From: Sanghuangporus weigelae
Taxonomy: Eukaryota; Basidiomycota; Agaricomycetes; Hymenochaetales; Hymenochaetaceae
Direction: 5' to 3'
DNA length: 64,000 nt
Assembly: GCA_033182465.1 (NCBI GenBank)
Contig: CP137324.1
Span: 930,001-994,000, forward strand
The first letter of the stretch is position 1; each line of letters starts with the position of its first letter. Below the pieces are notes generated by a model. That model saw only the letters and a program-made list of their open reading frames with translations. It had not been told where the DNA came from and did no database searches. Below are positions 1-64,000 of this stretch, piece after piece. The translations under genes and the position numbers were made by a program.

Positions 1-351
1 AGGAGCCCCGGCTGAACCTGGAATTTCGGGTTTTTATTTCTACGTTCAAATGAATTTACTTAACCTTACCCTGTCTTGAACGACGGAAAGTTTCGCCTAG
101 TGGAGCTCCGTCGACGCCTGCGGGTCATTTCAAGGACTCTGAATAGATGGCAATCAATGTGGACTTACCATCTCTCACTTTGAACGTCTCTCCGAGCGGT
201 GCTCCGTCAACCACTGTCGATAGATTTAGTCCTCGCAGGGAGATGTAACACCGTTGAGGCACTTACCACTATGTCCCGGCTTCTCAATAGGCTTAGGAAC
301 AGCAAGGATGGACGAGAAGCAAGCGAAGAACACGAGATGAAGGACAAGCAT
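1..351 (-). CDS. Secreted mini-exon repeat protein (partial, runs off left edge)
   Basis: Not a family I recognise. On the minus strand an ATG at 351 opens a 28-residue first exon (267-351) with a hydrophobic signal peptide (about residues 1-17, likely cut after ILA). Two very short exons follow, 169-213 (45 nt) and 70-117 (48 nt), and the first 17 nt of a further exon (1-17). The introns (214-266, 168-118, 69-18) are 51-53 nt with GTAAGT/GTAAGG donors and CAG acceptors, all in phase 1, so exons can be added or lost without a frame shift. Each short exon encodes one repeat with the shared core DGAPLGETF followed by a basic tail (KVRD, then RRSRQ). The next begins GSAGAP, so the series continues outside the window. 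The pattern suggests a secreted repeat precursor, possibly proteolytically processed, but no canonical KR site is visible and that function is inference. Confidence 0.72.
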
Positions 352-1950
352 ATTGATGGAATGGTGTGGGGAGATTTAGGAGACTACTCTCAAGCAACGT
401 CTTCTATTTATCCTCTGAGGACTTATTGGTGATTCTTCGACTTCTTTTCCACGGTGCTTCATGGTCCTTTACATCCGGCCTTCATGCGAACTCTCATGAC
501 ACCGCCTCAGCATTCAGATTTAGCTTACACGCAGAAGGAGTGCATGATGTCGTGGGACGTACGATGGGTATTACCAAATGCATTGAACAATTCGAAGCTC
601 ACCAGCGGAAGTAAAGACGCGGACCCAGGAGAAGAAGCATGGCGGACTTCACAACAATTAAAACTCTCCGAGCCAGTCACGTAACAACAGCTTCCTGTTC
701 CGCCGTGCCGACGAAGACAATCTCCGATGTATGCTAGATGCTCGCTGTATAGCTTACCGGTCAGGGTGACAGCCGCTGAGTGTACCTCGCTATCGTCGGA
801 ACTCGGTTGTTTACTTGTGCAGTGCATGAGAACGGCTGTACATCCATGTCTTTCTGACTTGGGCATCCGATGTCTACGCATTTCCCATCCTAGTCGGACT
901 GATTATACTTACTCTTGAAGAATACTTCTCTGGAACTGCGATCCCTTAGTGTCCTCGTGGATCTTCGGTTCTTTTCCAGCCGTGTACTTTATCGGGGTTA
1001 CTGAGGAGTTTGCCGGCCTGTGAGTACGCAATAATAGCCTTCTTTCTCTCCGCGTTGAGAGTCGTCACTAGATGAGCGAGCTCTGATATTGAGCTCTACT
1101 TAATGCTTTTTCAGTATCAGTCGAGAGCACGCTAGTCCTCGGAGCTTTTCGCTGTTAATGCGCGCAAGATATAGAGTTATGCACACAAAACACCGAGTAG
1201 AGGTATATCACCCTGGCTGCTAGAAGCGCTCCGCATGAATAAAAGTTCCCCTTCTACAAAGGGGTAGTTTCCCATATAGCATTAGTGCTCTTCGCCCGGA
1301 TAATGGGGTACTCATCATTTCAAGCAAACCATCCAATTCAAATCGTTGATGCGTAATGAAGTGGGTACATACAACTTTGAATTCTATTCTTAGCTCTAGC
1401 TCCCATACGAAGTTGACGTAGCATCAACAGAATGACTTATTGTGCCCGACCAGAAGAGTGGGAGACAGCGATGGCTGTGGGCTCTGAAATTTCCTCGGGC
1501 CAGTTGCGATCTTCATGGATGGATATCTGTCCTCAGCAAGCTAGGATACGGCCCGAAGAAGCTCGCGGCGCGGATAGTCATGTTCCCATGGTCGGTCACG
1601 GTAAGTCTAGTTCCAGTGATCTGCCATTATAGCTCCGATTCAATTAAGATTTTTGGCGGCCAATAGTAGATTCGTGATGGAAAGTTAAAAACCATCACTA
1701 AGCCATCTCTTTATTCATTTACTTCGATCGAATGTCTAGACTTACGATCCATCTGACGGACTCGGTCGGACCATCGTATCGTCAAGACATGACTGGACTG
1801 CGGTACGGATCCAGATGACGATGATAACAGTTTTACGTCTTTACTCATCTTTATAAATCGTTAACGCAGATACAGAGTCACCACTATCTCTTTCAACTCT
1901 TTCACCCTCGCAAACAGGTGGCTGCTTGCATCAAAAGCTGTTGAAAAGCA
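352..1950. other. Intergenic region, no supported gene
   Basis: About 1.6 kb separates the secreted repeat protein (leftward) from the MFS transporter (rightward). Only short open frames without conserved content or convincing splice partners are present. It presumably holds both promoters. I see no tRNA, no clear repeat and no transposase. Confidence 0.5.
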
Positions 1951-4002
1951 ATGTCCACATCTACCACTCAAAACGCACCTACCGTCGCTATCGATCGCTC
2001 GACAGAGCCGGCAGTAACAGACGATGCCTCTGTTAAGGAGGTCGGACTAAATGCCGCGAATCCATCACTGCAAAATTTTCCATCTGTTGGCTTGCATACC
2101 CAGCTAGAACAACTCCAGATGATTGATCAAGAGACTCCTGTCTCGCTGCGGACTCAAAGGCTGCGACAGATAGCCTGTTATTTGTGTATGTACATATCCG
2201 GATATAAGTGAGTTGTAAATTTCCGCTGACTGTGCAGAACTGTAGCGCTGACTATTGCAACACTTCTCCTAGCTGTGGAGTTACCGGAACTCTTCTTCCG
2301 TCGATAGAAAAGATCTACCACCTCAGTTATTCGTCTGTCGCTCTTCTGTTCGTCGCATTTTGCATCGGATATTTCTTGTCCGCTTTTGGCTCCGGGAAGG
2401 TTATTGAAAGGTATCCACAAGCTCCAGACTCTTCGATCATAAGGTTTATCATTCACAGATGGGGTTTCGGAATGACTTTCATCGGAGCCGGAATATCAAT
2501 GATGATCGGGGTCTGTATATCCAACTATGCATCCTGTTTGATGTGCTTATTCGAGTCACCTAGATTATCATCAACTGTTCGCAGCTCGTTTCATTCGCCT
2601 TGATGTGCTTTGCTTTTGTTGCTGTCGGAATGGGATTCGCAACACAGGTTTGCCGTTTACTTTCGCACATGCCCGATTTTAATGAACTTCTCTTTCTGCA
2701 GCTGGGTCTGGCCAACGCATATTTCGCTGCTCTTCCACATCCGATGGTTCGTATGGGTCTTTTGCATGGACTCTATGGTTCGGATCTTTCACGAGTTGAT
2801 CTATTGAATGAGTTATAATTCTATTCTCAGGTTTTGGTGCTTTCACGAGCCCTCTGGTCGCATCCACCTTCATTTCTCATCAAATAAAGGTTCGTTCTCG
2901 TCAATTATACTCACCACTACATCAGAGTTTGATTATATGCTCATTATAAACAGATAAACTTGTTTTATTTGACGTCTCTCGGTTTGATTGTTCCATCCAT
3001 AATAATATCGTACTTTGCATTTGTACACGGTTCCGCACGGTACGACAGACTCCCGAGAGAACCGGTCGTTATTGTGACTCAGGATATGGAAGTGGCGACT
3101 GTTACGCTGAAGGAGGTCGTGAGTAGATATGATGTCTGGATTCTGGCACTTTTCTTGCTTTTCTACGTCGGGTAAGTGTGAGTTCTCGTCCAAGGATCAT
3201 TATTAATTCTTTCTTCTTCACTTTGAAGGGCTGAAGAGTCTATGTAAGTCACCATTGTACCAGTATTCATATTGTACTTTCACCTCGGAATTCTAGCGGT
3301 GGCTGGATCGTTTCTTACATGGAGGTCGTACGACACGGAAGTGCCGGAGGAGCTGCCTGGGTTGCTTCCGGCTTCTATCTCGGTCAGATTCTTTGCGGCT
3401 TTCGAAAATATTAACACATCGATATACTATTTGCATTATCTTAGGCATCGCTGTGGGCAGGGTGTGCTTGCCTTTCTTCAATCTCCTTATTGGAGAACGC
3501 CGAGTTGTCCTGTTATATATCATCCTCGCCGGAGGGCTCCAGGCCATTTCATGGGCAGTTAAGAGCTTCGGAGCGGTATGTACATTGCGTCCCTTCCGTT
3601 TTCTTCACACACTCAACAAATTTATATATTTCGTGTTTGAAGACCGCAGTGGCGACCGCACTCGTCGGCTTCGTCATCTCGACATTCTACACCGCTGCCA
3701 TCCACATGGCTTCGAAGCTTCTTCCAAGAAGGATGCATACATCCGCTATGACGATGATCTCTGGCATCGGCCAGAGCGGAAGCGCGATCTTCCCTTTCAT
3801 TATAGGTGAGCGGGCATCAAGAAATTAATTTACTCCGCGGCTTCTTACCGTTGTAACTGCAATTCTGATAACCGATGTTGCGATAGGTGTGATAAGCAAT
3901 AATAAAGGCATCTGGACGGTGCAGCCTTCTATCGTCGCATTGCTTGCGGGCCAGTTCATTTGCTGGTCTCTTGTCCCGAGAGTCGGCAGACGTGCCGAAT
4001 AA
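1951..4002 (+). CDS. Major facilitator superfamily transporter (fucose permease/BSC6-like)
   Basis: A multi-exon membrane transporter, probably in the plasma membrane; the substrate is unknown. It starts MSTSTTQNAP with a cytosolic N-terminus of about 70 residues, then the first membrane segment CYLCMYISGYN, a 65-nt intron (donor GTGAGT, acceptor CTCCTAG), and GVTGTLLPSIEKIYHLSY, typical of the first loop of fungal fucose-permease-like MFS proteins. Later exons give LLFVAFCIGYFLSAF, ALMCFAFVAVGMGFATQ, LGLANAYFAALP and a loop with a charged linker (SARYDRLPREP). The C-terminal half carries GGWIVSYMEVVRHGSAGGA, GRVCLPFFNLLIGERR, HMASKLLPRRMHTSAM and GIGQSGSAIFPFIIG. It ends VGRRAE with TAA at 4000-4002. 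About ten small exons splice cleanly without a stop, so the gene appears intact. Confidence is high for the family and low for the substrate. Confidence 0.88.
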
Positions 4003-4938
4003 AGCCAGCGTCCGCGGACATCGCTGAGTTCGACTCATGATCATGATCATCCACGCAAACTTGGCAAGTTCACACCCACGATATTCGAGGCTTTAAATAG
4101 ATGTCATGCATGAATATGCTGTACAATAGAGCTCGGTGTACATACTTATAGACGTTCCAGTTATCAAAACTATTTTATTCTTACAGATTTGTCCAGCCAT
4201 TGGGAGGCTGCAAGTGAGAATGACGGCTATTCCATTCTCATAAGCCTCTACAACAATAAGGGCGATATTCGAAAATCGAATTCGAAAATGTTTATAATAG
4301 CAACATGCTACGAGAACGCGGGAACCATTTTTACATTATCCTATTTCGCCGAGACCCTGGGAGATATAGAAATATAGCGTTCAGAGAGGCTCTTACTTAC
4401 TAATAGCGCCTTTCTCATTCCTTTGTAGCTCAATTAGTTAAAGAGCTATTTAATCCTACCAATCCTTGGGCGCCTGTTTGAAGACGCCTACTCGACTGTG
4501 AAAGCCCTCTTTACAATCTAAATTTGAGTAAGCTCTTTACGGCTGGTTGGGTGCCTTTCGTACGCGACATCCGGGGCTCCGTCGGTGCCCCCGTGCCTCC
4601 AAATAACGATTGACTTTCGTAAATATAAATCCACTGCCATGTACCGCGTTGCGAGATTTTAAGGTCGTGTGGTGTCCCCCGTGAACAGGTAAAGAGTATT
4701 CGCTGTTAAAAAACTTGTGAACAAGGTTACTTGGTACAAGGCCGTTGATCACAGATATCGACAATGAAGAGATGGATCAGGCCTGGTGTAGACGGCCAAC
4801 CCATCTCAAAGTTAGGAGTCAAAAGGAAGCTTTTGCGCCGTTCGCATTCCCAGACTTAAGTGTTCACGAAACCCCGCCAGGAACGCACAGAAAACAAAGA
4901 GGAATAACATTATAGCAATCGTAGATAGAGGAACAAAT
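4003..4938. other. Intergenic region between convergent genes
   Basis: About 0.9 kb holds the 3' flanks of the MFS gene and of the leftward Rpt2 gene. It contains short palindromic TGATCATGATCA-type sequence near 4040 and an isolated tRNA A-box-like stretch at 4426-4446 without a matching B box. No coding potential is supported. Confidence 0.5.
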
Positions 4939-6635
<1,697 letters not shown>

Positions 6636-6931
6636 GATTGATTATAATATGTATCCCGTAACGATTCGGTTGTTTATGGGTGAATATGGGTGAAGGGGCG
6701 CAAAGTGAGCGCAAGTTTGAAGAGTCGGAGTGAAGGTCAGGAGCTGACGCAAGCGCAAATCGCGACGCGTAACCTCAGAAATTGAAACACGTGACCTGGC
6801 GTGTTTTCCACTGGCACGCGAAGGATATAGGACATTATTTTGTGTAGGCTTTCGGCGGAAGACAGATTGTATCAACGACTTTAATACAGTTCCGGGGTAC
6901 ATAGTACACAGGAGAAAAGAAACATATGAAA

Positions 6932-8275
6932 CTAGTTCTTTGAGGACATTTTCCTCATGAACGACCTCATCCTTTCCTGGGCCCTCCTTCTTCTCTCAAT
7001 ATCATTCACAACGCTCGCATTGGACTTCTGCAAGCTCAGACTATCACGAGGTGCAACAGTATACGTCCTGAGGTCGGCGTTCGGAATCTGGACAGCATTC
7101 CTTTTGACACGGCGTGCGTCTTCCTCGCGCATCTTGGCGAGGATGGTGTTTAGACGAGCAGGCTGTGAAGCGTTTCGCGGGCCTGCATCTTCGGCGGAAG
7201 GTGCCACAGGAATGAGGCGGTCACGGTATGAGGAGCTGCGCTTAATGATTGGTCGGGACCATGCGGCGACCAGGTCGTTCGCCATCCTTGCGATGGGTGT
7301 CGTCACCCGCTTGCATTTCGTATAGAACAGCACGATTCGGCCCAATCCAGACTCCTTAAGCGAGTTAGTGTCGATGTACATCTTCGTGAGTTGCTCGAAT
7401 AAGAACATCTGAATGTTGAGCGCCGGGAGAGAGCGGTCCGGAAGTGGCTCGAGCCAACGACGAACGCCTTCAAGCAAGTTATTGTCCATAATTGACTGCG
7501 CAAGGGAAGACCTGTCCAAATAAAACTCGCATTAGCATGGAAGGGGTTAGCGAAATCGCAAAGGCTTACTTTTGCAAGACCTCCTTGACGCGAGGAAGGA
7601 GCTTTAGCTTCGAAATGGCAGGTTGCTTTTCTCGGTTCGCATCATCGTCCTCTGCCGCAGCTTTGAGCATCTCTTCCCGAAGCTGTGAGACTTCCTCATC
7701 TGCAAAACGTTCGATTATTTCTTCATCCTGGTCCTTCCTACGCTTTTTCGGCCGATTCGTCTTTTTGGTCTTGACGATGGCATCTATTTTTCTCTCCAGT
7801 GCCCTCTTCTTTTCTATCAAAGAGAGTGTTAGTCTCGGACAACGACTAAGTGCGAGGAATGCTGGGAAGCTCACTCTGCTCTTCAGTAAGATCTTCTTCA
7901 GGCTCTGGCACGACAACACGTTGCCTCCTCTTCCTTTTCTTCACCACTACTGGCCGACCCTCCTCATCCGCATGTCTCCTCACTTTCTTTTTCTTCGGTG
8001 CCTTTTCCTGCACGTAATCATCAGCAGAGTCGCTAGCCGACCCATACTCGGATCGAGGAGGTGGAGGCGAAGCACGATGCCTCTCAAGGCGCTCCTCATG
8101 AAGATCTGTTGCTCATTTCAGTTGTGTCGCTCTTGTTAGAGCCAAAGGACACTTACCCTCCTCTGCGGATGATAGCTCCGAGTCGGAGCCACCGAAGATA
8201 TCTCTTTCAAGAAGCTATGCAGAAACATCAAACACTATTCTATAGCACTTATAGCTAAATACTTACATTCGACAT
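6932..8275 (-). CDS. IWS1: Transcription elongation factor Iws1/Spn1
   Basis: A nuclear factor that binds Spt6 and RNA polymerase II during elongation and mRNA export. The ATG is at 8273-8275; the first exon encodes only MSN before a GTAAGT intron, then LLERDIFGGSDSELSSAEE and DLHEERLERHRASPPPP. The N-terminal third is acidic and basic low complexity (KAPKKKKVRRHADEEG, KKRKRRQRVVVPEPEED), usual for this family. The conserved TFIIS-N-like (LW) domain follows: FADEEVSQLREEMLKAAAEDD, SSLAQSIMDNNLLEGVRRWL, EPLPDRSLPALNIQ, FYTKCKRVTTPIARMANDLV, AAWSRPIIKRSSSYRD. It ends RSFMRKMSSKN. There are about 370 residues in five or so exons. It lies tandem to and upstream of Rpt2 on the same strand, 296 bp apart. 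Confidence 0.93.
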
Positions 8276-9402
8276 CGTTGCTGCTGTTGAGGACGGTAGA
8301 CGCGCTGACTGATATGAGCTTACATGAGCACGTAAATTACATAAGCGTTGATCAAAGCAGCACACACACAATTGCGTTGACACCGCACTGCTTCTACTGC
8401 TTATTGAAATTCAGGCTAATTCAGCTTTCAATTATTCCGTTGTGCGGTTGCGTCCAATGAATGTCCGTTTTTGAAAGAGTGGCACGCTCATGTTCGCGTT
8501 CGGCTGGTCGGCAATAGAGTGGGCGCCGCAAAGCACGTTTTTGACGACAAATGATCTGAAACGATCGATTCCCACCTAACCATCAGAGACCGTGCATGTT
8601 CAGTGCTCACTTTTACTGAGTAGGATCTATGCTCTTTGAATATCTCTGGTAGAAGCTGAAATTAGCCAGGGCTATCGATGCGTTTCCGATCTTCGCTGTC
8701 GATTTGACGGCACGGGTGCCTTGAAGGGCACCGGGTCAAGGAGCGGCGCTCGATGACATTCCGCGAAGAGTTTAGGTCGCACGTTCATGCCGCATTGCAT
8801 CAATCCATGTCGCCGCAGAGATGAATAATCACTTGTAATTGTTATGGAGCTGGAATCGCTGTTGTAGAGAGAGAAAGGTGACTGAGAATCCACAGCAACG
8901 AAATATGTGAAATTGTTGAAATTGTGAGGGAGATTAGCTACAATCGGCGTTGCGGCCTGGGCAGGGACCGGCGCGAGTGTGAATACGTAAGAGTGGATAT
9001 AACCTAATCGAGAATTGGGATGATGCAATGACTTGCGGGGCTTCGCGATCGGAGGGGTTGAGCTTCTTTGATTCGATAACTGTAACCTAATTTCTCCGCA
9101 AATTCATCTGTCCTCGTCGTGCACTCGTATTTTCAGTCGAGGATAAGTGGTAACGCTGGTCGACCTTTGCTGTAGGAGTGTAGAGTACCGCGAAAATAAT
9201 GTTTGTTTTTTTTGGCGAGTACGATGATTGAGGCGTGTTCCGTCATCATCGCTTCCCTCATTTAGCCGAATTTTGCCGAACTCTGCTTGCCAAGCGCCAT
9301 TCGTAAATAGTTCCTTTTTCGTTCCAGTTTCCTCTCTGCTTTCATCCCGTCCTCTTCCTCTCCCTCGGCCTCCGCCATAACCGCCTTCCTTCGTTCTCGC
9401 CC
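8276..9402. other. Divergent intergenic region (Iws1 / F-box-like)
   Basis: About 1.1 kb lies between the Iws1 start and the next rightward gene. A 118-codon open frame on the minus strand (8672-9028) has no ATG at its start, no recognisable domain and no clear splice partners, so I do not call it a gene. The stretch just before 9403 is pyrimidine-rich, consistent with a fungal core promoter. Confidence 0.45.
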
Positions 9403-11429
9403 ATGTCCGTCGCCGTCCAGGCGATGGTCGGCGCAGCCCCGGTCCCCACGATTTCCAATCGCGGCTCCCCTTCGGCCGTCGAACGGAGTCAGCTTGGTGA
9501 CATCTCTTCAAAGCCGTCCTTTTCTCGCCGACCCTTACCTCCAGTTCCCGGCGTTACTCGCAACTCGAGCGTCATGTCCTCGTCGCCACTGTCGCGCCCA
9601 GTCCGTGCGAGCTTCATCTCGAGCGCTCGCTCCACGGGTTTAGCCACAATATGCTCAAACATGCGTATTCTGTCGTGTTTATTGAGGTTTCTGACTTGGT
9701 CGGACTTTCACTCACTCAGTGGCACATCTCGTGGCATTCGCCGTTTGTTCCTTGATGCAAACGTCAAAGAGACGGTTTTTGTGCTATTCATCCCTGGTTA
9801 CCGCATAGCCTTGAAGGAGAGAGACAGAAGGCTGTGGGAGGACAACATTAGAATGACCTACGCGGACCTCGGGCTTCTCAGTGAGTGCCGCTCACGGTCT
9901 TCTCGTCAGAAGTGAAGTCTGAAAGCTTGTTCCCTAGTTGCCGCGCTGGATTTGCCCTTGCATCGGTATCCTATGCACGCACTATCGGTGCTGTCTAGTG
10001 ATCTGCCTACTTGGGAGCAGATACACACCACTAAACTTTTCCGGTCGTATTCTCAAGGTCATTCTCGTGCTGTTTTGCTATTACAAAACTTAGTATACAG
10101 CAGTACTCGCCCGGTTCCTTCTGACCTTGATGCTCCCTTGTTAAGACCGAGCGGGTCCCCATCACAAACAGGACTACGCGAATTGACCTTCCCTGCTCCT
10201 CTCGCATACGCCGATCTGGACATGACAAATGGCAGCAGTAGTTCCGGTAAGAGCAGACCGCCTTCAGACAGCGGAGATACTGCGGCCCGTTCCTCTTCCT
10301 CCGGCTCGAAGGTGGTCGTTCCAAAGTCTCGTAAACGGCATAGCAAAAAATGGGGTCCAGAAAATGGAAGCCTCGAATCAGACTTACGGAAATCCAAACG
10401 TGACCGCAGCACCTCTCGGATTTCCATCTTTGGAGGACAACGTCCACCACCACCGTTGCCACAGCCTTCAATCGAGCCCGAGGCGCTGCGGTACTATTCT
10501 GGGAGCTGGCGACGCTCGTACTACGTCCCGCCACCAAGCGATGATGGTGTATTGAAGCCACCTAAGCGCAGATTTGTAACATCACGCTATTCGAGCAACT
10601 CATCGCTTGGAAGTTCGCCATCTCCGAGTTCCAGTAGACTCGCTACAACTCCAAACAACGCCTCGTCGCCACATGACCTTTATTCTGCTACGACCAGAAG
10701 TCGGGCGCCGATTTTACGTGTATTTGTTCCCTGTGCCGAGTTGACCGATGAAGTCATAACGGCATGCGAAGACCAACTCATTGATGACGGCCTCTGGGAA
10801 CACATGTCCGTTGGCGACGTTGTATGCAACTTTGGTTACGTCCCACTTGCCGAGGAATCGGAAGAAAATGGGCAAGAAAAAGATCATAGGCGATGGCTCG
10901 TTTTTACCGGCGAGCAGCTGGAAATATACCATCCGACGCAGCCCCCTCCTATTACGGGCGCACTCAGTCTTCCTTCTCCTTTCTACTACACGCATATACT
11001 GCCTCCTTTCGCGAATCCACGATTACGCCTTATTCTCCCACCATTTCGTGCTCATTACTCACTTGGACCGTTGACTACGAGGGTCGCTTCGCCCCAGACT
11101 CCTGGAGGATATGCACGTGTGAAGACTTTTGCATGGCTTGCGAGCTTCGACGTGTACCCTTCCCCTGGCTCGCTAGTAAGCTCAGGATGGGCTGGTGAAT
11201 GGGTTCTCCAGGGCGAAGGCACACCGGAAGGCAAGATTGCTTTGCAAGACGCACTCCGCGGCGGTCAGGAGACCGAGCACGAGTACGAGATCATGCTTGA
11301 GAACTGCGGCGCAGGGAAACTTTGGCTTAGGTCGGTCCCGAAGCTGATATTCTTTTACTCTTGGCGTGTTGCCTTGCTAACAATAGCTATTTTCTTCCCA
11401 GGATGATTGCTTCTGCCCCCCGAGTGTGA
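9403..11429 (+). CDS. F-box-like protein with long disordered middle (basidiomycete conserved type)
   Basis: A protein of about 636 residues in three exons. The first (from ATG 9403) has a Ser/Pro-rich start, then RILSCLLRFLTWSDFHSLSG and TSRGIRRLF, which resembles an F-box (leucine-rich helix, D-x-x-S/L, TSR). Splicing at 9880 (GTGAGT to TAG) joins GLL to IAALDLPLHRYPMHAL. The middle is Ser/Pro-rich and disordered (SSGKSRPPSDSGDTAARSSS, PKSRKRHSKKWG, SSSPSPSSSRLATTP). The C-terminal part has an ordered-looking domain: RAPILRVFVPCAELTDEVI, CEDQLIDDGLWEHMSVGDVV, CNFGYVPL, RRWLVFTGEQLEIYHP. A final intron (about 11330-11400) joins LWLR to MIASAPRV and the stop. If it is a real F-box protein it would recruit substrates to an SCF ubiquitin ligase; this is inference. 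Confidence 0.78.
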
Positions 11430-12142
11430 GATGATCGGATTATTCTAACCTTCGGACTTTCTCAGTGGACTGAACATTTCTTATTTTGTTCATCCCTCTT
11501 CTGACCATACTGAATACTTTCATCAAAGTTTTGTTCACATTTCACAGGTTAATTCCTTGTCTATCCTCTAACACATCTCCATCCACATTCGCATATTGTC
11601 TTGCACTTATGCTATTTCTCACCTCATCCACCTTTCAGGCGTCTGTCAGCATAACTCACTTTCATCTGACTGTATCTCGCATCTATTCATTTTCCCCCTT
11701 CATCGTTCCTCAGCGCATTAGCTCGTGTCTGCTCTGCAATCATTCATTCGTTCAGAAACAACACATCAACGCATACAAAAACACTATTTTCTGTCTCCCC
11801 CATTCAAGGCCTTTTCACCTTCATTTGTGCTGTGGACATTTTTCCTCCTAACCTAGGCTGAGGACATTCTTACATATTACTTCTACAGTATACATTTGTT
11901 TAGTAGTTGTACAGAGCCGTTTTTGATTGTTGTACGCAACTCTGTACGGGTACTTTATTGGTAAAGTACTTAAAAATCAAAACGAATTGGCCGATGAGCC
12001 TGATACCGTATTTGGTAATTGCCGATCATTCAATGATGATCGGCTGGAAAGATTTTCAATTTCCGTGCGCAAGTCTGTATTCAAGTTTCCTTGAATCCTT
12101 CTGAACTCTTTCAGACCGTCTCGTCCGCAGTTCTCTTCATCG
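11430..12142. other. 3' flank and promoter, no gene seen
   Basis: About 0.7 kb of pyrimidine-rich DNA follows the F-box-like gene and leads into the next gene on the same strand. No conserved frame, repeat or RNA gene is visible. Confidence 0.5.
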
Positions 12143-13728
12143 ATGCCAGCACTCGTCAAGACTCTATCCAAGAAGAAGGAGAGCTCAAAGGGCAGCGTCT
12201 CGGGTCTTGGGAAGACTTCGGCGTCGGTGACGCCCGCGAAACGGAAAAAACATGCGTTGGATTCTAACGATGAGGACGACGCAGGGGCAGAAGAGGAGAT
12301 GCAGAAGAAGGTCAAAACTTTCAGGGGGAAGGAAAAGGAGAAGTCTCTGGGAAAGTCTCAGGAAAAGGTAAAGGCTGCGGACATCGGGGTGAAGCCTAAG
12401 CCAAAAGAAAAGGCGCTTGTGACGGCTAGGAAGGCAGAAGCGAAGGAAAAGGACAAAGGGAGGAAGTCAGATGGAAAGGAGAAAGAAGCGAAGAAGAAGG
12501 CGACGGGCAAGAAAGGCGTAACAATGGGAACGTTGAAGAAAAGCCCTGCAACCGAGAGCAAGACGAAGCGCACGAAAGCACCGACTCCTTCGCCGGAATC
12601 TTCAGATGCAGAAGCTGACTCGGGCGAAAGCGATGAAGAGGAGGATGAAGACGAAAGCGCGGTTGAAAGCGGGGTCGAATCCTCAGATGACGACAAGAGC
12701 GAGGGGAAGCAAAAAGAAGCTGGCGCTAGCTCAGACAAGGATGAAGAAGTGTCTGGGGAGGAGGAGGAAGATGCCAATCAAGATGAACAAATGCACTTGC
12801 GCGGATTCTCATCCAACGAATCCGACTCCTCAGACGAAGAGGATGAAGATGATGCCCTCAACAAGGCTCAGCCGATTGATGTTGGGAAGTTACCCACTGT
12901 AGCGAAAGACGATGCGACGGTGAAGAGAAAACTTGACAAAGCGAAGAGGCAGGCGGTAAGTTGATGCGTTTCTCGCTCGCCTTCGTATTTTAGGTTTCTG
13001 TTCCTTTCATCCATTGCTGATCTGATCTTCTTTTTCTTCTGATTTTTTATAGTCAGAGGAAAGAGGGGTCATATACCTCGGCCGTATACCGCACGGCTTC
13101 TACGAAGACCAAATGAGGGCGTACTTCTCTCAATTCGGGGATGTCACTCGATTACGACTTTCGCGGAATAAAAAGGTCCGCTGCTTTCTCCCCCTCATAA
13201 CAGTCCTTTCAAACTCAACCTCTCATATATGTATATGGAACGAACACGTTAGACCGGCCGATCAAAGCACTACGCCTTCATCGAGTTCAAATCCGCCGCA
13301 GTCGCTCAAATCGTCGCAGAAACGATGGACAACTATCTCTTGATGGGACATCTTCTTCAATGCAAGCTCGTGCCCAAGGAAGAGGTGCACCCCGAACTAT
13401 GGGTTGGGTCGAATCGAAGGTTCAGAAAGGTGCCGATGGCGAGACTTGAGAGACTCCAGCAGAATAAAGTTAGTGTTCTGTTCTTTCCTTCCACTTGCAC
13501 GCAAATTATATATTGAATATGATGTTTGATAGACAAGGACCGATGAGCAGCAGAAGAAAATCGAGAGACGCCTATTGAAGCGTCAGGAACAGAAGAAGAG
13601 GAAATTAGAGGCACTCGGTATTGATTATGACATGGCGCCATTTTCTTATGTGAGTGAATAGTTTCACAGTGGTCTAAGGCGAGGTCCTGATGCACTGATA
13701 GTCAAAAAAGAACAAGAAGGATGTCTAG
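12143..13728 (+). CDS. Nop15/NIFK-like nucleolar RRM protein, 60S biogenesis
   Basis: Nop15 (human NIFK) binds pre-rRNA ITS2 during large-subunit maturation in the nucleolus. Five exons. The first (12143 to about 12955) encodes a 270-residue lysine/glutamate-rich, strongly charged extension ([33 protein letters not shown], then acidic [20 protein letters not shown]). The RRM follows: [20 protein letters not shown] (RNP2), [18 protein letters not shown], intron, [18 protein letters not shown] (RNP1), then [20 protein letters not shown], a typical Nop15 signature. The tail has a basic helix ([32 protein letters not shown]) and a tiny last exon SKKNKKDV. At about 434 residues it is roughly twice the yeast protein; the extra length is all in the charged N-terminus. 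Confidence 0.9.
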
Positions 13729-14650
13729 TCACTTCTTCGCCGTCATTGGCGCATATGCATTCACTTTCACTACTTGTCAGATCTGGTAATATCATGTGCG
13801 AATGAAGACACCAACTCCAAATTTACTAAAGAGCAGTGCAACGCATTTGCATATACTGTGCTTTTTCTATTTCTATGACAGACCAAGTTATTGAGACATC
13901 AGAACTGAGATCATACAAAATAACATTTTCCTCTCGTTCAGGAACTGTAGTCAACGCAGGCGTTGAACAGCATTAATATTGTTCCTAAGCCATCAAGTCG
14001 AGAAGAATGCATTTGCCGTGCGCAAGTTGTCTTCCTTTTAATTGGGACAGATCCCGATGTAATTCCTCCTTTGAAAGCTTAGGTGCTTAAGCGGTAAAAT
14101 GAGCATGAGTTGCTGACTCGTAACCAGCGCTTATGAGGAACGCGATCGGAAGAGTTATACGACGTTGGTTCGTTGATGAGAATAGGAAAAAGGGGAACGA
14201 GCTTAGGTGAAAAGACGATGATAAGTTCGTTTCAGGAATCAGGATCCGTTCGTTCAAAGGGGTGTTACAGATAATGGCCGCAAGCCACATATACATTCCA
14301 AAGCACAGGCCTCAAAGCAAAGAACCTCCGCGTGTTTCGTCCTAACGATCCACCAACTGAATGTTCCAACCCGTTCAGCGACCCTGGACGATGCGTCTGC
14401 GATGCAGGAAAGATCGTAACTTCGTGTGCAAGTGTGGTGGTGCATGTACAATCTTTGTCCGACGTAGTGTTACATGAATGCAGATGCCTGACTGAACACA
14501 GCATGCCGTGAAGTAATGGTATGAGACTGGCGTAGGCGATGCAGACCTGCGACGATTAGGTGGCACATGACGATAAGGGATAAGAGACGACATACTTCAA
14601 GTTCGTGACCAGCTTCCGTCCATTCCGGATAGCCGTCAAAGCTCTGGCTT

Positions 14651-15530
14651 CAAGCACACTTCGATTGCCAATACCGGTGCTGTCAGCCTTTCCGAACCTG
14701 CCACTCACTGTTCGGATGATCACCTGCAGCCGGTACCCGTCGGTAACCCTCATGGCTATAGCAGACGTCGGTCCGATCAGAGTGGCAGGTGTTTCGTTTC
14801 CTCCGGTGGCCCGTAGGCCTGGTCGCCGAGCGAACACTGTTGGCATTCTGGAACACTCAGCGACCTTTCCGCCTCTACTCGTATAGGATCGATGGCATTG
14901 ATAGTCCGACCTGTGAGCCCGTCGGCTACTCAGTCTCTCTGGACCGAGCGGTACAGACATGCCGATCTACCCGACGAGGAGGGCGAGCCGTGCACTGTCC
15001 CGATACACCGACCACGACGTGCGACTTACATTTGTGTGCAAAGCACAGCTCATGCGCAGTCGGAGGGTGGTGGTACGGCGGCATAACCGGCCACACGCTG
15101 TGCCGTGTTTTTTTACATGGTATAGCGTCTGTCGATGACTACATCGAGTGTCTTTCATTGAACGATTTGTCGGATGGGCGACTATATGCGAGCATCAGGA
15201 GTGGATGGAGTGGCATTATCACTACTCGAACGGGGATGGAACACGAGGTACTCGATGAAGGAAGAATGTGACAGACGTACCTGGGAGGTCAGTGTCGCCA
15301 CTGCCGAAGGTAGACGGCAACCACGATGGGAGGCTCCGATAGAGGAGTACATGGGTGGATGTACGACGGGTATCGCGAGCATATCAGGGCGAGGCCCCGA
15401 GAGTATTACAGAGAGGTTTGACGATGAAGTGAGGAGGCCACCAAATAGGATAAGGGGTGATGGTGGAAGGTGGAAGAGATGCATGTCTCGAAGAGCAAGA
15501 GGGGGCGGCCTTTTATAATCCGGAAAGTGG
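14651..15530 (-). repeat. Dispersed intergenic repeat, copy A
   Basis: This stretch aligns over most of its length to 44751-45310 in the same orientation, with many substitutions and small gaps but several nearly identical blocks. The best block is 14715-14750 against 44801-44836 (36 positions, one mismatch). Other shared blocks surround the words CAGTCGGAGGGTGG and GCCGTGCACTGT and the TGTCGCCACTG region. Reading the minus strand, a TATA-like TATAAAAGG lies at about 15509-15517, upstream of the shared blocks, and the other copy has TATAAATG in the equivalent place. Frames are not conserved between copies, which argues for a non-coding or decayed element. Orientation is assigned from the TATA position only. 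Confidence 0.55.
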
Positions 15531-15740
15531 CAGACAGTGGCAGTGTGGCAAATAAGGTTATGTGGCTAGCAGCTTAGACTGGACTGCAAACCCGTAATAG
15601 GGAAATTGACTCGAACCATTCAGGCCTCGACAGACAAAGAACGTTCCAGACAGACGTGCGCTGAAGCATCGTGGCAAGCATACTAACCTCTGAACTGTGA
15701 GACAGTTCACAGATCGAATTTCGGTTGTTGGCGTGGCATA

Positions 15741-15830
15741 AGTCGCAGCGCAGTCAAGTCGCGTTGTTGTGGTTTGTTGATGTGTTTTATTACAGCACGT
15801 TGTGATTACATATCATCCGAATCCGGTAAC
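15741..15830. repeat. Short dispersed repeat, copy A
   Basis: The segment around the word GTTGTGGTTTGTTGA (preceded by AGTCAAGTCGC and followed by GTTTTAT..C.GCACGT) recurs at about 55171-55240 with roughly four of five positions identical. Function is unknown; it may be a remnant of a mobile element. Confidence 0.5.
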
Positions 15831-16632
15831 AAGCTAGGCTTCGCCTCGAGCTCGAGCCTCAAGGTGTGAACCACTTCTTCCGCTTTTCCTTATGTTTATC
15901 ACAGACCTCCCAGTAGTATATAATTAGTCGGATTATTATTGCTTATGCAGTACTAGCTCTAGGCTAAACGTTCTGACTGCAAGACTCCTTCTTGTCTTTA
16001 ATATATCGCTGATGATTTTTATTTTTCGCGACGACGGACAATAACTTCGGGCTATGCACCGTGATAAGAGTGGCAGGTGTATATATGTATAACCGCCTGG
16101 TCCGAACGATAGCGTCAATACCTTTTGCCATGAATACTGAAAGGATCGGTTCGAAGATCGTAGAATGACGGCTGCACCAAAGGCTCTGGAACAAAGCATT
16201 CCATATCATGGCATGGAAAATGTATCGCTGGACCAGACCCTCGATTCAATGCGAGCGGGGTTGGAAGACGCAGTCCTGTACTCTACGTGCTGAAAAGACA
16301 TTTCCATACAATTTGATAGAATTTATTTCTTTGTAAGCCTGATGATCGAGGTCTCCATGGGTGAACGGTAAAACTGCTCTGGTTGCTGAAGAGAAAAGAT
16401 GGTAAGGTATGAACGTGCGGCTGACGTGAGTCGAATAACAGCACGAAAATTGCATCACACATCAAAACATTGACATTGAGAGAGGAAGTGTCCATGTGGG
16501 TGAGTCTTTGGCGGAAAAAAGGTAGCTCAGGGAGGAAAGGTATGACGTAAAAGTGGGAAGTAGCTGCGTTGCGTACATCGTACAAGTGAACAAGGCAACG
16601 AGATCGTTGTTGTCCGAATATATTACTGATTA

Positions 16633-17920
16633 CTACTGATTAAAGATTAAAGATAATTAGCATCAAAGATGGGTTTATGGACGGAGCAACTCACCAGGAA
16701 GTAGTCCGGCACACGACGAGATACTAAAGGCTCACCAGCTCGTGGTGCCGGATCGAATTGTAGGCTAAGCGTACTTGTTAGTCCATGAGGAATTCGATTC
16801 GACTGAAATGATAGGACTCACAAGGTGTAAGCTAATTTTTCGTCGATTTCCATGATTGCTGCCTGATTGCCACATCTATAGCAGTAATTCGGCGCACTAA
16901 AGATAGTTACTACGTTTCGATCCTGACTCCAGTTATAACCTAAATTATACGTTAATATTGAAACCATGGAATTAGAAACAACCCGATACGCACCTTCCAT
17001 AACCAACTGATGCGCACGAGCGACGAGTGTGAGCCCGTTGCTATGGTTGAAGGCTTCTGAGATATCCTGTCCGAAAGTGTACCCTGCACCGCGAGGTGAA
17101 ATACCCCAGCCACAACGGTCATCCGGATCGGACCACAACAGATCACACATAGGCCCTTCGTGCGGTACCTCCTGCACACGGTCAATGGATCGGACTTGAT
17201 CAAGGGTATCTATAGAGGGTGAGAGGCCGCCATGAAGGCAGAAGATCTGGAGAAGCAATGATGCAATGATCAACCATATGTAGCATGTCTTCCATAGATG
17301 ATGTGTCGACATACTTGATTTTCGATGAGAGCGGTTAAGGGAAGGAAGTCGAAGAGATCTGTGAAGTAGCGCCAGACGTTGGCGTTCCCGTACTTTCGAA
17401 GGCACTCGTCGTAGAAGCCGTACACCTGCGTTATCTGGCGCGATTCGTGATTGCCGCGAAGGATGGTGACGCGATCGCGGTACCGGAGTTTGAGGGCGAC
17501 CAACAGCGTTACGGTCTCCACGGAGTAGTATCCACGATCGACGTAATCACCCATGAAGAGATAATTTGTGTCTGGAGAGTTGCCACCGATCCGAAAAAGC
17601 TCGGTGAGATCGTGCTAGTCGAAATGGATGCTTAAAATTGGAATATTTAAGAACTGAGGGTCGAGGGTACATACGAATTGGCCGTGGATGTCCCCGCATA
17701 CTGTTACGGGGCACCTTACGGGTTGAACATTGGACTCCTCCATCAAAATTTCTCGAGTCTAGTAGCATTACATGAGAACGCATACATCTCAGCGACGTTG
17801 TCGGGAACAAGGGCACGCGAGAGGAAAGCTGACCTTTTCGCAGAGACGTTTTACGTTATCTTCGGACAGTTGTTTGCAGTCTGCGAGCTGCTCGATCCAT
17901 TTGTCTAATTCTTGTTCCAT
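16633..17920 (-). CDS. Serine/threonine protein phosphatase PP2A catalytic subunit
   Basis: The catalytic C subunit of PP2A. From ATG 17918-17920 it begins [20 protein letters not shown], matching fungal PP2A-C starts. The metal-binding and catalytic motifs are present in order: [92 protein letters not shown] and [16 protein letters not shown]. The C-terminus is RRVPDYFL, the conserved tail that is carboxymethylated and phosphorylated. An intron of 59 nt sits directly before the stop codon: after CTG a GTGAGT donor opens, and the CAG acceptor is followed at once by TAG (16633-16635). Without this intron the reading frame would run on past DYFL. About 310 residues. It is divergent from CCT5 with only 164 bp between the start codons. 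Confidence 0.95.
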
Positions 17921-18084
17921 TTCTTGATCTGGTATGAAATCGTGTAAGTGGTGCGAGTCTAAGTCTGTGCTGCGTGCCTCTCGGGCCAAAGTGCTGAATG
18001 TGTCGTATGTGTGTGACAGGCTGTGACTGAAAGTCTCTGTCCGCGCACTACTAACTAGAGCAACTTTTAGTCTTGCCTGCAACC
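17921..18084. promoter_or_regulatory. Shared divergent promoter, PP2A-C / CCT5
   Basis: Only 164 bp separate the start codon of the leftward phosphatase from that of the rightward chaperonin gene, so the two must share promoter DNA. No TATA box stands out. Co-expression is inference from spacing. Confidence 0.55.
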
Positions 18085-20329
18085 ATGGACCAGCAAGCCG
18101 TCTATGCAACCGACGAGGTGCGCATATACCTGCGAAATATAGAGTTCAGAAGCAAACTTATGTTTATATGCAGTACGGGCGACCCTTCATCATTGTTAGG
18201 GACCAGCAGAAGAAAACACGGAGTCATGGGGTCGAGGCAATAAAAGTAAGCGCAGTCTGATCGTACTTTATGAGAACAGCGCTCATTTGGCAAACCCAGT
18301 CGCATATCCTTGCAGCGCGGACAGTAGCGAACATCGTCAAGACGTCGCTAGGACCCAGAGGTAGCTTGTTTTTGAATTGACATGACTTGTGCACTGACGC
18401 AAGTCGTGCAGGCCTAGACAAGATCCTGATCTCTCCAGACGGCGATATCACGGTCACGAACGATGGTGCTACGATCCTTGGAAAGATGGAAGTCGAGCAT
18501 CAAATCGCAAAGCTTCTTGTCCAGCTCTCAAAGAGTCAAGATGATGAGATCGGTGACGGTACAACCGGTGTTGTCGGTTAGTGGTAATTATCCATTCCCG
18601 TTACGTCCTGATTTCCTGGAATTACGATTTAGTCCTTGCTGGTGCACTGCTTGAACAGAGCGAGGCATTGCTTGATCGAGGAATCCACCCGACTCGAATA
18701 GCCGATGGTTTCGAGCGAGCTTGCGTTTTGGCCGTCAAGCATTTAGATAGCATTTCCGACACTGTCGAGTTCTCGAAAACGAATACGTTGAACCTGTTCA
18801 AAACAGCGAAGACGGCTCTAGGGAGTAAAATGTATAGTCCGGTCTTACTTGCAAAAGAATACTACTAATGTTTGGATGAACAGTGTGTCTAAGGAGCATG
18901 ACCGATTTGCGCAAATCGCTATTGATGCTGTGCTTTCTGTTGCCGACCTACAACGGAAAGACGTACTTTTCGATCTCATCAAGGTCGATGGCAAAGTTGG
19001 TGGCTCTCTTGCCGATACTGCACTCATCAAGGGCGTGTTAGTCGACAAAGACATGTCACATCCTGGAATGCCGAGTACGGTTAGGGACGCGCGTATTGCG
19101 ATCCTCACATGTCCGTTTGAGCCGCCGCGCCCGAAGACAAAACACAAGCTCGACATCACAAGTGTGGAAGAGTTCAAGAAGCTACGAGAGTACGAAAAAG
19201 AGAAATTTACGGATATGATTAAACGCGTGAAGGACACTGGCGCAAACCTCGTCATCTGCCAATGGGGCTTTGACGATGAAGCAAATCACTTGCTTATGCA
19301 GAACGATCTACCCGCGGTGAGATGGGTCGGTGGACCCGAGATTGAGGTAGTTTTATTACATCTGATTGTTTCACAACTTAGCTAATCGTACTCTACGCTA
19401 GCTCATCGCGATCGCAACAAATGGGCGAATTGTCCCGCGATTCGAAGATCTGTCCCCAGAAAAGCTCGGTAAAGCTGGCGTTGTACGGGAAGTCACTTTT
19501 GGTACTACGAAAGACAAGATGCTTGTTATTGAAGAATGCGCAAACACGCGAGCCGTCACCGTTTTCGTTCGCGGGTCCAACAAAATGGTAATTTTCATAT
19601 TCTTTACTGAAGTTAGTAGAGCAAAGGCTAATGAAATAATTACAACTAAACAGATTATTGACGAAGCGAAGCGTGCATTACATGATGCTATCTGCGTAGT
19701 GCGAAACCTAGTCGTCGATAATCGCGTCGTGTATGGTGGCGGGGCGGCTGATATCAGTTGTTCGACAGTGGTTGCAAAGGCTGCGGATGAGGTTTGTGGA
19801 AACTATTTTTCTCTTAAGTATCGTCCTTGACTTTTTTTTGGCCAATCAGATCCCGAGCATCGAGCAATACGCGATGCGTGCCTTCGCATCTGCTTTGGAT
19901 TCTGTGCCACTCGCACTCGCAGAGAATTCTGGATTGTCGCCGATTGAAACGCTTGCGGAGGTACGCAGCCGGCAAATCGCCGAAGGGAATCCGCGTCTTG
20001 GTATCGATTGCATGGGCGCTGGTGACAACGGTAAGTAGCTTTGTTCCTCGAATGCTTGCCTTTTGGTTCACCATCTATTTCCAGACATGAAGCGTCAGTT
20101 TGTGTATGATCCACTTATTTCAAAACGGCAACAGTACTTGCTAGCGACTCAGGTACGTTCTCTGACTCTTTGGCATTGTCTTATTATAATGGATTTCATT
20201 TATTTCCAGCTTGCAAGAGCCGTTCTAAAAATAGGTCAGTGGCTATATCAGATTGTCAGCAAGAAGCAGTCTTCTAACGTTTTATTCTTTGCAGACGACG
20301 TGATTGTTACCGGTCAGGATTCTGAGTAG
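18085..20329 (+). CDS. CCT5: T-complex protein 1 subunit epsilon (CCT5)
   Basis: One of eight subunits of the cytosolic chaperonin TRiC/CCT, which folds actin, tubulin and WD-repeat proteins. About eleven exons. It starts [11 protein letters not shown], then [20 protein letters not shown]. Family motifs include [40 protein letters not shown], the ATPase motif [126 protein letters not shown] and [12 protein letters not shown]. The residues GDGTTG and GGGAA around the nucleotide are intact. It ends [13 protein letters not shown] with TAG at 20327-20329. About 555 residues, standard length. Confidence 0.96.
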
Positions 20330-20551
20330 ATTAGCAACTTGTGCAGATAATGTAGAAACAAACTTTTATTTTACATTAGCTTGATCGCGTCTGAGATGCC
20401 AAGTTGATGTTCGATCTCTATTTGGTTTCGAGGCAAAAGGGTATTGTCCCAGTCTAACAAGAACAAGTAACTACAGTGCGATATATACAAAACACAGAGA
20501 GCTATTGAAACGATGCAAACAGAGTACTCATAATTAATACAAAATCCTTGG

Positions 20552-22158
20552 CTATCGATCCAAAATTTGAACAATAGATTCGAGAACGACCCGAGGTTTG
20601 AGGACAACTCTTCTCTCAACCGTCTGCGGAGAGAAGTCCTTGCCATCCTTACCTTTATTCGTCAAGCACTGTAACCCGACTTCCGTCGTGCACAGAACAC
20701 GACCTCTGCTCGGCCCATAACCCTCATACACATTCTCCATAGCAACAGGATTGAATTCTCGTACGCTCTCGACGAAGAGAGGCTGGAAGTCGGTGCTCAT
20801 GGTCCCCTCGCGGATGATGAATGCGAACCGATTTGCGAGCTCTGCGATGCGCCGGAGCTGCGAGCGGTACTTCTGCGTGGCGCGTGTGAGGAGCTCTTCG
20901 ACCTCGCCTGCACCGCCGGCGGAGAGGACGTTGGCGACGCCCCGGAGGCAGGTGTCGGTCACTTCGTTCGTCGCGAGCTGGTCGATGTTGGGCGATAGAG
21001 CGCGGATGTGCGAGTGTGTAAGCGCCCGCCAGCGGCTTGAGGTTGGCTGGGGTTCTGAGAAGAGAAGAGAATATAGATAAGATATAGGTCAAGTGAGGAT
21101 GCGGGAAGCGTACCGGATGCGTGCATGTGGGAGTAGATCTTGGATAGGTGCGATTCGAGTTTGCCAGTTGATCCGAAACAGAAAGACGACATTGCATGCG
21201 CGATACATTGACAAACGCAAGCTATATAATATACGAAACATTACTCAGTCAATCTTCGGTCTTATTGAACATATGGACGCTCACCTTGTAAGGCATACTG
21301 CAGTATCGTCGGATCCTGAGAATGGTCTCTTTTCTCAAGGACCTGTCGCATCTTTGAGCCAAAGCGCGCAGCGACACGCTCGAGCGCCTTGCGTCGGCCC
21401 GCACTGGGTCCAGGCGCGGGCGACGGCGACGGTGTGTTCCTGCGAGATCCGACTGCCGCTGAACCAGGACCGTTCGCCACGGGAGGGTGCATCGCTTCGC
21501 TGGCCGCGGCAGCAAATTGGAGTATTTCAGAGTTGATGTCCTTGACGGCCTGCACGAGATCGCTGCCCGCCCACCGATCCGTCTTGGTGAGGAATCGCTC
21601 CATCGAGCGTACTTCCAGTCTGCGCTCCTCAGCGACCCGTCGGAGTTCGGTATTCTCAGCATCGAGCGTGCGATTCCTCTCCCTGAGCTGGTCGAGCAGT
21701 ATGTCCTTTGTGCGGACCTGGGTCGAGGCCTCCCTGAAGGCTGATTGGAGCGCATAGTGCTTTTCGCGGAGAGATTTTAGCTCTGCCCGGAGGCGGGCGA
21801 TCTCCTTTGCTTGGGGTGATTGATCCAGAGCGGGGTTTGGGGCGGCCAGGTCGTCGTGACGAATAGTACTAGCGCTACCAGTGTAATAGTTGTCTGCGTA
21901 CACGATGCCCGCCTCGTGTGCAGCAGTCTCGGTCTCCCGGCCGTCCTCGTCGCTTACGTCGTCGTCGTATTCACCGTAGAATTCGTCGTAAGCTGCGTTG
22001 TGAGAAATGGATGAACCGCCAGGGTTTGATGAAGAGATGCCAGAATTGGGAACCCAGGTGTTTGCTGAGCGCAGAGACGAGGACGATGACGGGTGACGAT
22101 GAGCGTAGTTCGCAAGCGACGAGCCGAGAGAGCCGCCCGCGTTCTTGAGGGCGTACAT
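20552..22158 (-). CDS. Uncharacterised coiled-coil protein
   Basis: I do not recognise a named family. Exon 1 (ATG 22156-22158) encodes a Ser-rich start, an acidic stretch (YDEFYGEYDDDVSDEDG), a coiled coil of about 90 residues (SPQAKEIARLRAELKSLREK, QLRERNRTLDAENTELRRVA, MERFLTKTD) and a Pro/Ser linker, ending RKALERVAARFGSKMRQVLE and QDPTILQYALQ. Although an open frame continues to a stop at 21262, a GTGAGC donor there joins in frame through a TATATAG acceptor (about 21222) to ACVCQCIAHAMSSFCFGS, and a second intron joins to EPQPTSSRWRALTHSHIRAL. The C-terminal part has VTDTCLRGVANVLSAGG and FQPLFVESVREFNPVAMENV. About 497 residues in total. A gene starting at the internal ATG (21192) is possible but less likely. 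It is divergent from the Hsp70-like gene, 206 bp apart. Confidence 0.7.
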
Positions 22159-22364
22159 GCGACGACGAATAAATTATCTCACTTTAACGTGAATTTCTCG
22201 AGGAGGGAGGCCTCAAGGCGGGCACGAGGCATCACTTATTACTCTTCGAAGCGAAGCACGTTCTCCTCGAGTCTGAGACTGCCTCCGGTTTATCTACCTC
22301 CCTTTTCTTTTTCTTATCACCACCACCTCCCGCCCTCTTTTACCTAACAGTAGCCGGCAAAGAC

Positions 22365-25300
22365 ATGGCTGGCAGCAGCAAAGCAAATAACAGAAAGCCG
22401 TACAACGGCGATCGTCGCGCCCTCGTCCTTGCGTTCGACGTCGGCACGACTTTTTCAGGCGTCTCTTACGCCTTCCTTGACCCGGGCGAAGTCCCAAAAA
22501 TTCATGGCGTCACTCGGTGTGTGCTCGTGCTATCATATCTATGCTCTCAATACTCACGCGCGGGCGGCGTGAAGGTATCCCGGCCAGGAGCACGTTACTG
22601 GCAACACGAAAATCCCTTCTCTGCTTTACTACGACCGAAATGGTAAAGTAATCGCTGCAGGGGCAGAGGCCGAAAATGGCCAGATAGCAGCTGAGGCTGA
22701 GGATTATGGCTGGTACAAGGTCGAGCTGTTCAAGCTGCGACTGCGTCCTCGGCGCATGCAGCTAGACATGAACGGCATGCGTCTAAGCCCTCTGCCCCCT
22801 GGCAAGTCCTCGGAGGACGTGTTTGGAGACTTCCTCGCATATCTCTTCAATTGCACGAGAAAATTTATCGAGGACACTCATGCGAACGGCGCAAACCTCT
22901 GGCTTGCCGTCGAACGGGACATTCACCTCGTGCTCAGCCATCCGAACGGATGGGAAGGCGCACAGCAGAGTCGTATGCGCCGAGCCGCCATCAGCGGGGG
23001 GTTGATCCCCAACACTGATGAAGGAAGGGCCAGAATACGTTTCGTCACTGAAGGCGAGGCCAGCATGCATGCATGTATTCTCAGCGGTCTCGCGCATGAT
23101 GTATTAGCAAGCGGAAATGGCTTCATCGTTGCCGATGCTGGCGGTGGTACTCTCGATGTCAGCAGCTACATCTTACGCGGCACGCATCCTCTGCAGATCG
23201 AGGAAGTCGCTCCTCCAGATTGTATGTTATCCTATCTCTGTTCATGTGCGCCTGGCCCCTAACATTATCTTCTCACAGGCGTCTTCTCTGGAGCCGTGTT
23301 CGTGAGCCGACGATGCCGTGTCTTCCTTGAAGGTCAGCTCTCCTCCTTGCTGCTTCCTAAAGCAGCGATAAGCGGTGCTGAAATGGCTTCTCCTTTATCT
23401 CTCCAGAGAAACTCCGAACGTCCAAATATGGTGAACCTGACATTCTGGACCATATCACGAAACGTTTTGATGAAACTACAAAACGACTTTTCCGCGACAA
23501 AAAGGAGCCGCAATACATCCAGTTTGGATCCCCGCTCGACAGGGATTCCAGAGTCGGCATCCGGAGCGGACAGCTTAAGCTTCTGGGGTACGTGATAGGC
23601 TTCCCTTGATTATCTTCTGAGTCAGTGAGTGCTTCGCGAACACGATGGCTGATGGTTATCCTTTGATCTAGGACGGAAGTAGCTGACCTTTTCGAGCCCT
23701 CCATTCAGGCGGCAGTAGCGTCCATCCATAGACAGATCGAACTTTCCCGAGGAGCTGTAAAGGTAGTATTCAGTCTTCTACGTTTGAAAAATCGCAGAAG
23801 CATGACCCCAATTGTCTTCCTCAGGCTGTCTGGCTCGTCGGTGGTTTTGCTGCAAGTCCCTGGCTCTTCTCCCAGCTCCAGCAGCGCCTCTCGCCGCTTG
23901 GAGTCACTGTCAACAGACCTGACAGTCAGACGTAAGCTCTGCCCCTAACCACGACGCCTGGAAGATAACTGACTTGCTTCTATCTACGCACAGATCAAAA
24001 GCCGTCGCAGATGGAGCAATTGGATTCTTCTGCGATCATCACGTGTCTGCACGCATGTCGAGATACATGTACGGTGTGGAGTATCTACGTGAAATCGATG
24101 TAAATGACCAGGAACACATCACACGTGCTGGGCGTCAGCTGCAGCTTCCGTCCGGACCCAAGTATCTTCCTGATGCTTTTGATTGCATACTGGCCAAGGT
24201 AAAAGAAAATGCACTTCGCTCTCCTGTGTTCGGTCATATTAATCTTTTTGTTCGCAGAACGTGCGTGTAAAGGAGAGCTCTGTGTTTTCAAGAAAATACT
24301 ATACGGAAGTGACGAAACTGAGCACGCTTTCGGTTTTCGAAATTGAGATATGGTGCTACCGCGGAGGCGAAACGATTCCAAAATGGATCGATAGAAACTC
24401 AGGTAATTTTCTGCGTTCAGTGCTCCGGAAAGACTGATTATAGCTTCGATTTCCTGTAGACCAATTCGGTAGTCTGTGTTTCGTGCGAGCAGATTTGTCG
24501 AAGCTGAGTAACAGCGCTGAGCCGAAGAAGGGAGCGAATGCACAGACGTACTGGACCGTAGTCTTCAGTATTGAAATTCACTTTGGCTTGACTGAGTTCA
24601 AGGCGCGTATGAAGTGGAATGAAGATGTAAGTAGGAACTTTCAGATTTTCCGACCCGGGAGGCTGACTTTGCTGTTTGAATAGGGCAAGGTCCGCTATGG
24701 CCCCGCTACGATCGTTTACAACGAAAAGGGCGTACGAAGCGACGAAGACGACGCTCATTCTGTCGCAGGTGGTGATGACAACATTCCCGTATCGCCTCGC
24801 CGTCCGTACGGCTCGCTCCTCAACCATTCTACATCCGCTCGCGGCGCGCGCCATAGAGAGCGCGATAGAGACCGTGGTATGCACAGGGAGCCGTCTCGTC
24901 AGGCCCACGCGCCTTCGCTCTCTGGTAATGGAATAAGCCGTTCCATGAGCGGTCAGACGGACGCGACCTCCGTCGAGACTGTCACTCGCGAACCATCTCC
25001 TCCGCCAGCATCAGCTCCGCCTGTGGCAAGTTCTATAAGCAGCTCGACGAGAGGAAAGAGCAGGTCGCGTGGTCTCGGTTCAGTGGTCCCATCTGTCCAT
25101 GAACCTGAGCCAGAACCAACGTTGGAGCGCGAACTCGAACCGTCAATACATTCGCATGCGCCTTCGATGCACTCTCGCGCTCCGTCTGCATCCGCTCCGA
25201 TGTCGATGCACTCCCGTGCTCCCTCTACGGTTGTCCCGGCGTCGCCCTCTATACATTCACGCACTCCTTCTGTCGCGGCGCCGCCTTCGATGCATTCACG

Positions 25301-27809
25301 TACGCCATCTGTGGCCCAAGCGCTTTCCGTTCATTCACGCGCACCGTCAATGGCACCAGCTCCGTCTGCTCCGCACTCGCGTACCCCTTCGGCTGCGCCT
25401 GCGACTCCCCCCGCCGTATCTCGTGCTCCTTCAGCATCGCAAGTTCCGTCTGCTGTCCCGTCGCGTGCCCCGTCGGCCAGTGCTGCTGGCGCCGCTGCAT
25501 CATCATCTCCTGTCCCATCACGCGCACCTTCCTCGTCTGGACGTCCATCAATGAGCCGTGCCCCGTCGACTGGTTCGCGGGTACCTACGATTACACGCCA
25601 GAACTCCGTACGCAGCGGGTATGGCTCTCGCGCCCCATCGCAGATGGCTCCATTAGACGAGGGAGACCTCTACGTGCCAACTGAGCCTGACGTATCTGGC
25701 TCTGCAGCCGATTACTTCAACGGCACGCCTGCAGACGGTCTGGATGCTACGCGCACCCGCTCGCGGTCTATCTCGCCTGCACCACCACCTCCCGCAGAAC
25801 ATGTCGCGGCGGAAGAACCCCCGCAACCTCCTTCAAAGCGTGGAAGTTGGGAAGTTCCCTCCGTATCTGTGCTTCCGCCTATCGAAGAGAAGAAAGACGA
25901 GAAGGGATGGAGCTTGGGAGGAGGCGGATGGGGCTCGACGTTCGGCTCCAAGGGCATGCCCGCAGATGCAGGCGAACCGTTCATCCCTCCAGCCCCTGGC
26001 GGAACTAGCTGGGATGATCCTATCGAAGATCCTTCCGCACCCGGTGCATGGGAGGTCATTCCTCCAGCTGTTGAGCCTTCACCTCCTGCCGAAGCACCGG
26101 CGCCGCCGGAACCAGAAGTCATTGCTCCCCCTATCTCGAAGACCAGTTCCAGTCGCTCCGGAAAGAATAAGAAACAGCCCAAGGGTATTCTGAAGAACGG
26201 AAGCGCGAGCGCAAGGGCGGCGGAGGCGGAAGCGCAGGCGAAGGCCAGAGCCGAGGCAGAAGCGCGCGAGAGGGAGGAGGCTGAGGCCTACGCGAGAGCT
26301 GAAGCCGAAGCTCAAGAGGCTGCAAGACAGCAGGCAGAAGCGGAAGAGCAAACTAGGTGGGAAGCCGAACAGGCTAGGTTGCAGGCTGAAGCAGAAGAAC
26401 AAGCGAGATGGGAAGCTGAGCAAGCGCACTTGCAAGCTGAAGCGGAAGAAGAGGCACGTTTGCAAGCCGAGGCCGAGGAGAGAGCCCGGGAGGAGGACAG
26501 ACTTGAAGCCCAACGTCGTGCCCAGGAAGAAGAGGCCCGCCAGCTTGCTGAAAAGGAGAACAAGAAGCGCACAAAAGTTGAACAGCGTCGTGCTAAGGAA
26601 GCTGAAGCCGCGCGTATCGCTGCTGAGAAGGAAGCACAAGAGAAAGCCGAGACTGAAGCTCGTGAGAAGGCTGAGGCTGAGGCTCGTGCAAAGGCTGAGG
26701 AGGAGGCGGTGGCGGTGGCAGCAGCTGCTGCTGAAGCTGAAGCAAACGCGAAGGCAGAGGCAATGGCGGCGGCGGCGGCAGAAATTGCTGAAGCTGAAGC
26801 AAACGCGAAGGCAGAGGCAATGGCGGCTGCTTTAGCGGAAGCTGAGGCTGAAGCGAAGAGTAAAGAGGAAGAAGAGGCAGCTGCTAAGGCAAAAGCCGAC
26901 GCTGAAGCTGAAGCCGAGGCGAGTGCTGCAGATGGTGTTGCAGGTGAATTTGGTGCACCGGAACCGGCTCCCGCTACTGCTCCTTCCGCTCCTGCTGTCG
27001 ACGAAGAGAAAGTCAAGCTTGAAGCCGCTGTAGAGAAGGCCGAGAAAGACGTAGAGAAGGCAGAAGAGGAATTCAACGCAGCTGAAGTCAAATTATCGAA
27101 AGTTCCAAAACCGAAACCGAAGAAGGGCAAGAAGGCGGCGACGACCCAGTCCCCAGCTGAGAAGGCAGCAGAACGGGAGGTTGACAGAACGAAAGGGCTT
27201 CTTGACGCAGCCAAGGACAAATTGGAGAAAGCGAAAGCTGCGTTGGCGGCTCACGCACCGAAGGACGCTCCGGCAGCTTCTGCTGCTGATCCTCCGGCCG
27301 AGAATGCACCAGAGGAATATGTACAGGATCAGGAACCTGAGTCCGCACAGGAGCCTGAATTTGCACCTTCTCAACCGGCTACAAAGGGGAAGAAGAACAA
27401 GAAGAAGGGCAGGCAGACCACTCTCGAGCTCAGTGACGATAACGATGACAAGAAGCTGGATGAGCTCGCACCTCCTATCAGCAAAGTCTCATCGACCGCT
27501 AGTGGGAAGGGAAAGAAGAATACGTTCAGTTTTGCTGACTTCGGAGCTGATGATGAGGAAAACAAAGAGGAGGAATTTGCGCATCCGGTTGGCGGAAAGG
27601 GGAAGAATTCTTTTAGCTTCTCTGCTCTCGGCGGTGATGATGACGGACAGAAAAATGACGATGCAGAAGGCGGGAAAGAAGATGGCGGAGGCCTCAAGGA
27701 AGGTCTGTTTGGTGGATGGGGCAGCGGCAGCGGCGGTGGCGGAATCAGCTGGGGATTCGGTAACACTAGCAAGTCCGGAAGCAAACCAGCAGCCGGAGGC
27801 TGGTTTTAA
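22365..27809 (+). CDS. Hsp70-like (HSPA12-type) ATPase with ~1,000-residue repetitive C-terminal tail
   Basis: The N-terminal part is an actin/Hsp70-fold ATPase: phosphate-1 motif LVLAFDVGTTFSGVSYAFLD, YPGQEHVTGNTKIPSLLYYD, HPNGWEGAQQSRMRRAAISG, phosphate-2 motif GFIVADAGGGTLDVSSYIL and adenosine-motif region VWLVGGFAASPWLFSQLQQR. About nine introns interrupt it. After IEIHFGLTEFKARMKWNED the last intron (about 24627-24683) leads into one continuous frame to the stop at 27807-27809. This frame starts GKVRYGPATIVYNEKGV and runs straight into a tail with many HSRAPS/HSRTPS repeats (about 25160-25640), an Ala/Glu-rich long coiled coil (about 26190-26930), a Lys-rich helix (VEKAEKDVEKAEEEFNAAEV), two PPISK-S-S-SGK motifs and a Gly-rich end. 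Total about 1,620 residues. The ATPase family is common in basidiomycetes; the tail's role is unknown. It could be mis-split into two genes, but no stop or promoter separates the parts. Confidence 0.82.
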
Positions 27810-28854
27810 GCGCATCATTTCATCGCTGTCGTTATGGATTTCAAACCGGAATTATGCCTCTGAATATGCTTTCCCTCCTATATCGTTCATTTCTTCCTTT
27901 CTATGTTGCTTTCTTTCCTATGCAGTTTTCATTCTCACACCTCACACAAGTGTCTGGCAGGTGCCAGCTCTTCATACGAAACTCTAGATCTTCAGAGCTC
28001 AAAGTTTTCGTCCCTTTTGCATGCTCTCCATTTCACTTCACTTTGCTGCTGTAACCCGCATTCTCATCTTATCCGCCTACCCCTCCAATACTAATATCCT
28101 GACCTCCGCACGTTCTGTATTGATACCACTTGAGCTTCGCTGTAGCCCTTGTCGCTCTTCTCGACTTTCTTGTAGCGCTTTTCGATATGCTTGCTGTTTG
28201 TTGTTTTGTTCTTGTTGTTCGAGTGTTGAGTTGTAAGCTTTGTACATAGATGCAAATTCATTTTGGGTGTTTTGCTTTCGCCGTTCATTCTTGGTCCTTC
28301 TGTGGCAGAGACTACTGTGAAGATTCGCGAGCAGTTCATGTCGAAAGTTTGCGAATGTAATTTCGATCTCAGCAGTTGCGTGAGTACTGACACCCGGGAT
28401 TGCAGTTTTATCATGATCTCGATACGCTGACGCCTTGAGCAACAGTTAATATATCCAACTCAGCTGAAAAGGCCAGGTCAAATGTGACAAAACAGCCCGC
28501 TTGCGGCGCGAAGTGACGAGACATCGAAGTTACCCCAGGAGAGTGGCTCGAAATTGCTAAGACGAAGGTGACCGACTGAATAGCCTGAATGGCCTAAGGG
28601 ATAAGAAATGCGAGCTATAGGCCGTCACTCGTTTGCTTATTCCTGCGCCATAGAACCTCGCGCTTCCTCTCGCTGCTCATACGTTCATCGTGCTGATCCT
28701 ACAAATGGCAATGAGAATTACTAGAAAGGCGCATTCCTGTTGGTAAAAAAAAGCCGACCAACTTGAGTGGTCAAGCTCTGAGATTGAAGAGCTTATGTAT
28801 AACGAAGTTGAGCATGTGTAATGTTGGTGGGGGACTTCCTGGTAGGAGGTTTGC
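27810..28854. other. 3' flank region, no supported gene
   Basis: About 1 kb follows the Hsp70-like gene. It is T-rich on the plus strand near 28190-28230, as in fungal 3' UTRs. A minus-strand open frame at 28077-28442 has no ATG at its start and is rich in Gln/Asn only because it mirrors that T-rich stretch, so I leave it uncalled. Confidence 0.5.
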
Positions 28855-29556
28855 TTAATCGTAAAATGGAGTTGATGCACCAAACGTTGAGAGGTCCTTC
28901 AGTATTCCTTCTGTAGCTTGCTGTATGTTCCTACGCACGCCAGTGTCGTAGTTCTCGAGATTACCATCTGCTTCTTTCAAACCTCTTCGCGTTTGTAATA
29001 GGTGGTATGCGGACTCGTGATAGTGCAATAGTTCCGACAATTGATTAGATCGCGGCCGCATCAAAACTACCTTTATCCAGAGTAGAGAACTTGAGACGAT
29101 CGGGATGGTGCAGTGTAATAAAGTCTCCCTACCGTCATCTAAAGTACGTGAGCTGTTGGTGTGCAGGAGAAGTCCGCTACGACAGACCAGAAATTGCTCG
29201 ATATGCAACAAATAGGACGAATTCGCATGTCGCCGTTTCGGTAGAGTAGCTACATTTTCAAATCAATGTTCTTATCTCGCTCGGCCAACGTCGGTGTAGT
29301 GATTTCTACGAAAGTCTTTTCCGTACTCGCTCGAACTTTGGCATCCTTCGTTAAAGCATCTTCTGGAGGTTCCGTAGCTGATCCCTATGTGAAAGATCCA
29401 AACGAAAACGAATTGAACGACAGGTTCCACATGGTGTTCTATTTCATTATAGAGTAGAGTATGCACCTGTTGATTGGTTTTGCGCAGCCTTTTAGGTTTC
29501 CATTCTATACCGAGGTTCTGCAAGCGCTGCTTTGTGTATCTTTTGACCCGAGGCAT
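28855..29556 (-). CDS. Small uncharacterised protein
   Basis: Not recognised. From ATG 29554-29556 the frame reads MPRVKRYTKQRLQNLGIEWK then PKRLRKTNQQ. A possible 80-nt intron (GTGCAT donor, CATAG acceptor) joins to GSATEPPEDALTKDAKVRAS and TEKTFVEITTPTLAERDKNI. A second intron (weak GTAGCT donor, CGTAG acceptor) joins to GLLLHTNSSRTLDDGRETLL and HCTIPIVSSSLLWIK. A further 57-nt stretch could be either coding or a third intron, as it keeps the frame. The end is SAYHLLQTRRGLKEADGNLE, NYDTGVRRNIQQATEGIL, STFGASTPFYD and TAA at 28855-28857. Length is about 160-180 residues: basic N-terminus, helical C-terminus. The smooth protein-like joins favour a real gene, but the donors are weak. Confidence 0.5.
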
Positions 29557-30484
29557 AACTATAGTATAGAGATGGTTGTTTTTGTTTTGAACAGATGTGA
29601 TGGCCTAACGCGACTTGACGCGTTTGTTACGTAAGAGTCACATGGAACTCGAGCTTGACAGGACAGAAGCATCAATCCATGTAAGAGATCACAGTGCAGT
29701 TTCATAGGCAAGCCTGTTAGCCTGAGCATAGGAGATAAATGGACCACGAGTAAGACATGAATGAGTGTTATTTGAGCTTGTAAAAAGCAGCTTATGTCAC
29801 ACAGCGATGCTTTCTACCTATAAAGTAGTCTGATTTCGACAGTATAAAAATCTGAAGCGCATACAATATGATCTAGAACGAGGTCAGCTCAAGAGATAAA
29901 TTTGCGAACGAAATTTGGTGACGCCGAGTACTGGAACTTCCAGTGCCTTCCGAACTGGTGACCGCTTAGGAAAACCGGGAAAAGCCGACTTCCAGTCCAA
30001 AGTATATCACAATCCCGCTGTACGCAGCATCAAAGTGAGTGCATTGTCTTGCTCAAGCATGGGCCATGGAAGCTGGGCGACCCCTTGTGTCTTGTCTAAA
30101 ATGGAGACCGCAAAACAAAGCACTGCGTTACTGTGACTGATTATGAAGGACACGAGGCGCAGAAGCGGTATATCGAAGGTTGCTATGTGACTGTCACGCG
30201 TGTACCCGTGGCTAGATTGCCAGTATCGCAAGTTTGTTTTCACCCCGACCTCCAATTTCCGTGCTCTCATCCCGACTGCGATCTGCCCCGTGCTCACGAT
30301 TCATCGACGTTTTACTCACATCCCGCGCGACTTACGCCTTGAACTAACATTGCATCACTGTGCGTCGTCGTGCAGACTGTCCCGAGGTGAGTCCGCACGT
30401 GCTGGGCATGTTTTTGAGGAGATATAGAGCTTACACGCGCTGGACACGCTCTGTTCGTCAGTTTTCCTGGCCTGAACGAGGTTA
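29557..30484. other. Divergent intergenic region (small gene / SUN gene)
   Basis: About 0.9 kb lies between the start of the small leftward gene and the SUN-domain gene. Apart from the cell-cycle-box-like word near 29618, no conserved frame, repeat or RNA gene is visible. Confidence 0.45.
29618..29623. promoter_or_regulatory. MluI cell-cycle box (ACGCGT) upstream of small gene
   Basis: An ACGCGT lies about 62 bp upstream of the ATG of the small uncharacterised gene, with a second ACGCGA-like word at about 29608. In yeasts such sites bind MBF and mark G1/S genes. A single hexamer can occur by chance. Confidence 0.25.
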
Positions 30485-33400
30485 ATGTCATTCTCGAGCA
30501 CACCGCTCGGTCAAGACAGACGTCTGGATCATCAGGCTTTCCTCAAGGGCCAACCTTACACCCTCGGTACTAACAACCCCCCTAAACGCGTCCCGTCCAT
30601 CACTCATCCGGTCCCTATATCATACGCATACGGGTACGTCCATATCTCCCACTTTCTTCTTCAGCCATGTTTCCTTGTGACAGATCTCGCTCATGCCGTT
30701 CTTCTCCCATATGCACATGCAGGGCCCCAACTCTGGCTGCGCGCTCCGCAAAGCCACCTTCCTCATCCAACCAGATCGGTCGGCGCCAAGGCACTGACGA
30801 CAGCGAGGAGGAAAACCGTCGCGCGCGCTACACTCAACTTAAACAGCGTAACGAGACTCTTGCTAACCGTCCAGGTTCGTCTCTTGGTCCAGGAGTCATC
30901 ACCACTCCCCCTCTCCCCAACGAGGCCACGCTCAACCCGACTTCAGTTAACATAGCAAGCGCATTTAACGTAGCTGCAGCGTCGTACACTATGACGTCTA
31001 CAGCAAACCAATGGACAAGCAGCCGCGCTAATCTTCCGCGTAGCACCTCTGTTGAATACGAGCAGCAGTCCCACACGAATGTGAGCCGTCGTCTTCCAGT
31101 CCCATCGAGGCAAGGTACTGGGTCCAAGCCACCTTCGAGTGCGAAATCCGTTCCTAATATCCGTGGCTCGGATGCAGAAAATGATCGCTCGGGCGATTCA
31201 GTCGGTCCCAACGGACGAGGCAAAAGCCCATTCGAGCACATCTCCGAGTATGCGCAACGAGCTGTATCTCAAGCTACTTTCTTGATGCGCCAGCGATCAC
31301 AAGAGCCTGAAGATGTCCGCCCTCCATCTCGTCAGGCTACTGACACAACTCTCGTCCCGCAAAATAATAGCAACAGTTACGATTATGCTGAGGAGGAAGA
31401 GGAGTTCCAGGAGATCGAGAAGTCCTCGAGGAAGCCTAATTCGTCGGCCCCTAAGCGTAATAGGATGTCCGTGGACAATAAGGCTTATCGGCCCACTGCT
31501 TCAGATGAAGAAGAGGAGACTGATGAAGGTTCCGTTGACGGTCGTAGGGGCCGGAGACGGAGGAAGAAGAGAGAGAGCGGAGGAGGACCCCTAACGAATA
31601 TGCCGGCCATTCATTACGATAAGCGAAGAAAGAGAAAGGGACGTCTTGGCAAGGCAGGTGAAGAGGATGTCAGTGTAGAGGACGACCAGGAGCAGTCTCG
31701 GACTAGTGATCAGGTCGGATTGGCTTCCAGATTCTGTGTCATTTCGATTAATTTGATTTTATATTCCTTAGCAGGCTCGCCGTTCGGTAACTCCACAACA
31801 ACGCCAACCGTCTCTTCCGCGTAGTTCGGTGCCTCTTGATAGCTCGCGAAGTTATAGTCATAATGGCCAGCCCAACGGCTTCGACTTGGAAACTGGCCTA
31901 GATTCTATTCCCGAAGTCGATGAGATGACTGTCCTGCAGCCTGAAAAGGAAGATCTTAAGGCTTCCGCTAAGCAACGCCCTCGGTCTCGATCGCGCTCGC
32001 GGACGCGGCCAGCTCGTCAATCTGCTATCGGTGGTCCCCTTGGGACGTTGGTCAATGTTCTTGTCCGGCTCTTCGCAGTGTTCTTCCTCTTCCTTGGACG
32101 TCTTATCGGATTCATATTTAGCGTGGTCGTTCGGGAGCCATTGCTATTCATTCGACGGCACAACGTACTTCCGCGGCTAGGCAAGTACGCGGTTCTTGGA
32201 GTCGTCCTTTATCTGGCGATGAGGACTTTGAAAGGTTTTGACGTCTCCAGTGTCCTCAACTCCATTGGCTACCACACACCCTTTGTTGCTCCTGACGTAC
32301 CGCCGGAAAGTATCGATGAGCTGACCTCGAGGCTGTTGAAGCTCGAGAACATGTTTGTTGGTCTACAATCGGATGCGGTGAATGATCGTAACCGGTTCTA
32401 CAACGATGCCCGTAAGACTCAGGAGGTTGCTGCTCATCTGATTCAGCTACAGAGCCGGGTCGATAAAGAGCTCACCCGCATGCAAAAGTCCGGAGAAGAC
32501 GCTCAGAGTTCTACTTTCAAGGGCCTTGAAGGCATCCAACGCGAGGTCCGCGCGCTTCAGGTGCAACAGTCGGAGCTATCCTCACGGACAGAATTTCCGA
32601 AGAGCGACGAAGAAGCGAGAGTGAAACTTCGTGCATTCGAGGAGAGACTTGGCTCCGTCGAAGGCGGAGTCAAAGAGGCTCTTGAGCTAAGCCAGAATGT
32701 AGCAAAGGCGGGATCTGCCGTTGTCGGTGCCGGATCTGCTTCTCATTGGTGGTCGAAGCTTGGCAGTGGCTCAACAACAGGACTGACGATAAAGGCAGGC
32801 GACGGCTCGGACGTGACGCAACTTATCGGGCAGATGGTCGATCAGGCTCTCATACATCGTACTGCAGATGGCATTGCGCGACTTGACTATGCATTGAGCT
32901 CAGGGGGCGCGTATGTCATTCCTTCCCTCACGTCGCCGACTCTAGAGATTAGGTCAAATTATTTCTTTGGTCTCATCTCTGGCTCATCGGTACATGCACG
33001 ATCACCGGTCACTGCCTTACACCATGAGACAGCTCTGGGTTACTGCTGGCCATTCGCAGGTTCGCAAGGCCACCTTGGGGTCAAACTTGCTACACCAGTT
33101 CGGATTACGGACTTTACGATTGACCATGTACCGCGGTCGGTCGCACACGACATGCGACCTGCACCCCGACATATGGAGGTCTGGGGTCTCGTTGAGGGCA
33201 AGGACAATCTTGAAAAGCTACGCGCTTACCGTGCAGGTTTGGAAGTCGGGCGTAAAGCTGCAGAAGTCGAAGGTCAATCCTTACCAGGAGACCCTCCTCG
33301 TCCTTCGAGCCTTCCCAAGAACGCCGAATACATGCGGATTGGCTCTTTCATGTACGACATCAACGACCCGCATAACATTCAGACGTTCAGTGTGCCAGAT

Positions 33401-33541
33401 GAGGTGAAGGAGCTCGGCATCGACTTTGGCATTGTCGTGTTATTTGTCAACGATAATTGGGGTATGAAGGAGTTTACGTGTCTATATCGATTCCGTGTAC
33501 ACGGTGAACGCAAACTCGAGCTTCCTGCGCCGGATCCTTGA
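30485..33541 (+). CDS. SUN-domain nuclear envelope protein (Sad1/UNC-84 family)
   Basis: An inner-nuclear-membrane protein that pairs with KASH proteins to link nucleus and cytoskeleton. Three exons: the first (ATG 30485) ends SYAYG and joins after an 86-nt intron to APTLAARSAKPPSSS. A short intron at about 31715-31772 joins SRTSDQ to ARRSVTPQQRQ. The N-terminal half is nucleoplasmic, Ser/Pro and charge rich (DYAEEEEEFQEIEKSSRKP, RRGRRRRKKRES, RPRSRSRSRTRPAR). Hydrophobic stretches LVNVLVRLFAVFFLFLGRLI and GKYAVLGVVLYLAMRTL cross or line the membrane. A lumenal coiled coil (LTSRLLKLENMFVGLQ, QLQSRVDKELTRMQKSG) leads to the SUN domain: RLDYALSSGGAYVIPSLTSP, LGYCWPFAGSQGHLGVKLAT, FTIDHVPRSVAHDMRPAPRH, VLFVNDNWGMKEFTCLYRFR and VHGERK. 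About 970 residues. Confidence 0.93.
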
Positions 33542-34039
33542 TGTTATCTTCGCTACGTATCTTCATCCCATTTCGGTTGGCAATCTTGGCATTATTCTCA
33601 GCACGTATCTACTCTACTTTTACCGTATTTTATTTCCCTATCCGTTTCTATTCTCTCTGGCGTTGTGTTTTCTTTGCTGTCCTCGATTCGTTCTCGCGGT
33701 ACCTTTTTTTTCTCTCTCTTCGCTCCTCCCCGCTCTTCACGATTTTCTTTTCTGTTTCTCTGTGTCGCTTAATTATTTTGCTGTGATGTCCATGCAAGCA
33801 TATTTCTGGATCTTAGAAAGCAATCATGTACGATGGACAAAACAGGCATGTATATCTGTATTAGTTTATTAGAACAAGCCTTGACCTTTTTCCTGGGTGG
33901 GCCTGGTAGAATGAAAGACGCATTTTCCTCATAATTCCGTTTTGTCTGCTGATTCGAGATACTTTGCTTGAACACGCAAATGCAACGCAAGATATACAGT
34001 ATACATATATACGTAAATGTGATGATATACTTATCGGAC
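33542..34039. other. Convergent 3' flanks
   Basis: About 0.5 kb of pyrimidine-rich DNA lies between the ends of the SUN gene and of the leftward peptidase gene. No coding or repeat signal is visible. Confidence 0.5.
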
Positions 34040-35916
<1,877 letters not shown>

Positions 35917-36215
35917 GGTTGATAGATGGACGCGGTGAGAACGGAAAGCAAGCCTGAGAGAGAAGAGGATAGAGGACATGATGAGGTAACGTGACTGCCT
36001 GAATCCTTCCTTGGCTCCGCTACTACTAATAGTACTGCTACTCTCTTGATTGCTTCAGAGGGTACACGAATTCACCTATACCCAGTGCGATTCACTGCAC
36101 CAAGGAAACAAAAGATATGATCAACACGAATTGAGCGAGTCATCAACACTCGGAAGTGATGCCAACACCCTGGACTAGTCACCGTACCAGTGTGGCAGTG
36201 TATTGCATATATGAA

Positions 36216-36860
36216 TAAGGTAGGGAAAGTATAAACTCGACCAACCGTGACGCGACGCGCCTTACCCCTTTTGGTCATCCACCCTCCCACAACATCTCAA
36301 CGGAAATACACACAACTCAACACCTCAAATGAAAATTCTGACTTCGTACATTTGTAGGGGGGATCCATACCTACATTTTGTTGGTTTTATTTCCTAAAAA
36401 TATGGTCATTTGAGCTTCCTATTTAGGAAAGAATCCTGACTTTATAAAAAAAAAGTTACTCAGAATGTCTTTTCCGCATGTTTTGGCACAACTTGAAAAT
36501 TTTTGACTTACATTTTTGCCGCTTACATATGCAAAATTATTATGTAAAACTAGCATTTGTCATACACTTGTCATGTATTTGTCATGTATTTGTCATACCC
36601 AAATCGAGTAGTTTTACTTGAAGGTCCAGCAAAGCATAGAGAAGCCTCCCAGAGGCTTCAAACCAGCTCTAGGAAGCTAATTTACATTTGTAGAGCTTCA
36701 AAGATGTGAGTTTCAAGGGAAATAGAACAAAAGTCCTGGGTTGGGTCAACCAGACTTCAGATTTTGCCGCAGGGTCCTTCCAAATCGGGTTAGATCAGGG
36801 TTCATCAGGGTCATCAGTCACATGTGACAGGTTGGTCGAGTTTATACTTTCCCTACCTTA
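36216..36860. mobile_element. MITE-like element with 29-bp terminal inverted repeats and TA duplication
   Basis: The left arm at 36218-36246 (begins AGGTAGGGAAAGTATAAAC) recurs as its exact reverse complement at 36830-36858 (ends ACTTTCCCTACCT). Both ends are flanked outside by TA (36216-36217 and 36859-36860), the target duplication of Tc1/mariner-type transposons. The 641-bp element encodes no transposase. Its interior is AT-rich and includes a short tandem array of a TTGTCATGTA-type unit at about 36556-36597. It lies in the shared promoter region between the leftward peptidase and the rightward DUF4139 gene, ending 55 bp before the latter's ATG. Identity of the arms suggests fairly recent insertion. 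Confidence 0.75.
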
Positions 36861-36913
36861 TATATTGAAAGCCATGGGGCATCTGAACTAGATATCGCAC
36901 TCAGTTTCGTACT

Positions 36914-38954
36914 ATGGCCATCTCAATCGACGCATCCCAGCACCTCATCAAAGCCGTTACGGTCTTCAGCTCGCGCAAGGCTGAAGTCATTCGGACTTTC
37001 TCCGTCGAGCTCGCAGCGGGGCAAAACGAGCTCTCGATTACCTCGCTCCCGTCCTGCATCGACACGGAGTCCGCGCGCGTCACCGGTCTTGGCGATGCTG
37101 TCCTCTTTGATGTCGTATGCACAGTCGACGATGCCCGAGACGTCGATGACACGAAAAGTGCTACGTTGAATGAGCTTGAGCGCCGTCGCTTCACTCTGGA
37201 GAGCGAAAAGACTCTCAGAAACAAAGCTGCGGATATTTTGATGCAGTATGGGCGTTCATTGAGCGCCGAGTACAGCACCACAAATGGCGTCGAATCATTC
37301 CTTGATTCTTTTGTGCGCCGCGGTTCGGTCGTGCTCAAGGAAGTCGAGACCCTGGACGAGCAGATCGCGCAGTTGGGAAAGGAAATTGCTAAGGAACAGC
37401 GGAAGATTCAAAAGGAACGCCAGAAAGCTGAGACCCTCGGGCGCGTCTCTGCGGTCATCATGGCGAAGCGTGCGGGTAAAGCTGAAATAACCCTGACCTA
37501 CAGTGAGTGCCTTAAGCATCGATTCAATTCCTTACTAACCTCGTCTCCAGTGGTTAGCCACGCGACATGGTCCCCCTCATATGACCTTCGAGCGACAACG
37601 GAAGATGGCAAGCCATCCGGAACAGTTTCATTGCATTACCGGGCCTCCATCCAGCAGAACACTGGCGAGGACTGGCGAGACACAGCTGTTACGGTCAGCA
37701 CTGCAAAGCCAGGGAGCTGGTCAACAATTCCCGCCTTGCGTGCTATGAAGATATCTCCTGCTCCTCGGGAAGCTGCTACATATAGGAGTAAGAATACTAA
37801 TGCAGGAAGCTTCGGCAACAAGCCTCCTCCTCCACCTCCTCCAGCAAGGACGATGGCTCGTGCGACAGGCGGATTTGTCCCTCGTCCTGCTGCCCCTGCT
37901 GCCCCTCCGGCTCCTACGGTATTCGGTTCGTTTGGCCAGTCATCGGCACTTACTGCTGTTGCCGCGGTGTCAGATGTACCTCGGGGTACCGGAGAGGGTT
38001 GGACTACTCTTGGCGATGAGGATTATGATTCTGATGAGGTGGCAGATGAAGAACGCTTTGGTACCTGGACGGAGACCAAGGCAGTTGTTACGGAAAGCGC
38101 TGTGTCGAGTTCATTCAGGATCGAGGGAAACTGCACGATTCCGAGCGAGCCGACTGCGCATAAAGTTGCTATCGCGATTTTATCATTTGCCGCGAAAGTA
38201 CACTACATCACAGTTCCTCGCTCCGCACCTATGTCATTTTTGCAGGTATGCTTCAATCAAGTACTATTTTACTTGACGAAGTTCTTACTCTTTCCGTATT
38301 TGTAGTGCGAGGTGAAGAATACTAGCGAGTATCGTCTACTCCCCGGTTCCGTCAACGTCTTTTTGGACAACAGCCCTGTCTCAAGGACTACCATTAATGT
38401 ATGTGCTTAATTTTGCAATCGTAAATAGGATGTACTCACTTATTATTCTATAGGACGTAAGCAGAGAGGAAGTCTTCAAGTGCACTCTTGGACCGGACCC
38501 TTCTTTGCGTGTCAAGTGCACGCGGTTGCCACCTGTTGTCTCGTCCTCTGGGTCGGCATATGCGGCACAGACGACTGTGACGACGTACAAGATCGCTACG
38601 ACAGTGACCAACGGACATGGTTTCGCAGTCAAGGGCGTGCAAGTCCGAGACTGTGCACCCAACGTCGGACAAACTTCTCAGAATGCGAGTGGACCTGGAA
38701 TTAAGGTCGTGATTAAGCGTCCAGAAGGCCTAGGCGAGGCGTCACCTGAAGCGCTTGTTGACATCCCGAAGGTATCATCAAGTTCTACTTGTTCTGTGAA
38801 GGTTAGGTGGAAGGGTGATGGCGGCGAGAAGGAGGGCAAGTACGTCTGGCTTGTGGATTTGGGTGCAGGAGAGGAGGTGAAGCTGGAGGCCGAATACGAG
38901 GTACGGGCCCCTGCAGATTTTACATGGCAGCTTCTGGAGGACTTTAGCCATTGA
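36914..38954 (+). CDS. DUF4140/DUF4139 (mucoidy inhibitor A-like) protein
   Basis: A conserved fungal and bacterial protein of unknown biochemical role. Four exons from ATG 36914. The N-terminal DUF4140 domain is seen as HLIKAVTVFSSRKAEVIRTF, SITSLPSCIDTESARVTGLG and VVCTVDDARDVDDTK. A coiled coil follows (LDEQIAQLGKEIAKEQRKIQ). The DUF4139 domain starts with ATWSPSYDLRATTEDGKPSG, LHYRASIQQNTGEDWRDTAV and TVSTAKPG. It is interrupted by a proline-rich linker (NKPPPPPPPARTMARATGG) and an acidic stretch, then resumes SFRIEGNCTIPSEPTAHKVA and TVPRSAPMSFLQ. Exons 3 and 4 give EVKNTSEYRLLPGSVNVFLD, FKCTLGPDPSLRVKCTRLPP and the end FTWQLLEDFSH. About 620 residues. A MITE-like element ends 55 bp upstream of the ATG, so its 5' UTR or promoter may include transposon sequence. 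Confidence 0.88.
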
Positions 38955-39166
38955 TTATGCTATGCCTTAATGTATGCACGTGACGTAATACAACGAGATC
39001 GACCAACTGTTCTGTCGGAAGGATTCAATCTATTTATATCGTGAACATCAATCGGCTATTCATGGGTGCCCCGTGGAAAATATAAAATGGTGGAACTGTG
39101 GAACACCCCCCTTTTTCCCTACTAACAACAGGGCTCCTCGTTTTCTCGCTTTCTCGTTTCATCGTC

Positions 39167-40622
39167 ATGATGTCCCAACACACTCTTTTGTCCCTCTTTG
39201 TACTCGCACTCGCGCATGCTGCTAGGGCTCAGGATGCAACCTCGACTTCACTCGAGCCGCTTGCATCCAAACACTTCACCTGGCCCGATATACCCTACCA
39301 AGTTACCGGAGACCAGGGTGGTGTGCGTGGCCCCCAGGCGGGATACAACATTTGCAACAGCACGACGGAGAACCAAGACTCGATGTGCCAGGTAAGCTCG
39401 TCGGTTGCAGCTCCTCCTTTGGCAGATGAATGAAGTTTACGTGATCATTGTGATCAGACCTCTTTCCTTAACAACCTCGGTGATTTCTGCCTGTGGAGCT
39501 CGGCTCAATCAGATGACTCTATTGGTGAGTTTCTATTTTTGGATCAGTCATGATCGCAATCTGATGGACTTTGATGCGAATTAAAAAATTTTGAAAGGCG
39601 AGTCGGAAGCTCGTGAAGTTGCGTGGTGCACGTCCCCTGGACACGGTACTCGGGTCATCCCGCCGGGTGCGATCACTGGCGCTCAGTGGTTGTATGCGAA
39701 GAACTACCTTCAGATCGTCGGATACATTGACCAAACTAAAGTCGGCCTTGCGGCTAATGATTCCGGAGGAGAGGTGCGTCCGCAGAACTGTCACAGAGGA
39801 TTCCCGACTAACTAGCCCTGATAATCTAGCTCGATCCACACGGCGCTGACGAGCAAGGCAACCCGCTCGGTGGCATCGTTTACTCCAATGGCTTCGCAAT
39901 GAACTCCGCTTCTTTCCAAGATCTTGTCAATTCTGGCAATTTCACGAGCGACCAGAACTACACACAGGTTATCGAATGGATTGACTTTATCGGCTCCGGT
40001 GTCTTCTGCCTGAAGATGTGCAATCCGAATGACCCGAACGCAGCTGAGCTTTGCCAACACATCTATGATGAAGTCGGGTGCACGTACAATGCGCTTGCGG
40101 ACTACTCGAAAATCAACGGTACCTTTGAGGTTAGTGCATTTGATGATTCAAGGTCTTTGAGGGTTTCTGACATGATTGGTGCATGAATACAGGTCTGTGA
40201 CAGTGATGACATGTCGCCACCTGGTATATTCTCAACAAACGGTCAATTGACTACATGGTTCCAGGACTTGTCAGTGGGAGTTGATTGCATATACCCTACC
40301 CTCACTGACTCCGTTGATTCCTTGCAGGACCTCCTACGAGTCCCCACCGTATCAGACTACCATCCCCGCCTCTTCGAACTGCGTAACCTACTCATCTGAG
40401 CAGCTGTTCGCGGCGGCTGCAACCGATACCGCATTTCCTTCCGGCGCGGCGGCAACGGGCAGCGGCACTGCCAGAGGCTCCAGTCGGGCCTCTGGCTCTG
40501 GCTCCGCAACGGCAACTGGATCGAGCAGCGGTTCCCCAGCAGCGTTTGACACCAGTGCCGCTCCCTTTATTGTCACTGGTTTCTTCACAGTGCTGGCTAC
40601 TATGATGACCATTCTTGCTTGA
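39167..40622 (+). CDS. Secreted GPI-anchored glycoprotein, 'macrofage-activating glycoprotein'-like, copy 1
   Basis: An extracellular protein of a family widespread in mushroom fungi; its role is not established. It starts with MMSQHTLLSLFVLALAHAA, a signal peptide (cut near RAQ). The mature part is cysteine-rich: LEPLASKHFTWPDIPYQVTG, RGPQAGYNICNSTTENQDSM, TSFLNNLGDFCLWSS, REVAWCTSPGHGTRVIPPGA, LDPHGADEQGNPLGGIVYSN, IEWIDFIGSGVFCLKMCNPN and DEVGCTYNALADYSKINGTF. It ends with SSEQLFAAAATD, a Ser/Gly/Ala-rich stalk and a hydrophobic C-terminus (APFIVTGFFTVLATMMTILA), the pattern of a GPI-anchor signal. Six or seven exons of phase-compatible introns. N-glycosylation sites (NST, NYT, NGT) are present. 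Paralogue of 42772-44304. Confidence 0.88.
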
Positions 40623-41035
40623 GCATAAAGATAGTTGACCTGGATGGATGCTGATGAATACGCTATCATAACATAAGAGACTGTTTAGCAATACTTTGTT
40701 TTGCATTAACATGGACATGATAATTTACATACCTGGATTTTTTTAAAGCTTTATTGACATTTTTGGCTGTAGTTAGATATGTCCTGTCTGGATAGAGCGT
40801 CCGTTCATTTATAGCGTTCCTTTATTCTTGCAAATTCGGGATATGGCGGTGGTAATTGAAATCAAGCGGCAAAAAACGCACTGGCTGGCTGTCCGTGTTT
40901 GGGAAGCCCGCCATTACATGTAAAGCCTCCGTGTCGTGTCCGTATATCGTAGATCACACGACTCAAGGACATTTAAAGAGAGAAGTAAACGGAACGGACG
41001 AATCATGCAATACTGTCCCATCAATTACGACCACG
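40623..41035. other. Intergenic, 3' flank and hydrolase promoter
   Basis: About 0.4 kb between the first glycoprotein gene and the hydrolase. No gene, repeat or RNA is visible. Confidence 0.5.
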
Positions 41036-42442
41036 ATGTCAGAGAACGACGCTCCGTTTGAGCTGAGCAACGTCAAGATACCCTCGAAGACCCCCGGATG
41101 GAACCTGGATGCATGGAAGTACGTTCCCAAGAACAAAACATCAGGGCCGCTGTTTCCTGTGATCGTCATGTACGTATGTCATTCTGGTTCCTTTACTTAC
41201 TTTCGATCAAGATGAATGTTGATCATTTGCTGCCAGGGCCCATGGATTTTCTGCTAATAAGAAGATGGGACTCGCTCCGTATGCGGAGGAGTTTGTGAGT
41301 AAAGGGTATGCGTGTGTTGTGTTTGATTATAGGCGGTTTGGAGACTCTGGTATTTCACTCGTTCCAGCATCCATAGGCTATATGGAAACTGACGTCTTCA
41401 AACTTTATTTTTATGGCTTTAAATTCATGCTACGTAGACGGCTCACCTCGAGACTGCGTGTACACGTCGGAGCAGCTTGAGGATTATCGCACGGTGATTG
41501 CGTGGGTGCGGCAGCACCAGGATGAGTTTGATTCGCAGCGCGTTATATTGTGGGGGACGAGTTACTCCGGTACGTACGTTGCTGTCCGATATCATACGTG
41601 ACAGACTCCTGAGCTACGGGAATTTGTAGGTGGCCATGCTGTCAGCCTCGCGTCCGAGCAGGTCAGCCCTTGTCTCAATGCATGCCTTCCTCGCAATTAC
41701 TCACAAATACGATTTCGTTCTATACAGAATCTCAAACTTGCTTGTGCGATCGCACAGTGTCCCTACGTCGGAAAGGCAGCGAAGCCTCCATTTGGCGTGT
41801 TCCTCAAGATGAGCGCGTACGGTGTCGTCGACCTCTTGCGCCAGATGGTTAGATGTGAGCCGTTGTATATCTCTGCTTGCGCAGAGCCGGGGAAGATGGG
41901 CGCGATGACCACACCTGATAGTATTGCGGGGCTGGAGAGGCTTGTTAGGGATAAGCGGTGCGTCTCCTTTCATTCGTATTGCTTCCTGGTTTGTTTCATT
42001 GGCCTTAATATTGAGCAGAGATTACCCTAATCGCGTAAGTCGTCTTCTGTACGAACGCTTCACTTGATTATATCATTCATGAATTCATTTCCTGCAGATT
42101 TCCGCGTCCAGCATGTTCGAATTCCCCTTCTACAACCCTTCATCCAAAGCGTCCAAAATCAGCTGCCCGCTTTTGCTCGTTATAGCTGAAAGGGATGAGC
42201 TCTGTCCGCTTGATTTCGTGTTACGCCGTGTCGTTTCCGCTTCTAAATATGTTTCGGAGAGTAGGACACACGGAGGTAAGATGGATAAAGCGCTGTCTCT
42301 TTGGCAGACACTCGGAAGCTAATCTGGATTTTCTGGGTGAATCCTCGTAGGTCACTTTGATATGTACCATGGAGGCTCTGACTATGAGACTTCGCTCAAA
42401 GCGCAGTTGGAATTTATTCAACGACATGTTCCTACAACGTGA
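41036..42442 (+). CDS. Alpha/beta hydrolase (dienelactone/X-Pro peptidase-like)
   Basis: A hydrolase of unknown substrate, about 310 residues, about eight exons. I take the ATG at 41036 (MSENDAPFELSNVKIPSKTP) because the domain begins soon after. Splicing gives MAHGFSANKKMGLAPYAEEF (oxyanion-hole region), ACVVFDYRRFGDSD and GSPRDCVYTSEQLEDYRTVI. The nucleophile elbow is VILWGTSYSGGHAVSLASEQ (Ser in GTSYSG). Then come NLKLACAIAQCPYVG, a cap with KPPFGVFLKMSAYGVVDLLR, the acid in LLLVIAERDELCP and the catalytic His in HGGHFDMYHGGSDYETSL. It ends QRHVPTT. The triad is complete. It sits between two paralogous glycoprotein genes and appears not to have been duplicated with them. Confidence 0.85.
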
Positions 42443-42771
42443 CCGATGTTTCTGTTTCACGCGCCTCGTGTATTACCTGATTTGTATACAAGATTTGATC
42501 TAATAATATATCGGGCTATTCTATTTTTAGATGCTAGTGTGAGAGAAGTATTATTAATTCATCAGTAACTGCCTCTTTTCCCTCGAGAGGAGACTCCACG
42601 ACCACGAGGAAGTCCGGCGTCAGTCTCCTTTTTCTCTCCTCGTTTCTCCGGTCATCTTCATAGCCACGATTTTTGATTTCTGCTCTACCTACCATCGTAT
42701 ACTATATACCATCCATCTTTCTCATTTCTTGATTGACTACATACTTATTGGGCTGTTGTTTTATTGATACG
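42443..42771. promoter_or_regulatory. Promoter region of second glycoprotein gene
   Basis: A stretch of 329 bp between the hydrolase stop and the next ATG. It is pyrimidine-rich close to the gene, with TATATACCATCC near 42705 that could act as a TATA element. No coding signal. Confidence 0.35.
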
Positions 42772-44304
42772 ATGTCTCAACACCACACTCTTTTGACCCT
42801 CCTCGGCCTTGCATTGTCTGTGGCTCACACGGCCAAGGCGCAGACGTCGCTCGAGCCTCTTGCGTCGAAGCATTTTACATGGCCTGATATACCCTACCAA
42901 GTCACCGGAGACCAGGGAGGCATCCGTGGTCCCCAGTCTGGCTTCAACTTGTGCAACAGTTCTACGGAAAATCAACAGTCGATGTGCCAGGTGAGAGGCA
43001 ATTTTTCCATCGTTTCTTAAAGATTCGAGTCTAATGACGTTTCGCGCAGACTGCATTCCTCAACAACCTCGGCGACTTCTGCATGTGGAGCTCAGCCCAG
43101 ACGGACGACACCATCGGTCAGTACCATAGAGTCCTACCTACGAGTCCTCGCCACGAGGCATCCCTTCCTTCCTCTAACTCAGATTTCTCATCTGTGACGT
43201 TGGTTTTGCTGACACATCGCTTTTCACTTCCCATCCAGGTGAATCCGAAGCTCGGGAAGTCGCGTGGTGCACTTCGCCCGGACACGGTACACGCATCATC
43301 CCTCCCGGAGCAATCACCGGCGCCCAGTGGCTCTACGCGAGGAATTACCTGCAAGTCGTCGGCTTCATCGATCAGACGACAGTCGGACTTGTAGCTAGTG
43401 ACGCCGGAGGAGAGGTACGGTTTCACTGATCTCATCATCCAATTTTGGCAGTTGATAATGATGTCATCAAATGCATTCTATTTTTAGCTCGACCCTCACG
43501 GTGCTGATGAGCAAGGAAACCCGCTCGGCGGAATCGTGTTCACCAATGGTTTCGGCATGAACTCGGCGTCCTTCCAGCAACTCGTCAACTCGGGTAACCT
43601 CACGGCTAACCAGAGTTACACGCAAGTCATTGAATGGATCGACTTCATTGGCAATGGTCAATTCTGCCTCAAGATGTGCAACCCGAACGACCCCGATGCG
43701 GCTGAACTGTGCCAGCACATTTACGATGAGATTGGGTGCACATACAATGCTCTTGCGGATTATTCTCACATCAACGGCACGTTCGAGGTTTGGATATTTC
43801 TGGACATTCATATCTCTTTCCGTTTACTCACTTATGATTTCCTTTATTATTCTACAGGTCTGCGACAGCGATGACATGACTCCTCCTGGTGTATTTTCAG
43901 CTAACGGAGCACTAACTACGTGGTTCCAGCCTCAGTAAGTATCATCCATCTATGAAAGAAGTCATCTCCATTGACCCATCGTCGAATTTATCAGGAATGG
44001 TCCAGTCGTTCCTCCTTACACTCCAACCATTCCAGCATCTTCAAACTGCGTGACCTTCTCCTCCGAGCAACTGTTCGCAGCAGCCGCAACGGACACAGCA
44101 GCAGGTTTCACCGTCACTTCCTCAGCATCTGCTGCTTCCGGTTCTGCCGCAAGCGGTTCAAGTCGTGGCTCGAACAGTGCCAGCGGGGCAACAGCGACCG
44201 GTTCAAATAGCGGATCCGTCGCTGCAATGGACACCTCCGCTATGCCGTACATCATCGTTGGCTTCTGCTCAATAGTCGCGACAATGATGAGTATGCTTGC
44301 CTGA
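42772..44304 (+). CDS. Secreted GPI-anchored glycoprotein, 'macrofage-activating glycoprotein'-like, copy 2
   Basis: Close paralogue of 39167-40622. It starts MSQHHTLLTLLGLALSVAHT (signal peptide, cut near KAQ) and then follows the first copy almost residue by residue: LEPLASKHFTWPDIPYQVTG, RGPQSGFNLCNSSTENQQSM, AFLNNLGDFCMWSSAQTDD, REVAWCTSPGHGTRIIPPGA, LDPHGADEQGNPLGGIVFTN, IEWIDFIGNGQFCLKMCNPN and DEIGCTYNALADYSHINGTF. The stalk is Ser/Ala/Gly-rich, and the C-terminus (MPYIIVGFCSIVATMMSMLA) is again a GPI-signal-like hydrophobic segment. Intron positions match the first copy but intron sequences have diverged, so the duplication is not recent. Confidence 0.88.
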
Positions 44305-45683
44305 CGCACGCCTCTGTTCACATTTTATGTCTTGTAAAGAACTTTGTGAATGTTCCATGGACATCTACGTTACGTTGGATAGTTGCTGTTGTTGTCTATC
44401 TCTCTTTGGTTATATTTTGTTGGACCTTCATGTTTTAATCCTACGGCTCAGTAGCATATCGTTTATCCAGTCCAGTAACTTTGCTTATTTGGAGAGAAGT
44501 CATCCGGCACATGTCCACAAGGTAGCTAACAGCCTGACACATTGAAGTGTGTATGTTCAGGTGTTGTGAGCAGCCATATATCTGTGAAGTTAGTTTTCGG
44601 TGACAATGTCTTAGACTTGCGAATTGCAAAGGCCCAGGAACATTGAATGACAGTCCTTGAGTCTGTCATCTCATTCTCGGTATGTGAGGTACGTACGGCG
44701 CGAATCGTTCAACCAATATCAATGTCCATTTAGGGCCTAGCATCCAGCATACACCGCTTGACAATACTGGTGCTCTCACCCCTACCTCTCACCGTCCGGA
44801 GATGATCATCTGCAGCCGGTACCCGTCGGTAACCCTCAGACATCGGCCCAGTCAGGGTGGCCGGAGTCGTGTATCCTCCCTTGACATGGGCCTGGCTACT
44901 AGTCATGCCGTGCACTGTTGCGATACAGCGACCGCGACTCGACTCGCGATTTGTGTGTGAGTGCAAAGCAAAGCGCATCCCATGCACAGTCGGAGGGTGG
45001 CGGCACGGGCCGTACGGCGACATAACCGGCGACACGCTCTTCAGTGATTCTCTCTCTCTCTTTTTCAGCACAGCGTCTGTCGAACAGCATATTTTCATTT
45101 GGTTACTTGCCGGATGGAGCGTCTGTGAGTCTGTAAGTGAGCATCGAGAGTGGATGCAGTGCCAATGGCATTGTTAGTAGTATATGAACGAAAGTGCAAT
45201 GAGATACACCGATAAAGGATCAACCTGCGAGATCAATGTTGCCACTGACACGGGCATGCAGTGACTGCCAGTGTAGAAAGAGATGGCAGTCATTTATAAC
45301 TTCCTGGGCCGTGGCTGGCAAGTGCATAGATAGCCTATGCAAAGACCAAAGTGGCCAGCCAGCCTCTTCACTTCTTTTCTGCCTTCTCGCGCAAACCGGT
45401 CGAGTTCAGCGGGTCAGGATGCGGCTCACTCGAAAGAGGCCTCGTACCTCATTTCCCTGGCCACCGTACGTGGTTCTCGCTTTGCCTCTGACAGTAGCGT
45501 GCTCTGAGGAATTCATTCGTTGACTGACACGGGTTGCCCATTCCTGTTCTCGACTTGACAAACGGTCTCTTATGACCTACAACGATATTGTTATGCCAGT
45601 TACCTTATGTCGATGTGCCATCTCAGAAACTAACCGGGCTTCTCTAGCGGACTTCGCTTTCTACTATTTTCTCCAAGGTATGA
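44305..45683. other. Intergenic region carrying dispersed repeat copy B
   Basis: About 1.4 kb without a supported protein gene. The central part, about 44751-45310, is homologous to 14651-15530. The remainder is the 3' flank of the glycoprotein gene and unique-looking sequence. Confidence 0.5.
44751..45310 (-). repeat. Dispersed intergenic repeat, copy B
   Basis: Homologous to 14651-15530 in the same orientation and block order, but shorter because the other copy has insertions, the largest near its TATA-like end. Nearly identical blocks include 44801-44836 and the words CAGTCGGAGGGTGG (near 44988) and GCCGTGCACTGT (near 44908). On the minus strand a TATAAATG lies at about 45291-45299, in the position matching the TATA-like word of copy A. 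No open frame is shared between the copies. Confidence 0.55.
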
Positions 45684-46773
45684 TGCATTCTCCACCTGTA
45701 CAATTCACGCGTGCGGGCGTGGATACGACCGGTCCGGTCAACCATTATTGACGCGCACGCCTTTACCTCCCGACAATCCACCAGTAAGGTCAAAGCAGAC
45801 GAAACACAAAGGGGCGGGACCACAGGTGAAGTTGCCAGTAGAGGTAATGGTAAACCGGTTGCGAGCAGTACTGCGGTCGACGAGCCTAGCGAGGAGAAAG
45901 AAAGGCCATCTATGCCGAAGCACCTGCCGATTCAAGTTCTATCTGCCGAGGAAATGCGGTTCGTCGCTCGTAAAAATATTTCTGATACTGCGAAGGACAC
46001 GCCGAAGCCCGACTCAGAACAATTCCAAATGTCTGATAGGGCCGAGCCGCAGCGGTCTGAGGAGCATTCGACAAAGAATGGCGAGAGGGAGAAACTGCCC
46101 GAGAATGGTGGGTCATCTATGTCGAAGTACCCGTCGATTTACGCTCTATTTGTCGAGGAAATGATGAGAACGAAAGAGTTTCAGGAAGACCCTAACCGGT
46201 CAGTCGCTCGTAAAGATATGCCTAACACTGCGAAGGACAGGCCGAAGGCCGAACCAAAGCAATTCCAAGTGTATGATAGAGCTGAGCCACAGCAACCCGA
46301 GGAGCATTCGATAAAGAATGGCGAGAGGGAGAAACCGCCCGAGAACGGTGGGGTAGCTTAACAGCGTCTCCTCCCTCTGAAGGAACATCTCCGGTGGTGT
46401 TTAAAAGGATTTATGGGCGCCGTGCAGAGACTAGTCATATCGACCCCCTTCGAGCGGCGGGTCGGAGTCTGTGACAAGAATGCTCATGGCGAGATGATAC
46501 CTGAAGATATGCGTCCGGTGAAGAGGCCCGTCATCGACAGCGTTTGAGTGCATCGTCCTCTTCGAGCAGGGCGAGTACGCGTGACAGTCGGAATGGGACG
46601 TTCTCGAACACCGGGAGGACGATTTATTCGAAGCGGTAATTGTGTGGCTCCGATTCTCCTTGCGTTTGGTTTTGTCGCTGATGTGGAGAGATGATGCATT
46701 GTCCATGAGAGTAGAAGTTCGCGTCCCTGCACTGCGGATGTTTGACGACCAAAAGCCTATAGGGACTCGATGA
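45684..46773 (+). pseudogene. Decayed coding region with internal tandem duplication
   Basis: Not recognised. The frame opens at 45684 after a stop, without an in-frame ATG until 45912. It reads RSTIIDAHAFTSRQSTSKVK and then two related units: PSMPKHLPIQVLSAEEM through KLPENGG (from 45912) and SSMSKYPSIYALFVEEM through KPPENGG (from 46119). Each unit contains D-T-A-KD-PK, a DRAEPQ word and an EEHS-KNGEREK word. A TAA at 46359 interrupts the frame, but the same frame then continues protein-like: QRLLPLKEHLRWCLKGFMGA, RLVISTPFERRVGVCDKN and PEDMRPVKRPVID. Near 46546 the sense shifts frame to AFECIVLFEQGEYA, a TGA, QSEWDVLEHREDDLFEA and MRVEVRVPALRMFDDQKPIG to a stop at 46771-46773. Two stops and one frame shift suggest a pseudogene; a short intron could alternatively bridge the second break. 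Confidence 0.45.
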
Positions 46774-47377
46774 TTTCTACTCCGTGAGACGCCTTCTGTC
46801 GTTTCATGTACAGATGAACGCGGTCAAATTTGCCTCCCACATAGACTGAACATCCTCCTACTTTGACTTTGTCAATCACGCATCGCCTTTCTTGTCTTTC
46901 GTTTTTCATTCCTTCTCCCCATCACCACTGGATGCTTGACTTTCATGACGTTCGAACTCTCCTGGCATTCACACATATCTTATTCCGTTCGAGTTTTTCG
47001 ATGAGTACTTGTGTATTCATTTCTGTTTCGCCTGTTTGTATGTCTTAATCGTTGTCGTCGAATCAAATACATTGTACCCGCTCCATCGTTTGAAGCTCAG
47101 GCCTAGGTTGAACATTTTCCCTCTTTTCCTTTCCTTTGACCTGTTTTACCAATATTCTACCACCAATATTCGACGTGGTTGCGTGATTGGATGTCCGAGG
47201 TAGTGTACGGACGGATTTAGGCCAGCTGAGCTTGAGCTTGTGTGTAGTCGTGCAGCTGAATAGACTAGACTATCATAGACACAATTGGAACACGAGTATA
47301 AAGTGGCTCTTGAATTGTTTGATCTGCGAGTTTAATGCGCTCAAACGACTACAATACTGTGGACTAGTATTTCATCT
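46774..47377. other. Intergenic region, no gene seen
   Basis: About 0.6 kb, pyrimidine-rich on the plus strand, up to the end of the leftward NudC-like gene. No conserved frame, repeat or RNA gene is visible. Confidence 0.5.
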
Positions 47378-49398
47378 TCATACCAAATTCTTCACTACGA
47401 CCAACTCATTCTCACACAGACAAAGCAAGACGAGCCTCTCCTTACTATCTCCCCTAACATCAACTCTCAACGCACCGACACCAAGTAGAGCTCCCGAAGG
47501 CCCTCCACTCACTTTCAACAAGCTCTGTTTGGCCCCAACATCTTTCGATCCCGGTCGGGGTCCATGATAGATATAGAGGTTCCCCCCACCTAATAAAACA
47601 CCACTTTCAAAACCTAAAACGAGTGAGGACGACATGTGGAATGTGAATCGCATGTCGCGCTTTGAGGCGAGTACGAATGCGAGAGCGGGGTATGTTGATT
47701 TATGCGTCCATACACATTTGGACTGAGATTGATTAAATGAGGAAGGTAGGGTGAAGAGTAACCCGTCGATATCGCTTTTTACCACCAAGGAAGGCTCGGG
47801 TTCTCCTAATCCAGGAACGGGTAAAGAGAGTACATAGGAGGCCCCAGCATCCTCTCGTGCGCCCCAAGGTGGTATTCTCCCGTCCAGCCCGAGCCACGTT
47901 ACCACAAACTCCCGGCCGACGGTAGTATCTACGCTCTCGTCAAGCTCGCCCTCCGCAAGACTCGGTACGCCGCTGCCCAATCCCAGTCCACTAGCGTCTT
48001 CGCCCTTCTGCAGCGCATTGGTATATTTCTCCAGCGCTTCGCGGATGGCGTATAGTTCTGACGGATCGAGTGTCTCAGGGACTTCCTCATCCGTTGGGTT
48101 GGAGTTCACGTGTTCTGAAGACGCCGTCCTCCCCGCGGACGCAAAGACCTGCGCCCATCGCGTCCCTTCGTTCTGTTTATCTAGATGTAAAGTCAGCAAC
48201 CCGAACTCCCGATCTGCCTCACGGTCCCACGTCCACAGACTGCTCGACGGATTGATACTGTCCCACAACTCCTTCAGCGAGTATCGCGGAAGCCGTAACG
48301 ACGTCGGGAGTTCGTGCTTTATGAGCAGAGACAAAGTCTTTGCCGTGAGTATTACGTGAATGGCGGATTTCGGGACATTGTATGGGAGCGGGAAGGCTAC
48401 TGTCACGGAGTCGGATGTCTGACTCCATGAGTACGGAGGAGGTTTGACTGGGCCGTCTGGTAGGACTTCGCCTGCACGTGGGATAGGAGCAAACTCGTCA
48501 GCGCTCGGTTCGTATGTAGGAGGCGTTACAGCGCCGATTCCCTTGTATATTGACTTCCCGAGGATAAAGAACGCGCTGCGAGAGTCATCGTATCCGATAT
48601 ACATCGGGACGTCCTCTCCTCTCGCTTTCCATACTACTTTTAGAGCTTGAGGTTCGTCAGACCTTGTCTCGATAGGAATCTCGACGAGCAAGACATCAAA
48701 ATGAGAAACTGCAGCTTTCCCATTCTTCTTCTTAGTCTCCTCCGGTCCTTCTGAGCTTGAAGTACCTGGATGTCGGCATGAAAGCACGCAGACGACGGTA
48801 TCGGGTGACCGTAGCCGAGCCGAGTGAATACGGAATGGTGCGTATTCAGAAGAATTCTCGTTACTAGCGGGTAAGTGGTATAGCGCTACGATGCGATTGT
48901 CTTCTTGTGTCTCCGAAAGCACGTAGAGCAGACCTGTTCCATCCGATACGAACCACCATCCTCCCAATGAAACAGCAGAAGGGTACTCTTTATGTCGGTT
49001 TTCCTCGGTATTGTCGGTTTGTATCGGTTTCGGTAGTTCACTGAAAGTGGAGAACGTCGGTGTCAGGTCCTACACAGTACATCTCCATTTCAGCACGATT
49101 CGCTGAGTATCTGCATTCGAACACTTACGGGATTGAGTACAACTCGAATGGCATTGAGATCATCATCAACATATATCGCAGATCGCGAATCATGAGAAAT
49201 CGCGAGATGATTATGCGTTATGCGCGACTGCACCTCCTCGAAGGAGAGAGGTGTCCGCAACCTTCCAGAGACATTTGCCTGCGTCGGACGCGCAGTTAGT
49301 GGGAAACGCGATACATGATCGTCCTGTGCTAAGGGCGATAGCTTGTAACCTTCGAATTTTGGATTCAGCAGAGACCTGTTCGTAACGAAGTTGGTCAT
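47378..49398 (-). CDS. NudC domain-containing protein 1 (NUDCD1/CML66-like)
   Basis: A CS-domain co-chaperone family protein linked to Hsp90 clients. Two exons: the first (ATG 49396-49398) reads MTNFVTNRSLLNPKFEGYKL, LSFEEVQSRITHNHLAISHD and DDDLNAIRVVLNP. A 59-nt intron (GTAAGT, GTGTAG) joins DLTPTFSTFSELPKPIQTD. The long second exon starts GGWWFVSDGTGLLYVLSETQ, with a beta-propeller-like part, then the CS domain PPPYSWSQTSDSVTVAFPLP and YNVPKSAIHVILTAKTLSLL, RLPRYSLKELWDSINPSSSL and WTWDREADREFGLLTLHLDK. The C-terminal part continues the propeller and ends ENELVVVKNLV. About 654 residues, similar to vertebrate NUDCD1. Confidence 0.88.
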
Positions 49399-49569
49399 TT
49401 TCCTGTACCATGAAGTTCAAAAAGAGAATACTATATGCGACTGTAGATTGATCTGCATTACCGGTTGCGTCAACGTCGATTATCGCACCGCACCAAATGA
49501 ATACAGAATAATTTACAAGAAACTGGATATAATGCGAAATTACAATACAAGAAGCCGCAACAAAATGAT

Positions 49570-52500
49570 CTATCGATGGCTTTTGCTATTAGAACGATGA
49601 AATGCTGTAGCGGGACGAGCATTATGTCTAGTCTGAGGCTGTCCCAGATCACCGCGTGAAGAAGAGCGTAACCCGGTCCCGCCCTCAGTGGATTCTACTC
49701 TACGGGCATGATCAGGTGGACCAGGAGTTTGCGCTCGGACATGCCGCCGAGGTGACTGAAGCTGTAAAGACCGACTCGTATGTTCCTCGCGGCGCAATCG
49801 GCGTCGCTCAAAGTCAGAGTCTTCACCGCCAGAACTTCCGATCTCAATCACATCGTCACTAGCGTAGACATAAGCATGATCCTCTATTTGCGTCGCTTCT
49901 GGAGATGAGAACGAAACGCGTAGAGAGCTACGAGATCTACTTCTTGAGCGCGTCCTCGATTCGCGGATTGCAGACTTAGGGCGCTTCTTTGTTGGAGACG
50001 AAGACTGCATTTGAGACCTTCCACGGTCGCGAATTGATCGTTTAGTCGGGGAGGACGGCACACTATCAGAGTAGTCCGAGCCTAAGGGAGACGATGACGG
50101 AGGTTCAGTTGCTACTGACTGGGGAGTATCAAAGGTCATATGATGATTCTGGTGTCGTGGAGTATAGGGAAGCCAGGGCTGATGGTGTCCGTTCTGAGAG
50201 AAAGGATGTGGTTGATGAGAAGCATGTGTCGCATGAGCTGGTGGAGGAAAGGAAGGAAGTGCACCGCCCATTAGTATAGATAAACTCTGTAGAGCCTGTG
50301 CCAGATGATACTGAGCGTTCGGATCTTGTAAATTTGGAAGCGGAGCGGGATGCTGATGAGTTAAAGGTGAAGGATAATGAGATCCTGGATAGTTGTGGTA
50401 TCCAACGTGTGAGGGATGTGGAGGGGCGAATGAAAAGTTGTTGAGTTCAGGGAGAGGATGTGAGTGTGAAGAAACTTCGGGTCCGTGTTCCGCGGATGGT
50501 CTGGAACGCGCCCGACGGTTGCTCGAAGGTCGAGTGTTCGGATCAAGGACAGACTCATCTAAAAGATGTATGAGCAAACATAGGTAAGAGGTAATGCGAA
50601 CACGTACCATAAGATTCAACATCCCTGACAATGGTTCGCCGAGATGATGAGACACGTCGAGAAGTGCTCTGGATAGGAGACGTAGTGGGACTATTCATGA
50701 TGACATCGACCAAGTTGGTCTCATTTGATTCTTCTGAAGCTGGAGAATGTCCCCGCATTCGTTTCGTGCTCAGGCTACCCACGGAAGGGACCTTCGAAGA
50801 AGGTCCCGCTCGCTTAGATTCACGCGAATAGGAAGACGTAGGGATTTCGGGTTCTTCGGACTGCGAGAAGGAGTTCGTTTCCTTGTCGAAGTGATGGGAG
50901 GCAAAGTGCTCCGTATTACTTGCTTTAGCTTTACCCTTCAATTTCGCACTCCGTTCCCGAGTCACAGGTTGGCCAGATTTGGGTGAGGAGTCAATGTCAT
51001 TGCTCTCAACTGCTGGTTCGACCTTCGGAGCTTTCTTTGATGGGGACCGAGGAAGGACGTCGATGTACACCTCTGGGACAAGCTTTACCTTCTTAGTTGG
51101 AGATGTGTTCAAGGACGCAGACCTGTTCTTTGAAAGTGAGGTATTTTCTGTCTCAGAGGAGGAACCTTCTGAGGTTGTAGACTGTATTCTCATCGGTGCT
51201 CTTTTCGAACTGGAGGAACTTCCACGTCGTTTCCGCGAGTACGTCGTCGTAATCTTGATATTACGCGCCTCAGGTCCAAAAGACGCAGAGCGCGGAGGTG
51301 TCTGTAATTGAGTCACGGATGGAGAATGTGAAGGAGCGGTGATTCCTTTCTTAATCGGCGACTTGGAGGGACGACGGATCGTTGTAGACTTATCCGAAGG
51401 AACCGAGTTTTGAGACTTTCCTTGGCTATTCTTCTTCCGCAACCTCGGCGGCGGCTCTGCAGTTATAGATGTTGAAGGTAATTCCTGTTCACTGTTCTTC
51501 TCTTCGTCAGCGGCCTCTTCAGCGAAGTCAGCCACGGAGTACAGGGTGCTTCCTTCGTCGCAATCCCATCCACCTAGTTCGTCATCCGACTCCGCCTCTG
51601 AAGGAGAGGTAAGTGACATCTCCGTTACAGGCTCAGCGAGTTCATCATCGTCGGATTCCGCCGATATGTCAAGCGTGTCAATTTCCGGAGAACCTGACGG
51701 CGTGGAGAACCTCGAGTAATCCAGCTGATCTGGCTTCTCATCATCCGATTCATGAATACTCTCCTGGTAAATCACCTCCTCGTCGCCAGAGGTATGCGCT
51801 TCATATTCGGTCGCGTCCTCAGCAGTGTCGGATTCTGGTAACACAGTGTCAACATTAAAGTTCTCAACTGTACGACAATCCTTTGTTCCTTACCTTCCAG
51901 TGCGTTATCTTCAGTTACTTCGTCTTCTTCACCTTCTCCGGATTCGTATCCACCGTCGTCCTCGTCCGGGTCACCGAAAGTTTCCCTTCGCAATTGCTCC
52001 GCTCTCAGAAACTCTGCTAGATCTGCCGCATCAGCTGGGTCCATCTCGCGCACCGGAGGTAAGTGCTGTGTGTGCTGAGCTAGACCAAACCCATCCTCGT
52101 CGTCCCCATCCGTTTCCGAACGCGACACGTTATCTTGCACGTCCGCAAAGGCATCTATTTCGTCTGGTTCGTCATCAGCAGGGGTCAGGGGTTGATCATT
52201 GTCCAGACGTTCAGCTTTTTCGCGTTCTTCAGCAAAGTAGCCTATTTCAAACATGTCTTCTGAAGACCTGAGAACTCCACAGTCCTTTATGATGGTCCCT
52301 TTCCCGAGATCCACAATATCATCTTCGTCCAGCCTCCTGGCGTATTTCTCGGCTAGTTGTGACCAGACGTTGAGGACGCGAAATGAACTAGCGCGTCGCG
52401 CAGCATCCAGCTCTTCTCCAGGATCCACAGGCGCGTCAAAGTTGAAAGCTGGAGACACGGAAGAAGACGATGCTGACGCGACTGAAAAGCTCCGAAAGCT

Positions 52501-52692
52501 TGGCGCGGGAACGGATGGCGCACGAGATACTCTGCGTTTCTTTGTTGGAGAAGGAGTACTCGAATGACGGGCGAACGGTCGCTGCACGGGAGGAGAGGCA
52601 GAAGGTGTCATGAGAGGAAAGCGAGAAGGTGGTTCTGGCGGCAGGCGCATTGAAGATGCGCACGACGGTGGCTCAGCGCCATTCTTGCTCAT
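49570..52692 (-). CDS. Long Scm3/HJURP-like centromere protein
   Basis: Probably the chaperone that loads CENP-A at centromeres. About 1,000 residues in three exons. I take the ATG at 52690-52692 (MSKNGAEPPSCASSMRLPPE). Residues about 85-135 read RVLNVWSQLAEKYARRLDED then DIVDLGKGTIIKDCGVLRSS, which fits the Scm3 domain (W..., EKY, D-x-VDL-x-x-G-x-I, D-x-G-x-LR). The rest is disordered and highly charged. It has acidic runs (GYESGEGEEDEVTEDNALE, DEEVIYQESIHESDDEKPD), several SP/TP-K motifs (SPSKKAPK, SPTKKVKL, SPTKKRPK, typical of CDK targets), an Arg/Ser tract and a Pro/His-rich part (HPSHVGYHNYPGSHYPSPL). Introns at about 51837-51894 and 50560-50607. It is divergent from the Arc1-like gene, 234 bp apart. 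The Scm3 call rests on one short domain. Confidence 0.68.
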
Positions 52693-52926
52693 CGTCGTTG
52701 GCGACGAAGTAGAGGTTGTCGACCGACGGCCACCGCCAGTCGCGTCTTTGAAGTGGTCGGTAGGAAAGGTCAATAAGATAAAATTAGAAGGCACTAAATA
52801 TGGAAGGAAGATCGTGTTCAATTTGATTAGTCAGCAAGCCTCATTTTGTTTGCAATCGCGATCATGCTGTTGCTTTCCTGGTCGCGCTTGAGATTGTTCA
52901 GATCGAGTTTCTGTACGCATAGACTG

Positions 52927-54524
52927 ATGGCTTCCAACGCTGTTATATCTGCTCTATCATCGCCATTGCGCGATCTGGTCGTTGCCGCCTCACCGCGAGA
53001 TGAGGACTTTGGAGTAAACGAGAAGGACAAGGCAGAGGTTTCCGAATGGATTTCAAAAGTCGCCCAGGGCAATATTGTGCAACCATCAGCCATGAGGGAC
53101 TTGGATACGACTCTGACACCAAAAACATATCTCGTCAGTAATTACCTGACAGCTGCTGATGTTGCACTATATGGAGCCCTTCATCCCACGTTCGTGAGTC
53201 ATATTGTTCTATGCATATGCGCTTGCAACTTAAACACTGTAAACAGTCGCAACTGCAGCCTCCACAGTATTATTCACATCCCGCCGTTACTCGCTACTTC
53301 GATCACATTCAAACCCGTCCCTCTATCTGTAAAGCCGCAGATGCACTCGCTCCAGCATTTGCTCTCATGGCCTTCGACTTGGACAATATGCCCAAGATTG
53401 AACGCAAGGCCGAAGCACCGAAGAAGAAAGACACGGCTCAGAAACCTTCTGGTGATAAAAAGTCAGCGAAGCGGGCTGCTGTATCAAATAAGGCCGAAGA
53501 GCCTGCTGCCCCCGCCAGTGACGCCGCACCCAAGAAGGAGAAGAAAGAAAAGAAAGAGGCTAAGGACAAGGCTACCAATGCGGAGGGGGGTGCATCGAAG
53601 AAATCCGGAGGGAAGAGTGCACCTGCTGCTGCTGAAGATGCCGGAGAGCCCGTACCTTCGATGATTGATCTTCGAGTCGGGCATATTGTCGACAGTGAGT
53701 AAGGGTTTTGACACGTGGCTTACAAGTTTCTCAATCTGAGTTCTAGTCAAGAAACATCCCGATGCTGATGGCTTGTATGTCGAGGTGATAATTCCTATCA
53801 TATGCCAACTTTGGTTTAATCGACTGATTTGCTTTGTAGCAAATCGATATTGGCGAGGAGACCGGTCCTCGAACTGTCGTTTCTGGACTCGTACACTATA
53901 TACCCATTGAACAAATGCGGGACAGGGACGTAATCACCGTAGTAAGTGCTTTCCCGCTTTTCATTGTCATCCTTTTGACGCTTCAAATAGTGTAACCTGA
54001 AACCAGCGAACATGCGAGGGATAAAAAGCTTCGCAATGGTGCTCTGTGTAAGCATGCTTCCGATAAACCTGATCCGCACAATAGTGTGCTGAAAGTGGTT
54101 CAATTAGGCGACATCAAAAGACGGTAAGGAGGCTGGCATCGAGCTTGTACAACCTCCGCCAGGATCCAAACCGGGTGATCGAGTGTACTTCGAGGGAGAG
54201 AAGTTCGAAAGTAAGAGGAGTTTGCTAACTGTCTTAAGTATGTTCTGATTAAGCGTATGGAATCGTAGACGCAACACCTCTATCTCAGCTCAACCCGAAA
54301 AAGAAAATATTCGAGACTATCCAACCGGGTTCGTATCTTTTGGCATTTCTCGTTTCATCATTATGCTGGTTACTTACATTCCCCTGCCCATTTCTCTAGC
54401 CTTTACGACGCTGGAGTCGAAAGAGGCAGCTTGGGTAGATCCAGTCATGAAAAGCGTACATAAGATACGTACCGCTAACGGCGTCTGCATCGCACCCACG
54501 CTTATCGGAGCGTCGCTATCATAA
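52927..54524 (+). CDS. Arc1/AIMP1-like tRNA-binding aminoacyl-tRNA synthetase cofactor
   Basis: Arc1 (human AIMP1) binds tRNA and delivers it to methionyl- and glutamyl-tRNA synthetase in the cytosol. From ATG 52927 the N-terminal GST-C-like part reads MASNAVISALSSPLRDLVVA, EWISKVAQGNIVQPSAMRDL, TYLVSNYLTAADVALYGALH, and after an intron SQLQPPQYYSHPAVTRYFDH. A long Lys/Ala/Glu linker follows (APKKKDTAQKPSGDKKSAKR, KKEKKEKKEAKDKATNAEGG). The C-terminal EMAP-II/tRNA-binding OB fold has SMIDLRVGHIVDIKKHPDAD, QIDIGEETGPRTVVSGLVHY, CNLKPANMRGIKSFAMVLCA, GIELVQPPPGSKPGDRVYFE and LNPKKKIFETIQP. It ends TLIGASLS, TAA at 54522-54524. About 420 residues, seven or so exons, complete. Confidence 0.92.
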
Positions 54525-55982
54525 ATTCATACGTAGAAAGTGTATACTTACAACATCTCACCTAGAACTCAGTCCGTTGAATTGTAAACGTTGGCTACGA
54601 ATGATACTCAATCTGGAGGGGAGATCTCTTCTACTGTGGATAACTAAATAGTACTCTGCGCCACCAACGGACGCAGTGTTACTCTGCCTCTCGGTCTCAG
54701 ACGGATCCTTGTGCAAGATCAAGTGATGCCTAGGTACTTCTCTGCTGCCTTTGTTCATGCCAGTCGCCCGTTGTCTTGTTTGAAATAACTCAGCTCACTT
54801 CAGTCCACTTGCTCTCCTTACCTAACCTTTACGCGATAGAACTTAGAGATCTTCATATCCGAAAGAAAAAGTACTCCTGGCAAGTTTTCACCTGTTTATT
54901 GACATCATGCGTCTATACGAATACTCGCCGTCGTAATAAATTTGCTCCAGCAATCCTGATAGATGCCTCATCGGAATCCAGATGTAAATTTAAAATGTTA
55001 GGTCTCAAGCCTGAGGTTTTCCGGAAGATGAAATGGGCGCGAAGAACCCAGAAGAATCCGCATATAGAGATTGGAAACCGGATCGGGCATCTAATAGCAT
55101 TCCAGGGAGCCTGTCACCCTATTGAGTGGTGATTACTACATAGCGACATAACAACCAGAACATACACATGAGTCGCAGTCAAGTCGCATTGTTGTGGTTT
55201 GTTGACGCGTTTTATAACGGCACGTGGTACTTATCTTCCGAATGCGGTTAGACGGTTTCTCTTGTGAAGGCATTCACTCAGATGCGCGTATTGAAGCCAT
55301 TTACAGTACTTCCTGTGTTATCACGCCGTATAATTTCCACCGAATAATTGCGGGATTTCGAGATCATCGTCTTGTCCGACCCACAGAACTGGGGCCAGCC
55401 TGAGTGACCTAACTCACCAATGAGAGGTCTCCCAACGATTTTGGAAAGCATATGTATTCCATTCCTGTCTGGTACTGATTAATGTACAAAGCGCATCGCC
55501 TGAAAGAAAAAAGTCAAAGAGACCACCTGGAATAAGCTGAAACTCTCATCCCTTATCCTTAGGATCTGCAGAGCATCGATGAAAATTTCATGTCGTCATG
55601 AAAACGAGCGTGCGCTATATTACTTTCTGGTATGATCTATCATCAACTTCTGCACAGTCTTGATATTTCGTACGGACTCGGGTACTCATAATACATATTG
55701 CTTCTGGATCCTCCCCATTTGGATCGCGGATGATCCATGTCACCGAGGATAGAGAAGGCGGACCGGGTTCTGATAGATAATACTGATCAATTATCTTATG
55801 GTCACGTCGAAATTGATTCGACATTTGCTTTAATCCATAGAGAACAGAGTATGTATTACTGACGAGAAAGCACACATAGAAGATGGCTCTAAATTAAGTC
55901 TAGGACAATGCGATATACTAGCAAAAAAATCTCCAGATCAAACATAAGACTTGGACAAACAGAAATGACAGTCGGACCCGCC
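54525..55982. other. Intergenic region with short repeat and a possible gene fragment
   Basis: About 1.45 kb. It contains the second copy of the short dispersed repeat (about 55171-55240). At 55615-55875 on the minus strand an 80-codon frame reads LKQMSNQFRRDHKIIDQYYL then SEPGPPSLSSVTWIIRDPNG. That is protein-like but has no ATG in a good context, no visible upstream exon and no family I recognise. It may be a gene remnant. Confidence 0.35.
55171..55240. repeat. Short dispersed repeat, copy B
   Basis: Matches 15741-15830 in the same orientation around GTTGTGGTTTGTTGA, CGTTTTATAACGGCACGT and TCTTCCGAATGCGGTTA. It lies in an intergenic region, like the other copy. Confidence 0.5.
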
Positions 55983-57246
55983 TTAAGCATTCACTACGGC
56001 GGCAGGAGGTTCGACACTTACTGTAGGCATCTCAACATTTTTCTCCGAAATAGACACCACACCCGACTGACTATTACTTGTGGTATCCCATCCAGTTTTC
56101 ATATCCCATTCGCTGATTCCAACCTTCGCCCCGAGCTCTTTCCAGCGCTTCATCTGCTTTGCTCTACGCTCGTCGCACATATGCACAAGCGCAGGCCAAT
56201 ATTTTTCATGCACGTATTCAAAGTCGCAGTCTCCGCCCCACCACTGTTTCATAATCTGATCGCGCGTGAAGAAGCCGTCCTCTATTATTCGTGGGTTGAA
56301 TTTAACTTTGTGTCGAGTGACGGGGTCGACGAAGGGCATGATGAGCTTGAAGAACGCGTTGATTAACATTGGTACGTTGATAATGAGAGCGAGGCCGAGT
56401 CGTTCTGGGTAGTGTGCTTGGATGTAATGAAGCATCGTGCGCGCGGTGCTGAATGAAGGGTTCTTTCCTTTATCAGCGAAGTTAATGAGAAGGTCTAGAG
56501 TCCTTGTTTTTCAAGGCAAAAGTTTGATGTCAACTCATATTTCTAAATATTATTGGAGATGGGGACGTACTCAACGCCTGGACCCATAAGATCGATACAT
56601 CGTTCCATCATCCAGACGGCGTACTGGAGTTGTCGGGGAGATTCTTCGGTGTTCTGTCGACTCGGAATCATATAGAATGCGGGTCGGCCCTGTACGTCGA
56701 AACCGAAGAGAACTTCCTTCCCTGTTACAGCCTTGTAAATAAAACGAAAAAGATCTCAATACGGAGCTAAAAGGAATATTATTATAAGAATGAAGGTTAC
56801 CTCCGCTTCAACATTCTCTGGGCTCAAGGTTTCGTTATGAAATCCGTATTCACGTCTCCACTTGAGAGTATCATCAATCCTATGTTTTGCTGTCGCAACA
56901 TTCCATTTTGAAGCACGCAAATATCTGAATTAAAAACAAAAAAAATTAGGATGACTATCAACACTCCTGGAACGAGGAATTGTCCCACCTTAGGATACAC
57001 TCTTTTGACTAAGTCAAAGTATCAACATGAACTATCGGCAGATAAAAAAAGTCGCGTACTCACCAGCCACATCTTTTCTTCGTCCATCAGCTCTCCTTTT
57101 TCTTCACTAGGCAATTTATAGTCCTCCTTGTCAAAGTGTGCCAATACCTCAGCATATTTAGCCTCCTGCTCCTCAGTGAGCTTAATTTCTTTCAGCTTTT
57201 CATTCGCAGGTATTGAAGGCACCTCAAGAGGAGAGAAAACCGACAT
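55983..57246 (-). CDS. CRAL-TRIO (Sec14-like) lipid-transfer protein
   Basis: Moves or presents phosphatidylinositol or related lipids between membranes. From ATG 57244-57246: MSVFSPLEVPSIPANEKLKE, KLTEEQEAKYAEVLAHFDKE, DEEKMWLVS. Spliced exons then give the CRAL-TRIO-N part ERYLRASKWNVATAKHRIDD and TLKWRREYGFHNETLSPENV, followed by GKEVLFGFDVQGRPAFYMIP and QLQYAVWMMERCIDLMGPGV. The lipid-binding domain continues LLINFADKGKNPSFSTARTM, LHYIQAHYPERLGLALIINV, PMLINAFFKLIMPFVDPVTR and KVKFN. It ends with a hydrophilic tail (WDMKTGWDTTSNSQSGVVS) and AAVVNA. About 325 residues, five exons. It is divergent from Rsp5 with 299 bp between start codons. Confidence 0.9.
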
Positions 57247-57545
57247 CCCTAGAGAGGTGCCGAAGATGTGACGAGACGAACAGAGAATGATGGCCTTGGC
57301 TAAGGACGGTGTTTATAATAAATTGTGAAAGTAAGTGGTAGCTGTGTGGCGTGAGTAAATCACCTGCCATTCTGGTACAATCTTGTATCATCGTCGAAAC
57401 GGTGTCCGACCTGTGCGACCCATTCCAACTCTGTCTCTGACCTTCATCGCTATTGCGCTTGTCGACTACCATCCTTCTGAATTGACTGCAACGCTTCAAT
57501 TGGATATTACTGCGCCTTTCAACGAGGCCTGAATAGACTACGCAG

Positions 57546-60500
57546 ATGCCGAGTTCTGGCCCTCTGTAAGCGATAACTGCTCTTCCTTTATCAGCGTTAG
57601 GCTGATTGACTCCCTTCGACAGAACAAGAAAGATTCGAATCACTGGTGAGCTTGCATGCTGATTTTTAACTTTACGCTCGTTCTGAGAAGGCTGGATAGT
57701 TGTTGCGGCCGATGGTCTGTCGAAGAGGGATGTCTTTAGGCTACCCGACCCTTTCGCCGTAATCACTGTTGATGCGGAGCAAACGCATACAACTAGTGTC
57801 ATCAAGAAGACCTTGAATCCTTACTGGAATGAGAACTTCGATGTGTATGTTCTGGTCTTTAAACCGCGTAGTTGGATTAAATTCTTACATGCTCGAACAG
57901 TACTGTGAAGGACTCGTCGGTCATAGCTGTCCAGATTTTTGATCAACGCAAGTTCAAGCGGCGGGATCAAGGCTTCTTGGGTGTGGTAAATATTCGAGTT
58001 AGCGATGTGCTTGACCTGGAGTTGGGTGGACATGGTACGATTCTTCATCTTGCTCTTTCTTTCGGATCTGAGATTGACTTGTCACAGAAATGCTCACGTT
58101 GGACTTGAAGAAGTCCAATGACAATTTGGTTGTGCATGGGAAACTCATCATATATCTCTCAACGAATACCTCACAGCCCATCAGCAATCCTGGACCTTCA
58201 GCGCAGTCAAATCTGGAGACTGCATTTGCGAACATGGGTCTTGAAGACTCAGCATCCTCACTGTCGCCAGCTGCCGCTTCGACAGCTGGATCTGCCTCCG
58301 CTCTTTCTCGGACGCCAAGTCACCAAGCTGGTCAAGCGACACCACTTGCTGAACAGCCTGTTATGCAGATGCCGACGCCCCAAATTAATCGGTCACCTAC
58401 GACGGCTACTTCCGCTCCGACTGCGGAAGCCGAGACGACACCTGCCTCTCGTCCGGTAAGCGGTGCAACTACAGTTGCGGGCAGCACAGGATCGGCCATG
58501 GCCACTGCATCTCCAACTGCTCCTAACGTCGCCCAGACCCCTATGCCAGCTGGTGCCGCGACCAATGCATCTGCAGCTGCAGCACGAAGCTTCAACCCCC
58601 ATGAGGACCACCTCGGGCCGCTCCCTCCTGGGTGGGAACGTCGCATTGATCCTTTGGGACGAACCTACTACGTAGATCACAAGTAAGTCTGATTTATTTT
58701 CATCATACTTGCTAATTTTAACATGCTATGTTCAGTACTCGAAGCACCACATGGCATCGTCCATCTACGAACCAGGCTGCCAATAACTCCGCCCAACAAG
58801 GAGAGACCAACGCGGCTCGTGATCAACATAATCGTCGTGTTCTTGCGGATGATATGGTTGAATCTGGTGTAGCTCGTTCGACTTCCACCGGCTCGGCGCC
58901 TCCGATTGCTCAGAGTTCCCAAACGACTGCCGGTTTAGGTCCTCTACCCGCTGGTTGGGAAGAACGTTTCACGCCTGAAGGCCGTCCGTATTATGTAGAT
59001 CATACGTGAGTATCCCAGACTCTGTCATTGCCTTCGAGAGCTCAATAATCCATCATAGAACGCGCACCACGACATGGGTGGATCCGCGTCGTCAAACCAT
59101 TGTCCGTGTTATGGGCCCGAATGGTACGACCACGACTGCTCAACCTCAGTCCATCTCGCAGTTGGGTCCTCTTCCATCCGGATGGGAAATGCGACTGACA
59201 TCGACGGCAAGAATTTACTTCGGTAAGTTATCTGATTGGTTAGAAGTTCTTTGGCTAATAAATTACACGCAGTTGACCATAAGTATGTAGTCCGGAATGT
59301 TCATTTTCCGCTGGCTTTACTGACTGCTTATCAGCACGAAAACGACGACTTGGGACGACCGTAAGTTCATGCATTGATGTGTATCATAGTAGATGCTAAG
59401 ACTGTTTATTCCAGCTCGTCTCCCATCATCACTGGATCAAAATGTTCCGCAGTATAAGCGCGACTTCCGTCGTAAACTTATCTACTTCCGCAGCCAGCCA
59501 GCGATGCGTGCACAGCCTGGCAATTGCCAAATTAAGATTAGAAGAAACCATATCTTTGAAGATTCGTATGCCGAGATCATGAGACAAACGCCCAGTGATC
59601 TCAAGAAGAGGCTTATGATCAAGTTTGATGGTGAAGATGGGCTGGATTACGGAGGAGTTTCACGGTGAGTTTCAGAGCGTATTCGTCTGTTATCAGTAGT
59701 AACAGTTTACTACAGAGAGTTCTTCTTCCTGCTGTCACACGAAATGTTCAATGTGAGCCCTTTTTTCTGTGTATGTTAATGTTGATCGTCCTCACACCTC
59801 CATCATTAGCCATTCTATTGCTTGTTCGAGTATTCGGCACACGACAACTACACATTACAGATCAATCCGGCATCAGGTGTAAATCCCGAGCATTTGAACT
59901 ATTTCAAGTTCATTGGACGTACCCTTGGCCTGGCGATTTTCCATAGACGTTTCCTCGATGCGTACTTCATCGTCAGTTTCTATAAGATGATCCTGAAGAA
60001 GAAGGTGACTCTCGCGGACCTGGAAAGTGTAGACGCGGAGCTGTTCCGAGGTTTGACCTGGATGCTGTAAGTAACCAATTATCTTCAACCGTTCTCGGAC
60101 AGAACTACTGCATCATTCTGACGTGTTCTACAGAGAGAACAGCATTGAGGGTGTTATCGATGAAACCTTCACGACTGCCGAAGAACGATTTGGCGAAATG
60201 GTCACGATTGAACTTAAGCCTGGAGGAGCAGATGTTCCAGTCACCGACGAGAATAAGAAGGAATACGTTGATCTCGTTGTCGAGTATCGTATCTACAAGC
60301 GCGTGCAGGAACAATTTGAGGCCTTCATGTCGGGCTTCAATGAGCTCATTCCTCAAGAGCTCATTAACGTGTTCGATGAGCGTGAGCTTGAGCTGCTGAT
60401 TGGTGGTATGTCCGAGATTGATGTGTAAGTGGATAATTCCATTCTGCTTTTCATGCACACTCTAAGATCTATGCAGGGACGATTGGGCTAAGTACACGGA

Positions 60501-60923
60501 TTATCGCGGATATGAGATGAACGACGAGGTTATTCAGTGGTTCTGGAAATGCATCCGTAGCTGGCCTCCGGAACGCAAGTCACGTTTGCTGCAGTTCACT
60601 ACGGGAACTTCACGAATACCGGTCAATGGATTCAAGGATCTCCAAGGATCTGATGGCCCCCGTCGTTTCACAATTGAAAAGTCTGGTGATCCATCCCAGC
60701 TTCCCAAGAGTCATGTAAGTATGTCCGACATGGTCGGATGAGTACGCACTCATTGTATTATAGACATGTTTCAACCGTCTCGATCTTCCACCGTACAAGG
60801 ACTACCAAACACTGGAACAGAAGCTTACTCTTGCAGTCGAGTACGTTCTGGTTCTCGTTTTCTGCCTCCTCATAGCTGAACGCTTTTGTTTTAAGGGAAA
60901 CTGTTGGGTTCGGACAGGAGTGA
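57546..60923 (+). CDS. RSP5: HECT E3 ubiquitin ligase Rsp5/Nedd4
   Basis: Ubiquitinates membrane proteins and transcription factors; drives endocytosis. From ATG 57546 (MPSSGPL, a 20-nt exon) a 23-nt exon (TRKIRIT) leads into the C2 domain: [53 protein letters not shown]. After a Ser/Thr/Pro/Ala linker come three WW domains: [40 protein letters not shown] and [20 protein letters not shown], each ending VDH(N/T)TR/K-x-TTW. The third uses a 10-nt micro-exon at 59273-59282. The HECT domain begins [20 protein letters not shown], with [40 protein letters not shown] and the catalytic Cys in [19 protein letters not shown]. It ends VGFGQE. About 850 residues in more than ten exons, complete. Confidence 0.96.
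59273..59282 (+). other. 10-nt micro-exon in WW domain 3 of Rsp5
   Basis: TTGACCATAA lies between a 51-nt intron (donor GTAAGT after TACTTCG, acceptor CACGCAG) and a 52-nt intron (donor GTATGT, acceptor TATCAG). Including it gives YFVDHNTKTTTW, the canonical WW core; skipping it would break the frame. Confidence 0.85.
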
Positions 60924-61374
60924 TTCTTGGTCTTTACTATCTAGTCTTGTGGATTCTCCACTACATTTTTGTGCTGTGTTTCGTTTTCTTTTTGATGTCC
61001 ATTTAACTGAGATTGAGCCGGTGCTAAGTACTTAATAAGTCAGTTTAATGATGTACGCTATTCGATTTCTGGCTTCGTATAAACGAGAGGACGGTTGTCT
61101 TTGTCTGTTGTTGTTGTTGTGTGGAATAAGATACAGACGAACGATTTTTTGTGGTGTAAGTAACTAGCTAAAGCAAAGAACGGTTCGATAAGATCTAGAA
61201 TTTAATTTGATGGCCCCTTTCCTCTTTCATAGAATGAAGCGCCGACTGCTTTGTCAGCAGGATCAGAACGCGTCAATAAATAGTCTCGCTTCCGACGACC
61301 GACAAACCTGACCTCTCCCGTAACAACTGACTCCTCCTTCCTTCCATCATCACATAGCTAAATGTTCTGAAAAT
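60924..61374. other. Rsp5 3' flank and Oma1-like promoter
   Basis: About 0.45 kb of T-rich DNA between two rightward genes. No coding, repeat or RNA signal is visible. Confidence 0.5.
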
Positions 61375-63330
61375 ATGCTACGCTCATCCTCCCAATCTAC
61401 AGCTCGTCTAGTAGCCTCGGTACCTGCTTTCTACAGGCTATCTGTGCAAGGTCATTCTGGAAACCGAAGGAATGTATTGCGCTGGACGTCTCAGACAAGC
61501 GTTCCATTAACCGCTGCGCGCAAGAGTTCGCTGATTCGACCTCCTCAGTATGAGCGATTGGCAAAGTTTCACACGTCGCCGCCACGAAGGCATCCATTCT
61601 TTGCAGGGCTCCTTGCTAGCATCCTCAAAGTATGTGCCTTCGTATTAAAGCAATATCTTTGACTGATTCTCGTTAAGGGTTCAGCGTCGCTTGAAGTCGC
61701 TCGTACAGTGACGAAGATTGCGTTGACTTTTCTTCCCATCGTTGCTGTCAAGAACTTCATGACCCGCAAATATCTGAAAAAAATAATCAAGCACCACCCA
61801 GAGCTCGCCTACAAGCGAGACGAGGTGGAACGACACTTGCGAAAGTCTATCATCTCGTATAGATTCCTAGTCGCGGTACCCATCGTCCTATTCGGTCTCA
61901 CCTTCTTGGCGAGCCTTGAGCGCACTCCCCTGTCCGGGCGCTGGCGAGTCATATTACTTTCTCCAGAAGAAGAGGAATCAATTCTAAAGCAGTTGCAAGG
62001 CGACGGATGGTACCGCGCTGTACTTGAGGTGATATCCCAAGATGGTCCTCCGAACATCATACCGCCTACTGATTGGCGTTACCAAGTTGTCGAATCCGTT
62101 CTGCGTCGCCTCGAGGACACGATCCCCATACTTGCTGCGGAGAAGAGTGCGGATCTTCCTTGGCCAGATCGTAACCCAGGCGACATTCCGTTCCCCCCTC
62201 CTGCAAAGTATCCTTTGAAGCCACGACCTCGTGCTAAGGAATATCTTCGTTGGTTTTGCGACACCATGTGTTGCGAAGAGGAACAGCCGCCTGCTGCTAC
62301 AACGAGCGATACGGTTGACTCACCTCATCTGATTCCTGGTCCGCCGTACAACCTCGTCCTCGTTGATCGACCAGACTGTGATAATGCTTTCTCATTCGGA
62401 TTTGGGCCCGACGGAGGCGGCGGCATTGTTGTCTATTCTGGTTTCCTTGATAGGGTATTTGGAGATGGTTTTGCTTCGACCATTGAAAACCCTTCGCCCT
62501 TACCCCAGGTTCCAGCTCAATCTCGTTCGATAGCCTCGGAGTTTATGGGTTCTTTACTAGCCTTCTCCCGTCCGATTTCCTCGCCTGTGCCGCAGCCGCA
62601 GCGACCTCTGACATCAGTGCCTCGAGAACCCACGGAAAAGCAATTAACCCAGATAGCAATCCTCTTAGCTCACGAATTGTCGCATCTCATCCTTGCCCAT
62701 CACCTCGAGTCACTGTCTGCTGGCACAGTCTTCCTTCCTGGTACAGTTTCTATATTTTCGGATCTGGTTCGTGCCGTTGTCTTCCCAATAACTATGATAT
62801 TTGGTCCTTTCGTGAACGACGCCGTTGCGAACTGGGGAAGGATCGGAGCTGGGGAATTTGTAAAATTATCAGTATGTCGAAGACATTTACACTTCTCTTA
62901 ACATCCGAATACATTCTTACGTCTGGTATTAACACAGGAATACTGCACAAGCGTAGCCATGGAGTATGAAGCAGACGCAGTCTCTACACGTATATTGGCC
63001 CATGCTGGATTCGACGCCCGTGCAGCGATCAAATTTTGGATGCACCGCCGTGACTCGGAGCTTTCGGAGTGCTCGCCTTCGCTCGAGGTGGAACGTGCGA
63101 GGTACTTTGTTGACAAACATGCTTCAGTCTCGCCGGGCGATGACTCGTACAGCGATCTAGCTACGAGACTCGTAAGGAGGATCATGAGCGCAGCACATCC
63201 AGCTCACGAAGCGCGCCTGCTTAGGCTAAAGAGCGAATTACATCGATGGGAGACAGAGCGCTTGAAGGCTCTGAAGAAGAGGGCAAAGAAGGCAAAGAAG
63301 GAGCAAAAAAAGAAGCGTGCTCAAGGATAA
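61375..63330 (+). CDS. Oma1-like mitochondrial M48 zinc metallopeptidase
   Basis: Oma1 is an inner-membrane protease that acts on stressed mitochondria. Three exons. The N-terminus (MLRSSSQSTARLVASVPAFY, then Arg-rich and Ser-rich, with KFHTSPPRRHPFF) looks like a mitochondrial presequence. After GSASLEVARTVTKIALTFLP comes a membrane segment (YRFLVAVPIVLFGLTFLASL). Then P.SGRWRVILLSPEEEESILK, VLVDRPDCDNAFSFGFG and GGGIVVYSGFLDRVF are typical of M48 peptidases. The zinc motif is LLAHELSHLILAHHLE (HExxH), and the third ligand is in EYEADAVSTRILAHAGFDAR. The last intron joins VKLS to EYCTSVAMEYEAD. It ends with a Lys-rich helix (KALKKRAKKAKKEQKKKRAQ). At about 613 residues it is longer than yeast Oma1, with inserts before the zinc site. 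Confidence 0.88.
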
Positions 63331-64000
63331 TTTCTTCTGGTCATGGATCACACCGTTATCTATTGAGGATCTTTGTCGGGCAATACATCCAAGGAGGTCG
63401 ATGTACTCCCGGTATGCAAGGAAGCGGTACGAGCATCGTACAATTACGAGCCGAGAACATGTCTTCGGATTTCATCATACACACAACATGGCTTCTTCGG
63501 ATCTAGGAGACGAGCTGCTACGGATATTTCTATCGCTCAACTGAAGGGCTGTAAAACAAAATGGAACAATGCTTTTGGATAACCGCGATATGTCTGGTAC
63601 TTCGGTCATGTACACTAGTCAATTGTAAGTAAAACCGACCTCTCAATTTATTCAGATTGTATTGTATCTTCTACGTTGCTCTTCCAGAACTTTCGCGAAA
63701 GAACAGAAGAGTACTGTCCAGCACAACGGTGATATGATACGCAACATTCTCTTCCCATCTATCTCGAGAGGACAACCCCTCCCCTCTCCAGCCCCCTGTC
63801 CTCTACACGAGCGAGATGTTCAATTTGCAACAAAAAAATTTCTTGACACCACATTCAACCCAAGGTGCCTTGAAATTCAAGTGGTGAAGTTCAAGGAAAA
63901 ATTGCCGGGTGGTCCAACACCGACAATTGGAAGGTCAACCGTCAGGAAGCGGAAATTTTGGTACACGTTTTTGATATGAATTCTTTTTTTTTTCTCCTGG
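63331..64000. other. Right-edge region, no supported gene
   Basis: About 0.67 kb after the Oma1-like gene. Several open frames exist but none has conserved content or clear splice sites. A short imperfect inverted sequence (CCTTGAAATTCAAG) lies at about 63869-63882. A gene may start beyond the window. Confidence 0.4.

Follow-up and report, generated by a model that had tools for sequence, protein, structure and literature searches.

A repeat gene with mini-exons in Sanghuangporus weigelae as a candidate precursor of short secreted peptides

The left edge of a 64,000-nucleotide stretch of the Sanghuangporus weigelae genome (the window, C7:930001-994000, where C7 is contig CP137324.1 of a 33.87-Mb, 13-contig genome) cuts through a minus-strand gene in which very short exons each encode one copy of a small repeat with a basic tail. 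Such an arrangement raises the question of what the product is made for. Is it a precursor that is cut into peptides, is it a protein that stays whole, or do the small exons serve to change the number of repeats by splicing?

Layout of the gene and its surroundings

The left flank of the window was read from C7:925001-932000. Taken together with it, the gene runs from window position 351 to 1 and then over 400 further bases left of the window edge, and it consists of five exons and four introns (Table 1). All four introns are in phase 1 and lie at one identical point of the repeat unit; the first three have GT...AG borders. The product of 180 residues is made of a hydrophobic N-terminus, a short spacer and nine units of 15-19 residues, which are of the type x[DA]GAPLGETFRxRD.

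The initial annotation of the window had proposed a signal-peptide exon followed by 45- and 48-nt exons and the beginning of another, with phase-1 introns of 51-53 nt in between. This layout stands, with exon 1 carrying the start codon and a hydrophobic stretch that we regard as a putative signal. The further statement that there is one repeat per exon is correct for the three units of exons 2-4 and wrong for the other six (units 4-9), which are found together in the last exon. That exon, with its six units and the stop codon, came to light behind a fourth intron through the leftward extension that had been advised as a check.

Table 1. Coordinates of the repeat gene and of a putative upstream element
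Feature	Window position	Contig position	Strand	Length	Remarks
Putative TATA-like element	404..411		-		ATAAATAG; 53-60 nt upstream of the start codon
Exon 1	267..351	C7:930351-930267	-	85 nt	start codon, hydrophobic N-terminus MLVLHLVFFACFSSILA, short spacer; ends in phase 1
Intron 1	214..266		-	53 nt	GTAAGT...CAG, phase 1
Exon 2	169..213	C7:930213-930169	-	45 nt	unit 1, VDGAPLGETFKVRDG
Intron 2	118..168		-	51 nt	GTAAGT...CAG, phase 1
Exon 3	70..117	C7:930117-930070	-	48 nt	unit 2, VDGAPLGETFRRSRQG
Intron 3	18..69		-	52 nt	GTAAGG...CAG, phase 1
Exon 4	1..17, with 28 nt beyond the edge	C7:930017-929973	-	45 nt	unit 3, SAGAPLAETFRGRDG
Intron 4	left of window		-	52 nt	GTGTGT donor, phase 1
Exon 5	left of window	C7:929920-929601	-	320 nt	units 4-9 and stop

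The C-terminus of the protein is uncertain, because the last unit (C7:929601-929614, minus strand) ends in a donor-like sequence, G/GTAAGATC or G/GTAAGATCTTGTAG, which resembles the sequence after unit 1. The terminal KIL and the stop codon may come from reading into an intron that is old or still in use. A TAG acceptor lies about 61 nt downstream of the donor-like site (counted by eye), and its use would exchange no more than a few terminal residues and add no unit.

On its left the gene is met by a convergent gene for a lysine methyltransferase (Methyltransf_16; 3306-4274 of C7:925001-932000, plus strand), which lies tail to tail with it at 326 bases by ORF end and is probably a housekeeping gene. 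Next comes a gene for a peroxisomal adenine nucleotide carrier, whose product, spliced by eye, has 93% identity with a protein of Sanghuangporus sanghuang and 83% with one of Fomitiporia mediterranea.

The repeat unit, its relatives and its possible processing

When the 180-residue protein was compared with 7997 scored candidates of 99-315 residues from a protein database with entries of Sanghuangporus sanghuang and Fomitiporia, none matched, even with E values up to 10 admitted. With the last exon as a query, three proteins were found among 3756 candidates: P0121 (98 aa, E 2.1e-11), P0122 (72 aa, E 2.0e-7) and P0123 (69 aa, E 6.2e-4). All three are entries without a name or a Pfam domain, from the sources 'lgn' and 'ena'. 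The repeat protein itself has one insignificant match in Pfam (Tal_Pri, E 5.2, below the cut-off), and the last exon has no match in PDB by sequence. Rfam gives nothing at its gathering threshold on C7:925001-932000, and viral contigs contain no match to the motif. The strings GAPLGETF, PLGETFR, DGAPLGE and DGPPLGE occur in no paper searched, a search that covered the texts; lists of KEX2-processed repeat proteins (KEPs) are kept in supplementary tables, so the protein may have been listed before. In Pfam, PDB and the literature searched there is no known family to which the repeat protein could be assigned. Prokaryote genomes yielded a single spirochaete stretch, with one DGPPFGETFR and no repeat in the 150 residues read; it is taken as a chance match.

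Eighteen complete units can be compared, nine from the gene itself and nine from the three relatives; P0123 begins with a further, truncated unit, which is not included. Every one of the eighteen has G, P, L, E and F, and 17 have T. The first basic residue of the tail is R in 17 units and K in one, the second is R in 17 of the 18, and D follows the second R in 15. The residue between the two is hypervariable, with 11 kinds across the 18 units; in three units the first arginine is directly followed by K or R. Within the gene a basic tail closes every unit, R-x-R-[DE] is found at seven places in the nine units, and six of the nine continue as R-Q-G. Residues 1-17 of the protein have a mean Kyte-Doolittle hydropathy of 2.34 and, judging from this hydropathy, the protein is apparently secreted. 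The 162 residues after an assumed cut at residue 18 contain one dibasic pair (RR) and no Cys, Tyr or Trp. The net charge of the protein is +6. A unit conserved nearly to the letter in such a protein suits a multi-copy precursor of one short peptide as well as a multivalent repeat.

What, then, happens to these units? The reading that we prefer, and which we hold with as much doubt as conviction, is that of a single-copy gene for a secreted precursor, in which nine copies of [DA]GAPLGETFRxRD are cut after arginine to give short peptides. Once the protein had entered the secretory pathway, its R-x-R-D(R) tails would be cleaved behind arginine, either by kexin or by a protease specific for monobasic sites, for instance a yapsin. 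As many as about nine short, similar peptides, e.g. (pyro)QGSAGAPLGETFRPRD(R), could be freed in this way, and at the R/Q junctions the new N-terminal glutamine could turn into pyroglutamate. A kexin P-domain is encoded at at least two loci of the genome. In a study of Coprinopsis KEPs expressed in Pichia, products were seemingly cut after a single arginine and some had pyroglutamate N-termini (PMC9769878). A Kex2 study mentions evidence for cleavage with other P2 residues, and yapsins appear as monobasic-specific in the title of one of its references (PMC2515848). We favour the precursor because every unit has the basic tail, most units run on to R-Q-G, and the Coprinopsis precursors seem to be cut after single arginines.

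The main rival to the precursor is a secreted protein that is not cleaved. It would be unfolded and multivalent, belong to the cell wall or the extracellular matrix, and have a binding motif in each unit. We regard this as a tentative alternative that is rather less probable than not. The near absence of dibasic sites argues for it and against the precursor, and the freedom of the residue that separates the two arginines suggests that selection is not keeping the classical KR preference. The two conserved arginines would fit binding by an uncut repeat equally well as cutting. The absence of Cys, Tyr and Trp after residue 18 and of any Pfam family also points in this direction. On the other hand, the length of the unit varies between 15 and 19 aa, so a regular solenoid is disfavoured.

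Mini-exons, introns and splicing

The three relatives also bear on the introns. P0121 and P0123 contain a stretch between units (SGFI...FFVA and CGFI...FFSVA, respectively), and P0122 has a leader that ends in ...ILSVA. Going by protein letters alone, these stretches could be phase-1 introns that were included in the translation. A donor N/GTGGGT is compatible with the letters in two of two cases and an acceptor GTAG/ directly in front of [VT]DG in three of three, and the inferred intron place matches that of the window gene. In P0121 one unit precedes the stretch and three follow it; in P0123 it is preceded by the truncated unit and followed by two complete ones. P0121 and P0123 would then show the same pattern as the window gene, with a single unit on the 5' side and several units on the 3' side. 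After their last unit P0121 (RDGELI) and P0122 (RDGTLI) have tails similar to that of the window gene (RDGKIL), and P0123 differs (RDVINNLL). The alike tails represent either a short conserved C-terminus or a common donor site.

Within the last exon of the window gene none of the five unit junctions contains an intron, and two of the five have the letters CAAG/GTA at the position of the unit that an intron occupies in the upstream junctions. The single-unit exons would most likely have originated by duplication of an exon together with its flanking intron, and the multi-unit exon at the 3' end by intron loss or by duplication inside the exon. We also considered that introns might be former repeat units, given their similar sizes (51-53 nt for introns, 45-57 nt for units), and rejected it for want of evidence. 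Alignments between introns give z of at most 1.5 and those between introns and units at most 2.1; between units z is 2.1 to 11.8, with a mean of 5.5. An old homology of introns would be invisible anyway, because silent sites are saturated. The size of the introns is not unusual either, since five other introns in the neighbouring carrier gene, spliced by eye, are 53-71 nt long.

Could splicing itself be the purpose of such exons? Schistosome micro-exon genes (PMC4350168) likewise have a secreted product and very small symmetric exons; the organisms are unrelated, and in the fungal gene a mini-exon equals one repeat. A fungal analogue, in which symmetric single-unit exons are skipped or kept and splicing sets the number of copies, seems improbable to us. 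It is true that exons 2, 3 and 4 (45, 48 and 45 nt, phase 1-1) are symmetric multiples of three, so any of them could be skipped in frame. A looser junction-level count in Schizophyllum commune also gives 1,527 exon-skipping events inside coding regions (PMC5034255). However, six of the nine units (two thirds) are in one exon. Mini-exons 2-4 account for 138 of 543 coding nt, whereas in micro-exon genes most of the coding region is in very small symmetric exons. In S. commune, skipped exons account for 1% of the assembled events of alternative splicing within coding regions, and retained introns for 43% by the abstract or 44% by the body of the paper (PMC5034255). Retention of any of the four introns of the repeat gene leads to an early stop, hence it would provide no clean variation in copy number. 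By this fungal precedent, variable splicing as the main use of the mini-exons is possible but unlikely, and splicing of the gene is probably constitutive. Among the titles and abstracts listed in literature searches there was no fungal gene with one repeat per exon or with micro-exons.

Constraint on the unit and comparison with known peptide precursors

A degenerate pattern for an 8-residue core, with all codons allowed, has nine matches in the 33.87 Mb of the genome, all nine of them in the repeat gene, and its reversed control has none. By this pattern there is no paralogue in the whole genome. Another pattern, which describes DGxPLGExxF-type cores and tolerates one mismatch, matches at six places genome-wide, again all in the gene, and a protein search of the genome returned two stretches, both within it. 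When copies are compared pairwise over a ten-codon core, 28, 42 and 244 differences are found at codon positions 1, 2 and 3, each of 360. This corresponds to pN 0.082 and pS 0.830, a ratio of 0.099 which applies to the core and not to the tail, the core having been picked for its conservation. Silent sites are thus saturated and the protein is nearly unchanged, which means that the unit is old and under selection. The gene is under selection at the protein level, and the repeat with a basic tail described initially is confirmed, with almost no dibasic (KR-type) sites.

It is very improbable that there is no gene here, and that we deal with a diverged tandem repeat of DNA or with a gene on the opposite strand. 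A 126-aa ORF does run antisense through six repeats (RKVSPNGAPALPCLSLG...; 4557-4937 of C7:925001-932000, plus strand), and its frame is constrained as well, with a ratio of 0.19; the other four frames have ratios of 1.4 to 4.1 (copies with stops dropped). However, the lowest ratio, 0.10, belongs to the GAPLGETF frame. The antisense ORF is open, with a weaker but visible constraint, because its wobble positions fall on wobble bases of the real frame. It is likely a shadow of the latter and no gene. Proteins with a GAPLGETF-type unit also occur elsewhere, which argues further against a mere DNA repeat.

In dikaritins the Tyr of the core is used for cyclisation. The least probable of all readings, a dikaritin-type RiPP precursor with modified, cyclised cores, can draw on the layout of a secreted repeat precursor (ustiloxin type) with an N-terminal hydrophobic stretch and on 13 UstYa-domain (PF11807) matches in the genome, but it is contradicted on the tested features: there is one dibasic pair in all and not one between each repeat, no Tyr, Trp or Cys occurs after residue 18, and the nearest UstYa match on the contig, at C7:588 kb, is about 341 kb distant from the gene at C7:930 kb. 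The search for neighbouring modifying enzymes, which the initial annotation had advised as a check, thus gave no UstYa match near the gene on this contig. Among ten flank ORFs (two in C7:925001-932000 and eight in window 5925-22158), four were matched by Pfam at E 0.01 and three were above the family cut-off (Methyltransf_16, Metallophos and Cpn60_TCP1). Apart from Methyltransf_16 none of the ten suggests a peptide-modifying enzyme, within a scope limited by introns and unscanned ORFs. The UstYa matches are on C2, C7 (540-588 kb) and C8, and include three divergent pairs within 1-4 kb, two on C7 and one on C8. These pairs suggest dikaritin-like or related clusters elsewhere in the genome.

The gene resembles KEPs (PMC6339444, PMC7329392, PMC9769878) in its hydrophobic N-terminus, in its tandem near-identical units of 15-19 residues with basic residues between them, in its likely secretion and in its agaricomycete host. 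KEPs have three or more near-identical internal repeats, and nine are present here. Unlike in KEPs, the units are not separated by KR, RR or KK, and for this reason we do not file the gene as a KEP. A further difference is that three of its units are in single-unit exons. In the main texts of PMC6339444 and PMC7329392 the terms 'intron', 'exon' and 'splic' are absent; in that of PMC9769878 'exon' is absent and 'intron' appears once, for an intron-less cDNA. Going by its description, Rep1 of Ustilago maydis is likewise a basidiomycete secreted precursor giving several similar peptides, which are of 37 residues as compared with the unit of 15-19 residues here (PMC6339444).

Two large screens for fungal repeat peptides worked on annotated proteins and demanded dibasic KEX2 sites from one repeat to the next (PMC6339444, PMC7329392), and a third one also used a plain repeat finder (PMC9769878). 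Since dibasic sites are nearly absent, the family with the GAPLGETF unit would fail the dibasic filter, and the tiny exons make the gene easy to miss in annotation. One may go further and speculate about a new class of fungal secreted precursors, with R-x-R-D instead of dibasic sites and missed by dibasic KEP screens, in which splicing and duplication set the copy number of peptides and the hypervariable residue is a specificity position; in our opinion this full version is a long shot. If the units of the preferred precursor are released, they would represent an overlooked class of mushroom peptides. Apart from this, the gene offers a compact example of probable exon duplication with introns at some of the unit borders only, which is useful for studying intron gain and loss in repeat genes.
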